A stretch of DNA of 57,495 nucleotides from Desulfovibrio sp. (GTDB lineage Bacteria; Desulfobacterota; Desulfovibrionia; Desulfovibrionales; Desulfovibrionaceae). Both the position numbers and the translations under genes were made by a program. The stretch is from contig JACQYS010000024.1 of the NCBI GenBank assembly GCA_016208105.1, forward strand, positions 1 through 57,495. The letters run 5' to 3'. Numbering within the stretch: the first letter of the stretch is position 1; each line of letters opens with the position of its first letter. Of this stretch, positions 1-57,495 are shown piece after piece. The notes below the pieces were generated by a model. That model saw only the letters and a program-made list of their open reading frames with translations. It was not told the origin of the DNA and searched no databases.

Positions 1-139
1 ATGCCACGTACTCGCCGAAACCGCGCATGTGCGACAGCTTGGTGATGGCGGCAGTCAGCGTGGTCTTGCCGTGGTCGATGTGACCGATGGTGCCGATGTT
101 GACGTGCGGCTTATTGCGCTCGAATTTGGCCTTACCCAT
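1..139 (-). CDS. tuf: Elongation factor Tu, N-terminal part
   Basis: The first 46 codons of EF-Tu, reading in from position 139 and running off the window's left edge. The start [16 protein letters not shown] leads into the P-loop [10 protein letters not shown], which binds GTP, and the next residues match EF-Tu. EF-Tu carries aminoacyl-tRNA to the ribosome. The ATG at 139-137 follows a GAGGGGGT-like ribosome site. It is the last gene of a tRNA-tuf transcription unit, the same order as the tufB unit of enteric bacteria. Only the N-terminus is visible, so an intact gene is assumed. Confidence 0.97.
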
Positions 140-204
140 GGTAAACCCCCTCAAGTGGTTCTTTAGTGGCTGCCGCCAGTTTTTATACTATTGGTTGTTA
201 TTTA

Positions 205-280
<76 letters not shown>

Positions 281-315
281 CTTCAATTTGAAGCGAGGCC
301 GGAGGGGACGTGACG

Positions 316-392
316 TGGAGCGGGAAACGGGACTCGAACCCGCAACCCTCAGCTTGGAAGGCTGATGCTCTAGCCAATTGAGCTATTCCCGC
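316..392 (-). tRNA. tRNA-Gly (TCC anticodon)
   Basis: A 77-base cloverleaf on the minus strand with paired acceptor arms GCGGGAA and TTCCCGC, anticodon loop CTTCCAA (TCC), T loop GGTTCGAGTCC and an encoded CCA end. It reads GGA/GGG codons and lies in the same array as the other three tRNAs. Confidence 0.97.
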
Positions 393-450
393 GTCATATC
401 CGCAGTCCGAACGACGAAAACTCCGTCTCCTGCGCTTCTTTCTCTTCTCG

Positions 451-536
451 TGGTGGTGGGGGGTGGATTTGAACCACCGAAGGCTGACGCCGACAGATTT
501 ACAGTCTGTTCCCTTTGGCCACTCGGGAACCCCACC
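451..536 (-). tRNA. tRNA-Tyr (GTA anticodon)
   Basis: An 86-base class II tRNA with the long variable arm expected of bacterial tRNA-Tyr. Acceptor arms GGTGGGG and CCCCACC pair, the anticodon stem-loop ACAGACTGTAAATCTGT places GTA, and CCA is encoded. It is separated from the next tRNA by only six bases. Confidence 0.97.
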
Positions 537-542
537 CTATTC

Positions 543-618
543 TGGAGCTGGCGATGGGACTTGAACCCGCAACCTGCTGATTACAAATCAGCTGCTCTGC
601 CAGTTGAGCTACGCCAGC
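543..618 (-). tRNA. tRNA-Thr (TGT anticodon)
   Basis: A 76-base cloverleaf on the minus strand and the promoter-proximal tRNA of the array. Acceptor arms GCTGGCG and CGCCAGC pair, the anticodon loop TTTGTAA gives TGT, and CCA is encoded. Together with the Tyr, Gly and Thr(GGT) genes it forms the conserved thrU-tyrU-glyT-thrT-tuf order. Confidence 0.97.
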
Positions 619-712
619 GCCAAGACGGCGAGGCTTAGCCCAATCCCCAGTTGAACGCAAGGGCTTTTTGCCCTCACGAGGTAACGCCTTCCAATCTCAA
701 AGAGCGACGGGC

Positions 713-741
713 TAACTGACAGAAGCATTTCGTCTTGTCAA
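713..741 (-). promoter_or_regulatory. Candidate promoter of the tRNA-tuf unit
   Basis: On the minus strand a perfect -35 box TTGACA (741-736) is followed 17 bases later by a weak -10 CAGTTA (718-713). It lies about 95 bases upstream of the first tRNA. The 619-735 gap also holds a GGGC-TTTTT-GCCC hairpin. The -10 is poor, so this is a candidate only. Confidence 0.35.
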
Positions 742-791
742 GCGCCCGGAAGCTCTTTGCAACATATATTTTACCCCCGCGCCAATTTGGT

Positions 792-1406
792 TCACTTCGA
801 AAGCCCCCGGGCCCGCAGCCAGGATGCATATACGCCACATCCCAAAGCGAAGGCCAGGACCAGCCAGTCCTGCTGGCTCGGGGTCACAATGTGGCCGTGG
901 ACAACCGGCATATTGGGACTCAATCGCAATGCAAGGAGAATGAAGGCGCCAAGACCGGAAAAGGCGATCACGAATTCGAGTATTCCACTGCAGGGCTTTA
1001 GGAAGAAAGACGACAGGCAGACAGCGAAACCCAGTATTGCCTGGCAGAACGTATTGCTCCAGTCCCAATGCGCAACCAGAAACCACACCCGCACCGGCTG
1101 TCCGATCATGGCGACAAAGAGAACGAACGCCGCCAGGTACAAGCCCACACCAAGAACCTGGGCTGAACGCATGACTGGCCCGAACCCGCCTTCCCCCCTG
1201 ACTGCCGCGGCTGCTCTGAGGAGAATGACTCCACCACCCAGCACCATCATCACGTTGGCTGCCGCGAGCCACAACGCGGGCTGGGAATCCGCATCCGGGG
1301 CGGCCAAAACCAGGCCCTGGGTCCAGATGGGAACCATGGCGAACCATCCCAACACTCCAAGGGCCAAAGCCCCTGCCCAGGGCAGAATGCGGCTCAGGGC
1401 AATCAC
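792..1406 (-). CDS. Six-helix DmsC/NrfD-type membrane subunit
   Basis: A 204-residue hydrophobic protein with about six membrane helices, probably the quinone-facing anchor of the redox complex encoded with it. The GTG start at 1406 overlaps the stop of the ferredoxin gene (GTGA, 1406-1403), so translation is probably coupled; reading further upstream would run inside the ferredoxin gene. DmsC (about 287 residues) and NrfD/QrcD (about 10 helices) are clearly larger, so this is a short member or a distant family. Helices fall near residues 5-30, 40-65, 75-95, 105-135, 140-160 and 175-195. The family name is inferred mainly from context and topology. Confidence 0.7.
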   Translation of the reverse strand: MIALSRILPWAGALALGVLGWFAMVPIWTQGLVLAAPDADSQPALWLAAANVMMVLGGGVILLRAAAAVRGEGGFGPVMRSAQVLGVGLYLAAFVLFVAMIGQPVRVWFLVAHWDWSNTFCQAILGFAVCLSSFFLKPCSGILEFVIAFSGLGAFILLALRLSPNMPVVHGHIVTPSQQDWLVLAFALGCGVYASWLRARGLSK

Positions 1407-2047
1407 GCCCTCTCCCTGGCCCAGGTTCGCCTGGAAACATAAAAGACCTGGGGCATTGTCTGTTTGTTCGGCAACAGGACAAAGCCTTCCGGATCTACTC
1501 CAAGATGTTCTAGGTTCCCGAACTTTATGGCCCCGGAAGGGCAGGATTCGGCACAGGCCGTGGTGTAGCCGTCCGGCCCGTTCAGCACCAGCCGGTGCGA
1601 ACAGAAGGTGCACTTCTCAACCACCCCTTTGGACCGAACCGAGGCGAACGGAGTGATCGTGGTTTCCATGCCACCGGGCCAGGCCGCAGAGGTCCACGTG
1701 AAGCGCCGCACCCCGTAGGGGCAGGCCTTCATGCAGGAGCGGCAGCCGATGCACCGGGCATATATCTGGCTCACTATGCCTCCCTGCCCGCTCTTCTGGG
1801 TGGCTCCCACCGGGCAGGCCTTCACGCAGGGCGGATTCTCGCAGTGCATGCAGGGTTTGGGCAAATACAGCGCGTCGGACCTGGGGAAAGCCTCACCATT
1901 ATCTTTTTGCGCAACCGTGATCCAATCCGAAGGCCTCTCCAGAGCGGACGGCGGGATGTTGTTCTCCAGGCGGCAAGCGCTGACGCAGACCCCGCACCCA
2001 GTGCAGCGGTCCAGGTCGATCACCATGCCCCATTTGACACCGCTCAT
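1403..2047 (-). CDS. Four-cluster ferredoxin subunit (DmsB/QrcC type)
   Basis: A 214-residue electron-transfer subunit. Four cysteine groups are visible: CTGCGVCVSAC, CMHCENPPCVKAC, CIGCRSCMKAC, and CTFC followed by CAESC. This is the DmsB/NrfC/QrcC pattern for four cubane clusters. It should pass electrons between the cytochrome/Mo-like subunit and the membrane subunit. The start is placed at 2047 because that ATG overlaps the stop of the upstream gene (ATGA), and the stop overlaps the next start (GTGA). No signal peptide is visible, so export would be by hitchhiking on the Tat substrate next to it. Confidence 0.9.
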   Translation of the reverse strand: MSGVKWGMVIDLDRCTGCGVCVSACRLENNIPPSALERPSDWITVAQKDNGEAFPRSDALYLPKPCMHCENPPCVKACPVGATQKSGQGGIVSQIYARCIGCRSCMKACPYGVRRFTWTSAAWPGGMETTITPFASVRSKGVVEKCTFCSHRLVLNGPDGYTTACAESCPSGAIKFGNLEHLGVDPEGFVLLPNKQTMPQVFYVSRRTWARERA

Positions 2048-4206
2048 ATGCGCTCCAGCCTCACCCGGCATCCGGCCCAAACCTCGACTCCGCTTTGGGG
2101 CTCGGTCCAGGTGGACTGAACCCGCCTGGCGTTGGCACCAAGGCCCTCTCCCAGACCCAGGAGAAGCGCGGCATGCCCGTCCGTCACCGATTCATCCAAA
2201 GTCACCAGAGCCTCAAGCCGTCCAGCATGGCTTATCACCCGTACCACGTCCCCGGGCTTCACGCGAACGGTCTTGGCCGTGGCACTGTTCAGCCTGAGAA
2301 CGGATCTGCCATCGCGTACTTCGTCAGAGCGCAGGCTGGTGACGGATTGCAGCGGGACACCGCCGGGCATGCACACGCGCAGACTGGCCTGAGGAGCGAG
2401 CTTCAGCGGAAGCCCCAGGTCGACGGCCTCAGGGATCAACGCCTTGGCCAGAAAGGCCGCCTGGCAGGAAAGCTCGGCCCGTTCAGGCTGCGGATTGACC
2501 CAAAGCTGCCCCTCCACAAGCGACCTCCAGAGATCCGCCTCGGGGGCGGGCTGGGCATCGCCTGCCAGCACGCGCCAGGGAGCGACCTCTCGCGCCACGA
2601 ATCCGCCTGCCCGTTCCATGGCAAGCACCCGCTCCCTGAGAACCTGCCTGAAAGAGGATGGGCCAAGGGGACACTCAAGACGAACGGCAAGTTCAAGCAG
2701 CACGTCGCCAGGGTGGCGGGCGTCCGCCCTGGTGCGCACCAGCGGCCGGGAAAGCCCGTAGCAGGAAAAGGCCAGGCCATACGGGGTGGTCACGTCGTCC
2801 CAGCGTTCCAGGGGCATGGGCGAGGGCAAAACAAGCTCGCACAAGCGGGCCGATGCGGTCATGACCGGAGTGAAAGCCACCTTGAACAATGCCTTGGACA
2901 CGGCCCGGGAAACCAGCTCCGTTTCCGGCAATCCGGCCACCGGATCCGCCTCCACAAGCAAAAGAACATCCGGAGCATCCGCGCGGCCCATGCCCATGCG
3001 CTTGAGCTCTCCCGCCAGACCCAGCTCGCGGTTTCTGGCAGCGGCCAGATGAACCCCGTCCAGGGCACTGGAGAAGGTGGGTGGCTTCGCCCGCAGGTGC
3101 GCTCCGGCAACGCGGCCGCCGCCCTCACCCGGCCACAGGCCGGTCAGGTAGACGCCGCCAGGCCGGTTTACCCTCCCGGTCATGACGGACAGTGCGAATC
3201 CAGCCACCTGCGCGGCCACCCCAAGCCCGTCCCCGCTCTGAGACCCAAGGATCGGGAGGGTTCCTTCGCTAAGGCGCAGGGCCATCTTTCGCAAGACATC
3301 GGGAGCCATCCCGGTGGCGAGACGCACCTCCTCAGGCCCGAAGCGCTGCCGGACAAGGGAAATAAAATCCGACATGTCCCGAGCCCTGCCCGTGACCGGG
3401 CCCATGTCGGCCAGATGCCAGGCCAGGCCCATGGCCAAACTGGCCTGCGCTCCTTCGGGTGCGGGATGCCACTCCCGGCAGAGAGCGGCGGACGCTCCAC
3501 GCACCGGCCCGAGAAAGGCCGAATGCTCGTCCGCGCGCCCGGCCCAAGCCTTTCTGAAGTGCGGGGACGCTGGCATGGATTCGAAAACGTCCGCCCCGAG
3601 AAGCAGGAGTCCGCTGGCGTTGTCCACATCGAAGCCCGGCTGGCAGGCTGCCCCCATCAATGCCATGGCCGAACGTGCGGCAGCCCCCTCTGAAGGCATT
3701 AAATACTGTCTGGATGAGCCCAGCCGATCCATGAAAGCGGCCAGAATGTCCTGCAGCCCCCCCTGGCGAGCGGACCCCACGGACATCACTCTCTCCGGGG
3801 CCAGGCTGATCTTCTCCGTAAGAAGGGCAAGGGCCGCTGCCCAAGAGATGGGTTCAAACACACCCGAGGAATTTTTCTGGAGAGGGCCGCCGACCCTGCC
3901 GGGATGAAAGAGATTATATGCCTCGGCCTGGGCCGGCGGCGTGACTCCCCCCCGGCTCAAGGGATGCGCCGGATTGCCCCGAACAAGAACCGGCCTGCCG
4001 TTTGCCGAGAGCACAGTGATGCCCATGCCAGAAGGGCAGGCCAGACTTACGGTGCTCATTTCCCGCAGGCGCTCGGCGGGCAAGGTTTGAGACTCCTGGC
4101 TAGATCTGGCCAGGTCGCTTCCGGCCCGCCAAGGCGCCGGACTGGCAGCAACTCCGGCCGCCATTCCAGCAGCCAGGCCGATGAATTCTCTGCGCCCGAG
4201 TCCCAT
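2044..4206 (-). CDS. Mo-oxidoreductase-like catalytic subunit lacking the N-terminal Fe-S motif
   Basis: A 720-residue member of the DMSO-reductase/molybdopterin superfamily. It starts with a Tat signal (RREFIGLAAG), so it is folded before export and faces the periplasm. The region that normally carries CxxCxxxC and a later Cys has only one cysteine (LACPSGMGITV), and the usual LCARGQA-like segment reads VTPPAQA. The FS0 cluster is therefore probably absent. QrcB of Desulfovibrio is a known example of such a protein acting without molybdenum in menaquinone reduction. Later parts keep superfamily features such as GRVNRPGG and the C-terminal dinucleotide-binding domain. It starts six bases after the cytochrome gene. 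Substrate unknown. Confidence 0.82.
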   Translation of the reverse strand: MGLGRREFIGLAAGMAAGVAASPAPWRAGSDLARSSQESQTLPAERLREMSTVSLACPSGMGITVLSANGRPVLVRGNPAHPLSRGGVTPPAQAEAYNLFHPGRVGGPLQKNSSGVFEPISWAAALALLTEKISLAPERVMSVGSARQGGLQDILAAFMDRLGSSRQYLMPSEGAAARSAMALMGAACQPGFDVDNASGLLLLGADVFESMPASPHFRKAWAGRADEHSAFLGPVRGASAALCREWHPAPEGAQASLAMGLAWHLADMGPVTGRARDMSDFISLVRQRFGPEEVRLATGMAPDVLRKMALRLSEGTLPILGSQSGDGLGVAAQVAGFALSVMTGRVNRPGGVYLTGLWPGEGGGRVAGAHLRAKPPTFSSALDGVHLAAARNRELGLAGELKRMGMGRADAPDVLLLVEADPVAGLPETELVSRAVSKALFKVAFTPVMTASARLCELVLPSPMPLERWDDVTTPYGLAFSCYGLSRPLVRTRADARHPGDVLLELAVRLECPLGPSSFRQVLRERVLAMERAGGFVAREVAPWRVLAGDAQPAPEADLWRSLVEGQLWVNPQPERAELSCQAAFLAKALIPEAVDLGLPLKLAPQASLRVCMPGGVPLQSVTSLRSDEVRDGRSVLRLNSATAKTVRVKPGDVVRVISHAGRLEALVTLDESVTDGHAALLLGLGEGLGANARRVQSTWTEPQSGVEVWAGCRVRLERI

Positions 4207-4212
4207 GCCAGC

Positions 4213-4770
4213 CTACCTGTGGCACACCACGCAGTCGTCGGCCGCCCGGCTGTCCGCGTGACAGGCCCGGCAGCGCGCCATGCGCATGGTGTGGTTGGTG
4301 TAGCCCGAAACAAGGTTCAGCTTGAGTTCCGGGTAATCTTCGCGGGACATGTCCGGATGGCATGAAGAACACCCCCTGCCCAGGTGCGGCTCGTGGACGA
4401 AGCGCACATGCTGGGGCTCACGAGCCAGGGACAGCCAGGGAACCTGTTTGCGCTTCTTCACATACTCGGTGACCAGTTTGTCGATCTCCCGCTCGTCCTC
4501 GGTGCGCCCGCCCGTGGGTTCGGGATGGCAGCCCGCGCAGACCGAAATCGGGGGGAATCCATTGAAGGAGGCTCCAGGGCCGCCCATATGGCAGGTGGCG
4601 CAGGGGACGTCCTGCTTGGCATGAATTGAATGGCTGAAACGAATGGGTTGCGTTATTACTCTCGTCACCAGCCTGGAATACCCAAGCCAGCCAGCCGCTA
4701 ACCCGGCCGCCAGGCCCAGGGCGATGAAGCGCCAGGGCAGAGGGCTACGCACCGGTTCCCGCCTGAACAA
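4213..4770 (-). CDS. Membrane-anchored pentaheme c-type cytochrome
   Basis: A 185-residue cytochrome with an N-terminal membrane helix (residues 13-31) and five CxxCH heme sites: CATCH, CAGCH, CSSCH, CRACH and CVVCH. Extra histidines (FSHSIHA, VRFVHEPH) suggest bis-His ligation as in the cytochrome c3/c7 family. It is first in the redox operon and probably takes electrons from periplasmic cytochromes or hydrogenases. QrcA, the nearest functional parallel, has six hemes, so this complex is related in plan but not identical. The start is uncertain: TTG at 4770 gives the full frame, and a GTG at 4749 is an alternative. Confidence 0.85.
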   Translation of the reverse strand: MFRREPVRSPLPWRFIALGLAAGLAAGWLGYSRLVTRVITQPIRFSHSIHAKQDVPCATCHMGGPGASFNGFPPISVCAGCHPEPTGGRTEDEREIDKLVTEYVKKRKQVPWLSLAREPQHVRFVHEPHLGRGCSSCHPDMSREDYPELKLNLVSGYTNHTMRMARCRACHADSRAADDCVVCHR

Positions 4771-4773
4771 TTC

Positions 4774-4807
4774 GCCCCCGGGGGAAACCAGTTTTCCTTC
4801 CGGGGGC
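4774..4807. other. GC-rich hairpin between manC and the redox operon
   Basis: Outer arms GCCCCCG (4774-4780) and CGGGGGC (4801-4807) pair, with further inner pairing. It overlaps the start region of the cytochrome gene on the minus strand. There is no T-run, so it is not a standard terminator. It may protect or attenuate the transcript between the two gene groups. Confidence 0.5.
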
Positions 4808-4862
4808 GGTGGTTAATTCGTCGCGACGAGCCGCGGGCATAGTGCTAGCGCCAAAGAGGCAG

Positions 4863-6302
4863 CTATTTGCCCGCGGGCTTTGCATTGCGGCCGTAGACGT
4901 CCTCGAAACGGACGATGTCGTCCTCTTCAAGGTACGGCCCGGTCTGGATCTCGATGATCTCCACCGGGACCTTGCCCGGGTTGGAGAGCCTGTGTGTGGC
5001 GGTCTTGGGGATGTCTACGGACTGGTTCTCCGTGAGCAGCATTTCCTTGTCGTTCACCTGCACCAGGGCGGTTCCGGAAACCACCACCCAATGTTCGGAG
5101 CGGTGGTGGTGCATTTGCAGCGACAATTTGCCGCCCGCCGGAACCTCGATGCGCTTTATCTTGTAGTGCGGCCCGTCCTCCAGCACGGTGTAGCTTCCCC
5201 AGGGTCTGCGCACCGTGACGTGGGCGTTCACCAGCTGGCTGCCCTGTTCCTTGAGAGCGGTGACCACATCCTTGACCCGCTGTGACTCGCTTCGCGGGCA
5301 GACCAGGGTTGCGTCCCGGGTCTGGATCACGATCATGTCCTCAAGTCCCACACAGGCGAGCTTGCCTCCCTGGGAAATGAGCAGGTTGCCGGTGCAGCCC
5401 TGGGCCATGACATCGCCCTGCACCGCGTTCTGGTCGGCGTCTTTCTGCCCCATACGGTAGATGGCTTCCCAATTGCCCAGGTCGTCCCATACGAAGCGGG
5501 CTTCCAGCACGGCCAACCGGTCCATTTTCTCCACCACGGCGTAATCCACTGAGATATCCGGTAGTTGTCCGTACCCCTGGGCCAAGGGGGATTCTTTGCG
5601 TTTTTCCCACCACTCCCAGAACAGGGGTTGGTGTGTGCGCACGGCCTCCAGAAATACCTGTGCGGAAAAGACGAACATGCCGCTGTTCCAGTAGTATTCG
5701 CCGCTCTCCAAATATTTCTGTGCCGTGGCGGCATCAGGCTTCTCCACGAAGGAAGCCACTTCAAAAGCCCCGGGGCCCAGGGATTTCCCCTTTCGGACAT
5801 AGCCGTAGCCGGTTTCCGGCTTGGTGGGCTTTATGCCGAAGGTGACCAGCCGCCCGTCGCGCGCCAAGGGGAGCGCGTCGGCCAGGGTGTCCAGCCAGGC
5901 GCCGTTGGACTCGATCATATGGTCGGAAGGAAACACCGCCACCAGGGCTTCCGGGTCCTTGTCAACGATGCTGTCCAGGGCGAGCATGATGGCAGGGAGA
6001 GTGTTGCGGCCCACGGGTTCGGCCAGTGCCCCCTTTTCCAGCAGCGGGTTGACCTCGCGCAGCTGCCCCCTCACCTCGAAGACGTGTTCCTCGTTGGTGA
6101 CCACCCAGACGTTTCCAGGCTCGAAGGCCTCCATGGCCCGGGACACCGTGCGCTTGAGAAGCGTCTGCCCGCCGTCCAGGGAAAGCAGCTGTTTGGGTAA
6201 AAGCGTGCGGGACAGGGGCCAGAGCCGGGTGCCGGAGCCTCCGGCCAGAATGACGGCATGGCAGGAAGCGAACCGGTCCGTTGGGTCCTTGGGGTCGGTC
6301 AT
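4863..6302 (-). CDS. manC: Mannose-1-phosphate guanylyltransferase / mannose-6-phosphate isomerase
   Basis: A 479-residue bifunctional enzyme making GDP-mannose and interconverting fructose-6-P and mannose-6-P. The nucleotidyltransferase signature ILAGGSGTRLWPLSR lies at residues 18-32, FVEKP follows near 175, and the C-terminal cupin isomerase carries RPWGSYTVLE and HHHRSEHW. Length fits the family (about 470-480). The ATG at 6302 has GAGG eight bases upstream. It follows rfbC after 21 bases, so both are probably co-transcribed for surface polysaccharide precursors. Confidence 0.95.
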   Translation of the reverse strand: MTDPKDPTDRFASCHAVILAGGSGTRLWPLSRTLLPKQLLSLDGGQTLLKRTVSRAMEAFEPGNVWVVTNEEHVFEVRGQLREVNPLLEKGALAEPVGRNTLPAIMLALDSIVDKDPEALVAVFPSDHMIESNGAWLDTLADALPLARDGRLVTFGIKPTKPETGYGYVRKGKSLGPGAFEVASFVEKPDAATAQKYLESGEYYWNSGMFVFSAQVFLEAVRTHQPLFWEWWEKRKESPLAQGYGQLPDISVDYAVVEKMDRLAVLEARFVWDDLGNWEAIYRMGQKDADQNAVQGDVMAQGCTGNLLISQGGKLACVGLEDMIVIQTRDATLVCPRSESQRVKDVVTALKEQGSQLVNAHVTVRRPWGSYTVLEDGPHYKIKRIEVPAGGKLSLQMHHHRSEHWVVVSGTALVQVNDKEMLLTENQSVDIPKTATHRLSNPGKVPVEIIEIQTGPYLEEDDIVRFEDVYGRNAKPAGK

Positions 6303-6323
6303 GTAATTGGCCTCGATGGAAAG

Positions 6324-6881
6324 TTAGCCTTCGAAGACGAAGGGGGACTGAAAATCCTTGAATCGGCCAAGCTGGGCGTCCTTGGGCGAGAGGATGGGGT
6401 CCTTGACGCCCCAGTCCACTCCGAGGTCCGGATCGTTCCAGATGAGCCCGCTGTCCTGCTCTGGAGCGTAGCAGTCGTCGACCTTGTACAGAAATTCCGT
6501 GTCCGGAGTGAGCGTCAGATAGCCATGGGCAAAACCCTTGGGCACTAACAGCTGGAGGAAGTTCTCCCCGGAGAGCACGAAGGATTTCCACTGGCCGTAG
6601 GTGGGCGAGCCCTTGCGCAGGTCCACCACCACGTCCAGCACCTCGCCGCGGGTCACGCGCACGAGCTTTGTCTGGGACCGGGGGGGCAGCTGGAAATGCA
6701 GACCCCGCAACACCCCTTTGCTGCGCGACAGGGCGTGGTTGTCCTGTATGAACTGGTGTTTGAGACCCTGGGCTTCGAACGTTGCCTGGTTGAAGCTTTC
6801 CATGAAAAAGCCCCGGTCGTCCTTGAACACCTTGGGAGCATAGAGCCAAAGTCCTGGTATGCCTGTGGCCTGAAAGCCCAC
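6324..6881 (-). CDS. rfbC: dTDP-4-dehydrorhamnose 3,5-epimerase
   Basis: A 185-residue RmlC-type cupin epimerase in dTDP-L-rhamnose synthesis. Visible family marks are FKDDRGFFMESFN, the active-site RGLHFQ, and YKVDDCYAPEQDSG with the catalytic tyrosine region. The frame is open upstream, but the GTG at 6881 has an excellent AGGAGGT six bases before it and gives the usual family length, so that start is chosen. No rfbA, rfbB or rfbD is present nearby, so those steps must be encoded elsewhere. Confidence 0.94.
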   Translation of the reverse strand: MGFQATGIPGLWLYAPKVFKDDRGFFMESFNQATFEAQGLKHQFIQDNHALSRSKGVLRGLHFQLPPRSQTKLVRVTRGEVLDVVVDLRKGSPTYGQWKSFVLSGENFLQLLVPKGFAHGYLTLTPDTEFLYKVDDCYAPEQDSGLIWNDPDLGVDWGVKDPILSPKDAQLGRFKDFQSPFVFEG

Positions 6882-7018
6882 GACGTCACCTCCTTGAGGC
6901 GTGGATAAAACTGGTGGTTTGTATCCCATACGGCTTCGCCCGGCAACCGGGCTTGGTTTCTTGTTCTCCGACTGGCTCGTTCAGCTTTCCACACTGCCAC
7001 GCGCATCGAAATACTGTG

Positions 7019-7903
7019 CTATTTCAAAAGATTACTAGCGTCGTGACTGGAACGTACCAGCGGACCGCAATACATGACCGGAATGCCGAGTTCCTGGCCA
7101 AGCGCGGCAACCTCGTCAAATTCCTCGGGCGGAACATAGCGCACAACCGGCAGGTTGCGCCTGCTGGGACGGAGGTATTGTCCAACCGTGACCATGTCGC
7201 ACCCCAGGCGCGCAAGGTCTTTAAGCACCCGCGCAAGCTGTTCCCGGGTTTCGCCCAGACCGAGCATCAGGCCGCTCTTTACTTTCGACTCATCCGAAAA
7301 AGCTTTGACCCTGGCCAGAAGCTCGAGGCTGCGCTCGTATTTGGCCTGGGGGCGCACTGTCGAATACAGTTGGGGCACTGTTTCAAGGTTGTGGTTCACC
7401 ACCTCCGGCTTGGCTTCCAGCACCGTACGCAACGCCGCCGGGTCACCCTGAAAATCCGGTATCAAAACCTCCACCGAAGCCTGGGGGAGTTCCCGGCGTA
7501 CTGCCCTGATGCTTTCTGCGAACTGGTGCGCGCCTCCGTCGGGAAGGTCGTCCCGGGTTACCGAGGTGATCACCACATGCTTGAGCATGAGTTTTTTCGC
7601 GGCCGTGGCCACCCGCTGCGGCTCATCGGCCTCAGGCGGCGCGGGCTGGCCGGATGTTATGTTGCAGAACCCGCACGATCTGGTGCACTGGCCGCCCAGG
7701 ATGAGAAACGTGGCCACGCCTTTGCCGAAACATTCCGACATGTTGGGGCAGCGGGCCTGGCGGCAGACCGTGTGAAGATCCTGCCCGGCGACCACCGAGG
7801 CCGTATGCGCGAAAGCCTCGCCCAAGGGCGGCTTCACCTTGAGCCACGAAGGGAGACGGGGGTTACCGGCCCGCGTTTGATTCAAAGGCGTCGACAAGGG
7901 CAT
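7019..7903 (-). CDS. lipA: Lipoyl synthase
   Basis: A 294-residue radical-SAM enzyme that inserts two sulfurs into protein-bound octanoyl groups. The auxiliary cluster motif CRQARCPNMSEC (C-x4-C-x5-C) precedes the radical-SAM motif CTRSCGFC, and the conserved RSS near the C-terminus is present (VRSSHDASNLLK). The ATG at 7903 has GGAG eight bases upstream and overlaps lipB by 41 bases; an upstream in-frame ATG lies deeper inside lipB and is less likely. It acts after LipB on glycine-cleavage or 2-oxoacid dehydrogenase proteins. Confidence 0.96.
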   Translation of the reverse strand: MPLSTPLNQTRAGNPRLPSWLKVKPPLGEAFAHTASVVAGQDLHTVCRQARCPNMSECFGKGVATFLILGGQCTRSCGFCNITSGQPAPPEADEPQRVATAAKKLMLKHVVITSVTRDDLPDGGAHQFAESIRAVRRELPQASVEVLIPDFQGDPAALRTVLEAKPEVVNHNLETVPQLYSTVRPQAKYERSLELLARVKAFSDESKVKSGLMLGLGETREQLARVLKDLARLGCDMVTVGQYLRPSRRNLPVVRYVPPEEFDEVAALGQELGIPVMYCGPLVRSSHDASNLLK

Positions 7904-8504
7904 TCTTGACTCTCCGGACGTCGGCCTCTTGGCTGTCGCGTCCCATCCTCTCAAGTTCACGCGCCGCCGAGGTCATTTCAACCCCAGGCAGGCCGCAGGC
8001 CGTTATCATGGAAAACAGTGACAGATCCGGCCCGGCATTGAGCGCCAGGCCGTGATAGCTCACCCAGCGCTTTACGCCAATCCCCACGCTTGCAATCTTG
8101 CGCGGCCCCACCCAAACTCCGGGACGGCCGGGGCTGCGGTCCGCCGTGATGCCCAGGCTGGCCAAAGCGTCGATGCCGGTCTGCTCCAGATCATAAAAAA
8201 AACGTTTCAGCCCCCCCGGCCTGCCCGACAGACGCATGATGGGATAGAGCACCGCCTGGCCTGGAAAGTGACAGGTCACGCTTCCCCCCCGGCTGGCCTT
8301 TTCCACATCCACCCCCCGGGCGCGCAGTTCCTCAGCAGGCATGCGCACAAACGCCTCTCCGCCATGACGGCCAAATGTGATCACAGGGCGGTGCTCCAGG
8401 ATGAAAAGCCGTTCCTGGCCTCCCTGCAACACGTCTTCCAGGGCTTTCTGCTGGACTTCCAAGGCTTCGGAAAAAGAAACGAGGCCCAGATCAATCACTT
8501 TCAT
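7863..8504 (-). CDS. lipB: Octanoyltransferase
   Basis: A 213-residue lipoyl(octanoyl) transferase. It moves octanoate from acyl carrier protein to lipoyl domains, giving the substrate of LipA. Family motifs visible are RGGSVTCHFPGQ, the catalytic lysine region KIASVGIGVKRW followed by SYHGLALN, and the active-site cysteine in ITACGLPG. The ATG at 8504 overlaps the stop of the Rsm22-like gene (ATGA) and the 3' end overlaps lipA by 41 bases, so the three are translated as one tightly linked unit. Confidence 0.95.
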   Translation of the reverse strand: MKVIDLGLVSFSEALEVQQKALEDVLQGGQERLFILEHRPVITFGRHGGEAFVRMPAEELRARGVDVEKASRGGSVTCHFPGQAVLYPIMRLSGRPGGLKRFFYDLEQTGIDALASLGITADRSPGRPGVWVGPRKIASVGIGVKRWVSYHGLALNAGPDLSLFSMITACGLPGVEMTSAARELERMGRDSQEADVRRVKNALVDAFESNAGR

Positions 8505-9664
8505 GGAGCAGTTTTCTCACGGATCGGGGTGACCCAGGCTCCGCTCTTGGGATCGCGCTCGCCCGGTTTGGGCATGTCGGCCTCCAGGAGCGCCCCGGAC
8601 ACCACCCCTCTGGGCGGCTGATGAAAAGTGAGCAACCGAAGCCCCTCGGATGCGCAGGCGTAAGCGCCCTGTCCAGTGGGCAACGGGAAGCGGTGGGAGA
8701 CCACACGAGACTTGGATGCATCGTATGCCGGCGGCTGGGCCGCCATGTGCATGAAGCTCAAGCTGGCCCGGTCTTTGTCCAGGCCGGCCAGTCTGGTGAG
8801 CTTGGCCAGCCAGTCAGGCGCATTCTCAGCCGGGAACACGAAATGACACCAGGAACGCCACCTGGGAGCCAGCATGGGGCATGGGGAATCATGGGTGCAC
8901 GGCGACAAGGGGGACAGGCCCTCTTCCATAAGCATGCCGCGAAGACGCGACAACAAGTTGCCCCCCAGGCGCGTACCGGGCTCCACGAGCAAGAGCCTGC
9001 CCTCGCGGGACAGCCGCCCCGAAAGCATATCCCCCAAACGTTCCAGACCCTGATGCCCCTCCTCCCCACGGCCCTTGGCCAGTTCGTTCAGGGCGTTGGC
9101 AGCCATCAACAGCTGAAAAGGTTCCTGCGGAGCCTTATGGGCCGGGGCCTGGACGAGCTCGATGGTCCAGGATTTCCCTTTGGATCCGGAAACCGCCTCG
9201 AACAAGGCTCGCCCAGCGCGCATGACCTGCCCGGTCTGGTCCACGCAGACCAGCCTGATTTTTCTCTCCCGCAGTTGGGGGCGCGATATCCAGAGGGCCT
9301 GAGCCAGGGTCAGCGGTCCGCATCCCAGGTCCAGCACGCTCGAACCGTCCGGGATATCAAAGTCCAGTCCGGAGAGAAGGCGGGAGAGGCGAAACAGGTT
9401 CCAGGGCAGGAAATAATAAAGGTAGGCCGAGAGATTCGCCGGGGCGGACAAGTAGTTGGCCTGCGGGCCCGGGCCCCGCTCGGCGGTCAAGGCCAGGGAG
9501 AGCCGCTTCACGTCCTGAGGCAGGCCAGCCTTGTGCTTGGCTTTGAGCGGATGCACCCCTTCCAATACCTGGCGATACCCCGCCAAGGCGCTGACCAGAT
9601 CCGGGGAAGGCCTGGAAATGAGCAGAGCGGCACGACGTAGAAGCGCGGCCTGTTCATCCGGCAT
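8501..9664 (-). CDS. Rsm22/METTL17-like protein with predicted Fe-S cysteines
   Basis: A 387-residue SAM-fold protein of the Rsm22 family, whose mitochondrial relatives act in small-ribosomal-subunit assembly. The SAM-binding loop LDLGCGP is at about residues 111-117. The motif PCTHDSPCPM plus a later W-C and a further Cys gives C256, C262, C273 and C337, close to the spacing of the four Fe-S ligands described for human METTL17. The ATG at 9664 has GAGG seven bases upstream; a GTG two codons earlier is too close to that site. It overlaps the RACo-like gene by 11 bases and lipB by four. Bacterial function is not established. Confidence 0.8.
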   Translation of the reverse strand: MPDEQAALLRRAALLISRPSPDLVSALAGYRQVLEGVHPLKAKHKAGLPQDVKRLSLALTAERGPGPQANYLSAPANLSAYLYYFLPWNLFRLSRLLSGLDFDIPDGSSVLDLGCGPLTLAQALWISRPQLRERKIRLVCVDQTGQVMRAGRALFEAVSGSKGKSWTIELVQAPAHKAPQEPFQLLMAANALNELAKGRGEEGHQGLERLGDMLSGRLSREGRLLLVEPGTRLGGNLLSRLRGMLMEEGLSPLSPCTHDSPCPMLAPRWRSWCHFVFPAENAPDWLAKLTRLAGLDKDRASLSFMHMAAQPPAYDASKSRVVSHRFPLPTGQGAYACASEGLRLLTFHQPPRGVVSGALLEADMPKPGERDPKSGAWVTPIREKTAP

Positions 9665-11195
9665 GGGCACACCTCATTGATTCGAGATACATCTTTTGAA
9701 ATCCGGGGAAGGACACCACGTCCACCAACCGGGTCTTTGCCGGAAGCTCGCCAAGCCAGTCGCGGACATCGTACCTGGCGGCGGCCAGACAGGCCCCATC
9801 CAGCGAGGTATTCCCCGCGGCCCGAACTTTGCCCGCGCCTCCCGGCGGCAAAAAGCCCAGGGTTTCCAAATCCGGGGCATGAATGTGCTCGCCCAAGGCC
9901 CCGGCCAGAAACACCGTCGAAAGCCCGCCGTAGGCCATGCCGGCTTCGTGAAGTAAAATCCTGACTGCGGTTTCGAAAGCGGCTTTCACCTTGAGCATGG
10001 CCTCTATGTCGGAGGCGTGGACCAGGAGTTCTCCAACGTTGAGTCGGGGTTCGCCCGAATCCCTCCTCACTCCGGCCAAGATTCGAGCAGCCAGGGGCGA
10101 CGCCGCCTCGCGGGCGAACTGGCCAGCTTCGGTAATGACGCCAAGCGACAAAAGCTTGGCCAACAGGCTTAAGTACCCGGTACCCGAGATGCCCCTGACC
10201 GTTCCGGCACCGCCACCGAAGGGAACCGGCACGAGCCCTCCGGGCGAGAGGCCAAAGGCGACAGCGGCTCCAGGCCCTGCCAGCATTCCCTGGGCCATGC
10301 CCACGCCTTCGAGAGCCGGCCCCATGGGGACGCTGGCCAACAGGAATCGGCCATCGGGCAAGGCCAACGCGAATTCGCCATTGGTTCCGAGGTCGGCCAG
10401 CAGATAGGGCCGGGACGGCTCTGGCCTGGAAAATTCCAGAGCCGCGAGCCCCGCGCTCACGTCCCCGCCAACGAAAGGCGCAATGAGCGGCGGGATGTAG
10501 ACCCCGGGCAGATCGTCGTCAAGGGTTTCAACGCTGCCGCCGGGCCAGTCCACCCGGTACGGCGCGGAAGCCAAGCCTGAGATGTCTTTGCCCAAGGCCA
10601 AATAGGTCATGCAGGTGTTGCCCGCCAGGCAGACAGCTCCGGGAAGGCAGGGCAGGCCGGCCAGGATGTCCCGCACGGCAAAACACACGGCTTGACGCAG
10701 CCGCATGGCGCCATGGGCCGCCCGGGCAAGGGCCAGCCGGGACATCACTTCGGAGCCGGCGCCGAGTTGCGGGTTGCGGAAGGAGCCGGACGTGGACACT
10801 TCCCCTTGGACAAAACGCCAGTGAACGGACGTCGTTCCAAGGTCGATGCCCAGAACGGCGTCGGTACATGACCGGGGAAGAGCGCGGTAAAGAGGCTTGG
10901 ACGGCGCCAAAGTGGCCTCGACCACTGAACCGGGTACTGGGGGACGCTTGCAGGCGAGACGCCACCCCTCATCAAGCCTGCCGGGAGAGAGAATGTCCTG
11001 TTCCTCGACAAGCGGTTCGGGGGGAGTGGTAAGGAACTTCACCTGGCACAATCCGCATCGCCCGGCGCCTGAGCACAATGCCTTGGCCTGGAACGCCCCG
11101 GCGATGAAAAGGTGCTGCGCCAGGGTAAGGCCTGGTACAAGGGGCGCTTCAGATATTGGACCGCCCTTTTTGGCGACAATGCTGAACGTACTCAT
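9654..11195 (-). CDS. RACo-like ferredoxin-ASKHA protein (corrinoid reductive activator family)
   Basis: A 513-residue protein with an N-terminal [2Fe-2S] ferredoxin domain (C41, C47, C50, C82) and a C-terminal ASKHA ATPase-like domain beginning with GIDLGTTSVHW near residue 130 and including LADLGTNGEF. This is the DUF4445/RACo family, which reduces inactive Co(II) corrinoids with ATP. The start at 11195 begins just before the ferredoxin strand; the longer frame adds 18 unlikely residues. It heads the lipB-lipA operon. No corrinoid methyltransferase is nearby, so its partner is unknown. Confidence 0.85.
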   Translation of the reverse strand: MSTFSIVAKKGGPISEAPLVPGLTLAQHLFIAGAFQAKALCSGAGRCGLCQVKFLTTPPEPLVEEQDILSPGRLDEGWRLACKRPPVPGSVVEATLAPSKPLYRALPRSCTDAVLGIDLGTTSVHWRFVQGEVSTSGSFRNPQLGAGSEVMSRLALARAAHGAMRLRQAVCFAVRDILAGLPCLPGAVCLAGNTCMTYLALGKDISGLASAPYRVDWPGGSVETLDDDLPGVYIPPLIAPFVGGDVSAGLAALEFSRPEPSRPYLLADLGTNGEFALALPDGRFLLASVPMGPALEGVGMAQGMLAGPGAAVAFGLSPGGLVPVPFGGGAGTVRGISGTGYLSLLAKLLSLGVITEAGQFAREAASPLAARILAGVRRDSGEPRLNVGELLVHASDIEAMLKVKAAFETAVRILLHEAGMAYGGLSTVFLAGALGEHIHAPDLETLGFLPPGGAGKVRAAGNTSLDGACLAAARYDVRDWLGELPAKTRLVDVVSFPGFQKMYLESMRCAHAG

Positions 11196-11631
11196 TTCAG
11201 TTGACGGGAGGATGCGTGCATGCAGGCAAATTCGCAAGCTTTTTTGCAATCAACTAATAAAAAAACATCTTAATATATACTTTATCTACCTTTCAGCAAC
11301 ACCAACATGTCGCACGAATTTAGCCACTTAGCACATCAAACATCAAATGCCCGGAAAACGCTGGACATTTTTTTCCCAAGCGGCTAAAAGCTGCCCCCAG
11401 GAAGGTAGAAAAGCGAGGCTCCCGGCTGGGTTTGTCCCTACAATGCCGTCCCCGCAAGAGCGTCACTCTTTGGAGCGAGCAAAGCCCCGAAAGACGCAAA
11501 TATCAAAGGGACCTTCCGGACGCCCGAGAATCCTTGGCCCATCATGATGCTGCGGTCTAGCGGCGGGTCTGGATTCTTAACTGAACATGTCTACAACGGC
11601 TTACATCTTCATAAAAGGAGACGAGGAAGAG
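11196..11631. other. Divergent intergenic region, possibly with a structured leader
   Basis: 436 bases between the RACo-like gene and the NlpC/P60 gene. The left part (11245-11300) is AT-rich and should hold the minus-strand promoter. The right part (11380-11570) is GC-rich with several short inverted repeats and would be a leader about 200 bases long for the plus-strand gene. Short frames inside it have no ribosome site or recognisable product. I could not match it to a known RNA family. Confidence 0.5.
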
Positions 11632-12273
11632 ATGCATCGCACCACACCCCTTGCCCCTTGGACGACCATGCGAACGGTGATCGTGCTGGCTATCCTGCTC
11701 ATCACAACCGCATGCGGCTCCAAACAGTACTCGAACAAACAAAACCTTGCAGAAAACCCTCAAACCGCTGAAAATATCGCCGCCTCTTTCGAACCAACTT
11801 CACCATTCCTGCACTTCAACAACAACAATTATTGCACCTTGCCTGTTCCGAGCGTTGTCGCCGGCTCCAAAAACCCCTTCGAGCTCTCCGGCCTGACCGG
11901 CACAACCACCCACCAGCGTCTGGTGGCCCTGTCTTTCAGCCAGATCGGAACATTGTACCGTGCAGGCGGAACCGAACCCGCCACTGGCTTTGACTGTTCC
12001 GGCTTCACCACCTGGGTATACAGCAAGCTGGGCATCAACCTGCCCCGCAGCTCCCGGGAGCAATTCCAGGAAGGCAAAGTGATCGCCAAAAGCCAGCTTC
12101 GCAAAGGCGACCTGGTCTTCTTTGGCAATAAAAAGCGCATCACCCACGTTGGAATCTATCTCGAAGACAACAAATTCATACACAGCTCGAGTTCCGGAGA
12201 CACCGTCAAGATATCGAGCCTGGACGAGCCCACCTGGGAGCGCAAGTATACTGGAGCGCGTCGCGTTTTCTAA
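11632..12273 (+). CDS. NlpC/P60 family lipoprotein, cell-wall endopeptidase
   Basis: A 213-residue predicted lipoprotein that would cut peptide stems of peptidoglycan. The signal peptide ends in ITTAC at about residue 28, the lipidated cysteine. The NlpC/P60 catalytic triad is visible: DCSGFTTWVY (Cys), ITHVGIYL (His) and FIHSSSSG (third polar residue). The ATG at 11632 has AGGAGACGAGGAAGAG before it. It is followed by a strong terminator, so it is probably transcribed alone. Confidence 0.92.
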   Translation: MHRTTPLAPWTTMRTVIVLAILLITTACGSKQYSNKQNLAENPQTAENIAASFEPTSPFLHFNNNNYCTLPVPSVVAGSKNPFELSGLTGTTTHQRLVALSFSQIGTLYRAGGTEPATGFDCSGFTTWVYSKLGINLPRSSREQFQEGKVIAKSQLRKGDLVFFGNKKRITHVGIYLEDNKFIHSSSSGDTVKISSLDEPTWERKYTGARRVF

Positions 12274-12301
12274 GCATACGGCCATACGACTCTGAACTTC
12301 T

Positions 12302-12333
12302 GGGCGGAAAGCATTGAGCTTCTCCGCCCTTTT
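12302..12333 (+). terminator. Rho-independent terminator after the NlpC/P60 gene
   Basis: GGGCGGA and AAGC pair with GCTT and TCCGCCC around a short loop, with one bulged base, and the hairpin is followed by TTTT. It is 28 bases past the NlpC/P60 stop codon. Confidence 0.85.
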
Positions 12334-12376
12334 CATTGGCGAGCGTTTAGGGTATCGATGAAAAAAGTACTGTGAA

Positions 12377-13444
12377 ATGGTTCTTGGCATGGCCAGCCCC
12401 AAAAAATCCAAGAAATCTTCCTCCCGCGCACGTCACACCTGGGTTTTCCTGGCTGGAATCGCCCTGCCCTTTTGCATCGCCGCCGGTTGGCACGCGGCAT
12501 ACGGGCAGTTGGAGCCTACGCAGCCCCAGGCCAGACAGGAATCCACACAGCAACCAGCCAAACACGCTTCCCTCTCTTCCGCCACGACCGTTCCCCGGGA
12601 GGCCCTGCCAGCTCCGGCCGCCCCGGCTCTCTCCCCCCAGGAGGAGTTGGTCGAGATGCGACAGCTGTTTTCGAAATCCGTCCAGAAACCCACCATGGAC
12701 AGGATTGAGCAGCTGAAAAAGCAGTGGAACAAATCACCTAAGTTGCAGCAGATTCTTGAAGAGCGGCGTCAGCGCCTCGCTTCTCTTGGTACTGCGTATT
12801 ACGAGTTTGTCCGCAAGGACGCGATGCATCAGATGGCCAAATCAGGCCGTGATTTCACCGAATCCCAATACTTCGTCTACGTTGACCGCAATCCCAACGC
12901 TCAGTTCATAACAGTGGGTTTCTACGACGCGGAACGCAAGCAGATTGAGTTTTTGGGCACAGATCTCATCTCCTCCGGCAATATTGAAAAAGGCGGTGAC
13001 TACTTCGAAACCCCCACCGGTATTTTCGAGAATCTGGTGGACAATTTCTCCTACCGTGCCCTGGGAACGCCTAACCAGGATGGTTGGCGTGGCCTGGGAG
13101 CCAAGGACAGCCGCGTCTGGGACTTCGGCGACCAGAAAGGTTTCAAGAAATACAAAAACGGCAACACCGTCAGCCAGATGCGCCTTCTCATGCACTCCAC
13201 TGACCCGGACAAGGGCGAACCACGCCTGGGACGAATTGATTCCAAAGGCTGTGTGCGCATTTCCCACGGACTCAACGGTTTTCTGGATACCTACGCGATT
13301 CTTGATCGCAACTATGAACAATGGGTTAAAACAAAACCCGACTCCTGGCTCTTGAGGAAGGATAGAAAGCCTGTCTCGTACCCAGGGAAATACCTCATCA
13401 TCGGTGACTCCGCCCAGCTGATCCAGGCGCAGGGAAAACCGTGA
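12377..13444 (+). CDS. L,D-transpeptidase (YkuD family)
   Basis: A 355-residue cell-wall enzyme with an N-terminal membrane/signal segment (residues 22-42), a Pro/Ala-rich linker, a helical region (90-140), and a YkuD-type domain ending in the catalytic signature HSTDPDKGEPRLG then SKGCVRIS with the active-site Cys. It would form 3-3 crosslinks or attach proteins to peptidoglycan. The start is uncertain, 12377 or 12389, since neither has a clear ribosome site. Its stop overlaps the GTG of the next gene (GTGA), so it is coupled to a signalling protein. Confidence 0.87.
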   Translation: MVLGMASPKKSKKSSSRARHTWVFLAGIALPFCIAAGWHAAYGQLEPTQPQARQESTQQPAKHASLSSATTVPREALPAPAAPALSPQEELVEMRQLFSKSVQKPTMDRIEQLKKQWNKSPKLQQILEERRQRLASLGTAYYEFVRKDAMHQMAKSGRDFTESQYFVYVDRNPNAQFITVGFYDAERKQIEFLGTDLISSGNIEKGGDYFETPTGIFENLVDNFSYRALGTPNQDGWRGLGAKDSRVWDFGDQKGFKKYKNGNTVSQMRLLMHSTDPDKGEPRLGRIDSKGCVRISHGLNGFLDTYAILDRNYEQWVKTKPDSWLLRKDRKPVSYPGKYLIIGDSAQLIQAQGKP

Positions 13445-14622
13445 ACACCCCCGCCCAGAACGCCATTGCCCGGCCTTACGGAGATGGCGCGACACAGAGT
13501 TCACTTCGAATTCTCTGTATTGACGACGAACCTGCCATAAGACTGAGCATCCAAGTATTCCTTGAAGACCACGGGCACACTGTCACTACGGCCCTCAACG
13601 GACTCGAGGGCCTGAAAGCGATCGAGTCCCAGGAATTCGACTGTATTCTTCTCGACCTGGCCATGCCTGGCATATCCGGGCTGGAGGTGCTCAATAAAGT
13701 CAAGGAGATGAGGCCCAACCTGCCGGTGATTGTGGTGTCCGGTACGGGCAGCATTCCTGACGTCATAAACGCTTTACGCCTTGGAGCCTGGGACTTCATC
13801 ACCAAGCCCATAGAAGACATGGCCATCCTGCTCTACGCAATGGACAGAGCCATGGAGCGCGCCAGACTCATCCGGGAGAACCAGCTCCATAACGAACGGC
13901 TCGAAACCCTGGTGAAGGAACGGACACGTGATCTTCGCTCGGAAATCGCCGAGCGGCTTGCCGTGGAAAAGGCCCTACGCGCTTCACTCGCAGAAAAAGA
14001 GGTTCTTCTCAGGGAAGTGCATCATAGAGTCAAAAACAACTTGCAAATTGTGTCGAGCCTCTTATCGCTTCAGGCAGCCAAGTCAGACCACGAAATGTCC
14101 GGGGAATTCCTGGACAGCCAGGCCCGGGTGCGGGCAATGGCCCTTGTCCATGAAAAGCTCTATTCGTCCGAGGATCTCAGCTGCATCAACTTTCCAGAAT
14201 ACCTTCGCCAGCTCGCCGCATTTTTACTCCAGGCATACACCCCGGAAAGCACAACTATAACCCCTGACATCCATTGTCCTGACTTCTGCCTGCCCGTGAA
14301 TTCCGCCATTCCGTGCGGCCTCATCATAAACGAACTGTTTACCAACAGCTTAAAGCATGCGTTCGCCGGCCGCCCCGTGGGCCGCATCATCCTCAGAGCC
14401 TGGCTGAAGGACAATACGGCCAACCTGCTCATCGCTGACGACGGCGCGGGACTGCGGCCCGGCTTCGACATCAAAGAGACAGAAACCCTTGGCCTGCAAC
14501 TGGTGACCAACCTCACCCGCCAGCTCAAAGGCAGCCTGAAGGTTTCTTCAGGGCCCGGGGGCGCCGCCTTCCATCTTCGGTTTCCTAACTCTCCTGCCCG
14601 AACGGCACCTAGCGCCAGCTAG
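13441..14622 (+). CDS. Receiver-histidine kinase (REC-coiled coil-HisKA_2-HATPase)
   Basis: A 393-residue soluble signalling protein with the receiver domain first: acidic pocket IDDE (28-30), phospho-acceptor D72 and K122. A coiled coil follows (140-190), then HisKA_2 with the phosphohistidine in LREVHHRVKNNL (H194 or H195) and an HWE/HisKA_2-type ATPase (NELFTNSLKHAF, ADDGAGL). No sensor or membrane part is present, so input probably arrives through phosphorylation of D72. The GTG at 13441 overlaps the transpeptidase stop, linking it to cell-wall metabolism. Cognate partners are not in the window. Confidence 0.92.
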   Translation: MNTPAQNAIARPYGDGATQSSLRILCIDDEPAIRLSIQVFLEDHGHTVTTALNGLEGLKAIESQEFDCILLDLAMPGISGLEVLNKVKEMRPNLPVIVVSGTGSIPDVINALRLGAWDFITKPIEDMAILLYAMDRAMERARLIRENQLHNERLETLVKERTRDLRSEIAERLAVEKALRASLAEKEVLLREVHHRVKNNLQIVSSLLSLQAAKSDHEMSGEFLDSQARVRAMALVHEKLYSSEDLSCINFPEYLRQLAAFLLQAYTPESTTITPDIHCPDFCLPVNSAIPCGLIINELFTNSLKHAFAGRPVGRIILRAWLKDNTANLLIADDGAGLRPGFDIKETETLGLQLVTNLTRQLKGSLKVSSGPGGAAFHLRFPNSPARTAPSAS

Positions 14623-14689
14623 GAAGCCCACTCGAAGCTTTTGACATTGCCGGTGATCGCGGGCACATAGATTCGCTGGAGGGACCTTG

Positions 14690-16237
14690 ATGCCCAGCAT
14701 TTCCAGCGACCATTCCCGGCATGTTGTCATCGATGCCCGGCCCGGCCATTACCTCTGCTTCCCGGATGTGCGGCTTCTAAAGAGCGGACGGCTCCTCTGC
14801 GTGTACCGGCAGTCCGACAAGCATGTGGCCGACCGGGCTGACCTGCTTTTCAAAACCAGCGACGACCTGGGCAAGACCTGGAGTCCGCCGCGCTACCTGT
14901 GCGCGGGCGTGGGCCATTGTCCCAGAATAACCCAGCTCGAGGACGACCGAATCCTTGTCCTGGACGACCACTCCCGGAGCCAGTTCTGGAGCATGGACAA
15001 TGCCGGAAGCTTCATCCGCGCGCCATACACCGGGGCATACATGCCCCTGCCTGACCGTGTTTTGCCGCTTCACCCCAGCCATTTCCTGACCACCGCGCAC
15101 CACCATCGTGGAGACCAGGCATTGCCCAAAATCCGCCAAGCGCCCTCAGAGCAGTTGATTTACGTATCTAACAACCAGGGAGCCACCTGGCGAGAGTACT
15201 CGGTTCTCGCATTCGACAAGAATCTGGTGCTCTGCGAAGCTTCGATGATACGTCTGGAGGATGGCAGGCTCTTGGCCATCATGCGGGAGAATTCCTTCGT
15301 TTTTGAGCCTATGTATTACTGCCTGAGCGATGACCAGGGAGTGAGCTGGAGCATTCCGCGCCCAACTCCGCTGTGCGGCCACAGGCCCACTATCGGACGT
15401 ACTCCATCAGGAAAGCTGCTCGTCACCTACCGCAATGTGGGGACGGACGGTGGAACCGCCGCATGGTTGGGGAACCTGGACGAGCTGGACCGCGATTTCG
15501 AGGTTCACGGGCTGCACCCTTCAGATGGCAACCCCATCCTCACCCCCGAGGGGCTTCTTATCGAGAATGAACCGGGACTTTCAAACGCGGTGCGCTACGC
15601 CCTGCGCCCCATGACCGATCCTGAACGGGCCCAGGCGGAACTCACCGCGGAAGTCCTGGTTGCCGAGGCCCAGGAAAAGGCCTGCGCCCTGCATTTCGGT
15701 GGGTGGTGGCGGCTCTTTCCGGACAGGCTGGAACCGCCGGCCAAGGATGCTCCGAGCATACCGTTCGAGCCGGGCTTACCCCTTCGTCTCACGCTGCGTT
15801 ATACCCCGGGCCAGATTCAGGCCCAGTTGAATGGTCAGCCCGTGGGGAGCTATCCCGTCGACGCCCGCCAGGCCGAGACCAGGGCGGTGCTCTTCGGCAA
15901 TGCCTCAACCCAGGAGCTAAACGGCGGAAGACACCTGTGGAAAAAACTCTCGCTATCCATCAGCGAGCCCCGGTATGAAAGGGACTTCTCCTGGCGCTGG
16001 GATCACTCCATGGGCCATCCCGACGCCTATGTCCGGGCCCGGGTTCTGGAACTGGCCAACGATCGCCAGGCAAACTCCGGTGACTACGGCTATTCGGGGT
16101 GGGATCCGCTGCCCGATGGCCGTTATTTCTGCGCCTTCCACCATGGGGGCGCGGACCAGCCAGGCTACGAGCCGAGCCGCTCCAGCCACGTGAGAGGGGT
16201 CTGGTTTACCGATTCCGATTTCACTTCAAACCCGTGA
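14690..16237 (+). CDS. Sialidase-like beta-propeller protein with inserted lectin-like domain
   Basis: A 515-residue protein with three Asp-box repeats (SDDLGKTWS, NNQGATWRE, SDDQGVSWS), typical of sialidase-type six-bladed propellers. A segment near residues 310-430 looks like an inserted LamG/jelly-roll domain (LRLTLRYTPGQIQAQLNGQ), after which the propeller closes with YSGWDPLPDGRYFCAFHH. There is no signal peptide, so it appears cytoplasmic. The ATG at 14690 has GGAGGG six bases before it. It lies 6 bases before an acyltransferase 3 gene, so both may modify a glycan. True sialidase activity is not shown. Confidence 0.8.
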   Translation: MPSISSDHSRHVVIDARPGHYLCFPDVRLLKSGRLLCVYRQSDKHVADRADLLFKTSDDLGKTWSPPRYLCAGVGHCPRITQLEDDRILVLDDHSRSQFWSMDNAGSFIRAPYTGAYMPLPDRVLPLHPSHFLTTAHHHRGDQALPKIRQAPSEQLIYVSNNQGATWREYSVLAFDKNLVLCEASMIRLEDGRLLAIMRENSFVFEPMYYCLSDDQGVSWSIPRPTPLCGHRPTIGRTPSGKLLVTYRNVGTDGGTAAWLGNLDELDRDFEVHGLHPSDGNPILTPEGLLIENEPGLSNAVRYALRPMTDPERAQAELTAEVLVAEAQEKACALHFGGWWRLFPDRLEPPAKDAPSIPFEPGLPLRLTLRYTPGQIQAQLNGQPVGSYPVDARQAETRAVLFGNASTQELNGGRHLWKKLSLSISEPRYERDFSWRWDHSMGHPDAYVRARVLELANDRQANSGDYGYSGWDPLPDGRYFCAFHHGGADQPGYEPSRSSHVRGVWFTDSDFTSNP

Positions 16238-16243
16238 GGCCCC

Positions 16244-17371
16244 ATGAGCACGCCAGCCCCCGCAAAGAGAAAGACACTAGGACAGATCGAGGTCATGCGC
16301 GTCATAGCAGTAACCGGCATATTCCTCTACCACCTCTGGTCGGATGTGCCGAAGGCCGGGACCGAGAATCCCATGGGTCCTGCCTTTGGAGCCATCCTCA
16401 GCCAGGGCTGGCTGGGCGTGATACTTTTCAACGTGGTCACGGGCTTCGTGCTCACCCTGCCGTTCGCCGGTCCTTCGGGCAGACCAATGCCAGGCTACCT
16501 TGAATTTCTTCGCCACCGCTTCCTGCGCATATGCCCCAACTATTACATCGGGCTGGTCTTCTGGACCATCGTGGCCATCATCGCGGGCAAGGCAGGCGCC
16601 TCTCTGGCAAGCTCATTCACCCAGCACCTTCTCTTCGTGCACACCCTCAATCCCGCTGTCTTCTTCGACATCGTACCCGCATACTGGTGGATGGGGCTTC
16701 TGGCCCAGTTCTATCTTCTGTACCCGGTTTTGTGGGGGCTTTTCACGAAGTTCGGCCCCAAAAAGGCCGCGTTATGGCTGTGCTGCGGATGCTGGGGGTT
16801 CTGGGCGGTGCTCGAAATCCTGGCCAAGCTGATGCCCGGCTCCATCTTCTCCATGGGCAACTACCTTTTCTACTTCAACCTTCCCTACCGGTTGGGGGAA
16901 TTCGCCCTGGGCATGTTCCTGGCCTGCAAATGGCGTGATCCCGATGCCAACCCGGTCATCGGCCAGGGGCTGTCCCTGGGCGAAGCGTTCTCAGGGAAAC
17001 GTACCGCCGCCTGGATCGGACTGATCGTTCTGTCTGCCTGGGCTCTTCTCTTCGGCATTCCCGGCCCATTTCTTCTGGTGACTCATCTGTACTGGCTGTC
17101 CGTTGTGTTCTGCGCCGGCCTGGCCATCTTTTTTTCAGACACCATGGACCGCCTTGGCACATGGGGCCCTGTCTCGAAGTTTGCCGCGGCCTCATACAGC
17201 ATCTATCTGATGCACCAACCCATACTCGGCTATGCGGCCCAGTGGGTTGCGCCCAACATGGAGCCCTTCCCGGCCTTCATTTTCTTGACGGGCGCATGCG
17301 GGCTGCTCTCTATCTGGGTGGCACTGCTCACAGACAGGCTGGTAGCCAAAATCAACACCCTTCTGGGATAG
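16244..17371 (+). CDS. Acyltransferase 3 family membrane protein (OafA/YrhL type)
   Basis: A 375-residue integral membrane protein with about ten helices. The start QIEVMRVIAVTGIFLYHLW carries the family's conserved Arg and His, and YSIYLMHQP near the C-terminus is typical. Such proteins move acetyl or other acyl groups onto sugars in lipopolysaccharide, capsule or peptidoglycan. The ATG at 16244 follows GAGG. It is six bases from the sialidase-like gene and ends 16 bases before a convergent gene. Confidence 0.9.
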   Translation: MSTPAPAKRKTLGQIEVMRVIAVTGIFLYHLWSDVPKAGTENPMGPAFGAILSQGWLGVILFNVVTGFVLTLPFAGPSGRPMPGYLEFLRHRFLRICPNYYIGLVFWTIVAIIAGKAGASLASSFTQHLLFVHTLNPAVFFDIVPAYWWMGLLAQFYLLYPVLWGLFTKFGPKKAALWLCCGCWGFWAVLEILAKLMPGSIFSMGNYLFYFNLPYRLGEFALGMFLACKWRDPDANPVIGQGLSLGEAFSGKRTAAWIGLIVLSAWALLFGIPGPFLLVTHLYWLSVVFCAGLAIFFSDTMDRLGTWGPVSKFAAASYSIYLMHQPILGYAAQWVAPNMEPFPAFIFLTGACGLLSIWVALLTDRLVAKINTLLG

Positions 17372-17387
17372 CCGCCTGGCCGCAGTG

Positions 17388-18011
17388 TTAAGCGGCTTCT
17401 GAGGACTCAACGCACCGGCCCTGCCTGATCATCTCCACGAGATCGGCGGGGCTGGACGTTTTGTGAGCCCCGGCCGGCCTCAACAACCCTCCAAGGAGTG
17501 CTTCGAGTTCGATGGGGTCACTTGGGCGGAAATGAATGTCCAGATGGGGCAGCAGGGACGCGTAGGCCTTGAAGGCGTATTGCCTCAACGGAGTGAGAAC
17601 GTCCGAGCGGCGCGTACGAAGGGGATTCTCGTCAGGAGAGCACGCTCTGCCAAATACAACCAGCTGCCTGCAGGACAGAAAGCGCATGGAGTAGACCGCA
17701 CAGGTCCCTTCCACCAGAAACGGGCAGGAGCCGTCGTCACTGCCCGTGAACCTGGCCAGGGCCTTTTGGGCAACAGGGGATTCGTCATGGCTTAACCGCC
17801 AAAGAGCACCGGCTACCTCCAAGGACGTGGCCGACAGATGGCTGGAGGAACAGCACCCGGAGCAGCGTTCTCCGCAGGAAGGCCTTATACCCCGCAGCTC
17901 GACTTCCTGACGCACAGCCAGCCGCACTCCCGAGTCCATGATAGCCTGGGCCTTGATGAGGCTTTGCAGCCACGTCGGCGTCAAAACGCCGTCGCAATAT
18001 GCGTTCGTCAT
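17388..18011 (-). CDS. YkgJ-family cysteine cluster protein
   Basis: A 207-residue soluble protein with the family's metal-binding cysteines CGERCSGCC and a second group C-PFLVEGT-C with SCR. Zinc or Fe-S binding is assumed for the family; the reaction is not known. The ATG at 18011 has GAGGAG seven bases upstream; an open frame continues 37 codons further but is poorly supported. It lies convergent to the acyltransferase gene and divergent from glnN. Confidence 0.85.
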   Translation of the reverse strand: MTNAYCDGVLTPTWLQSLIKAQAIMDSGVRLAVRQEVELRGIRPSCGERCSGCCSSSHLSATSLEVAGALWRLSHDESPVAQKALARFTGSDDGSCPFLVEGTCAVYSMRFLSCRQLVVFGRACSPDENPLRTRRSDVLTPLRQYAFKAYASLLPHLDIHFRPSDPIELEALLGGLLRPAGAHKTSSPADLVEMIRQGRCVESSEAA

Positions 18012-18523
18012 CTTGTTTCTCCTCGTATTTCGGCCTCTTGGACTGGGCGTTTTTACATACTTAGCAACCTTCATTCCAAAGTGATCCCCTTTTTTGCCTC
18101 CCCCTTTTTTCGCAATTGCCAATTTCAGCCTCTTCAGACAAAATACCGAATATTTCGACCATAAAACCTTAAAAATGCGCTCCCACAGCTCTTTTCTCCC
18201 CTTCCACTTGCCGACAGGACCATCAATTTTCGGAAAAATGTGACTTCGGAACAGATTTACAGGTTGCGCCTCCTTTACAATATTTCGGGACTAATTTACA
18301 TTATTGAAAATGACAGAGGGAAAGTAGGACAAGCTGAACCAGATGATTCCGTGGTATTTCAAAAATCAACAATTTTGAGGTACTTCGAACGCATCTCCCC
18401 GGCGGGAGCCATTCCAGGGCACCTGCCGCCTGGCCGGAGTATGGACATGGCCGGGCCTAAGCTGACCGCGCCTTCCCTCGCACCTAACAAATGAGCATTC
18501 TAAACCCCTATGGAGAACGCCCT
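18012..18523. other. Divergent regulatory region upstream of glnN
   Basis: 512 bases between ykgJ-like and glnN. The centre (18230-18320) is AT-rich with candidate -10 boxes such as TTTACAATATT and TTTACATTATT, unlike the GC-rich genes on both sides. The last 100 bases are GC-rich with short inverted repeats (around 18415-18470). A short frame of 84 codons (18240-18494) has no ribosome site and no recognisable product. No sigma-54 -24/-12 pair was seen. Confidence 0.5.
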
Positions 18524-20704
18524 ATGAGTGGAATCCAGGCACGCTTGAACGCCATCTCGGCGATCATCAACTACAAACCGGCCCATGCCCCCTTAAACTT
18601 CCACGACACCAAGCCCACCGAGGTTTTTGGTTCAAACGTTTTCAACGACAAGGTCATGAAGGAACGCCTGCCCAAGGCGGTATACAAGTCCCTTAAAAAG
18701 ACCATTCAGCTGGGCGAAAAGCTCGACGCTTCCCTGGCCGATGTCGTCGCCAACGCCATGAAGGACTGGGCCATCGAAAAGGGCGCCACCCACTTCACCC
18801 ACGTCTTCTATCCCCTGACCGGACTGACCGCTGAAAAGCACGACGCCTTCCTGGTGCCCGACGGAGAAGGCGGCGCTTTGGCCGAATTTTCCGGAACCAT
18901 GCTCATCCAGGGCGAACCCGACGCTTCCAGCTTCCCCTCCGGCGGGCTGCGCGCCACCTTCGAAGCCCGCGGCTACACCGCCTGGGACGTGACCAGCCCG
19001 GCCTACATCCTTGAAAATCCCAACGGCACCTTCCTGTGCATCCCCACCGCGTTCGTCTCCTGGACCGGCGAGGCCCTGGACAAGAAGACCCCGCTGCTGC
19101 GCTCCCTGCAGTCGCTCAACAAGCAGGCCAAGCGTGTGCTGAAGCTGTTCGGCGTCAACACCAAGCTGCCCGTCACCAGCTTCGCCGGCCCTGAACAGGA
19201 ATACTTCCTGATCGACCGCAACTTCGTGTTCTCCCGCCCCGACCTTCTCATTGCGGGTCGTTCGCTCTTCGGCGCGCCCTCGGCCAAGGGCCAGGAGTTC
19301 GAGGACCAGTACTTCGGCGTGGTTCCCCGCCGCGTCCTGTCCTTCATGATGGAAGTGGAGCGCGAGCTCTTCAAGCTGGGCGTGCCGGTCAAGACCCGCC
19401 ACAACGAAGTGGCTCCCAGCCAGTTCGAGATCGCGCCGATCTTTGAGCAGGGCAACCTGGCCACCGACCACAACCAGCTGATCATGACCACCCTGCGTTC
19501 CGTGGCCAAGCGCTACGGCATGATCTGCCTTTTGCACGAAAAGCCCTTCGCGGGCATCAACGGCTCGGGCAAGCACCTGAACTACTCCATCGGCAACGCC
19601 GAGTTGGGAAGCCTCTTTGATCCGGGCGCCACTCCCCACTCCAACGCCCAGTTCCTGGTGTTCTGCGCCGCCGCCATCCGCTCCCTCCACAAATACGGCG
19701 CTCTGCTTCGCGCCACCGTGGCTTCCGCCTCCAACGACCACCGCCTGGGCGCCAACGAAGCTCCCCCGGCCATCATGAGCGCCTACCTGGGCGAACAGCT
19801 GACCGACGTGTTCGAGCAGATCAAGAAGGGCCAGGTGAAGGGCTCAAAGCAGAAGGGCGTCATGCATATCGGCGTGGACACCCTCCCCCCGCTGCCCATG
19901 GATCCGGGCGACCGCAACCGCACCAGCCCCTTCGCCTTCACCGGCAACCGCTTCGAGTTCCGCGCCGTGGGTTCCTCCCACTCCATCGCCGGCGCCCAGG
20001 TGGCCCTGAACGCAATGATGGCCGAATCCCTGGACTACATCGCCACCGAGCTTGAAAAACTGGGCAAGGTCAACAAGACCCAGTTCAACGAAGGCGTGCA
20101 GAAACTCCTGCAGAAGATCATGAAGGAGCACGACGCCGTGATCTTCAACGGCGACGGATACTCCGACGCCTGGCACAAGGAAGCGGCCAAGCGCGGCCTG
20201 CCCAACCTGAAGACCACTCCCGAGGCTCTGCCTGTTCTCTCCAGCAAGGAAGTGATCGGCCTCTTCACCAAGTACGGCATCTTCACCGAGGCTGAAGTGA
20301 AGTCCCGCCAGGAGATCTACCTGGAGCAGTACGTGAAGACCATCCTCACCGAGGCCAACCTGGTGATCCGCATGGCCCGCACGGTGATCTTCCCGGCCGC
20401 CATGCGCTACCAGGGCGAACTGGCCGGCACCTGCGCCAACCTAAAAGCCATCGGACACGACTTCAAGATGGCTTCCCTGGAAGACGTGACCACCAAGCTG
20501 CGCGCCATGCAGGCCGAAGTGGACAAGCTGGAGAAGCTCTTGGCCCACGAAGGCGGCGACACTCTAGCCCATGCCAAGTTCATGTGCGACAAGGTTCTGC
20601 CCGCCATGAGTGCGGTCCGCTCCTATGCGGACGCCCTGGAGAGCGTGGTTGCCGACGACCTGTGGCCCCTGCCTTCCTACCAGGAGATGCTGTTCATCCG
20701 CTAA
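18524..20704 (+). CDS. glnN: Glutamine synthetase type III
   Basis: A 726-residue GSIII, which joins ammonia and glutamate using ATP. Length fits the family (about 700-730). Signature stretches are [43 protein letters not shown] and [13 protein letters not shown]. The ATG at 18524 has GGAG eight bases upstream, better than the ATG 11 codons earlier. It is flanked by its own long upstream region and a strong terminator, so it is probably monocistronic. GSIII is not controlled by the adenylylation used for GSI. Confidence 0.97.
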
Positions 20705-20730
20705 GACGGAGAACGGACGAACGAAACACG

Positions 20731-20762
20731 AAGGCCGCTCCCGATTGGGGGCGGCCTTTTTT
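20731..20762 (+). terminator. Rho-independent terminator after glnN
   Basis: AGGCCGC and GCGGCCT form the main stem (with CCC/GGG extending it) and TTTTTT follows. It lies 27 bases past the glnN stop. Confidence 0.92.
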
Positions 20763-20784
20763 GTGCAGGAGCTCTGCGGGATTA

Positions 20785-20823
20785 GCCTGCGGCGGCCAAA
20801 GGGCTTTGCCCTTTGGAATCCCT
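20785..20823. repeat. Dispersed palindromic repeat, copy 1
   Basis: The core CCAAAGGGC-TTT-GCCCTTTGG is a perfect 9-bp hairpin, flanked by GGCGG on the left and AATCCC on the right. A second copy with the same flanks lies at 37654-37693. Both are intergenic, as REP-type elements are. Confidence 0.8.
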
Positions 20824-20884
20824 ATCCGCTTCGCGACGAATGAGCTTCTCCCTCTTCGCTTTTGAGAATAAAGATGAACGGTTG

Positions 20885-21301
20885 TTATTCCCCGATTATC
20901 TTCACCAGCACCCGTTTCTTGCGCCTTCCGTCGAACTCTCCGTAAAAAATCCGCTCCCAGGTTCCCAGGTCCAGGCGCCCCGCGGTGATGGCCACCACCA
21001 CCTCGCGCCCCATGATCTGACGTTTCATGTGGGCGTCCGCGTTGTCCTCCCCCACGTTATGGCGATACTGCCCCACAGGCTCATGTGGAGCGAGCTTCTC
21101 CAGCCACTGCTCGTAGTCGTGATGCAGACCGGACTCATCATCATTGATGAACACGCTGGCCGTTATGTGCATGGCGTTCACCAGCACCAGGCCTTCCGTA
21201 ACCCCCGAGTCCCGGAGGCAGTCCTCAACATCATGGGTGATGTTCACGAACCCGCGCCGCGTCGGGATATTGAACCAGAGTTCCTTGCGATAGCTCTTCA
21301 T
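20885..21301 (-). CDS. yjbQ: YjbQ family protein (UPF0047)
   Basis: A 138-residue protein, the family's usual length. The motifs [18 protein letters not shown] and [16 protein letters not shown] are characteristic. E. coli YjbQ has weak thiamine-phosphate synthase activity in vitro; the true role is unsettled. The ATG at 21301 with GGAG five bases upstream gives that length; the frame is open for 15 more codons. It stands alone, facing glnN tail to tail. Confidence 0.93.
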
Positions 21302-21405
21302 GGCAGCTCCAAAGTATGATCGCCGGGCGTAATCCACGCCCTGCATATATTTGCAAACATGTAGAATGAAGCAAGCGAAGGAGCAACCGGAAAGGAAAAG
21401 ACGGA

Positions 21406-21433
21406 GCCCCCTGGCGAGCGCACGCCAGGGGGC
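21406..21433 (-). terminator. Rho-independent terminator of the TPR gene
   Basis: GCCCCCTGGCG pairs with CGCCAGGGGGC (11 bp) over a six-base loop. On the minus strand it is followed by CTCCGTCTTTTCC. It lies 14 bases past the stop of the TPR gene. Confidence 0.85.
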
Positions 21434-21447
21434 CCGGACAAAGTGGC

Positions 21448-22014
21448 CTAGAGGTCTTTGTACTTCTTAGGAATCTTCAGCTTCGGATTGAGCTTCTTGG
21501 CCATGGCGAAATCGGACTTGGCCTGTTCCGGGTTGGGGGGCGACATGTTCATGCTGCTGATGCCGCGGTTGTAGTAGTAGCCAGCAGTGATGATGCTGGG
21601 CTGGGAACCGGAGATGGCCTTGGTGAAGTCCTGCACGGCCTCGGCGTGCTTGCCCTTCATGGCCAGGGCACGGCCCCGCTCGTAATAGGTACCCAGCAGG
21701 TCCGGCTTCATCTCCAGAGCCTTGTTGAAGTCCATGATGGCTTCGTCGGTCTTTTTGGTGTTGGCGTAACACATGCCCCTGTCAGAATACGCATTGGCGA
21801 GAATGTCTTTGGGCGTTTGGGGATTTTCGATGACCTTTGTCATGGCCGCCATGCCGGCGCTCCACTGATGGTTGTTCACCAGTTCCACAGCCTTGGCATA
21901 CGTGGCGCTGATGTCCTGCTGCTCGGCTTTCGAGGCTTTTTTTGCCGCCTGGGCCGGAGCGACGCAAACGCACAGCGCCGCGAAGAGCATCATCACAAGA
22001 ATACGCTTGCTCAT
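21448..22014 (-). CDS. Secreted tetratricopeptide-repeat protein
   Basis: A 188-residue protein with a signal peptide (residues 1-23, ending APAQA-AK) and about three TPR units, for example [26 protein letters not shown] and [22 protein letters not shown] in part. It would act as a periplasmic protein-binding scaffold. The ATG at 22014 has AGGAGG five bases upstream. It has its own terminator. The 276 bases upstream are AT-rich (22120-22160) and should hold its promoter. Partners are not evident. Confidence 0.88.
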
Positions 22015-22290
22015 AGGAACCTCCTGAGGTGTTGGATTTTTATCCATTAGGTTCAGGATGTGCCTCACAACAACGCAATGATCAAGAAAAATCAGTTTGT
22101 TCGGCTGCCCCTCTCACCGCAATCACTACCAACTAAATAATATCATTAATCAATTTACATTAGGAGCATACGCTGTTCGTAGCGTTGTAAAGTGAAGGCA
22201 GACGGCGCCTAAAGTGCGAGGCGCTTAAGCGAAGGCCAGGCGTTCGCACGCACTGCTTCAGGGAAAAGGAACAGCAGGGGGTAGGCGGGG

Positions 22291-23154
22291 TTATCGCCGG
22301 TCGCGCTCCAAAGCTTCCAGCCTGGCCTCCAGGTTCAAAACCCTGGATTCCAAGTCGGCGTCTCTGGAGCTTTTCGAACGCTGGGAAACGGTTTCGGCTA
22401 TGAGATCATCCCGGATAAGCGTCTTCTCAAAGAATATCTTGATGAGCGTGGAGAGGTAGCGACGCCCCATCTCCGTAAGGTGCAGATTGGAGCTGCCCCA
22501 GGTTCTGCCCTGCCAGCTGATGGGCACCTGCAGGATGTTGTAGTTGCGGATAAGCGCGGACAAGGAGAGTTCGATGGTGATGTTGAAGTGGCTGGCCCTG
22601 TAGGGTCCGCACTCGCGTATGACATGGGAGCGGTAGGCCTTGAAGGAATTGGTCAGATCGTTGAAGCGGGTCCAGAAGAGCAGCCGGAGCATGGTGTTCA
22701 CCAGCCTGTTCACCATGAGCTTGATCTTCGGGTAATTGCTGGTCCTGGAGCCCTTGATGAATCGGGAGCCGAACACGCAGTCATAGCCGTTCGAGATCTC
22801 TTTGAAATACATGACCACATCGTCCGGCTCGTCCGAGGCGTCGGCCATGTAGATGATCAGCACGTCGCCCTTGGCCGCATCGAGCCCCGTCCGGATGGCC
22901 CGTCCGAACCCCCGGGGGGGGAAACGGTCCACACGCTTGATGCGCGGGTTCTCCGCGGCCAGACCCGTGAGCACCTCGGATGTCTGGTCGGTGCTGTTGT
23001 CGTTGACCACCACCAGTTCATAGTCGATTCCGGCTGCCTCGAGCCGCGTCCAAAGACTACGAAGACTGGTGGAAATGTTCTGCTCTTCGTTGAACGCGGG
23101 GATGACGACAGAGAGAGTCAAGGGAGTATTCTGGGGCATGAGTGGATCTGGCAT
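22291..23154 (-). CDS. Family 2 glycosyltransferase (dolichol-phosphate mannosyltransferase type)
   Basis: A 287-residue GT2 enzyme. It shows SVVIPAFNEEQNI at the N-terminus, VVVNDNSTDQT, and the metal-binding acidic motif in IIYMADASDEPDD (ADASD in place of the usual DADLQ). FGSRFIKGSR is conserved in polyprenyl-phosphate glycosyltransferases. No clear membrane helices are present; a charged C-terminal coiled coil follows (250-287). It probably glycosylates a lipid carrier or surface glycan. An ATG five codons downstream (23139) is an alternative start. Confidence 0.87.
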   Translation of the reverse strand: MPDPLMPQNTPLTLSVVIPAFNEEQNISTSLRSLWTRLEAAGIDYELVVVNDNSTDQTSEVLTGLAAENPRIKRVDRFPPRGFGRAIRTGLDAAKGDVLIIYMADASDEPDDVVMYFKEISNGYDCVFGSRFIKGSRTSNYPKIKLMVNRLVNTMLRLLFWTRFNDLTNSFKAYRSHVIRECGPYRASHFNITIELSLSALIRNYNILQVPISWQGRTWGSSNLHLTEMGRRYLSTLIKIFFEKTLIRDDLIAETVSQRSKSSRDADLESRVLNLEARLEALERDRR

Positions 23155-23310
23155 AGTCCGAGGCTGGTTTTCCTGTCAATTTCGAAGTCCTCGGACTTAC
23201 AAGGACAACAGGATTCGGACGGCATAAGTGTGAGGCGTCCCCTCTCATTGACCGTCCTGCGGGCGTGGCGTACAGCGGACGTGCCTTGAATCGAACTCCG
23301 CGAGCCTTAC

Positions 23311-24438
23311 ATGACGCCCCCTGACCATGCCGCCACAATGAACCACAAGCCCGCAACCACGGGATTGGCCATCACATTATCCGGGCGCCTGGATGCGGAA
23401 GGCGTGACGGTTCTCTGGGATCGAGCGGTTCGCCTGGCTTCAAGCCCTGGCATGGCCCTCACGGTTGACGCCTCCGGAGTAAGCTACTGCGACGGAGCAG
23501 GTCTTGCCCTGCTGGTTGAGCTTCGCCGCAGGGCCGAGTCAGCCAGGGCGGCATTCACCCTTTCTGGATTGGACGATAGATTCCGGGCCCTTTACGACCA
23601 GTTTTCCCCCCAGGACCTCCTTCCCCCGCCCTCCACCTTGAAAAAACCGAGTCTGCCCGAGGAGGTGGGACGCAAGACGTCCATCCTTTTTGACGATATC
23701 TACGCCCAGGTATCCTTTGTTGGAGAATTCGCCACAGCTGTGGTCCGCGCGTTGGCCAACCCGCGCCGGGTGCGCTGGAAGGATGCCGTGTACGTGGCTG
23801 AAACGGCCGGTGCCAACGCGTTTCCCATCATCGTGCTCATCGGGTTCCTCATGGGGCTCATCATGGCCTTCCAATCCGCCATGCCGCTCAAGCAGTTCGG
23901 CGCGGAGATCTTCGTGGCGAACCTTCTGGGGCTTTCGCTCCTGAGGGAACTCGGGCCTCTGGTCACGGCCATCATTCTGGCCGGGCGCTCCGGCTCCTCC
24001 TTTGCCGCGGAGATCGGCACCATGACCGTGAACGAGGAGATCAACGCCCTGGTCACCATGGGTTTGGACCCGGTACGGTTCCTGGTGGTCACCCGGGTGC
24101 TGGCGGCCATGGCCATGACCCCGCTTCTGACCATCTTCTTCAGCGCGGCCGGTTTGGTCGGCGGGGCGCTGGTCATGCTCTCCCTGGGCTATCCCCTGGT
24201 GGCCTTCCTCAACCAGGTGCACATGTCCGTTACCATAAGTGACATGATGGGTGGACTTTTCAAGGCCATGGTGTTCAGCCTTCTGGTGTGCGCCATCGGT
24301 TGCCAGCGCGGCCTGCGCACCCGGGGCGGGGCCAGCTCAGTTGGTCAATCCACCACCAGTGCAGTGGTTTCCGGCATAATCCTCATCGCCGTTGCCGACG
24401 GGGTGTTCGCGGTGGTCTTCTACGTGATGGGGTGGTGA
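23311..24438 (+). CDS. mlaE: MlaE-family lipid ABC permease fused to a STAS domain
   Basis: A 375-residue protein. Residues about 17-105 are a STAS domain like MlaB (VDASGVSYCDGAGLALLVELR), and 130-375 are the MlaE/YrbE permease with ETAGANAFPIIVLIGFLMG and LRELGPLVTAIILAGRSGS. It moves lipids across the inner membrane with MlaF. In E. coli these are two proteins; here they are fused. The stop overlaps the mlaF start by one base (TGATG). The start is uncertain, with 23338 as an alternative. Confidence 0.94.
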   Translation: MTPPDHAATMNHKPATTGLAITLSGRLDAEGVTVLWDRAVRLASSPGMALTVDASGVSYCDGAGLALLVELRRRAESARAAFTLSGLDDRFRALYDQFSPQDLLPPPSTLKKPSLPEEVGRKTSILFDDIYAQVSFVGEFATAVVRALANPRRVRWKDAVYVAETAGANAFPIIVLIGFLMGLIMAFQSAMPLKQFGAEIFVANLLGLSLLRELGPLVTAIILAGRSGSSFAAEIGTMTVNEEINALVTMGLDPVRFLVVTRVLAAMAMTPLLTIFFSAAGLVGGALVMLSLGYPLVAFLNQVHMSVTISDMMGGLFKAMVFSLLVCAIGCQRGLRTRGGASSVGQSTTSAVVSGIILIAVADGVFAVVFYVMGW

Positions 24439-25184
24439 TGGCTGTCCCGGTTATAACCGTCTCCAACCTGACCATGGGCTACGGCGACAAGGTTGTGCTC
24501 AAGGACATCAACTTTTCCGTGCAGCCTGGCGAGGTTTTCGTCATCCTCGGCGGTTCCGGGTGCGGCAAGTCCACGCTCTTAAAGCACATGATCGGGCTTT
24601 ACCCGCCCATGTCCGGCACCATCCGCATCCAGGGCCGGGACATTGTCGCGGCACATGGGCGAGTTCGCCGGGAGATTCTCAGGTCCTTCGGGGTCATGTA
24701 TCAGTCCGGCGCCCTGTTCGGCTCTTTGACGCTTCTGGAAAACATTTGTCTGCCTCTTGAAGAGTTCACCCGTCTGCCCAAGGACGCCCGCGAGGCAGTG
24801 GCCCGATTGAAACTCAAACAGGTCGGGCTGGCCGGTTCCGAGGAGAAGCTGCCCTCCGAACTGTCCGGCGGCATGCAAAAGCGCGCGGCCATAGCCCGGG
24901 CCATGGCCCTGGACCCGGCCATACTCTTTCTGGACGAACCCCAGGCCGGGCTCGACCCGGTCACCTCGGCGGGCATGGACGAGCTTGTCTTGACCCTGTC
25001 CCAAAGCCTGGGCATCACCTTCGTTGTGGTAAGCCACGAGCTTGCCAGCATCTACGCCGTGGCGCACCGCGTCATCATGCTGGACCCCGAAACCAAGGGC
25101 ATCATCGCCGAAGGACCGCCCACCGAGCTTCGCGAACACAGCCCAAACCCCAAGGTCCGTAAATTTTTCAATCGGGAGGCGTAA
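24438..25184 (+). CDS. mlaF: MlaF-type ABC transporter ATPase
   Basis: A 248-residue ATPase that powers the MCE-type lipid transporter. Walker A GGSGCGKST (residues about 35-43), signature LSGGMQKRAAIARA, Walker B ILFLDEPQAGLDP and the switch His in VVVSHEL are all intact. The ATG at 24438 overlaps the mlaE stop, and mlaD follows after eight bases, so all four genes form one operon. Confidence 0.95.
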   Translation: MAVPVITVSNLTMGYGDKVVLKDINFSVQPGEVFVILGGSGCGKSTLLKHMIGLYPPMSGTIRIQGRDIVAAHGRVRREILRSFGVMYQSGALFGSLTLLENICLPLEEFTRLPKDAREAVARLKLKQVGLAGSEEKLPSELSGGMQKRAAIARAMALDPAILFLDEPQAGLDPVTSAGMDELVLTLSQSLGITFVVVSHELASIYAVAHRVIMLDPETKGIIAEGPPTELREHSPNPKVRKFFNREA

Positions 25185-25192
25185 AGCCCGTC

Positions 25193-26185
25193 ATGAGCGT
25201 CCACTCCAACTACTTCAAGCTCGGCCTCTTCATCATAGGCGCCACCTCCCTGGTTCTCGTCGCCCTGGTTTTTTTCGGCTTAGGATCCCTGCACAAGGAC
25301 AAGGTCATGCTCGAGACCTACTTCGACGAATCCGTTCAGGGTCTCGATGTGGGTTCGCCGCTCAAGTTCAAGGGGGTGAAGATCGGTTCCGTGGAGCGCA
25401 TCCGCTTCGTCTTCAACAAATACACCAACTTCAGGGACATACCCTTCCGGTACGTGCTGGTGGAAATGGCTTTGGATCCTGAATCCGCCCTGGCGGTCAA
25501 AAACCGCGACGACATGAAAGACGCCATCCGCAACGAAGTGGAGAACGGCCTTCGTGTTCGAATCGCCCCTCAAGGGCTTACCGGCACCGGTTACCTTGAA
25601 ATGGACTACGTCAATCCACGGGCCAGCAAGCCTCTGCCCATCGAGTGGACTCCCGAATACTTCTATGTGCCTTCCGCGCCGAGCACCATCGCCCGTTTGG
25701 AAGAAAGCTTCGAGACCTTCTCCAAGATTCTGCGCAAGGTTGACGAGGCGGGCGTGGACCACGCCATCCAGAACATCAACTCGCTTCTGGTTGTGATCCG
25801 CGAGGCGGTCAAAGACGCCAACGTGCCCGGCCTTTCCGGCAACGTGGATTCTCTCATCAGCGACCTGCGAAAGACCAACGAGCACCTGAACTCCATGATT
25901 GGCAGCAAGGAAGCCCGTGAAGCTCTGAAAAACCTGGGTGAAACCCTGGTCAACCTGAAGGCTTCCACGGAAAACCTGCCCCAGGCCATCGTCGACCTGC
26001 GCAAGCTCCTCAAAGAATTCAATACCCTCGTGGCCAGCCAGCGCGACGAGGTGCAGGGCCTGCTGCAGCAGGGCAAGCAGATGTTCGAGAACTTAAACGA
26101 CCTTACAGGCGACGCAAAACGCAACCCCTCGCGGCTGCTGTTCGGTGCACCGCCCGCAAAAGCGAATCCGGAGAAGAAGAGATGA
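25193..26185 (+). CDS. mlaD: MlaD/MCE-domain lipid-binding protein
   Basis: A 330-residue inner-membrane protein with one N-terminal helix (residues 8-30), an MCE domain (about 38-120, with VQGLDVGSPLKFKGVKIGSV), and a long helical C-terminal half (about 170-310). MCE proteins form hexameric rings that guide lipids across the periplasm. The C-terminal coiled region is longer than E. coli MlaD (183 residues) and could form a needle-like extension. It overlaps the lipoprotein gene (ATGA). Confidence 0.93.
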   Translation: MSVHSNYFKLGLFIIGATSLVLVALVFFGLGSLHKDKVMLETYFDESVQGLDVGSPLKFKGVKIGSVERIRFVFNKYTNFRDIPFRYVLVEMALDPESALAVKNRDDMKDAIRNEVENGLRVRIAPQGLTGTGYLEMDYVNPRASKPLPIEWTPEYFYVPSAPSTIARLEESFETFSKILRKVDEAGVDHAIQNINSLLVVIREAVKDANVPGLSGNVDSLISDLRKTNEHLNSMIGSKEAREALKNLGETLVNLKASTENLPQAIVDLRKLLKEFNTLVASQRDEVQGLLQQGKQMFENLNDLTGDAKRNPSRLLFGAPPAKANPEKKR

Positions 26186-26805
26186 AAAGAGTAGGCGCCG
26201 CAATTCTCGCCTTGGTTCTCCTGGCCCAGTTCGCCGGATGCGCTCCTTCGCTTTCCCGTCCGGCCGTGGAACGCCGGTTCTACAACATCACGGCCCAGCG
26301 GACGGACGTGGCCGCGCCCCAGCAGGACAAGACCGTGCTCAAGGTGCGGCCCCTGCAGATAAGCCCGGCCTATCAGGGAAAAGAACTGGTCTACCGCCTG
26401 GGCGAGGTGGAGTTCGAGTCGGATTATTACAACGTCCTTTTCGTGCAGCCCTCCAGCAACCTGTCCCAGCAGGTGGAGCAATGGCTGGGCAGAGCCGGGG
26501 TTTTCTCGCACGTGGTGGATTCCACCAGCCAGGTGGCGGACACCCACCTGCTGGAAGGTCTGGTCAACGCGCTGTATGGGGACTTTCGGGACAGGGCCAA
26601 CCCCAAGGCCGTGCTTGAGGTGCAGTTCTTTTTGCTGAAAAACAACAAGAACGAGAACTACTCGGTGGCCTTTTCCAAGTCGTACAAGAAGACCGTGCCT
26701 TTCTCGGCCGGTTTCAAGGACGCCGGGGTGCTGGTTGCGGCGTACAACCAGGCCCTGGCCGAGGTGCTCGCGGAATTGGAGATGGATTTGCGGGGGGCGA
26801 AATAG
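26182..26805 (+). CDS. ABC transport auxiliary lipoprotein (PqiC-like)
   Basis: A 207-residue lipoprotein with lipobox QFAGC at residues 16-20. The body (RRFYNITAQR, LVYRLGEVEFESDYYNVLFVQPS) fits the ABC_trans_aux family, which includes PqiC and acts with MCE transporters at the outer membrane. It overlaps mlaD by four bases. It takes the place that MlaC/MlaA fill in enteric Mla systems, neither of which is in the window. Confidence 0.87.
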   Translation: MKRVGAAILALVLLAQFAGCAPSLSRPAVERRFYNITAQRTDVAAPQQDKTVLKVRPLQISPAYQGKELVYRLGEVEFESDYYNVLFVQPSSNLSQQVEQWLGRAGVFSHVVDSTSQVADTHLLEGLVNALYGDFRDRANPKAVLEVQFFLLKNNKNENYSVAFSKSYKKTVPFSAGFKDAGVLVAAYNQALAEVLAELEMDLRGAK

Positions 26806-26814
26806 AGCGGCGCC

Positions 26815-29481
26815 TCACCCTCGCAACAGCCTAGACACCGCCATACGGATTTCTTCCGGGTCCTCCGGCATCATGGGCTTGGCGAAAGTCACCGTCACCG
26901 TGTGACGTTTGAGCCTGCCGCCCACCGGCCACGCTTCGAACGTGCCCGTTATGGCCGCTGGAACCACGGGGACACCAAGCTCCTTCGAAAGAATCACCGG
27001 TCCTTTCTTGAACTCCTGGAGCTCCCCGGTAACGGTCCGGGCTCCCTCCGGAAACACGCACAGAAGCTTTCCGTGGCGCAGCACGAAGGCGCTCAGGCGC
27101 ATGGTTTCGGAAATCTTTCCGGCATCCACCGCGATAAGGCGGAATCTGGCCGCCAGCCTGCGGATTATTCTCGCCTCGAAAAACCTGGCCAGACCAAGGA
27201 AAAACAGGCGCGTTTTATGCCGCATGGGCGTGGCAGCGAAAATCATGAATCCGTCCAGATAGCTCGCGTGGTTTGGACAGATTATGGCCGCCCCCTCTGG
27301 GATGTTCTCCTGGCCGCGTACCCTCAGACCAAACCCCAATCTGGCAACACTACCGATTAGCCCTGCCAGCATCATAGTGGCGGAACGATCCAGAAGCCCA
27401 ATGTCCAGGCGCACCCTGGCCGCCAAATCAGGCGTCAAACCAGCGTCATGAGCATCCTGGGACGTCTCGCTCGCGCGTTGATCCCTGGTTTTCGGATGAT
27501 CCGTGGGGGCGTTCTTCCTGACAGTTTCGCTTGAGGATTCGCTCGCGAAATCACTGACATACTCCACCACGTCGCGGGCCGTGGCCAGCTGTTGAAAAGC
27601 CTCCTCGGGAACGGAACGGCCCAGATCGTCCTCAAGAAGAGTCAGAAGTTCCAGACGCTTGAGCGAATCCAGGCCAAGATCAAGCTCCAGATGCGAAGAC
27701 GGCGAGATCACCTCCGCACCAGTCACCTCACGAATGGCAGCCAAAGCCCTTTGGCCAGCCTCATCCAATTGCCGCCATGTCTCGCCGCCCGGCTCCGGCG
27801 CGGTCCGCCCCTCGGCCAGCATCTTTTCCACCAGATGGCGCTTGGTCTTGCCCAGCCGCGTCTTCGGGAGCTCTCCCGGCACGATCACAACGTTGCTCAC
27901 CCGCTTGTACGCGGGCAGGTTTCTGGAGAGCACTTCAAGGTCCCAGCGGATGTTGTGGCGCACGTCCGGAGAGTCCGTGACCTTGAAGAATTCCAGGTTC
28001 GGGGTCACCACGGCCCTGAGCGCCCCGCTTTGATCCTGAAGCACGCAGATGTCGCCCACGCTCGGAGCCTGGCGGTAGTGTGCCTCGACCTCTTCGGCAG
28101 GAAATTTCTTGCCGCTTGGCAGCACGATGATGTCTCGTTCGCGCCCGCGCACGAAGAGCAAACCGTCCGGGTCCATCCGGCCCTGGTCGCCTGTGCGGAA
28201 CCAGCCATCCCTAAATGCGTTGGCCGTGGCTTCAGGGTCCTCGAAATAGCCTGGCATGACGTTTTTACCGCGAACCAGTATTTCACCGTACCCCTCGGCA
28301 TCGGGCGCGTCGATGCTGGCCTCGATGCCGGGAAGCGGCACACCAACACTGCCGTGTTTTCCCGTGTCCGGACGGTTGATGCTTATCACCGGGGAGGTCT
28401 CGGACAGGCCGTACCCCTCCAGGACCGGTATCCCCAGGCTGGCCATGCCACTCATCACTTCAGGCTCGCACTTGGCCCCGCCGGTGATGAAGAAGCGAAA
28501 ATCCGGCCCCAGACCACGTCGCACGGCCCGGCGCAACGGCCCCAGCGGGTCCGGGCGCAATCCGGCGGTGGCTGACAAGAGCTTCTGAAGACCCTGACCC
28601 AACCCAAAGGGCAGGTCCTCGAAGCGTTTGCGGATGCGCCGGAAAAACACTCCCACATATTGCGGAGTGAGCACCAGCATGCTGACCTGGGCCTTCTTGA
28701 GAGCGGCCAGTATGGCCTCGGGCATGAGCGTCTCCACGTAGGTGGTGCGCACCCCGAGCAGAAGCGGCACGAGCAGATTCACCATGCAGGGGTAGGCATG
28801 GTGCAGGGGCAGTACGGCCAGAAAGTTGTCAGTGGGATAGAGAAGCCCGGTCGCAAACACGCTGGCCACGTTGGCCAGGAGGTTCTCGTGCGTGAGCATG
28901 ACGGCCTTGGGCCTTCCCGTGGTGCCGGAGGTGAAGATGAGAACGGCCACGTCGTGGGGTTCGGCAATATGGATGTCCGCTTCTGAAAGCGGCTCGTGCG
29001 ACAGCGCCTCTTCCAGGCCGCGAGCCAGAACGCAATCCGTTGGCGGATCATCAGAGAACGTTTCGGGATGGGAGGCGAGAACCAGGCGGGCACGGCACTT
29101 CTGCACGTAATAGGCCGCATCGGCTGGCACGGATTGGACATCCACCGGCACCGCCACTCCGCCGGACAGGATGATTCCGAAATAGGCCGCGCCCCAGGCG
29201 GGAGAATTCTCCAGGCTCAAGACAACCGGGTCCCCTGGCGTGAGCCCCTTCTCGCGCAGCCAGGCCGCCACGCGCAGGGACATGTCCAGAAAGCCCCGGC
29301 GGTCCATATCCGCAAAGGTCCCATCCGTGCGGGCCAGGCGCAAAAACCATGCGCCGCCGTACGACTCCACGGCGGCCAGCAGGGCCTGGCCCAAGGTGCC
29401 CGTGTCTAACACGGAGGACGAGTGTTTCACAGCGCTGCCAAATTCCACCGATTCGTGCCAGGCTTCAGAGGCACCGGGCAT
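26815..29481 (-). CDS. Trifunctional acyl-AMP ligase, acyl carrier domain and PlsC-type acyltransferase
   Basis: An 888-residue three-domain protein. Residues about 30-600 are an acyl-adenylating ligase (IFTSGTTGRPK near 183, YGLSETSPV, FRTGDQG). A carrier domain follows with the phosphopantetheine serine in LGLDSLKRLELL, then a glycerol-3-phosphate-type acyltransferase with NHASYLDG (HX4D) and PEGART. It could activate a fatty acid, load it on its own carrier domain and pass it to an acceptor. The start is uncertain: GTG 29535 and ATG 29520 lie inside the decarboxylase gene, while ATG 29481 follows its stop by 16 bases; none has a strong ribosome site. Probably cytoplasmic or membrane-associated. 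Confidence 0.88.
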   Translation of the reverse strand: MPGASEAWHESVEFGSAVKHSSSVLDTGTLGQALLAAVESYGGAWFLRLARTDGTFADMDRRGFLDMSLRVAAWLREKGLTPGDPVVLSLENSPAWGAAYFGIILSGGVAVPVDVQSVPADAAYYVQKCRARLVLASHPETFSDDPPTDCVLARGLEEALSHEPLSEADIHIAEPHDVAVLIFTSGTTGRPKAVMLTHENLLANVASVFATGLLYPTDNFLAVLPLHHAYPCMVNLLVPLLLGVRTTYVETLMPEAILAALKKAQVSMLVLTPQYVGVFFRRIRKRFEDLPFGLGQGLQKLLSATAGLRPDPLGPLRRAVRRGLGPDFRFFITGGAKCEPEVMSGMASLGIPVLEGYGLSETSPVISINRPDTGKHGSVGVPLPGIEASIDAPDAEGYGEILVRGKNVMPGYFEDPEATANAFRDGWFRTGDQGRMDPDGLLFVRGRERDIIVLPSGKKFPAEEVEAHYRQAPSVGDICVLQDQSGALRAVVTPNLEFFKVTDSPDVRHNIRWDLEVLSRNLPAYKRVSNVVIVPGELPKTRLGKTKRHLVEKMLAEGRTAPEPGGETWRQLDEAGQRALAAIREVTGAEVISPSSHLELDLGLDSLKRLELLTLLEDDLGRSVPEEAFQQLATARDVVEYVSDFASESSSETVRKNAPTDHPKTRDQRASETSQDAHDAGLTPDLAARVRLDIGLLDRSATMMLAGLIGSVARLGFGLRVRGQENIPEGAAIICPNHASYLDGFMIFAATPMRHKTRLFFLGLARFFEARIIRRLAARFRLIAVDAGKISETMRLSAFVLRHGKLLCVFPEGARTVTGELQEFKKGPVILSKELGVPVVPAAITGTFEAWPVGGRLKRHTVTVTFAKPMMPEDPEEIRMAVSRLLRG

Positions 29482-29497
29482 AAAGAGAGAGACTTGC

Positions 29498-30793
29498 TCA
29501 CGTCCAAAAATCCACCACATCCTGAACGCTCTCACGCTCTTTTAAGACCAAAACCCGCCCGCCTGTAATGCCTATCACCTTGGGCATCTGGCGGCTGTTG
29601 TAGCGCGACCACATGGCGTACGTGTAGGCCCCTGCGTCCAGGACCAGAATAAAATCCCCGGGAGTCATGTCCGGCAGGGATCTGGATTTGGCAAGGAAAT
29701 CGCCGGAAAAACACAATGGGCCAGCTATGTTCCAGGAAGTCCCGGGCCCCTCTTTGAGTGTTCCGTCAGGTCTGGCGACGGCGAACTCGTGCTTCCAGGT
29801 TTCAGGCGCGTAGCAGGTCCGCAAAAACATGTCCGCGCCAAGGTGGATAACGGCGGTCCGGTGCCCGGGCTGCTCCTTGACATATTCCACCCGGCTCGCG
29901 GCGAATCCCTGGTTGGCGAAAACCCATCGCCCGAACTCGGTAAAGATCCTCACCCGCCCGGCAAAAAGGCCGGGGCACTCCCGCCTCAGGGCTGCGGCGT
30001 ATTCGCCCATGCTGGGAGCGACGTCTTCTCGGCTGTAGGCAACTGGCAATCCGCCGCCGACATCCACGCGGACCACCTGTTCGCGCCCGCAGGCCGTGTT
30101 GATGGCCGAGCGCAATTCCATGAGGATCTTCGCTCCATGCGTGAACAGCTCAAGCCCGCACCCCTGTGACCCTACGTGCATGTGCAGGCCCGTGAGCCAC
30201 GGACGGCGCGCATACGCCTCCACGATCTCCTTTCGTTTGGCCACCGGTTCGCCGAATTTGGAGTATTCCCCGGCCACGCTGGTGGCCGCGATGGTCCCCT
30301 GCCCCACCTGGGGGTTCACCCTAAGCCCTATGGTGGCGCGGAGAGATTCCCCGGCGGTCAGGGCGTCCAGCCGGTCAAGTTCCTGGAAATTGTCCGCATT
30401 GATGTGGACGCCGTGTGCCAGGGCCTGACGCAGCTCGGAAACCGTCTTGGCCGGGGAATCAAACACTATGCGCTCCGGCGGACAGCCTGCGGCGAGCGCC
30501 AGATGCAGCTCAGGGAGAGACGCGGCCTCCAGTCCGGCTCCGAGCGCAACGAGGCGGTCCAGAACGGAAGGCATGGGCATGGCCTTCACGGCCACGGCAT
30601 GGAGCGCGTCCGGAGGGAAGAGTCTTAAAAGCTCACTGTATCTGGCGCCCAGACCGTCGAGATCGTAACAGAGAACAGCGGTATCGTCCTCGCCGATCAC
30701 GCCCTGAGCGAGCGCTAAAGCCAGGGAGTGACATGCCCTGCCCGCTGATTCCGGCAGGGCGTCACTTGCGACAGAGAACGCGTCTTCGGTCAA
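29498..30793 (-). CDS. Type III PLP-dependent decarboxylase (LysA-like)
   Basis: A 431-residue alanine-racemase-fold decarboxylase. The PLP lysine is in HAVAVKAMP, with the phosphate-binding DVGGGLPV, HMHVGSQG and the active-site Cys region GPLCFSGD. It resembles diaminopimelate decarboxylase, but its operon partners (acyl ligase-ACP-acyltransferase and HD-GYP regulator) do not fit lysine synthesis. A related decarboxylase/acyl-ligase pair is known from exosortase-A polysaccharide clusters. The start overlaps the HD-GYP stop by four bases (ATGA). The substrate is unknown; ornithine, lysine, arginine or a modified amino acid are possible. Confidence 0.88.
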   Translation of the reverse strand: MTEDAFSVASDALPESAGRACHSLALALAQGVIGEDDTAVLCYDLDGLGARYSELLRLFPPDALHAVAVKAMPMPSVLDRLVALGAGLEAASLPELHLALAAGCPPERIVFDSPAKTVSELRQALAHGVHINADNFQELDRLDALTAGESLRATIGLRVNPQVGQGTIAATSVAGEYSKFGEPVAKRKEIVEAYARRPWLTGLHMHVGSQGCGLELFTHGAKILMELRSAINTACGREQVVRVDVGGGLPVAYSREDVAPSMGEYAAALRRECPGLFAGRVRIFTEFGRWVFANQGFAASRVEYVKEQPGHRTAVIHLGADMFLRTCYAPETWKHEFAVARPDGTLKEGPGTSWNIAGPLCFSGDFLAKSRSLPDMTPGDFILVLDAGAYTYAMWSRYNSRQMPKVIGITGGRVLVLKERESVQDVVDFWT

Positions 30794-32133
30794 TTCGCGG
30801 CGTCCATGTCGAAGCTGAAGCGTCCCGACTCAAACAGCTGAATGCATACATCCACCGCTTCCGCCAGATAGAGGTTCGCCCGGTTTTTCCTGATCTCCCC
30901 CAGGGCGCGATCCAGGCCCAGAGCGGCACGATAGGGTCTGTGCGAACTCATGGCCTCCACCACATCGGCAACCGCGAGAATATTCGCCTCTTCAAGGATT
31001 TGGCCGTTGGAAAGCCCGCCAGGATACCCGGAGCCATTTATCCGTTCATGGTGCTGCAGGACGATGTCAGCCACCGGCCAGGGGAAGGGGATGTTCTTCA
31101 AGATGTCGTAACCGACCTCGGAATGGGTTTTGATGAGCCCCATCTCCATGGCGGTCAAGGTGGCTGGTTTTGCCAGTATTTCCGCCGGGATATAAATCTT
31201 GCCGATATCATGGAGAAGCCCGGCGACGCGCAGCCCTTCCAGGCGTTCCTCGTCGAAGCCGAGTTCCTGGGCGATGGCCCCGGCCAGGGCAGCCACCCGC
31301 TGCTGGTGGCCAGCAGTGTACGGATCGCGCTTTTCAGCGGTGACCGCCAGGGCCTGCACGGTGGCCTCCAGGGTCCGCCTCAGGCTGGACACGTATTGCC
31401 GCAAATTCTCCTCGCCCTTAACGCGGTCGGTGATGTCCCGGATGACCAGCACGTTGCCGATATTCACACCCCAATCATCGATGATCGGCGAGTTGATAGT
31501 CTCGATGGGTACGGACTCCCCTTTGGCCCTTTCGAATGTGCATGTATGGCTGCCCAGCTTGGTGAGGCATTCGTCGGTTTGCCGGATAAGATCGGTGACC
31601 GATTTGTCCTTTGCATCATCCAGCGAAACTCCCAGCAATTGTTCGGCCACGGGATTCAAGAATTTCACCCGCCCGTCCGGCCCTGTGGTGACCACCGCCT
31701 CGCCCAGGCTTTTAAGCGTCGTGGCCAGAAGCCTTTTGGAAAGAATCAACTCCCGGTCGGTTTCGAACTTGTAGACTGCCATCTCGATGGTGGTCTGGAG
31801 CTCGCGGTCCTCGAAAGGCTTTATGACGTAGCCGAACGGGTTGGTTATCTTGGCCCTCTCCAGGGTCTGCTGGTCAGCGTATGCGGTCAGATAGACCACT
31901 GGGATGCCGAAATTGTCGTTAATTATCCCTGCGGCTTCGATACCGTCCATCTCGCCTTCCAGCATGATGTCCATGAGGATGAGGTCGGGCTTGAGCTTGC
32001 CGGCCCGATCCACGGCATCTTCCCCCGTGGAACAGACCGAGAGGACCTCGTACCCCATGTGCTTCAGGCGGTTTTGTATGTCCAGGGCGACGATTGCCTC
32101 GTCCTCGACCACCAGTATCCTGTGCTTTTGCAT
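30790..32133 (-). CDS. Response regulator with PAS and HD-GYP domains
   Basis: A 447-residue protein: receiver (residues 4-120, VVEDEAIV, LILMDIML), PAS (about 135-240, VKFLNPVAEQLLG) and HD-GYP (about 255-430). The phosphodiesterase motifs LLHDIGKIYIP and HHERINGSGYP are present; the usual DG of HHExxDGxGYP is NG here. HD-GYP proteins degrade cyclic di-GMP or related dinucleotides. The ATG at 32133 has GGGAG before it. It is first in the operon with the decarboxylase and ligase, so phosphorylation and second-messenger signalling may control that pathway. Confidence 0.93.
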   Translation of the reverse strand: MQKHRILVVEDEAIVALDIQNRLKHMGYEVLSVCSTGEDAVDRAGKLKPDLILMDIMLEGEMDGIEAAGIINDNFGIPVVYLTAYADQQTLERAKITNPFGYVIKPFEDRELQTTIEMAVYKFETDRELILSKRLLATTLKSLGEAVVTTGPDGRVKFLNPVAEQLLGVSLDDAKDKSVTDLIRQTDECLTKLGSHTCTFERAKGESVPIETINSPIIDDWGVNIGNVLVIRDITDRVKGEENLRQYVSSLRRTLEATVQALAVTAEKRDPYTAGHQQRVAALAGAIAQELGFDEERLEGLRVAGLLHDIGKIYIPAEILAKPATLTAMEMGLIKTHSEVGYDILKNIPFPWPVADIVLQHHERINGSGYPGGLSNGQILEEANILAVADVVEAMSSHRPYRAALGLDRALGEIRKNRANLYLAEAVDVCIQLFESGRFSFDMDAAN

Positions 32134-32243
32134 CACGACTCCCGGGTTAGCGCACCAGAGGCCCAAAACAGCAGGACAAAGGCGCGATCGTCGACGTCAT
32201 CTGGGCGAACCCTTCTTAAAATACACCCTCTCGAGCCTGAGTT

Positions 32244-33179
32244 CTAGGACATCAGTTCCTTCAGCGCGTCCGCAATTCTTGGATGCCTGAACTCGAATCC
32301 CAGCTCCACAAGCCGCTTGGGAAAGGCCAGGCAGCCAGACAGCAAAAGCTCGTCGGCCATGCTCCCAAAAAGTAGCCTGAGCGCTGCCGACGGAACTGCT
32401 AGACCACAAGGCCGAGACAGTGCCTTGCCCAAATACTGGCAGAATTCCAGGTTGGAAACACCCTCAGGGGAAGTGAGGTTGAACGGTCCCAACGCATCAG
32501 CCCGCTCCATGAGAAAGATGATCGCCCGTACCTCGTCTTCCATATGGATCCATGGGAAGCCCTGGCGTCCATTGCCCAAAGGCCCTCCCATGAACAGTTT
32601 GAAGGGGGTGAGCATTTTCTGGAGAACCCCGCCTTCGCGCCCGAGAACCATGCCCGTGCGGATGACCGCCCGGCGCACCCCCATGTTCGTAGCTTCGCGC
32701 GTGGATTCTTCCCACCTGAGACAAATTTCCGTCAGAAAGCCTCTGCCTGGCGGGGAATCCTCGTCCACCGGATTGTCGCCGGTGTCCCCATAATAACCCA
32801 CCGCGGAAGCCTGGATCAGAACCGAGGGTTTCACGGACGCGCTGGACACAGCTTCGAGCATGGCCTGACCAGCGCGGATCCGGCTTTCAAGTATTGAGCG
32901 CCTTCGCATAGGCGTCCAACGCCCATCGGCGATTCCTTCCCCGGCCAGGTTCACCAGGGCGAAGGCGCCGTCAGCCAGATGGCCCCACCCCTTGGAGGTC
33001 TGCCCGTCCCAGGTTTCAAAGGCCGGGAGCGCGCCCTGGGGGGCGACCGAGACAGTCCTTGGCCTGCCGCGCGTCAAAGCCACCACCTGATATCCCCGTG
33101 CGAGAAGCGCTCGGCAAAGATATCTCCCGATGAAACCGCTTCCACCGGAAACGACCACGCGCCGGTTTTCAGTGTTCAT
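32244..33179 (-). CDS. TIGR01777-family NAD-dependent epimerase-like protein (YfcH type)
   Basis: A 311-residue Rossmann-fold protein. It opens with VVVSGGSGFIGRYLCRAL, has VNLAGEGIADGRW and the YYGD of SAVGYYGD, and ends with the family's DUF1731-like C-terminus (ELGFEFRHPRIADALKEL). Substrate is unknown for the family. The ATG at 33179 has GGAGG six bases upstream. It is 48 bases after the DUF4390 gene and probably co-transcribed with it. Confidence 0.92.
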   Translation of the reverse strand: MNTENRRVVVSGGSGFIGRYLCRALLARGYQVVALTRGRPRTVSVAPQGALPAFETWDGQTSKGWGHLADGAFALVNLAGEGIADGRWTPMRRRSILESRIRAGQAMLEAVSSASVKPSVLIQASAVGYYGDTGDNPVDEDSPPGRGFLTEICLRWEESTREATNMGVRRAVIRTGMVLGREGGVLQKMLTPFKLFMGGPLGNGRQGFPWIHMEDEVRAIIFLMERADALGPFNLTSPEGVSNLEFCQYLGKALSRPCGLAVPSAALRLLFGSMADELLLSGCLAFPKRLVELGFEFRHPRIADALKELMS

Positions 33180-33227
33180 GAGGCCCCTCCATCATTCAGG
33201 GAACCTAGGGGATAATCCTTCGTGAGG

Positions 33228-33788
33228 TCAATAGGAGAAGTCGAGTTGGTATATCGCAGGAGGAATCGCGTCAAAATTCCAAAAGAAAAGCGCCCCTTTG
33301 AGAAAAGATGACACGTCCTGGCGCACCAGGCGGATCTCAAGGGTAAGCGAGTAGGCATTGCCTCGGGAGAGCTGATCCCACCCGCCGAGGTCCATGGACA
33401 TGGCCCCCCACGCTTCCTTCATAAGCAGTGGAAGACTCCGGCCCCGGTAGTGCTCTCTCGAAGTTCCCGGGTGGAGAATCTCGTACGGGCCGCCGTCGTG
33501 CAAAATAAGTTGGCTCAAAAGCGTGGCTTTGGACACGCTGGAATTCCAGGCATACGTGCGCTTTTGCGAAAGCCTGGCCTTGCATTCCAAGGCCAGCACC
33601 TCGCCCTTCTCGAGTGCTCCCCGGACGATATCCTCGCCCTGAATGTCCACACCAAAACGCACCTTGACGCGGCCCTCGTGGTTGTCAATCACCAGGTTCG
33701 TCAGGCCAATGCGCTGGGCGCGCGCATCCCCCCAACAAGCTGTCGTGGAAGCAACAAGGAGAAGAAGGATAAAAACGGCGCGACGCAT
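33228..33788 (-). CDS. DUF4390 family exported protein
   Basis: A 186-residue protein with an N-terminal signal sequence (residues 1-24) and conserved DUF4390 features such as LTNLVIDNHEGRVKVRFGV and the C-terminal NAYSLTLEIRL. The family is found mainly in proteobacteria, with function unknown; in some genomes it lies beside a NtrY-like sensor kinase, which is not the case here. The ATG at 33788 has AGGA six bases upstream. Confidence 0.8.
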   Translation of the reverse strand: MRRAVFILLLLVASTTACWGDARAQRIGLTNLVIDNHEGRVKVRFGVDIQGEDIVRGALEKGEVLALECKARLSQKRTYAWNSSVSKATLLSQLILHDGGPYEILHPGTSREHYRGRSLPLLMKEAWGAMSMDLGGWDQLSRGNAYSLTLEIRLVRQDVSSFLKGALFFWNFDAIPPAIYQLDFSY

Positions 33789-33878
33789 GGAAATTCCTAA
33801 GCTGGTGTACCTTTTCGGGCCTACCTTATGCCCGGGGCTTTGACAACAGCCTAGCCCGGGGGTAGTTTTACAAAACTA

Positions 33879-34349
33879 ATGAATCGGCTGCGGCTCATAT
33901 TCATCGGAGAACTCAAGGCTACCTGGGCGGCGCAGGCGTGTAGCCACTACCTGGACGCCTTGTCTCGCCATGTGCGCTGCGAAGTGACCATCCTGCGGGA
34001 TGCAAAAGACGCCAAGGCCCCCAGATCGCGGAAGCAGAAGGAAGCCCAAACCCTTTTGTCGGCACTTTGTCCCAAGGACTTGGTGGTCGGCCTGGATGAG
34101 GGAGGCAAGGCTTACGGTTCCAGAGGGTTGGCCGCCAAGCTTGGTCAATGGATCGACGACCCGGGGAAGGCCCCCTGTTTTGTTATCGGCGGTCCTTTCG
34201 GATTCGGCCCGGAAGCGGAAGCCCGCTTCGACCACCGGATGAGTCTTGGCCCGTATACTTTGCCGCACGAACTGGCCCGGGTGGTGCTTCTGGAACAGTT
34301 GTATCGAGGGATGAGCATCCTGGCGGGGCACCCGTATCACCATGATTGA
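33879..34349 (+). CDS. rlmH: 23S rRNA pseudouridine-1915 N3-methyltransferase
   Basis: A 156-residue SPOUT methyltransferase of the expected size. It has LVVGLDEGGKAYGSRGLA, the SAM-binding FVIGGPFGFG and the C-terminal substrate-binding YRGMSILAGHPYHHD. It methylates a pseudouridine in helix 69 of 23S rRNA. It diverges from the DUF4390 gene. Confidence 0.96.
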   Translation: MNRLRLIFIGELKATWAAQACSHYLDALSRHVRCEVTILRDAKDAKAPRSRKQKEAQTLLSALCPKDLVVGLDEGGKAYGSRGLAAKLGQWIDDPGKAPCFVIGGPFGFGPEAEARFDHRMSLGPYTLPHELARVVLLEQLYRGMSILAGHPYHHD

Positions 34350-34477
34350 TACCTTTGGGCGCCATTCTCTCCTCGACATTTTCTCCAGAACGTGTTTTTC
34401 AAGCGCCTTCACCCTGGCGGTTCAGATGACTCCGCCCATTGCCTTTTCCGGTCTTTTTTGAAATCTTTGGAGCTGAC

Positions 34478-35569
34478 ATGTCCTTTCCATCCCTCACCAT
34501 CGGCGACCTAACCGTACGCATCCCCATCGTTCAGGGGGGCATGGGTGTGGGAATTTCGCTTTCAAAGCTGGCTTCCGCCGTGGCCGAAGCGGGCGGAATC
34601 GGGGTCATCGCCGCAGCCGGCATCGGCATGGGCAAGCCCGGCTACGCCACACATTTCATCGAAACCAACAACCAGGCGTTGCGCGAAGAGATACGGGCCG
34701 CACGGGAAAAGACTTCGGGAGCACTCGGGGTCAACATCATGGTGGCCCTGACAAACTACGTGGACCTGGTGACCACAGCGGTGCAGGAAGGCATTGATGC
34801 CATTTTTTCAGGAGCGGGCCTGCCGCTCGATCTTCCCGCCCACCTTCCTGAAGGTTGCAGGACCAAGCTCATCCCCATTGTTTCCTCAGCCAGGGCCGCC
34901 ATCATTTTGTGCAAAAAATGGCTCGCCCGGTTCGGCCGTGTCCCCGACGCCTTCGTGGTCGAAGGGCCTCTGGCAGGAGGTCACCTGGGGTTCAAGCCCA
35001 ACCAGCTGGACGATCCGGCCCATTCGCTGGAAGTGGTTGTGCCCGAGGTCATCGCGGGTGTCGCACCCTACAGAGCCCCTGACGGGAGGCCGATCCCGGT
35101 CATTGCCGCTGGCGGCGTCTACACCGGCGCCGACATCCGCAAGTACCTCCTCATGGGCGCGGCCGGAGTGCAGATGGGCACCCGCTTCGTGGCCACAGAC
35201 GAATGCGACGCCGACCAGGCTTTCAAGCAGAGCTACATCGACGCCCACGAGGAAGACATCGTCATCATCCAAAGCCCTGTCGGCCTGCCTGGCCGGGCCG
35301 TGAACAACCGGTTCCTGGAAGAAGCCTCCAAGGGGAACAAGCGTCCCAAGACCTGCCCCTTCAATTGCGTCGGCTCCTGCGACCACAGAACCACCCCCTA
35401 CTGCATCATGCTGGCCCTGATGAACGCCAAGAAGGGACATCTGGAACACGGCTTCGCATTCGCGGGGCAGAACGCCTGGCGGGTGACGGAGATCGTTCCG
35501 GTCAAACAGCTGATCGCTGAGTTGGAAACCCAATACGATCAGGCCGTGGCCCAAGAAGCCGGAGCCTAG
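34478..35569 (+). CDS. Nitronate monooxygenase-family flavoprotein with C-terminal cysteine cluster
   Basis: A 363-residue FMN TIM-barrel protein. It shows QGGMGVGIS (residues about 16-24), EGPLAGGHLG, the phosphate-binding AAGGVYTGADI and GAAGVQMGTRFVATDEC. The family includes nitronate monooxygenase and FabK-type enoyl reductases. Near the C-terminus it has C293-x3-C297-x3-C301-x7-C309, a likely metal or Fe-S site absent from classical FabK. The ATG at 34478 has GGAG five bases upstream. A small acidic protein is encoded 30 bases downstream. Confidence 0.87.
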   Translation: MSFPSLTIGDLTVRIPIVQGGMGVGISLSKLASAVAEAGGIGVIAAAGIGMGKPGYATHFIETNNQALREEIRAAREKTSGALGVNIMVALTNYVDLVTTAVQEGIDAIFSGAGLPLDLPAHLPEGCRTKLIPIVSSARAAIILCKKWLARFGRVPDAFVVEGPLAGGHLGFKPNQLDDPAHSLEVVVPEVIAGVAPYRAPDGRPIPVIAAGGVYTGADIRKYLLMGAAGVQMGTRFVATDECDADQAFKQSYIDAHEEDIVIIQSPVGLPGRAVNNRFLEEASKGNKRPKTCPFNCVGSCDHRTTPYCIMLALMNAKKGHLEHGFAFAGQNAWRVTEIVPVKQLIAELETQYDQAVAQEAGA

Positions 35570-35599
35570 CGGCCAAGCCGCGAGCGCCCCCAAATCGCC

Positions 35600-35821
35600 A
35601 TGCCCATGTTCGACACGCAGTATCTGGAGAAGCTCGAGGCCTACTTCGCCTCGGGCGATCTGGAGATGGACTTCGAATACGCGGACGAGGACAAACGCGG
35701 CCGCATCCTGGACTTCCTGGAACGGCTCATGGACTTGGCCGACCAGGCTGACCAGGCTGCCACCAAGCTCATATTCAAGGGCCAGCTCGATCAGATGCTG
35801 GGCGCGAACACCCAGAAATAG
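35600..35821 (+). CDS. Small acidic hypothetical protein
   Basis: A 73-residue, mostly helical, acidic protein (MPMFDTQYLEKLEAYFASGD start) with no recognised domain. It follows the flavoprotein gene by 30 bases in the same direction, so it may be co-transcribed. Its last 31 bases overlap the 3' end of rsmG on the other strand. The codon use looks like real coding sequence, with regular third-position GC. Function unknown. Confidence 0.72.
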   Translation: MPMFDTQYLEKLEAYFASGDLEMDFEYADEDKRGRILDFLERLMDLADQADQAATKLIFKGQLDQMLGANTQK

Positions 35822-36525
35822 CCCATGCCCCCCCGGCTGGGATACGCCTTGCTCCTCGCCAGAACGAATCCCTCGGGAACCGGCCCATCCGGCGAAGCCT
35901 CGTTGGCGAAAACGACCACCACAGGGTAGCCTAGCGCTTCACCTGATCCTGCCTTGCTCCCCGGTTCATCCAAGGATGCTTCGCGCGAACCCCTTGGAGC
36001 TGACTTGCCGCCCTCCGGCGCTGTTTGCCTGCCATGCCCGGACGCTGTCTTGAGAAATTCCCGCCACGGCTGAAAAGCCCTGGACAGGCAGATGTCGGCG
36101 CTCTCCCGCACCGCTTCGGCCCGCCCCTCAAATACCTCGGTTCCGGGAAGACGCATCATGGCCACGCACTGTCTGAGAAATCCGGCCCGAATGGCCCTGG
36201 GTTCAATCATCACGTACCGGCCGGCCTTCCAGAAGAGCCTGAGCGGAATACCGGGGATACCGGCGCCCGCCCCGAAGTCCAGGGTCACAGGTGAGCCGGG
36301 GAGGTCAAGTTCGCCAAGAAGCTCGGCCAGATGCCAGCTGTCGGCCACCAGCTCGGAGAGCATCTGGGACCAGACACGCGGCCCCACCAGATTGGTCTTG
36401 CGGTTCCAGGTCTGAAGAAGCCCCAGGTATGTTGCCAGTCCGGACGACTGTTCGGCAGTGAGCGTGCGGCCAAGTTTCAATGCCGCGTCCGCCACATCCG
36501 GGGGAGAAGGATTGCCAGTTGCCAT
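35791..36525 (-). CDS. rsmG: 16S rRNA (guanine-527) N7-methyltransferase
   Basis: A 244-residue SAM methyltransferase. TWNRKTNLVG, the SAM loop LDFGAGAGIPGIPL and the RAFQPW region match RsmG. It methylates G527 of 16S rRNA. The ATG at 36525 gives the family length, though the frame is open far upstream and the ribosome site is weak. A Gly/Ser/Lys-rich insertion (about residues 165-200) is longer than in E. coli RsmG. The end overlaps the convergent small gene by 31 bases. Confidence 0.93.
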   Translation of the reverse strand: MATGNPSPPDVADAALKLGRTLTAEQSSGLATYLGLLQTWNRKTNLVGPRVWSQMLSELVADSWHLAELLGELDLPGSPVTLDFGAGAGIPGIPLRLFWKAGRYVMIEPRAIRAGFLRQCVAMMRLPGTEVFEGRAEAVRESADICLSRAFQPWREFLKTASGHGRQTAPEGGKSAPRGSREASLDEPGSKAGSGEALGYPVVVVFANEASPDGPVPEGFVLARSKAYPSRGGMGYFWVFAPSI

Positions 36526-36618
36526 GGGCCGGGGTATGGCCCAAGAATTGACGCCCGTCAAAGGATGCTCTACCAACGCGGCGAAAGATAATCCCACCGT
36601 GCAAGGAGTCTTCAACCA

Positions 36619-37563
36619 GTGACCACACACGCTCCCTCCGTGGCCGTGCTTTTCCCCGGCCAGGGTTCCCAGGAAAAAGGCATGGGACGCGACCTGGCCG
36701 AAGCCAGCGCCGATGCAATGGAACTCTGGAAGCTGGCCGAGAAAGCATCCGGCCTGGCGCTTCGCGAAATATATTGGGATGGCGACGACGCCTCCATGGC
36801 CAACACCCGAAATCTTCAGCCGGCCATGACCGTGACCACCCTCAACCTGTGGCTCACGCTCAGAAACAAGCTTTCGCCCATGGGCATGGCCGGGCACAGC
36901 CTGGGTGAATACGCCGCCCTGGCCGCCGCAGGCGCCCTTCCCATCCAGCAGGTACTGGAGATGGTCAGCCTGCGCGGCAAGCTCATGGCCGAAGCCGGCG
37001 GCACGGACGGAGCCATGGCAGCGATCTTGAAAGTATCGCTGGAAACGGTTGAGGAACTCGTGGGCAAGGCGGCCCAGGCCACGGGCGGCACGCTCCTGGT
37101 AGCCAACTACAATACCCCGGGCCAGTATGTGATTTCCGGCCGCAAGGACGCCGTGGACCAAGCCGCCGGCCTGTGTAAGGAAGTGAAGGGCCGGGCAATT
37201 CCCCTGGCCGTGAGCGGCGCGTTCCACTCCCCCATGATGGCCGAGGCCGCTGCCGAGCTGCAAAAGGTACTGGCAAAAGCGGACTGGCGCGCCCCATCCG
37301 TGCCCGTGTTCGCCAACGTTACCGGCAAGGGCGAGTCCGACCCCAGGCAGCTTGAGGGCCTTTTGTCGCGTCAGATGACCTCTTCGGTGCGCTGGATCGA
37401 CACCATGGGCGCCATGTATGCGGCCGGAGCCAGAACATTCGTGGAAATCGGCCCCAAAGGGGTGCTCACCAAGATGGTGAAGCCCAACCTGGACGGCAAG
37501 GACGACGTGAACGCGGTAAGCATTGCCAGCAAAGAGGCGGCGGAGACTTTCACCCTGCCTTAA
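36619..37563 (+). CDS. fabD: Malonyl-CoA:ACP transacylase
   Basis: A 314-residue transacylase that loads malonyl groups on acyl carrier protein for fatty-acid synthesis. LFPGQGSQEKGMG opens the protein, the nucleophile serine is in AGHSLGEYAAL and the catalytic His in SGAFHSPMM. The GTG at 36619 has AGGAG upstream. The other fab genes are not nearby, except for the FabK-like flavoprotein on the far side of rsmG. Confidence 0.96.
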   Translation: MTTHAPSVAVLFPGQGSQEKGMGRDLAEASADAMELWKLAEKASGLALREIYWDGDDASMANTRNLQPAMTVTTLNLWLTLRNKLSPMGMAGHSLGEYAALAAAGALPIQQVLEMVSLRGKLMAEAGGTDGAMAAILKVSLETVEELVGKAAQATGGTLLVANYNTPGQYVISGRKDAVDQAAGLCKEVKGRAIPLAVSGAFHSPMMAEAAAELQKVLAKADWRAPSVPVFANVTGKGESDPRQLEGLLSRQMTSSVRWIDTMGAMYAAGARTFVEIGPKGVLTKMVKPNLDGKDDVNAVSIASKEAAETFTLP

Positions 37564-37653
37564 GGACTGCCCAACGCGAGGATTGAAACAGGGACGCCTC
37601 CGCCTGGTCCAGAGCCCGCCTGTGCTTGCGGGGCAAAGACGGATGGAAGGGAC

Positions 37654-37693
37654 GCCTCCGGCGGCCAAAGGGCTCGCGCCCTTTGGAATCCCC
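37654..37693. repeat. Dispersed palindromic repeat, copy 2
   Basis: Core CCAAAGGGC-TCGC-GCCCTTTGG, a 9-bp hairpin, with the same GGCGG left and AATCCC right flanks as the copy at 20785-20823. It fills most of the gap between fabD and argS. Confidence 0.8.
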
Positions 37694-37722
37694 AATAATT
37701 TCGGGAAACGGGATACGACATC

Positions 37723-39378
37723 ATGCGCGCGCTGACCCATTTACGGAGCCTTCTGGGCTCCATTCTGGAAAAGAAAGGGGCCGCCTGGCCCGAGAAAGCC
37801 ACCATCGAGCCACCCAAGGACAAACAGTTCGGGGACATGGCCTGCAACGTGGCCATGCTCGTTGCAGGTAAGCTCGGCATGAAGCCTCGCGACCTGGCCG
37901 AGGAGTTGAAAAAGGAACTCCTGGCCCAGGACCCCGGCCTCTCAAGCGTCGAAGTGGCGGGTCCAGGATTTCTGAACGTCACGTTCGCACCGGCCTTCTG
38001 GCAACAGACCGTGGCCGAGGTGCTCGAGGCCGGGCACTGCTTCGGCAAATTCAATCTGGGGCGCGGCCGCAAGGTTCAGGTGGAATTCGTTTCAGCCAAC
38101 CCCACCGGCCCCCTGCATATAGGGCACGGGCGCGGAGCGGCCGTGGGCGACGCCCTGGCCCGAATCCTTCGGGCCATGGACTACGAGGTCTCCACCGAAT
38201 ACTACATCAACGACGCTGGTCGCCAGATGCGCCTTCTGGGCGAATCCATCTGGGTCCGCCTTCTGGAGCTTCTGGAAAAACCCGTGGTCTATCCGGAAGA
38301 CTGGTACAAGGGCGAATACATCATCGAGCTGGCCCGCGAACTCATCACCTTGAAGGGCAAGACCCTGGCCGATCTGCCCCCGGATGAGGCCCAGGACATC
38401 TGCTACGAATACGGCATGAAAGCCATCCTGAACGGCATCAAGAAAGATCTGGCCGACTTCCGGGTGGAGCATCAGGTGTGGTTCTCCGAAAAGTCCCTTG
38501 TGGCCGCCGGCACGGTCGAGAAAACCCTTGAAGATTTGAAGCAGCGCGGTCTGGCCTACGAGCAGGAAGGGGCCCTCTGGATGGCCACCTCCCAGTTCGG
38601 CGACGACAAGGACCGGGTGCTGCGCAAATCCACCGGCGAGCTCACCTACTTCGCTTCGGACATCGCCTACCACGCCAACAAGTACGGGCGCGGATTCAAC
38701 ACCGTCGTGGACATCTGGGGCGCGGACCACCACGGATACGTGCCCCGCATGAAGGCGGCGGTCCAGGCGCTCGGCCGGGACAAGGAAGACCTGAAGGTCA
38801 TTCTGGTGCAGTTGGTGAACCTCATGCGCGCGGGCGAACAGATCGCCATGTCCACCCGGGCAGGAAAGTTCGAGACCCTGGCCGACGTGTGCGCCGAGGT
38901 GGGCGTGGACGCAGCCCGCTTCATGTTCCTTTCGCGCAAGTCCGACAGCCACCTGGACTTCGACCTGGAGCTGGTCAAACAGCAGTCCATGGACAATCCG
39001 GTTTACTATGTACAGTACGCCCATGCGCGTATCTGCTCGCTTTTCGCCAAGGCCGCCGAGCGCGGTGTATCCATTCCCGAAACATCCGCTGATTTGCTCG
39101 CCCGCCTGGACACGGCCGAGGACCTTGACCTCATGCGCCTCATGGAGCAGTATTCGGATATACTGGCCAATGCCGCACTGACCATGAGCCCCCACATCAT
39201 AAGTTTCTACCTTCGGGATCTGGCCGGCCTCCTGCACCGGTACTACACAGCCCACCCTGTGCTCGCCGCCCCGGATGAGGAGCTCATGAGGGCCCGCATG
39301 CTCATATTGGCTGCCGTGGCAGAGATTATCCGCAATGGCCTTGAGCTGCTGGGCGTCAGCGCTCCGGAGAAAATGTAA
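37723..39378 (+). CDS. argS: Arginyl-tRNA synthetase
   Basis: A 551-residue class I synthetase, the expected length. The N-terminal Add-1 domain ([16 protein letters not shown]) is followed by [16 protein letters not shown] with the HIGH motif, [10 protein letters not shown], and an MSTRAG loop in the KMSKS position, as is common in ArgRS. It charges tRNA-Arg. It starts 29 bases after the palindromic repeat. Confidence 0.97.
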
Positions 39379-39492
39379 TCTTCAGGTAATGATGAACGTA
39401 TGGTTTTGGCTTAAGCTACACCCTGGTTTTGGATCGCCGCCTGGTCAAATGCCCGGCGACGGCCCTGCCTGCAACAGCAGCCGGAGTTTTTC

Positions 39493-40266
39493 ATGAAGGT
39501 TGTGGACCGCTTCAACGTATCAAAATCCCCAGAAGGGCCCAGGAAATTCACCTTTGAATTCACCGGTCCTGGGCTCATCTCCGTGGCGGTTGTGGGTATC
39601 CTCGGCATCGTGTGGGTTTTCATCCTGGGCGTTTTGGTGGGCAGGGGCTACAAGCCCGAGAACGCCGTGCCCCAGGTTGCCCAGATAATGCCCACCGCTC
39701 CGGCCCAGACGCAGCAGGACAACAAGGAACCGCCGACGGTGTTGAAGCCCGAGGAGCTTCATTTCCAGGACACGCTCCAGGGGAAAAAGCCCCCGGAGAC
39801 CGTCACCGTGGATTCGGCCAAGAAACCAGCCGAACAGCCAGCAACGGCATCTCCCCAAGGCGGTGCGGCACCCTTGGCCCCAGCGGTGCCCACCAGCACC
39901 CTGGAAAAGACTCCCTCGCCTCTGCCCAAGGGCCAGGTGGCAACGTCCCCGGCCCAGCCGGACAAGAAGGCTCCCCATTCCGAGCCGGCAAAGCCCAAGG
40001 AGTCAAAAGACGCCAAGGACTCCCCGAACCAGAAATATGCCTGTTCCTATCAGGTCGCCGCACTGGATAAAAAATCCCAGGCTGACGCCGAGGTCGAAAG
40101 GCTCAAGAAAAAGGGTCTCAAGGCCTCTGTGGAAGAGGTGAAACTCGAAGGAAAGACGTTATTTAGGGTTATTGCGCAGGTAAAAGGAACCGAAACGGAG
40201 ATTAAGCAAGCCCTTGAAAAAGCAGGGGCAAAAAAGCCTATACTTCGAGATAAAAAATCTTTATGA
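39493..40266 (+). CDS. SPOR-domain membrane protein
   Basis: A 257-residue inner-membrane protein. One helix (about residues 29-50) is followed by a long Pro/Lys/Ala-rich periplasmic linker and a C-terminal SPOR domain (about 183-250, [21 protein letters not shown]). SPOR domains bind denuded septal glycan, so it may act in cell division or wall remodelling. The ATG at 39493 has GGAG six bases upstream. It lies between argS and the arginine decarboxylase gene. Confidence 0.9.
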
Positions 40267-40312
40267 GTCGATTCCCCCGCGAGGCGGGAGGATCCCCCAC
40301 GGAGGACTTCGA

Positions 40313-40867
40313 ATGTTCGGACAAACGTTTGTTCCGACCAAAGCCTTCTTCACAAGAGGCATTGGCCGTCACAAGAATAAGCTGCAATCCTTTGAGCTGG
40401 CCCTGAGAGACGCTGGAATCGAAAAGCTGAACCTGGTGTACGTCTCCAGCATCTATCCCCCCAACTGCACCCTTCTGACCGTGGAAGAAGGCACCGCGCT
40501 CCTAAACCCCGGGCAGATCACCTTCTGCGTCATGGCGCGCAACGCCACTGACGAGAAGGGCCGCTTCGTCGGCTCCGCAGTGGGCATGGCCTTCCCCGCC
40601 AGCAAGGACAACTACGGATACATCTCTGAGCACACCTCCTTCGGCAAGGACGAAAAGGAAATCGGCGACTTCGCCGAGGACCTGGCGTCCACCATGCTGG
40701 CCACGACCCTGGGCATCGACTTCGATCCCGAGACCGCCTACGACGAACGCCGCGAGATCTACATGATGTCCGGCAAGATCATCGAGTCCAAGTCTCTCCC
40801 GAGCGTCACCCAGGGAGTCTCCGGCATGTGGACCACCACCATTTCCGCCGTGGTGTTTCTGCCGTAG
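40313..40867 (+). CDS. pdaD: Pyruvoyl-dependent arginine decarboxylase
   Basis: A 184-residue proenzyme making agmatine from arginine for polyamine synthesis. The self-cleavage site is visible in [11 protein letters not shown]: cutting between S45 and S46 would turn S46 into the pyruvoyl group. The ATG at 40313 follows GGAGG. A hairpin (CCCGC-GAG-GCGGG, 40276-40288) lies in the short leader. A terminator follows, so it is a small unit, perhaps with the SPOR gene 46 bases upstream. Best known from archaea and also found in some anaerobic bacteria. Confidence 0.93.
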
Positions 40868-40894
40868 GTTCGATGCAACTCCTTGTTTCGCCAA

Positions 40895-40919
40895 CGCCCC
40901 GCCCGCGCGGGGCGTTTTC
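40895..40919 (+). terminator. Rho-independent terminator after pdaD
   Basis: CGCCCCG pairs with CGGGGCG around CCCGCG, followed by TTTT. It lies 27 bases past the pdaD stop and just before the next gene. Confidence 0.88.
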
Positions 40920-40930
40920 ATTTAAGGGGC

Positions 40931-41971
40931 ATGAACGTGTCGCTTAAGCATGCACTCACCGCAATGATCGCGTCGCTTTTGCGGGCGCACCGGTCCAGGG
41001 ATTACGAAGGCCCAGCCTCGGACCATTTCGACGGCAGACGGTTCTACAACCCGTGGGACAAATCGGGCAGGGGCCTGGGTGATCTTTTCAAGTGGTGGTT
41101 TACCGGTAGTGCCACCCCCTGGCCAAAATCCGTTCCCAACGTCCGCGTCGATGCTCCCCCCGAGAGGATTCACGGGCAATCCCTGCGCATAACCAGCATC
41201 GGGCATTCCACCACCCTCATCCAGACAGCGGGGAAAAACATCCTCACCGACCCGGTCTGGTCGGACAGGGCGGGCCCGCTTGGCCTGTTTGGACCCAAGC
41301 GTGTCCGTCCGCCCGGCATTCCCCTCGACAATATTCCCCGCGTGGACGTGGTGCTGGTGTCGCACAACCATTACGATCATCTGGACCTGCCAACCTTGGC
41401 GGCCCTGTGGAAACGGGACAGGCCCAGAATCATAGCTCCGCTCGGAAACGCCGGGCTGACCCAAAAAGGCGCGCCAGGACTTTGCTGCGAGGAGCTGGAC
41501 TGGTGGCAGTCTTTGGACATTGCTCCCGAGGTGCGCATCCACGCCACTCCGGCCCACCACTGGTCCGCCCGGGGCATTCTCGACAGGAGAAACGCCCTGT
41601 GGGCCTCCTTCGTCGTGGAAACCCAGGGAGGCAACATCTGTTTTTTCGGGGACACCGGTTACGCGGCCGGAGAGCCGTTCAGGCAGATTCGTGAACGGTT
41701 CGGCTCCTTCCGGGCGGCGCTTCTGCCCATCGGGGCCTACGAGCCTCGCTGGTTCATGGCCGCGGCGCATATGAACCCGGAGGAAGCGGCACGGGCTTTC
41801 CAGATTCTAGGCGCGCGTTCCGGAATCGCCCATCACCACGGGGTGTTCAGGCTTTCCGACGAAGGAATCAACCAGCCAGTGACGGATCTCAAGGCAGCCC
41901 TGCTCCGCCTGGGTATCGCACCTGAAGTGTTCCGGTCCCTTGCTGTCGGCGAGGGATGGTCTCTTTCTTGA
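40931..41971 (+). CDS. Metallo-beta-lactamase fold hydrolase (NAPE-PLD/UlaG-like)
   Basis: A 346-residue hydrolase with the dinuclear metal motif SHNHYDHLD, the later FFGDTGY aspartate and AHHHGVFRL histidine. Sequence style (FNPW-like start, GHSTTLIQTAGKNILTDPVWSDRAGP) matches the NAPE-hydrolysing phospholipase D group, suggesting a lipid phosphodiester substrate, not proven. The ATG at 40931 has AAGGGG four bases before it and lies after the pdaD terminator; a frame upstream runs through the terminator and is rejected. Confidence 0.9.
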   Translation: MNVSLKHALTAMIASLLRAHRSRDYEGPASDHFDGRRFYNPWDKSGRGLGDLFKWWFTGSATPWPKSVPNVRVDAPPERIHGQSLRITSIGHSTTLIQTAGKNILTDPVWSDRAGPLGLFGPKRVRPPGIPLDNIPRVDVVLVSHNHYDHLDLPTLAALWKRDRPRIIAPLGNAGLTQKGAPGLCCEELDWWQSLDIAPEVRIHATPAHHWSARGILDRRNALWASFVVETQGGNICFFGDTGYAAGEPFRQIRERFGSFRAALLPIGAYEPRWFMAAAHMNPEEAARAFQILGARSGIAHHHGVFRLSDEGINQPVTDLKAALLRLGIAPEVFRSLAVGEGWSLS

Positions 41972-42082
41972 AACGAAAAGACCGCTTTGGACGTCATATG
42001 TGCATGACCCGGACAGGAAGTGTAATTCATTGAGCCATCCTCGCGATTGCCCGTCGACCCTGTTTCCGGTATCCCCCAGCCC

Positions 42083-43905
<1,823 letters not shown>

Positions 43906-43907
43906 TC

Positions 43908-44549
43908 ATGAAGCCGAATTTCAAAACAGCATTGCACGTTGTCGAGCATCTCCTGCTGGCCGCAGCCGTGGTCGGGCTCGGCATCCTCCTCACGGCCGGG
44001 CACTGGCTCCAGAACAGCGACTCTCCGGCCACATCGGACGCCATGGTAGTCCTGTGCGGCGATTTCAGCCGCGCCGCCTACGCGGCCGAGCTCTACAAGC
44101 TGGGCATGGCCAAGAAGGTGTATGTGGGCCGGGCCTACCGGCTGAGAAGCGAGAGGGTGCTGGACCAGAACATGCTTTCATTTCCTCGCCATGAGGAAAT
44201 CTACAAGGCGCTCTTGCGCAAAAAGGGCGTGCCGGCAGAAGCCATCGAATACTACGGGGACGAGCTTTTGAGCACCTACCAGGAGGCTGAAACCCTGGCC
44301 TCGCAGCTGGGTTCCAAGCCCGGTTCGCTCCTGGTGGTGACTTCTCCATACCATGTCCGCCGCGCCAGGATAATCTTCAAGGATGCCTTCCCGGATTGGG
44401 ACATACGGGTGGTGGGCACTCCCACTGAGAAGTTGCCCGCTGCCTGGTGGACCGACCAGGAATCGGCCCGCATAGTGCTCCTGGAGATTCCCAAGACAGT
44501 CTACTACCTGCTGGGGGGCCGGTTCCGTTCCACACCGCAAGGCAAGTAA
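43908..44549 (+). CDS. YdcF/SanA family (DUF218) membrane protein
   Basis: A 213-residue protein with one N-terminal helix (residues 10-32) and a DUF218 domain: AMVVLCGDFSRAAYAAELY, then SLLVVTSPYHVRRARIIF, which carries the family's SxxxHxxR motif. E. coli ElyC and SanA of this family affect envelope integrity. The ATG at 43908 has GGAGG overlapping the tgt stop region, so it is co-transcribed with nth and tgt. Confidence 0.88.
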   Translation: MKPNFKTALHVVEHLLLAAAVVGLGILLTAGHWLQNSDSPATSDAMVVLCGDFSRAAYAAELYKLGMAKKVYVGRAYRLRSERVLDQNMLSFPRHEEIYKALLRKKGVPAEAIEYYGDELLSTYQEAETLASQLGSKPGSLLVVTSPYHVRRARIIFKDAFPDWDIRVVGTPTEKLPAAWWTDQESARIVLLEIPKTVYYLLGGRFRSTPQGK

Positions 44550-44608
44550 CCTATCGAGAAACGTCGCATTTCCCAGGTAGCCGTCGCAAACCGTCCGCGA
44601 TTGCCCCT

Positions 44609-46636
44609 CTACTGTTTCGGCAGGCCCTCTCCGGTGGCCATGGCCGGGCTGTCCGCGAAGAGATAACTGTTCTTTCCCCTGCTCTTGGCCCGGTACATGG
44701 CTGTGTCTGCGTGGTTGAGAAGCAAACCCGGAGTCACGCCGTCTTCGGGGTATACAGCGATACCGATGCTTGCTCCTATGCGGGCCTTCCCGTTGGCGAG
44801 TTCAAACTCCGGGGAAAGCGCCGCCAGCATCCGGGAGGCAATGTTCGCGGCCTCACTCGGCGATTTCAGGTCCATGAGCACCACCACGAACTCGTCACCG
44901 GCGTAGCGTGCCAGTGTGTCGTTGGAGCGCAGGCAGCCAGCCATGCGTTCTGCCACCTGCACCAGCAACTCGTCTCCGGTTTCGTGGCCGAAGGTGTCGT
45001 TGACCTGCTTGAAGTCGTCCAGATCCAGAAACAGGACTCCAGCCTTGGTTGCGTTACGCATGGCTGTGGCCACGGCCTGCTCGAGCCTGTCCGCCAGCAG
45101 AAGGCGGTTGGGCAGACCGGTGAGGGCGTCATGGAAGGCCAGGTCGCGGATGCGTTCCTCGGCTTGCATTTTTTCGGTCACATCGGTCACCATGAGCAAA
45201 TGACCGCCGTCCCCCTTGCGCCCCTGGATCGCGGAGAAGGACAATTCAAAACGTCCGGGCCTGTCCGGCAGCGAAGCTGCTGTTTTAAATCTGCTGGACT
45301 GTTGAATACTCTCGTTCGACGGCCATTCTTCGGGTGGAGTTTTGCCCATGGCCAGCACTTCACGCCAGGAAACGCCGATGGCCTTGGTCTTCACGGTGCG
45401 GAAGAGGTCCTCGGCCACTCTGTTGATGCGAAGCACTTTCCCTTGGCCGTCAATCACCAACAACGCTTCCTGCACCGAGGAGAACGTTCTCTCCCAGTCT
45501 TCGGCAGCATTTCGCAGCGAGCTGAGAGTCTGCTTCAACCGCACCGAAAGCTGAAAAAAGGCCCGGGCCAGTTGGCCTATCTCGTCGGAAGAACGCATCC
45601 CGCGCAGGGCGTCCATGGCGCTGGAGGCAAAAGGCCTTGTGAAAGCGCCCTCCGGCTTGCGGAGGTCCTGGCTGATGACGTGCGTGGCCTTTTCCAGCGC
45701 TTCAAGCGGCCGTGTGATGCGGCGCATGGCCGAAAAACCAACCGGCAGCACCAGAACCAGGGCACCCAGGAAAAACAGCCCCACTGCCAAGGCGGCCTCG
45801 TGCATGGGCGCCATGGCCTCCTTGATGGGCATTTGTGTCAGTACCACCCAGCCCCAGGTTGGAATCTGACGAGAGGCGATAAGGAGCGGAACCCCCTGGC
45901 TGTTGATGGTTTCCCCTGGCCCCTCAAACCCCTCCACGGCCTTGTCCAGAAAGAGATTCCTGCCCTTTTCAAGAGGCTTTAGTATCCTGGATGTGTCGGT
46001 GTGGATAATGAACCGCCTGCTGTGGTCCATAACGTAGATATAGCCGGTCTTGCCTATCCTGCGTTGCTGCTGTTCTCCCAATGCCCACGGGGAGAGCAGA
46101 TTCAGCGAACCGCAGAGCACAGCCTGAATTTCTCCTCCGGGCCCTTTGAGAGGGGCTGTGATGGTGAGCACCGGCAAACCGCTGCGGGCGGACACGTACG
46201 GGTCGCCAATCACACCACGCTCCAGGGCCATGGTGCGGGTGTAGTAGTCCCTGTGAGCGAAAGACTGCCCATGAAGCTCGGGGTGGGGAGGATAGTCGGC
46301 CAGAAACCGCCCTTCCCGGTCCAGCAGGAAAAATCCATTTTCGAACTTCGGGTAATGAGACGATTGTCGTGCCAGGTACTCCCGGACAGGCCCCAGGTCG
46401 CCGGATTGGTTCCAGCCAGCAGGCATATTCCCGGCGATGGCCCCCATATCGCGGATGTTCTCATCCACGAACGCGCGTATTTCAACAGCCAGGGAATTCG
46501 CTTCGGATTCGAGCTGCTGGATGACGAGGTCCTTGATGGCCTTCTGCTGGTAGGCAAAAAGGAAAAAACTCGTGGCCGCTATGACGGCAAGAACGAGCCC
46601 GGTGAGCAAAAGTGACGCTTTGGCGCTGAGTTTCAT
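44609..46636 (-). CDS. dCACHE-HAMP-PAS-GGDEF diguanylate cyclase
   Basis: A 675-residue membrane sensor. A first helix (7-28), a periplasmic double-CACHE domain (about 35-275), a second helix (about 285-305) with HAMP, a PAS domain (about 385-500), and a GGDEF domain (510-660) follow in order. The active site is RYAGDEF; AGDEF is found in active cyclases. DALTGLPNR marks the domain start. It should make cyclic di-GMP in response to a small extracellular ligand. It diverges from the YyaL-type gene. The window also has an HD-GYP protein that could degrade the product. Confidence 0.93.
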   Translation of the reverse strand: MKLSAKASLLLTGLVLAVIAATSFFLFAYQQKAIKDLVIQQLESEANSLAVEIRAFVDENIRDMGAIAGNMPAGWNQSGDLGPVREYLARQSSHYPKFENGFFLLDREGRFLADYPPHPELHGQSFAHRDYYTRTMALERGVIGDPYVSARSGLPVLTITAPLKGPGGEIQAVLCGSLNLLSPWALGEQQQRRIGKTGYIYVMDHSRRFIIHTDTSRILKPLEKGRNLFLDKAVEGFEGPGETINSQGVPLLIASRQIPTWGWVVLTQMPIKEAMAPMHEAALAVGLFFLGALVLVLPVGFSAMRRITRPLEALEKATHVISQDLRKPEGAFTRPFASSAMDALRGMRSSDEIGQLARAFFQLSVRLKQTLSSLRNAAEDWERTFSSVQEALLVIDGQGKVLRINRVAEDLFRTVKTKAIGVSWREVLAMGKTPPEEWPSNESIQQSSRFKTAASLPDRPGRFELSFSAIQGRKGDGGHLLMVTDVTEKMQAEERIRDLAFHDALTGLPNRLLLADRLEQAVATAMRNATKAGVLFLDLDDFKQVNDTFGHETGDELLVQVAERMAGCLRSNDTLARYAGDEFVVVLMDLKSPSEAANIASRMLAALSPEFELANGKARIGASIGIAVYPEDGVTPGLLLNHADTAMYRAKSRGKNSYLFADSPAMATGEGLPKQ

Positions 46637-46760
46637 AAAAATGTGACCGTATTACAAGTTACACCAAGCCAGAAAATACATCTATGGGGCGAACACGAAT
46701 TTCCTGGTTCCCATAAAAAAAGTGGTCTACCTTCACCCGCAGCACCCGCCAGGAGGTCAC

Positions 46761-48809
46761 ATGCCGGAGTTCACCAACAGATTGGTTCATGAAAAAAGCC
46801 CCTACCTCCTCCAGCACGCGCACAATCCTGTGGACTGGTTCCCCTGGGGAGAGGAGGCCTTTGCCAAGGCCGAGGCGGAAAACAAACCTCTGTTCATTTC
46901 CATCGGCTACTCCACCTGCCACTGGTGCCACGTCATGGAACGCGAATGCTTCGAGGACGAGGAAGCGGCAAACCTCCTGAACGCCACGGCGGTCCCGGTG
47001 AAGATCGACCGGGAGGAGCGCCCGGACCTGGACGGAATCTACATGACCGCCTGCCAGATGATGACCAGCGCGGGCGGCTGGCCCCTCTCCATCTTCGCCG
47101 ACCACCTGGGACGGCCTTTTTTTGCGGCCACCTACATACCCAAGCATTCCCGCTTCGGACGCATGGGCCTCATGGACCTCTTGCCGAGCGTCCGGGAAGC
47201 ATGGACCAATCGGCGCGGCGACGTGGAACAGACCGCCGGCAAGATACTTTCAGCCCTGGCCGATCACCAGAAAGTATCTCCCTCCCGCACGGACCCAGGC
47301 CCCGAAGTTTTGGACACCGCCTATCGCCAGCTTGCCTCGCGGTTCGACCAGGAACGGGGAGGCTTCGGGGAGGCCCCCAAGTTCCCTTCTCCCCACCAGC
47401 TGCTCTTTTTGCTTCGCCACCACCGGCGTACAGGCGAACGCGTGGCCCTGGACATGGTCTCCATAACACTCACCGCCATGCGGCTGGGCGGGATATTCGA
47501 CCATGTGGGCCTTGGCTTCCACCGGTACTCCACGGATGCGGACTGGCTGCTGCCGCATTTCGAAAAAATGCTCTACGACCAGGCAATGCTCCTCATGGCC
47601 TACACGGAAGCCTTCCAGGCCACGGGTGACCCCTTGTTCAAGCGTACCGCCCTGGAAGTCGCCCGCTTCGTGCTGCGGGACATGACCGGTCCCGAAGGGG
47701 CTTTCCACAGTGCCTGGGACGCTGACAGCGAGGGCGAGGAAGGCAAGTTCTACGTGTGGACAACGGATGAGCTGCGCCGCATTCTCCCGGTCGAGGACGC
47801 ACAGCTCTACGCCGAGCTTTTCGGTTTTCTTCCGGACGGAAACTTCACCGAGGAGGCCACCGGCCACAAGACCGGGGCCAACATCCCCCACTTGGCGGCT
47901 CTTCCCCCCGAGGATCTGGCCGAGCGCCTGGAATCCATTCGGGAGCGTCTGCTCGACGCCCGGAACAAGCGCGTCCGGCCTCACAAGGACGACAAGATCC
48001 TCACCGACTGGAACGGCCTGACGATCGCCGCCCTGGCCCAGGCCGCCCGCGTACTTAAAGAACCGGACCTCGCCCAGTCGGCCGCCCGGGCAGCCGACTT
48101 CATTCTGGCCCGGTTGCGCGACCAAAACGGACAGCTTTTGCACCGCTATCGCGACATGGACGCCTCCGTTCCCGGCAACCTGGACGACCATGCCTTCCTG
48201 GCCTGGGGTCTCACGGAGCTCTACCAGACCACGTACGACCTGGGCTGGCTCCAGGCCGCGCTTGATCTGGCGGACCAAGTCCTCGACCGCTTTCAGGACA
48301 ACGAGCACGGGGGTTTCTTCTTCACCGCCAAGGACGTTCCCACGCACCTGGTGCGCCAGAAGGAATTTTTCGACGCGGCCCTGCCCTCGGGCAATTCCGC
48401 CGCCCTTCTGGTCCTTCTCAAGCTTTCCCGCCTGGCGGCGCGGTCTGATCTGGCCGAGGCGGCCTCCCGCCTGCTCCGCTGCCTGGGCGACGGGTTGACC
48501 CGCTTCCCATCGGGTTTCACCATGCTTTTGTGCGGCCTGGACTTCGCTCTGGGGCCCGGCTCGGATGTGGTGCTGTCCGGTCCTGACGCCGAATCGCTCG
48601 AGCCCTTCCTGACGGCCCTGCGCAGCCGCTATCTGCCCATGACTCTGGTGCTTGTGCGCGATGAGAAGGGCGAGCTGGCCTCCATGGCCTCCTACACCGC
48701 CGGCATGTGCCCTCTTGACGGCAAGGCCACTGCCTACGTCTGCCGAAACGGGAGCTGCGAACCACCTACGACAGATGCGGTGAAGATGCTCAGCCTGCTG
48801 ACCAAGTAG
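46761..48809 (+). CDS. Thioredoxin-domain / six-hairpin glycosidase-fold protein (YyaL/SSP411 family)
   Basis: A 682-residue protein with an N-terminal thioredoxin-like domain ([21 protein letters not shown], then [15 protein letters not shown] with a CxxC) and a long C-terminal alpha-toroid of glycosidase fold ([26 protein letters not shown]-type region). The family spans bacteria to mammals (spermatogenesis-associated protein 20) and its reaction is unknown. The ATG at 46761 has AGGAGG four bases before it. Monocistronic. Confidence 0.94.
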
Positions 48810-48883
48810 CCGAGCCGCCCCTTTCCTGAACGCTTCCACGTCTCTGCGCTTAGGCCCTGATGCAGAGCGAGTCATCTGTCCGA

Positions 48884-48918
48884 CAAATCAAACTTGCCGC
48901 CTTCGTCAAATTAAACTA
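48884..48918. promoter_or_regulatory. Candidate operator of umuDC (direct repeats)
   Basis: CAAATCAAACTT (48884-48895) and CAAATTAAACTA (48907-48918) match at 10 of 12 bases with starts 23 bases apart, about two helix turns. The second copy also pairs with AATTTG (48922-48927). The sequence sits just before the umuD start and is AT-rich against its surroundings. LexA control is expected for umuDC, but this does not match a LexA box I know. Confidence 0.4.
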
Positions 48919-48929
48919 TACAATTTGTC

Positions 48930-49343
48930 ATGCGCTCACCGACAGACTTCTCGCTCCCCGTGGTCGACGCCCCGTCCGGCTTCCCCTCCCCGGCCGAGGA
49001 TTACATCGACCAGCGCCTGAACCTGAACGAGCACCTCATTATCCGTCCATCCTCGACGTACTTCTTCCGGGTTCGAGGCGATTCCATGAGCGCAGCGGGA
49101 ATCGCCTCCGGAGACCTCCTGGTGGTGGACCGCTCCGTCAGCCCCAAGCCGGGCCATGTGGTGGTGGCTGCCGTGGACGGGAACCTCACCGTCAAACGCC
49201 TCAAGCTCGCAGGCCGCAAGCTTGCGCTGGCCACGGAGGTCCCCGAATCCCCTCTCATCCTACTGACCGAAGAACGCTCCGTGGAAATCTGGGGGGTGGC
49301 TGTTTATGTCATACACGGGTTGACGTCATGCAGATCGCTCTGA
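48930..49343 (+). CDS. umuD: UmuD-like S24 peptidase, polymerase V accessory subunit
   Basis: A 137-residue S24 self-cleaving protein. The catalytic serine is S52 in RGDSMSA and the lysine K89 in LTVKRLK. The cleavage-site region SGFPSPAEDY aligns with CGFPSPAADY of E. coli UmuD, so the cut would fall between S16 and G17. The N-terminal arm is 16 residues against 24 in E. coli; an in-frame TAA a few codons upstream shows this is real and not a mis-chosen start. There is no clear ribosome site. It overlaps umuC by 16 bases. Confidence 0.93.
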   Translation: MRSPTDFSLPVVDAPSGFPSPAEDYIDQRLNLNEHLIIRPSSTYFFRVRGDSMSAAGIASGDLLVVDRSVSPKPGHVVVAAVDGNLTVKRLKLAGRKLALATEVPESPLILLTEERSVEIWGVAVYVIHGLTSCRSL

Positions 49344-50587
49344 TGGACTGCAACAACTTCTACGCCTCGTGCGAGAAGGTTTTCGCGCCGCATCTGGCAG
49401 ACCGTCCGGTGGTGGTGCTCTCCAACAACGACGGGTGCATTATCGCCCGTTCCAAAGAGGCGAAGGACCTGGGCGTCCCCATGGGCGCTCCGGCGTTCAA
49501 ATGCCGCCAGCTGTTCGCCCGCCAGGGCATTGCCGTCTTTTCTTCCAACTATGCCCTCTACGGGGACATGTCCGCGCGGGTGATGGCCACGGCCGGCGGG
49601 CTGGTGCCGCGCATGGAGGTGTACTCCATCGACGAGGCGTTTTTAGACATCACGGACATGCCCGCCAACGCGGCGGAAACTGCCCGGATGCTGCGTGAGA
49701 GGGTGAAGCGCGACACGGGCATCACGGTGTCTGTCGGCATAGGTTCCACCAAGACCCTGGCCAAGGCGGCCAATAAACTGGCAAAGAAAGATCCGGCGTT
49801 CAACGGGGTGCTCGAAATCCCGGACAGTACACAACGGGGAGAATACCTGAGCCTTCTGGAAGTCTCGGACATCTGGGGTATCGGGCCTCGCCGCGCCAAG
49901 CGGCTCAAAGCGTCCGGCGTGCTGACCGCCCTCGACTTCACCCGCCTTCCCCGCGACTATGTAAAGAAAAAATTTACAATTGCCGGACTGCACACCTGGC
50001 TGGAGTTGCAAGGAGTTCCCTGCATCCCCCTGGGGGCGGCGCCCAGGTCCAAGAAGGCCATTGTCACCTCGCGCTCCTTCGGCCACCCGGTCACCCGGCT
50101 GGACGACCTTCGCGAAGCGCTCAGCCACTACGCCAGTCGTGCCGCCGAAAAACTGCGCGCCCAAAAGGGGCAGGCCGCGACGATTCTGGTCTGGGTGCAG
50201 ATCTACACCGGCGACGCACAGCAGCCCCTAAAAGGCGTACTGCAAAGCCAGGCCATGAATCCGGCCACTTCCCGCACCACAGAAATCGTCCGCGCGGGCA
50301 TGAAGGCGCTGGAGAGCATCTTTATCCCGGACCGCCGGTATAAGAAACTTGGAGTGATGCTTACCGGCATCGAGAACGAGGGAGGGATGCAGCTTTCGCT
50401 TCTGCGCGAACCGGACCGGCGCAAGGACAGGCTCATGGCCGTCCTGGACCAGGTGAACGCCAAATGGGGCCGGGAGACTCTTTTTGCGGCCTCGTCCGGC
50501 ATAAAGCGTCCCTGGGGTATGCGCCAGGAGATGCGCTCGCCGCGCTACACCACGGTGTGGGCGGAACTGCCCGTAGCCCTGGCCTGA
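49328..50587 (+). CDS. umuC: DNA polymerase V catalytic subunit
   Basis: A 419-residue Y-family polymerase for translesion synthesis, close to E. coli UmuC (422). It has MDCNNFYASCEKVF with the first metal-binding Asp, VVVLSNNDGC, VYSIDEAFLD with the catalytic Asp-Glu, SVGIGSTKTLAKAANKLAK and a C-terminal little-finger/DUF4113 part. The ATG at 49328 lies inside the 3' end of umuD, so the two are translated together. Confidence 0.96.
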   Translation: MQIALMDCNNFYASCEKVFAPHLADRPVVVLSNNDGCIIARSKEAKDLGVPMGAPAFKCRQLFARQGIAVFSSNYALYGDMSARVMATAGGLVPRMEVYSIDEAFLDITDMPANAAETARMLRERVKRDTGITVSVGIGSTKTLAKAANKLAKKDPAFNGVLEIPDSTQRGEYLSLLEVSDIWGIGPRRAKRLKASGVLTALDFTRLPRDYVKKKFTIAGLHTWLELQGVPCIPLGAAPRSKKAIVTSRSFGHPVTRLDDLREALSHYASRAAEKLRAQKGQAATILVWVQIYTGDAQQPLKGVLQSQAMNPATSRTTEIVRAGMKALESIFIPDRRYKKLGVMLTGIENEGGMQLSLLREPDRRKDRLMAVLDQVNAKWGRETLFAASSGIKRPWGMRQEMRSPRYTTVWAELPVALA

Positions 50588-50691
50588 GGCTTGGCGGCAC
50601 CTCTCGCCGATATCGGACAGGGCGAACATCATCGGCCGAAGCGCCCCTGGGAGATTCAATTCATTCTCATGCAGTCGCTGCGCAAAGAGTG

Positions 50692-50720
50692 TTGACAGAC
50701 CGCCAGCGCCAGAGGTAGGC
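50692..50720 (+). promoter_or_regulatory. Candidate -35 of the ilvB leader transcript
   Basis: A perfect TTGACA (50692-50697) stands 17 bases before GTAGGC, a poor -10. If used, transcription would begin very near the leader ATG, so either the -10 is unusual or the true promoter lies further upstream. Confidence 0.3.
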
Positions 50721-50727
50721 GAAATGC

Positions 50728-50820
50728 ATGCAGAACAACACCGCCCGCACCGTCTCCCGAATGACCAGCGTCCTAGTAGTACGCCAGGTAGTTCTCGCGG
50801 CCGCTTCCAGCGGGTTGTGA
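50728..50820 (+). CDS. ilvB leader peptide (Val/Leu-rich attenuator peptide)
   Basis: A 30-codon frame between umuC and ilvB reading MQNNTARTVSRMTSVLVVRQ then VVLAAASSGL and TGA. Valine and leucine codons are packed at residues 15-18 (VLVV) and 21-23 (VVL), just as in the E. coli ivbL leader of ilvBN. Its stop lies 23 bases before a strong terminator hairpin that precedes ilvB. Ribosome stalling at these codons when charged tRNA-Val/Leu is scarce would let RNA polymerase pass. AGGC seven bases upstream of the ATG may be the ribosome site. An ATG four bases upstream (50724) opens a different frame and gives no such pattern. Confidence 0.85.
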   Translation: MQNNTARTVSRMTSVLVVRQVVLAAASSGL

Positions 50821-50843
50821 TCAGTACGTAGTATCGAATCTTC

Positions 50844-50880
50844 AACCCCCGCCGGCGCGGCTAGCCGGCGGGGGTTTTTC
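50844..50880 (+). terminator. Attenuator terminator of ilvB
   Basis: ACCCCCGCCGGC pairs with GCCGGCGGGGGT (12 bp) around GCGGCTA, followed by TTTT. A competing antiterminator is possible: GCGGGTTG (50810-50817) can pair with CAACCC and GC at 50843-50852, which would break the left arm. A leader hairpin CCGCT-TCC-AGCGG (50801-50813) overlaps the antiterminator strand and would favour termination. Confidence 0.88.
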
Positions 50881-50934
50881 ATTTCAGCTCCAGAAACCTC
50901 CCCGGCCCGCCCGGCACCTTACGCGGAGGTCACC

Positions 50935-52641
50935 ATGAGCATCACCGGCGCCCACTACATCGTGAAATTCCTGGAAAGCCGGGGAGTGCGTACCGTCATC
51001 GGAATCCCCGGCGGTTCCATCCTTCCCCTGTACGACGCCCTGGGGCAAAGCGTGACGATCCGCCACGTACTGGCCCGGCACGAACAGGGTGCGGCCTTCA
51101 TGGCCCAGGGCATGGCCCGCCTCACCGGCATCCCCGGCGTGTGTCTGGCCACCTCGGGCCCTGGCGCCACCAACCTGGTCACGGCCATCGCGGACGCCCA
51201 GCGCGATGGCGTGCCCCTGGTCTGCATCACGGGCCAGGTGCCCCGCGCGCAGATTGGTACCGAAGCCTTCCAGGAAGTGGACATCGTGGCCGTCACGAAG
51301 CCCATCACGAAATTAAGCCGCATGGTCGAAAGCGCCAGGGAACTGCCGCACGCCCTGAACAAGGCCTTCCGGCTTGCGGTTGAGGGGCGTCCCGGCCCGG
51401 TCCTCTTGGATATTCCGAAAGACGTGCAATGCCAGACGCTCGAGTTGGAGCTGCCCGCTGTTGCCTCTTCCATATCCCAGCCCGCCCCCCTGAGCTGGGA
51501 CGCATCCCGGGCGGCAGCCATGATAAACGCGGCAAAAAGGCCCGTGCTGCTTCTGGGAGGCGGAGCCGTGCGCGGGGGGGCACCGCAACACGCCCGGAGC
51601 CTGGCGGAAAAGGCGTCTCTGCCCGTGACCATGACCCTCATGGGCCTTGGGGCGTTTCCCGCGACACATCCGCTGAGCCTGGGCATGCACGGGATGCACG
51701 GACATCACTGGGCCAATGCCGCCCTTCACGAATGCGACCTGCTCATCGCGGTGGGCAGCCGCTTCGACGACCGGGCCACGGGCAAGGTGGACGCGTTTTG
51801 CCCCAAGGCGAAGATCATCCACATCAATGTGGACGAGAAAGAGCTGGGCCGAATCAAACATGCGGAGTTGGGCATCGTGGCGGATGCCGGTCTTGCCCTG
51901 GCCGCCATTCTCCCCCTGGTGGAAGGCAAGCCGCGACGCGAATGGCCCAGTCGAATAGACAGACTCAAAGCCCATGCCCCCGCCACAGGCCCAGCCAATT
52001 GCCCTGGATGCGCCCGGAGCCTTATCGGCGAAGTGGCGTCAATGCTTCGCGAGGACGCGGTGATCGTCACGGATGTGGGCCAGCACCAGATGTTCGTGGC
52101 CCAGAGTTTCCCCTACCGGGCACCGGGGCGTTGGCTGACCTCAGGCGGATTGGGAGTGATGGGCTTCGGGCTCCCGGCGGCCATTGGCGCTTCGCTGGCC
52201 GAGCCCAAGGCGCAGGTGGTCTGCTTCACGGGTGACGGCAGCCTCAAGATGAACATCCAGGAGCTTGCCACACTGGCCGAGACTGGGGCCAACGTGAAGA
52301 TAGTGGTGCTGGACAACCAGAGCCTCGGCCTGGTGGCCCAGCAGCAGAGCCTCTTTTTCGAGGGACGCAAAAGCGCCTCCCGGTATGGCCGCGGAACCGA
52401 TTTCGCGGCTGTGGCCGAAGCCTTCGGCGTGAAAGGGGTGGATCTGGACGCAAGCACCGACCCAGCCGCGAAGCTCGAAGAAGCACTTCGCGCAATTGGT
52501 CCGGTTCTGATTCATGCCCGGGTGGATCGGGACGCAATGGTCTTCCCCATGGTGCCTCCTGGGGCTCCGAACTCGGAGATGCTTCTTTCCCATCCGGAGG
52601 CAGAGGATGCGAGCATGCCGGCGGCGATCAACATGGGGTGA
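50935..52641 (+). CDS. ilvB: Acetolactate synthase, large subunit
   Basis: A 568-residue thiamine-diphosphate enzyme for the first common step of valine, leucine and isoleucine synthesis. It has the catalytic Glu in LARHEQGAAFMAQGMAR, FAD-contact ISRF-type VGSRFDDR, and the ThDP motif GDGSLKMNIQELATL with LDNQSLG. The ATG at 50935 follows GGAGG. No small regulatory subunit (ilvN) is next to it, unlike most ilvB genes. Control is probably by the attenuator upstream. Confidence 0.96.
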   Translation: MSITGAHYIVKFLESRGVRTVIGIPGGSILPLYDALGQSVTIRHVLARHEQGAAFMAQGMARLTGIPGVCLATSGPGATNLVTAIADAQRDGVPLVCITGQVPRAQIGTEAFQEVDIVAVTKPITKLSRMVESARELPHALNKAFRLAVEGRPGPVLLDIPKDVQCQTLELELPAVASSISQPAPLSWDASRAAAMINAAKRPVLLLGGGAVRGGAPQHARSLAEKASLPVTMTLMGLGAFPATHPLSLGMHGMHGHHWANAALHECDLLIAVGSRFDDRATGKVDAFCPKAKIIHINVDEKELGRIKHAELGIVADAGLALAAILPLVEGKPRREWPSRIDRLKAHAPATGPANCPGCARSLIGEVASMLREDAVIVTDVGQHQMFVAQSFPYRAPGRWLTSGGLGVMGFGLPAAIGASLAEPKAQVVCFTGDGSLKMNIQELATLAETGANVKIVVLDNQSLGLVAQQQSLFFEGRKSASRYGRGTDFAAVAEAFGVKGVDLDASTDPAAKLEEALRAIGPVLIHARVDRDAMVFPMVPPGAPNSEMLLSHPEAEDASMPAAINMG

Positions 52642-52695
52642 GGCGGGGCATGCAGACAACCATCACTGTGCAGCCTTGGCGGCCAGGGTGAAGGC

Positions 52696-53634
52696 GTGTA
52701 CTATCCATCCATGCCTCAAGACGTGTTTCTCGAGCATTTGCCGAGCTACTCCAGTCCGGACCTGGACACCCTCACCGGGCGGCTGCTTGAGCTCTCGGGA
52801 TGCAGGCCAACTCGTGGGGATCACGTGCTGGTGAAGCCCAACCTTGTGGCACCGAGCAACACGGCCCTCTCCTGCACGCACCCCGCTGTGGTGCGCGCCG
52901 TCTGCCGGTATCTGGCCGACTTTGGCGCGCGCATAACTGTCGGCGATTCCCCCGCCTTCGGCACGGGGCGCATCGTAGCCAGAGCCTGCGGCCTGGACAA
53001 GGCTTTGGCCGGGCTTCCCGCCACCATCGTCAACCTGACCAGGCCACGCCAACTGCCACTCACGCTTGGCGGCACGGTCGGGGTGTCGGCCCAGGCGCTG
53101 GACGTCCCCTTCATCGTCAATGTCCCTCGTTTCAAGGTCCACGACCAGATGCGGCTCACCTTGGCGGTGAAGAACTTCTTCGGTTGCGTAATGGGGTTTC
53201 GAAAATCCTTGGCCCACCAGAAACATGGTGAAAAAGGCACCCGCTTCGAGAGCATGATCATGGACGTCTGTCAGGCCATGCCCAAATCCGTGAGCCTCGT
53301 GGACGGCGTGGTGGCCATGCACGTGTGCGGCCCGGCCAATGGCAAACCCTATTCTCTTGGCCTCCTGGGAGCCTGCGCCAATCCCGTTGCCCTGGACACC
53401 GCCCTGCACGCCGTGCTCGGTTTGCCTCCGGACGGCACCCCTCTGGGAGAGGAAGCGGCAAGAAGGGGACTCGTTGAAGAGGTGTCTTATTCAATGAAAC
53501 GACCGGAGGACTTCGACACACTCGGTTTCACCCTGCCAGGCGAACTGGCACCGGTGGCCTTCAAACCGGGGCGGTTCCTTAAAGGACGCTTGAAAAGCCT
53601 GTATATCAGGCTCTCCGGAGCTAAACAGTCCTGA
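52696..53634 (+). CDS. DUF362 family protein
   Basis: A 312-residue protein with DUF362 features: VLVKPNLVAPSNTALSCTHP, ITVGDSPAFG, VPRFKVHDQMRLTLAVKNFFGCV and GACANPVALDT. Family function is not established; many members carry ferredoxin domains, but this one does not. The GTG at 52696 has AGGG before it; the ATG at 52711 is an alternative. It lies between ilvB and hypF on the same strand. Confidence 0.87.
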   Translation: MYYPSMPQDVFLEHLPSYSSPDLDTLTGRLLELSGCRPTRGDHVLVKPNLVAPSNTALSCTHPAVVRAVCRYLADFGARITVGDSPAFGTGRIVARACGLDKALAGLPATIVNLTRPRQLPLTLGGTVGVSAQALDVPFIVNVPRFKVHDQMRLTLAVKNFFGCVMGFRKSLAHQKHGEKGTRFESMIMDVCQAMPKSVSLVDGVVAMHVCGPANGKPYSLGLLGACANPVALDTALHAVLGLPPDGTPLGEEAARRGLVEEVSYSMKRPEDFDTLGFTLPGELAPVAFKPGRFLKGRLKSLYIRLSGAKQS

Positions 53635-53720
53635 GGCGCATGCTCCTCGAGCAGGGCCATTAAACCCCGCGCCGTGCGCGTCTTTCTTCTTTTTGCTCCT
53701 TGATGTAGCTTGGTCCAAGC

Positions 53721-56048
53721 ATGCAGACCATCGAACGAGATCGTCATGTGGTGGTGGGCCGGGTCCAGGGAGTAGGGTTCAGGCCTTTCATCTTCCGCCT
53801 TGCACAACAGTGTGGCCTTGCCGGATTCGTCTTGAACGCCCCTGAAGGCGTGGTCATCGAAATACAGGGTGCGCGGGTCGACCTGGACCGTTTCGCCAGG
53901 GATTTGGTCTCGACCTTGCCGCCCCTGGCCATGATTGTTGAGAACTCCCGGGCGCAAGTCCCCGCCGTCGAAGGCGACGCCGGCTTCGTTATCCGCGAGA
54001 GCTCCGCCGGGCAGGGGCATCACGTGCTTGTCAGTCCTGATGTGGCCACATGCCCGGATTGCCTGGCCGACATGGCCGCCCCGGACAACCGAAGACACCG
54101 CTACCCGTTCACCAACTGCACCAACTGCGGCCCGCGTTACACCATCACCGCGAGCCTCCCGTACGACCGTCACGCCACCACCATGGCCTGTTTTCCTCTC
54201 TGCCCAGAGTGCAAGGCAGAATACGAGAACCCGCTGGACCGCCGTTTCCACGCCCAGCCCAATGCCTGCCCAATCTGCGGCCCAGCCGTATGGTTCGCGG
54301 ACGGTTCGGGCGAGAGATTGGCCGATGGTCCCGAGGCGATGGAACTGGCCGCACAAGCCCTGATCGATGGCAAGATTCTGGCCCTCAAGGGGCTCGGCGG
54401 GTTCCATCTGGCCGTTGATGCGCGCAACCACGCCGCAGTCGCCGAGCTTCGCCGCAGGAAAATGCGGCCTGCCAAGCCGCTGGCCGTCATGTGCCCGGAC
54501 CTTGAAACCCTGGCCTTGCTGGCCGACTTTGGCGACGAAGAGGCCAATGTGCTCTCCGGCCTGGAACGCCCCATCGTGCTCGTGCGGCTGAAAAAGGACA
54601 GCCCGCTCTCGCCGGACGTCTCCCCGGATACGGACCACCTGGGGGCCATGCTGCCCTACACCCCTTTGCACCACGTGCTGCTGGCCGCCATCCGGGAGCT
54701 CTCTTCCGTACCGCCAGTGCTGGTGATGACCTCCGGCAACTTGAGTTCCGAACCTATCTCGCTGGGAAACCGCGAAGCTCTCGCCCGGTTAGGGCCAATC
54801 GCCGACTTTTTTCTTCTTCACAACCGGGACATCCTGGTGCGCACCGATGATTCAGTGGTCCGTTTCCTGCGGCCTGACCAAGAAAAACCGGCCCTCCAGT
54901 TCCTTCGCCGGGCCAGGGGATTCACCCCCTCCCCTATATTCCTGCCCGTCAAGGGGCCGAGCGTGCTCGGCGTCGGGCCGGAACTCAAAAACACGGTATG
55001 CATTACCAAGGGCGACCAAGCCTTTTTGAGCCAGCACATCGGCGATATGCAGAACCTGGAGACCGCCGGGTTCCACAAGGAAGTCATTTCCCATCTGGGC
55101 CACATCCTCCAGGTCAGGCCCGAACTGGTGGTGGCGGACAAGCACCCGGACTACCTTTCCACCCGCTACGCGCTGGAAGAAAGCGGCCTGCCCGTTGTCA
55201 GGCTGCAGCATCACTTCGCGCACATCCTCGCGGTCATGGCCGGCAAGCAGATCATGGAGCCCGTGCTCGGGCTGGCCATGGACGGCTCGGGTTATGGCGA
55301 CGACGCCACCATATGGGGAGGCGAGTTCCTCTACGTCGACCCTGCGGGACCAAGCCTCGTGCGGGCCGGTCACCTCTTCCCAGTGCGTTTACCAGGAGGC
55401 GAGGCGGCCATCAGACAGCCCTGGCGCATGGCCATGTCCTATCTTCTGGCCCTGGGCCGCGACCCGCTCGCAGAGGGTTGGCCGTGGCTTAAAGGCCGCG
55501 AACAAGCAGCCGGCCTGGTCCGTGCCATGGTGGAGAAAGGCCTGAATAGCCCTGTGACCACAAGCTGCGGCAGACTTTTCGATGCCGTGAGCGCCCTGAC
55601 CGGTATCTGTCCTGAGATCAGCTACGAGGGTCAGGCAGCCATCAGGCTGGAACATAGCCAGGACCCTTTGCCGCACGCCGGGTATGCGTGTGGGGTCCAG
55701 GAATCCGCTGGTTTAACCTTACTTGATTCCCTGTCTCTCTTCGGCCAGGCTGCGGACGACACGTTGCAAGGCAGACCCGCCAGAGAGGTAAGCCGCCTTT
55801 TCCACCTCGGCTTGGCGAACGGTCTCTCCGAGATGGCTCTTCTGCTTTGCGAACGTTTCGGAACACGGCATGTGGCGTTAAGCGGGGGAGTGTTTCTCAA
55901 CAAGACGCTTTCCACTCTGCTTCCGGGCATGCTCGCGCGCTTTGGACTTGTGGCTCACACGCACGAATACGAGCCTCCAGGGGATGGATGCATCTCATTG
56001 GGCCAGGCTTTTTACGGGCAACTCTGGCTGAACGCAGCTGGCAAATAG
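53721..56048 (+). CDS. hypF: [NiFe]-hydrogenase maturation carbamoyltransferase
   Basis: A 775-residue enzyme that makes the cyanide ligands of [NiFe] hydrogenase by transferring carbamoyl groups to HypE. Domains in order: acylphosphatase (1-92, GRVQGVGFRPF), zinc fingers (CPDC, CTNCGPRYT, CPLCPEC, CPICG), YrdC-like (200-390, LKGLGGFHLAVDA, RRKMRPAKPLAVM) and Kae1-like C-terminus (HHFAHILAVMAG, MDGSGYGDDATIWGGEF, LSGGVFLNKTL). Length matches the family. No other hyp genes are in the window. Confidence 0.97.
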   Translation: MQTIERDRHVVVGRVQGVGFRPFIFRLAQQCGLAGFVLNAPEGVVIEIQGARVDLDRFARDLVSTLPPLAMIVENSRAQVPAVEGDAGFVIRESSAGQGHHVLVSPDVATCPDCLADMAAPDNRRHRYPFTNCTNCGPRYTITASLPYDRHATTMACFPLCPECKAEYENPLDRRFHAQPNACPICGPAVWFADGSGERLADGPEAMELAAQALIDGKILALKGLGGFHLAVDARNHAAVAELRRRKMRPAKPLAVMCPDLETLALLADFGDEEANVLSGLERPIVLVRLKKDSPLSPDVSPDTDHLGAMLPYTPLHHVLLAAIRELSSVPPVLVMTSGNLSSEPISLGNREALARLGPIADFFLLHNRDILVRTDDSVVRFLRPDQEKPALQFLRRARGFTPSPIFLPVKGPSVLGVGPELKNTVCITKGDQAFLSQHIGDMQNLETAGFHKEVISHLGHILQVRPELVVADKHPDYLSTRYALEESGLPVVRLQHHFAHILAVMAGKQIMEPVLGLAMDGSGYGDDATIWGGEFLYVDPAGPSLVRAGHLFPVRLPGGEAAIRQPWRMAMSYLLALGRDPLAEGWPWLKGREQAAGLVRAMVEKGLNSPVTTSCGRLFDAVSALTGICPEISYEGQAAIRLEHSQDPLPHAGYACGVQESAGLTLLDSLSLFGQAADDTLQGRPAREVSRLFHLGLANGLSEMALLLCERFGTRHVALSGGVFLNKTLSTLLPGMLARFGLVAHTHEYEPPGDGCISLGQAFYGQLWLNAAGK

Positions 56049-56208
56049 ACTCTCCCGGGAACCGAAATGCTCCCCCGGGGTGTTCAACGCCATTTACATG
56101 GCGGGTTTCCCGCATTTTGCATGCCCCAAACGCATTCGCCCTAATGTATCTACCCTGACAACCGCTTGGAATAAATGCCTAAACACTGAAAACGGGTACT
56201 CTGTTTTT

Positions 56209-56236
56209 TTGCTTGCGCTGCTTGGCGTACTATATA
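56209..56236 (+). promoter_or_regulatory. Distal promoter candidate upstream of the repressor gene
   Basis: TTGCTT (56209-56214) and TATATA (56231-56236) are 16 bases apart. It lies about 280 bases before the repressor start and would give a long leader or a separate small RNA. Confidence 0.5.
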
Positions 56237-56279
56237 TAGGAGCTTTTCACGTCGGGGCGTGCCCCGGCAGACGGAATCA

Positions 56280-56342
56280 CCAGTGAACTCAGGCCAAACA
56301 TGGCTTAGGTCGGTAGTGGCACGAGGCAATGTGCCTATCTGG
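56280..56342 (+). other. Candidate structured RNA, three-way junction
   Basis: CCAG (56280-56283) can pair with CTGG (56339-56342), enclosing two hairpins: CT-AGGCC/GGCTTAG around AAACAT, and TA-GGCAC/GTGCC-TA around GAGGCAAT. A further hairpin GGGGC-GT-GCCCC lies just upstream (56254-56265). All lie between the two promoter candidates in the 467-base gap between hypF and the repressor, which otherwise shows no gene. Confidence 0.4.
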
Positions 56343-56405
56343 TTTTCGCGACCCCTACAGGGCCAAGCAAAGAGATACGAGTTTATATATTTTTCTGTGA
56401 TTGTT

Positions 56406-56434
56406 TGACTCAAATCTTCGCTTGGACTATTATT
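56406..56434 (+). promoter_or_regulatory. Promoter of the S24-like repressor gene
   Basis: TTGACT (56406-56411), a 17-base spacer and TATTAT (56429-56434): a good sigma-70 promoter 82 bases before the ATG at 56516. Confidence 0.7.
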
Positions 56435-56515
56435 TCTGGAAGTTGGGTATCAGGGGTTCGCACCATTGGTTAAACGGAGCGCTCCACGACGTTGCCGGGA
56501 GCCAAGAGGTGACTC

Positions 56516-57193
56516 ATGTACAATGCATTTGATGAAGCTTTGGAACGTATTAAACGCGCCACTGGCGCTCGCACCCAGGTGGATCTGGCGGCAATACTCG
56601 GCATCCGCCAGTCAAGCATCTCCGACGCCAAGCGGCGTCAATCGATCCCCGCGGATTGGTTGCTTAAGCTGTACCGCAGCCATGGGCTCAATCCGGACTG
56701 GGTCACCACCGGGGAGCAGCCCCAGGTGCTCCGGGAAGGAATGGCTCTGCCCGTTGGGTTGATGGAATCCGGCTCGACCTACTCGTCCGACAAGCCCCGG
56801 TCGCGCACCGTGACCGTAAGCTCCATGACCGGCGTGATTGTCGAAGACGGTTCTTTCCAGGACAAGCCCATCGAGATGCTGTCCATCCCAGAACCTTTCA
56901 CCTGCCCTTCCCTGACGGTCTTCAAGATGGAGCACCAGAACATGGAACCCATCCTGCGCCGCGGAGCCTACTTCGGCGTGAACAAAGACCAGAAGCAGCT
57001 CCGCTCAGGTGAAATTTTCGCAGTGGCCGTCCCCAACGAGGGAATGGTTGTGCGCAGACTCTTCAACGACTTCGAGCACAACCGAGTGATTCTGCGCAGC
57101 GAGAACCCTTCCTATAAAGAGGAGTTTTTAAGCTCCTCCATCATCGCCGGGAACATCATCGGCCAGGTGTGTTGGGTATTGCAGGAACTGTAG
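56516..57193 (+). CDS. CI-type phage repressor-like regulator with inactive S24 domain
   Basis: A 225-residue regulator. A helix-turn-helix (about residues 20-50, TQVDLAAILGIRQSSISDAKRR) is followed by a LexA/CI-type peptidase fold. The catalytic serine position reads N142 (EHQNMEPIL in place of GDSMEP) and the lysine position is R180/R181 (MVVRRLF), so self-cleavage should not occur. It is probably a stable transcription factor and not an SOS-cleaved repressor. AAGAGGTG lies before the ATG at 56516. It has its own promoter and terminator, and no phage structural genes are in view. Confidence 0.88.
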   Translation: MYNAFDEALERIKRATGARTQVDLAAILGIRQSSISDAKRRQSIPADWLLKLYRSHGLNPDWVTTGEQPQVLREGMALPVGLMESGSTYSSDKPRSRTVTVSSMTGVIVEDGSFQDKPIEMLSIPEPFTCPSLTVFKMEHQNMEPILRRGAYFGVNKDQKQLRSGEIFAVAVPNEGMVVRRLFNDFEHNRVILRSENPSYKEEFLSSSIIAGNIIGQVCWVLQEL

Positions 57194-57215
57194 TCTCAGC
57201 GCACTCATTCTTTTG

Positions 57216-57252
57216 GGCCGCTTTCCACAATGTGGAAAGCGGCCTTTTATTT
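57216..57252 (+). terminator. Rho-independent terminator after the repressor gene
   Basis: GGCCGCTTTCCACA pairs with TGTGGAAAGCGGCC (over 12 bp) and is followed by TTTTATTTT. It lies 22 bases past the stop. Confidence 0.93.
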
Positions 57253-57362
57253 TGCAGACCGATACACATTGCCACACTTTTTCCATCGCTGAGCGCCATG
57301 AAATTCAATCGCAACATCAAATATTGCTTCACAAAAGCCGCCTTGCGCATCCATCTACGTGG

Positions 57363-57495
57363 CTATCCCCTTAACTCCGCATAGGTGACAGGGGTGGCAC
57401 TGGAGCAGGCCCTCAAGAGGCGGTCGAAGCCCTGCCCAGGCCAGAAACGGCGGTTGAATCGGTAGCAGAATTCATCGAGGTATTTTTGAAGATGC
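57363..57495 (-). mobile_element. 3' end of an IS1595-like transposase
   Basis: The last 43 codons of a minus-strand gene enter from the window edge and stop at TAG (57365-57363). The peptide HLQKYLDEFCYRFNRRFW, then ending ATPVTYAELRG, matches the C-terminus of IS1595-family (ISXO2-like) transposases. The left end of the element should lie between about 57255 and 57362, but I could not define an inverted repeat without the other end. Confidence 0.8.

Follow-up and report, generated by a model that had tools for sequence, protein, structure and literature searches.

On a Desulfovibrio sp. contig, genes for an HD-GYP protein, a LysA-like PLP decarboxylase (PLPdc) and a ligase-carrier-acyltransferase protein overlap or nearly touch on one strand of the window (the whole 57,495-nucleotide stretch that was analysed), which raises the question of whether they encode a single pathway. 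Based on domains, motifs, gene order, distribution and residue changes, all of which were observed directly, we consider it probable that three modules were brought together in this gene string in a lineage-specific manner, that the PLPdc substrate is not diaminopimelate (DAP) and that the ligase protein is Aas-like.

Table 1. Features of the locus, with positions in the window
Feature	Position	Strand	Basis
AMP-dependent ligase - phosphopantetheine carrier - PlsC acyltransferase (predicted Aas-like)	26815..29535	-	PF00501, PF00550, PF01553; motifs; start comparison
LysA-like PLP decarboxylase (PLPdc)	29498..30793	-	PF02784/PF00278; TIGR01048; residues; fold model
REC-PAS-HD-GYP response regulator, predicted c-di-GMP phosphodiesterase	30790..32133	-	PF00072, PF13426, PF13487; junction
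YfcH/TIGR01777 NAD-dependent epimerase-like protein	32244..33179	-	TIGR01777 313 bits, above cutoff 207.35
DUF4390 protein, upstream of YfcH in 6/6 genus genomes	33228..33788	-	PF14334
Mla-like phospholipid ABC transport genes, convergent with ligase	23311..26805	+	Four ORFs
Mla-like STAS-permease	23311..24438	+	Translation read; tblastn conservation in congeners
Mla-like ATPase	24288..25184	+	Translation read; tblastn conservation in congeners
MlaD	25193..26185	+	PF02470
Mla auxiliary lipoprotein	26182..26805	+	PF03886 25.1 bits, just below 26-bit cutoff; NF047772 141.4 bits, below 250 cutoff

Gene junctions and conserved neighbours

The three ORFs and their domains, proposed in a sequence-only reading, were confirmed by Pfam matches and catalytic motifs. 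The HD-GYP protein matches Response_reg (74 bits), PAS_9 (33 bits) and HD_5 (PF13487, 131.6 bits), PLPdc matches Orn_Arg_deC_N (141 bits) and Orn_DAP_Arg_deC (48 bits), and the ligase protein matches AMP-binding (231 bits), PP-binding (42 bits) and a PlsC-type Acyltransferase (82 bits). HD-GYP phosphodiesterases are defined by an HD motif together with HHExxxGxGYP, and the translation contains HDIGK and HHERINGSGYP, which we take to be these catalytic motifs. The ligase protein carries the ligase motif TSGTTG, the carrier serine in GLDSL, and HASYLD and FPEG of PlsC.

The same reading placed an ATGA overlap between the HD-GYP and decarboxylase genes; the junction in the window is TTGA, with the TTG start of PLPdc on the TGA stop of the HD-GYP gene, and ATGA occurs in two congeners instead. 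The 38-nt overlap between ligase and PLPdc holds only with a ligase GTG start at 29535. Because candidate starts in two of the three ligase-bearing relatives lie 39-81 nt past the PLPdc stop (with one extra GTG candidate at -3), and homology sets in at residue 35-47, an ATG near 29481 is probably the likelier start; no candidate ligase start was found in the third relative (L067).

Within the genus, the order DUF4390-YfcH-HDGYP-PLPdc is found beside Mla in all six genomes, with PLPdc close behind HD-GYP in each, and the ligase is present at the locus in three and absent from three. The proposal of a coupled three-gene set is thus supported for the first two genes and not for the third, for which neighbour conservation is lost among close relatives. 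The lasting partner of HD-GYP is the YfcH-type gene upstream: among 32 hand-chosen genomes, of which seven have no HD-GYP match at E <= 1e-60 and three only a partial one, the two genes adjoin on the same strand, 23-170 bp apart, in 20 of the 22 with a near-full-length match, seven of these 20 being without PLPdc; YfcH lies elsewhere in the other two. Some older regional linkage of HD-GYP and PLPdc exists, because the two lie about 7-9 kb apart in at least five Solidesulfovibrio-like genomes.

Across an even draw of 247 genomes from the larger order, a PLPdc orthologue was detected in 22 (E <= 5.2e-122; next best 1.4e-48) and the ligase in 11 (E <= 1e-90), both together in three genomes of one genus. 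The 241 genomes outside this genus include 16 with PLPdc and eight with the ligase, and none of the 16 has a ligase match at E <= 1e-90. Among the best 80 of 445 PLPdc family loci, the ligase adjoins PLPdc in one, L067, which is close to the genus of the window. In the PLPdc tree the genes with an adjoining ligase form one group inside the genus (support 86/86, under the mark for strong support; 82% of bootstrap trees); therefore, a single gain of the ligase is the simplest account of this order of events, which we infer. On the other side, the ligase lies downstream of PLPdc in G000, G183, G202 and L067 and has been retained there at 67-68% protein identity, which could be explained by a functional tie. 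The locus also illustrates how modules that are unrelated can have been joined recently even where the genes overlap and run in one direction in a single genome.

Two further neighbours of PLPdc were set aside. As a partner in this genome, the c35 protein (encoded before PLPdc in six loci) has matches in 0/247 genomes at E <= 1e-10, in a set without a known-positive genome, and MqnB-MqnD neighbours, which could have indicated a role in menaquinone synthesis, belong to one cluster only (c3, 24/101 loci; c2, 25/101 loci); to our knowledge, menaquinone synthesis has no step needing a PLP decarboxylase.

We propose that the first module is an old pair in which a YfcH-type oxidoreductase accompanies a REC-PAS-HD-GYP protein that would act as a phospho-regulated c-di-GMP phosphodiesterase. 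The second would be a PLP decarboxylase from a LysA-derived family with a wide but patchy distribution, set right behind HD-GYP in this genus, and the third a late-gained, putatively Aas-like enzyme beside the phospholipid (Mla) transport genes.

The ligase-carrier-acyltransferase protein

The single-chain combination of ligase, carrier and acyltransferase may be unusual, as the sequence-only reading held, but is not unique, since homologues over most of its length occur beyond the genus in eight more genomes of the order, with identical domain order in the four proteins scanned. No second copy of the ligase domain was found in its own genome at E <= 1e-20, and a literature search for a single protein of this composition returned nothing on topic, as judged by titles. 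The best named models of the ligase are fatty-acid or acyl ligases; the best NCBIfam match of the protein is PRK08633 (236.2 bits, cutoff 1221), and PRK08043 scores 143.5 bits (cutoff 886).

The homologue L150 lies near a cyclopropane-fatty-acid-type synthase gene with a sigma-factor-like ORF in between, L153 has a like gene nearby (from reading alone), and L151 adjoins a PLD/VTT protein; phospholipid genes accompany only some homologues, and signalling or unrelated genes lie near others. Since some homologues adjoin phospholipid genes, acyl recycling of the Aas type appears a likelier role than N-acyl-amine synthesis. The enzyme would adenylate a fatty acid and pass it to its own carrier domain, from which the PlsC domain would transfer it, with a lysophospholipid as the most likely acceptor.

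The pathway first suggested for the locus, which would be controlled by c-di-GMP and in which the amine formed by PLPdc is acylated through PlsC by the self-loaded fatty acid of the ligase to an N-acyl amine or aminolipid, is unlikely, even though the tight gene order is repeated in G183, G202 and L067 and the ligase protein has its catalytic motifs. Such a single pathway is at odds with the congeners that keep PLPdc without the ligase, with the lack of co-occurrence outside the genus and in all but one of the best 80 of 445 loci, and with ligase homologues in genomes that have no PLPdc; moreover, PlsC-type domains with HX4D are usually ester-forming.

A LysA-like decarboxylase family with an altered pocket

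The best curated model for PLPdc is lysA (TIGR01048), at 252.5 bits under a cutoff of 297.9, and a separate canonical lysA on contig C10 scores 545.4 bits. PLPdc is therefore distinct from the housekeeping LysA, which is encoded elsewhere in the genome, in line with the sequence-only reading. In a structure model (pLDDT 86), DAP decarboxylases are the best fold matches. The T. maritima LysA (2yxx) was also among the solved DAP decarboxylases matched.

Counted from the TTG start, K70, C361, F362, R289, R325, W333 and W395 are kept in 102/102 family rows, which represent 98 distinct core sequences. The named family loci are the best 80 of 445 stretches found by either of two peptide patterns (MWSRYNSR or HxH[VI]GSQGC), so that conservation of W395 is partly built in, whereas F362, K70, R289 and R325 lie outside the patterns. 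The family has an invariant C-F loop where LysA has C-E, with Glu at the position of F362 in 8/8 LysA rows and in the five solved DAP decarboxylases that were aligned, and Trp at position 395, which is Ser or Ala in the LysA rows. Three actinomycete records with 41-45% identity to PLPdc also carry C-F (GPACF, GPCCF), and both annotated plasmid records examined (Streptomyces, Arthrobacter), which have the C-F loop and the same range of identity, are named diaminopimelate decarboxylase. The family is patchy; going by the record titles of the named loci (the best 80 of 445 stretches), it spans eight or more phylum-level groups, although many of these records are metagenome bins and could be mistitled.

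In the T. maritima DAP decarboxylase (TmDAPDC), as described in the accessible part of PMC8277567, Glu315 holds the distal amine and Arg249/Arg285 the distal carboxylate; PLPdc residues were mapped to these numbers by motif and spacing, not by direct alignment. With the distal-amine Glu replaced by Phe and both distal Arg kept, the PLPdc substrate is predicted to have changed from DAP to an acid-tailed or hydrophobic/aromatic amino acid, possibly with a D centre. PLPdc would form an aldimine via K70 and then decarboxylate this alpha-amino acid. In the same part of that source, E315F and E315L gain activity on D-phenylalanine, which for E315F is weak (4.1 mU/mg), and E315F retains 36 mU/mg on DAP (wild type 675). 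Phe alone would not exclude DAP use, because E315F still took DAP.

A second, redundant DAP decarboxylase for lysine synthesis is nevertheless improbable: the lysA model and the DAP decarboxylase folds are the best matches, the distal Arg pair is retained and the engineered enzyme kept weak DAP activity (in the part of PMC8277567 seen), but PLPdc scores below the lysA cutoff, both pocket substitutions separate its family from LysA and the genome already has a canonical lysA.

A resemblance to exosortase-A clusters, also raised from the sequence, turned out to be weak. As the sequence-only reading had found for the window, the genome shows no exosortase (PF09721, 0 matches at E <= 0.001; matches in 1/14 genomes as control). 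The exosortase-A-associated decarboxylase model TIGR03099 gives PLPdc 137.8 bits against a cutoff of 478.45, and three TIGR03099-type decarboxylases (two above the cutoff, one below) carry GPLCTPLD and have no R325. The least probable reading is that PLPdc decarboxylates a carrier-bound amino acid loaded by the ligase-carrier protein. In its favour, the fold neighbours of PLPdc include BtrK (7ru7, rank 26, TM 0.81/0.84), which acts on carrier-bound glutamyl-BtrI according to the accessible part of PMC7857480, and the ligase-carrier protein adjoins PLPdc in the window and three relatives. Against it, ligase or carrier homologues lie near PLPdc in one of the best 80 of 445 loci (with window-domain queries, which miss distant carriers), the best named models of the ligase are fatty-acid or acyl ligases, and PLPdc keeps the Arg that would hold a distal carboxylate in free form, which the three TIGR03099-type members lack.

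Polyamine synthesis was rejected since polyamine models score far under the lysA model. The valine decarboxylase VlmD, which we presumed to be LysA-like, was considered as a characterised relative. It was dropped because its closest PLP template in modelling was GAD67, of another fold, in the part of PMC7794544 seen, and the accessible part of PMC9643649 has no word on its fold. A sulfonium substrate (S-methylmethionine), suggested by the aromatic residues, was likewise discarded, since the conserved pocket Arg speaks against a cation; BurB methylates methionine and hence is not the decarboxylase (PMC12542666, as far as its accessible part goes).

More tentatively than the predicted change of substrate, PLPdc may represent an unrecognised multi-phylum LysA-fold family whose substrate is a free amino acid, either acid-tailed or aromatic/hydrophobic and perhaps with a D centre, through a Glu-to-Phe loop switch like that obtained by engineering, and in some lineages accompanied by an undescribed upstream fold-type-I PLP enzyme. 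A literature search on D-amino acid decarboxylases found the engineering paper and, by title among the papers listed, no natural family of this kind. Genes of the family can easily be misnamed as diaminopimelate decarboxylase and so introduce false lysine genes into metabolic models. If the Glu-to-Phe prediction is true, a single residue would provide a testable rule for how members of a large enzyme fold select their substrates, and the family would offer natural amino-acid decarboxylases that are possibly D-selective.

Comparison with known systems

The HD-GYP protein shares its domains and signature motifs with known REC-PAS-HD-GYP response regulators and differs solely in its downstream neighbour in this genus. 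The ligase protein resembles Aas, the bifunctional acyl-ACP synthetase/lysophospholipid acyltransferase (PRK08633, PRK08043), in joining a fatty-acid ligase and PlsC in a single chain; unlike Aas, it has the order ligase-carrier-PlsC with a built-in carrier, and it scores far under both curated cutoffs. TIGR03099 decarboxylases and BtrK have a fold superfamily in common with PLPdc and are PLP decarboxylases that serve neither lysine nor polyamine synthesis (for BtrK, the accessible part of PMC7857480), whereas PLPdc keeps R325 in a genome without exosortase. LysA (TIGR01048) shares with PLPdc the fold, the catalytic Lys and Cys and the distal Arg pair, but PLPdc has Phe for the distal-amine Glu, Trp for Ser/Ala at 395 and a score under the curated cutoff. 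Engineered TmDAPDC E315F/L has a hydrophobic residue at the same position and gains activity on hydrophobic D-amino acids; however, judging by the accessible part of that work, it represents one laboratory change with weak activity, whereas PLPdc belongs to a family that occurs in nature and in which many residues co-vary.

Conservation and proposed assembly of the three-gene set

The three minus-strand genes lie where the sequence-only reading had placed them, with domains assigned by Pfam (table) and key motifs present in the translations. The HD-GYP/decarboxylase junction in the window is TTGA, not ATGA as first read; ATGA occurs in two congeners, and in the remaining ones 3-41 nt separate the stop from the first plausible start beyond it, so this spacing is tight across the genus. 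The overlap claimed between ligase and decarboxylase needs a GTG start, which comparison with relatives makes unlikely.

Both genes were searched for in a sample of 247 genomes of the order. A clean orthologue group of the decarboxylase is present in 22 (E <= 5.2e-122; best other match 1.4e-48), each bearing at least one further homologue, and the ligase in 11 (E <= 1e-90). They occur together in only 3/247, all in the window's genus; outside it, 16/241 genomes carry the decarboxylase, 8/241 the ligase and 0/241 both. The order DUF4390-YfcH-HDGYP-decarboxylase beside Mla genes is found in 6/6 genomes of the genus, and the ligase at this locus in 3/6, so the expected conserved co-occurrence of all three genes was not borne out. 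L067, a contig close to the genus and titled Desulfovibrionaceae bacterium, also has the ligase, and its decarboxylase is 70% identical. Ligase-bearing loci form one group in a midpoint-rooted tree of 29 decarboxylases (86/86, moderate support), which is consistent with a single gain of the ligase. The decarboxylase was detected in 2/297 genomes of a phylum sample, including the window's own (E <= 1e-80), and its distribution is therefore patchy.

We propose that three modules were most likely assembled in the window's lineage. The first would pair a c-di-GMP phosphodiesterase with YfcH; the second would be an amino-acid decarboxylase with a switched substrate, translated immediately after HD-GYP; and the third, joined later, an Aas-like acyl recycling enzyme. 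In the genus, formation of the amine may share its control with HD-GYP. The sequence-only reading had instead joined decarboxylase and ligase in a single pathway, the amine being acylated from the ligase's carrier to an N-acyl amine or aminolipid; among the 247 genomes their pairing is confined to the genus, and nothing in the comparisons made here links amine to carrier, making this unlikely. A carrier-bound amino acid as decarboxylase substrate is more doubtful still; among the best 80 of 445 family loci, tblastn with the window's own domains, a search that would miss distant carriers, found ligase and carrier homologues at one, L067.

Partners of the HD-GYP and ligase proteins

As regards the first module, HD-GYP has near-full-length matches in 22 of 32 chosen genomes, partial matches in 3 and none in 7 (E <= 1e-60). 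In 20/22, seven of them without the decarboxylase, a gap of 23-170 bp separates it from a co-directional YfcH gene, and YfcH is thus HD-GYP's companion; it lies elsewhere in two genomes, G096 and G100. HD-GYP and decarboxylase are about 7-9 kb apart in at least five Solidesulfovibrio-like genomes, indicating a looser regional linkage, and about 200 kb apart in two. Two HD-GYP orthologues carry one in-frame stop each, from either sequencing error or decay.

The ligase architecture is also present in four other genera (4 proteins scanned). A cyclopropane-fatty-acid-type synthase lies near one ligase-homologue locus and, by sequence reading, a second; a PLD/VTT protein lies near another homologue, and signalling or unrelated genes lie near others. 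In the window, the ligase is convergent with an Mla-like phospholipid transport operon. This gene context, and PRK08633 as best NCBIfam match, favour acyl recycling into phospholipid as its putative role.

Coordinates of features in the window, family loci (L) and genomes of the order (G)
Feature	Location	Strand	Basis
AMP-binding, PP-binding, PlsC-type acyltransferase (ligase)	window:26815-29535	minus	Pfam
Decarboxylase, both Orn/DAP/Arg decarboxylase domains	window:29498-30793	minus	Pfam
REC, PAS, HD (HD-GYP)	window:30790-32133	minus	Pfam
Four tRNA genes in a row	window:208-618	minus	
720-aa ORF (possibly a genuine, uncharacterised protein)	window:2047-4206		no Pfam match, E <= 1e-8
RACo-type ASKHA corrinoid-activator domains	window:9657-11249		
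HD-GYP orthologues with in-frame stop	G212:C1:127419-128756; G116:C1:3492507-3493844		
489-721 aa upstream protein	L085:3624-5738; L090:3991-5598; L092:1081-3243; L119:6505-7971; L123:1701-3266; L127:6356-7930		
TauE/SafE-type exporters	L085:2870-3598; L105:9245-10003		
Carbonic anhydrase, CitMHS-type transporter	L041:6758-8929		scan
MqnB-like, MqnD-like genes	L074:6356-9287		scan

Spread and neighbours of the decarboxylase family

The decarboxylase family is the part most worth pursuing; we saw no description of it among the open-licence papers listed in our searches. Scanning named bacterial genomes turned up 445 stretches, the best 80 of which belong, by record title, to Bacteroidota, Zixibacteria, Calditrichota, Ignavibacteria, Anaerolineales, Rhodothermales, Gammaproteobacteria, SAR324, Sorangium/Paraliomyxa and Desulfobacterota. 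Neighbour genes differ from lineage to lineage. Searching the stretch around these 80 decarboxylases by tblastn with the window's domains gave PlsC homologues at 3 loci and HD-GYP homologues at 5, each counting L067.

Six of the best 80 loci, whose titles place them in several phyla, encode a 489-721 aa protein upstream of the decarboxylase, directly so in 5/6 (one predicted ORF intervenes in L123). It has no Pfam match (2/2 members scanned), no NCBIfam match (3/3) and no solved structure related by sequence (E <= 0.1). Its predicted model resembles fold-type-I PLP enzymes, and it is possibly an undescribed PLP enzyme family working with the decarboxylase. TauE/SafE-type exporters occur near the decarboxylase in two unrelated lineages, with a third candidate (L049) from sequence reading only. 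Carbonic anhydrase and CitMHS-type transporter genes lie just upstream in L041 and Solidesulfovibrio-like counterparts (L041 alone scanned); carbonic anhydrase near a CO2-releasing decarboxylase may be a meaningful pairing. Futalosine-pathway genes directly precede the decarboxylase in L074 and similar loci (L074 alone scanned), and such clusters were found again in 24-25/101 loci.

Active-site residues and substrate of the decarboxylase

GPLCF is present in 80/80 of the best 80 of 445 loci, and K70, C361, F362, R289, R325, W333 and W395 (numbered in the window's decarboxylase from the TTG start) are invariant in 102 aligned rows (98 distinct), W395 being partly built into the peptide patterns used for selection. 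C-F also occurs in three plasmid records from actinomycetes (41-45% identity). DAP decarboxylases are the nearest match to the predicted fold (pLDDT 86), followed by D-ornithine/lysine decarboxylase, ornithine decarboxylase and BtrK.

For T. maritima DAPDC, the published account (PMC8277567) describes recognition of the distal amine by Glu315 of the other subunit and of the distal carboxylate by Arg249/Arg285; E315F and E315L gained D-phenylalanine activity, for which its authors found a hydrophobic residue to be required. From the E-x-G-R motif and a spacing of 36 residues in the LysA that the window's genome encodes, Glu315 would map to F362 and Arg249/Arg285 to R289/R325. The residue changes relative to LysA and T. 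maritima DAPDC suggest a family that looks like a still active enzyme, with the distal amine given up, its acid-binding pocket kept and aromatic residues added.

A canonical lysA lies elsewhere in the window's genome, beside what reads as a mutS-like gene; the same genome gave no exosortase match. In 8/8 LysA sequences position 362 is Glu and position 395 is Ser or Ala, whereas the decarboxylase family has F362 and W395. Three sampled TIGR03099-type decarboxylases also differ from the family, carrying GPLCTPLD and lacking R325.
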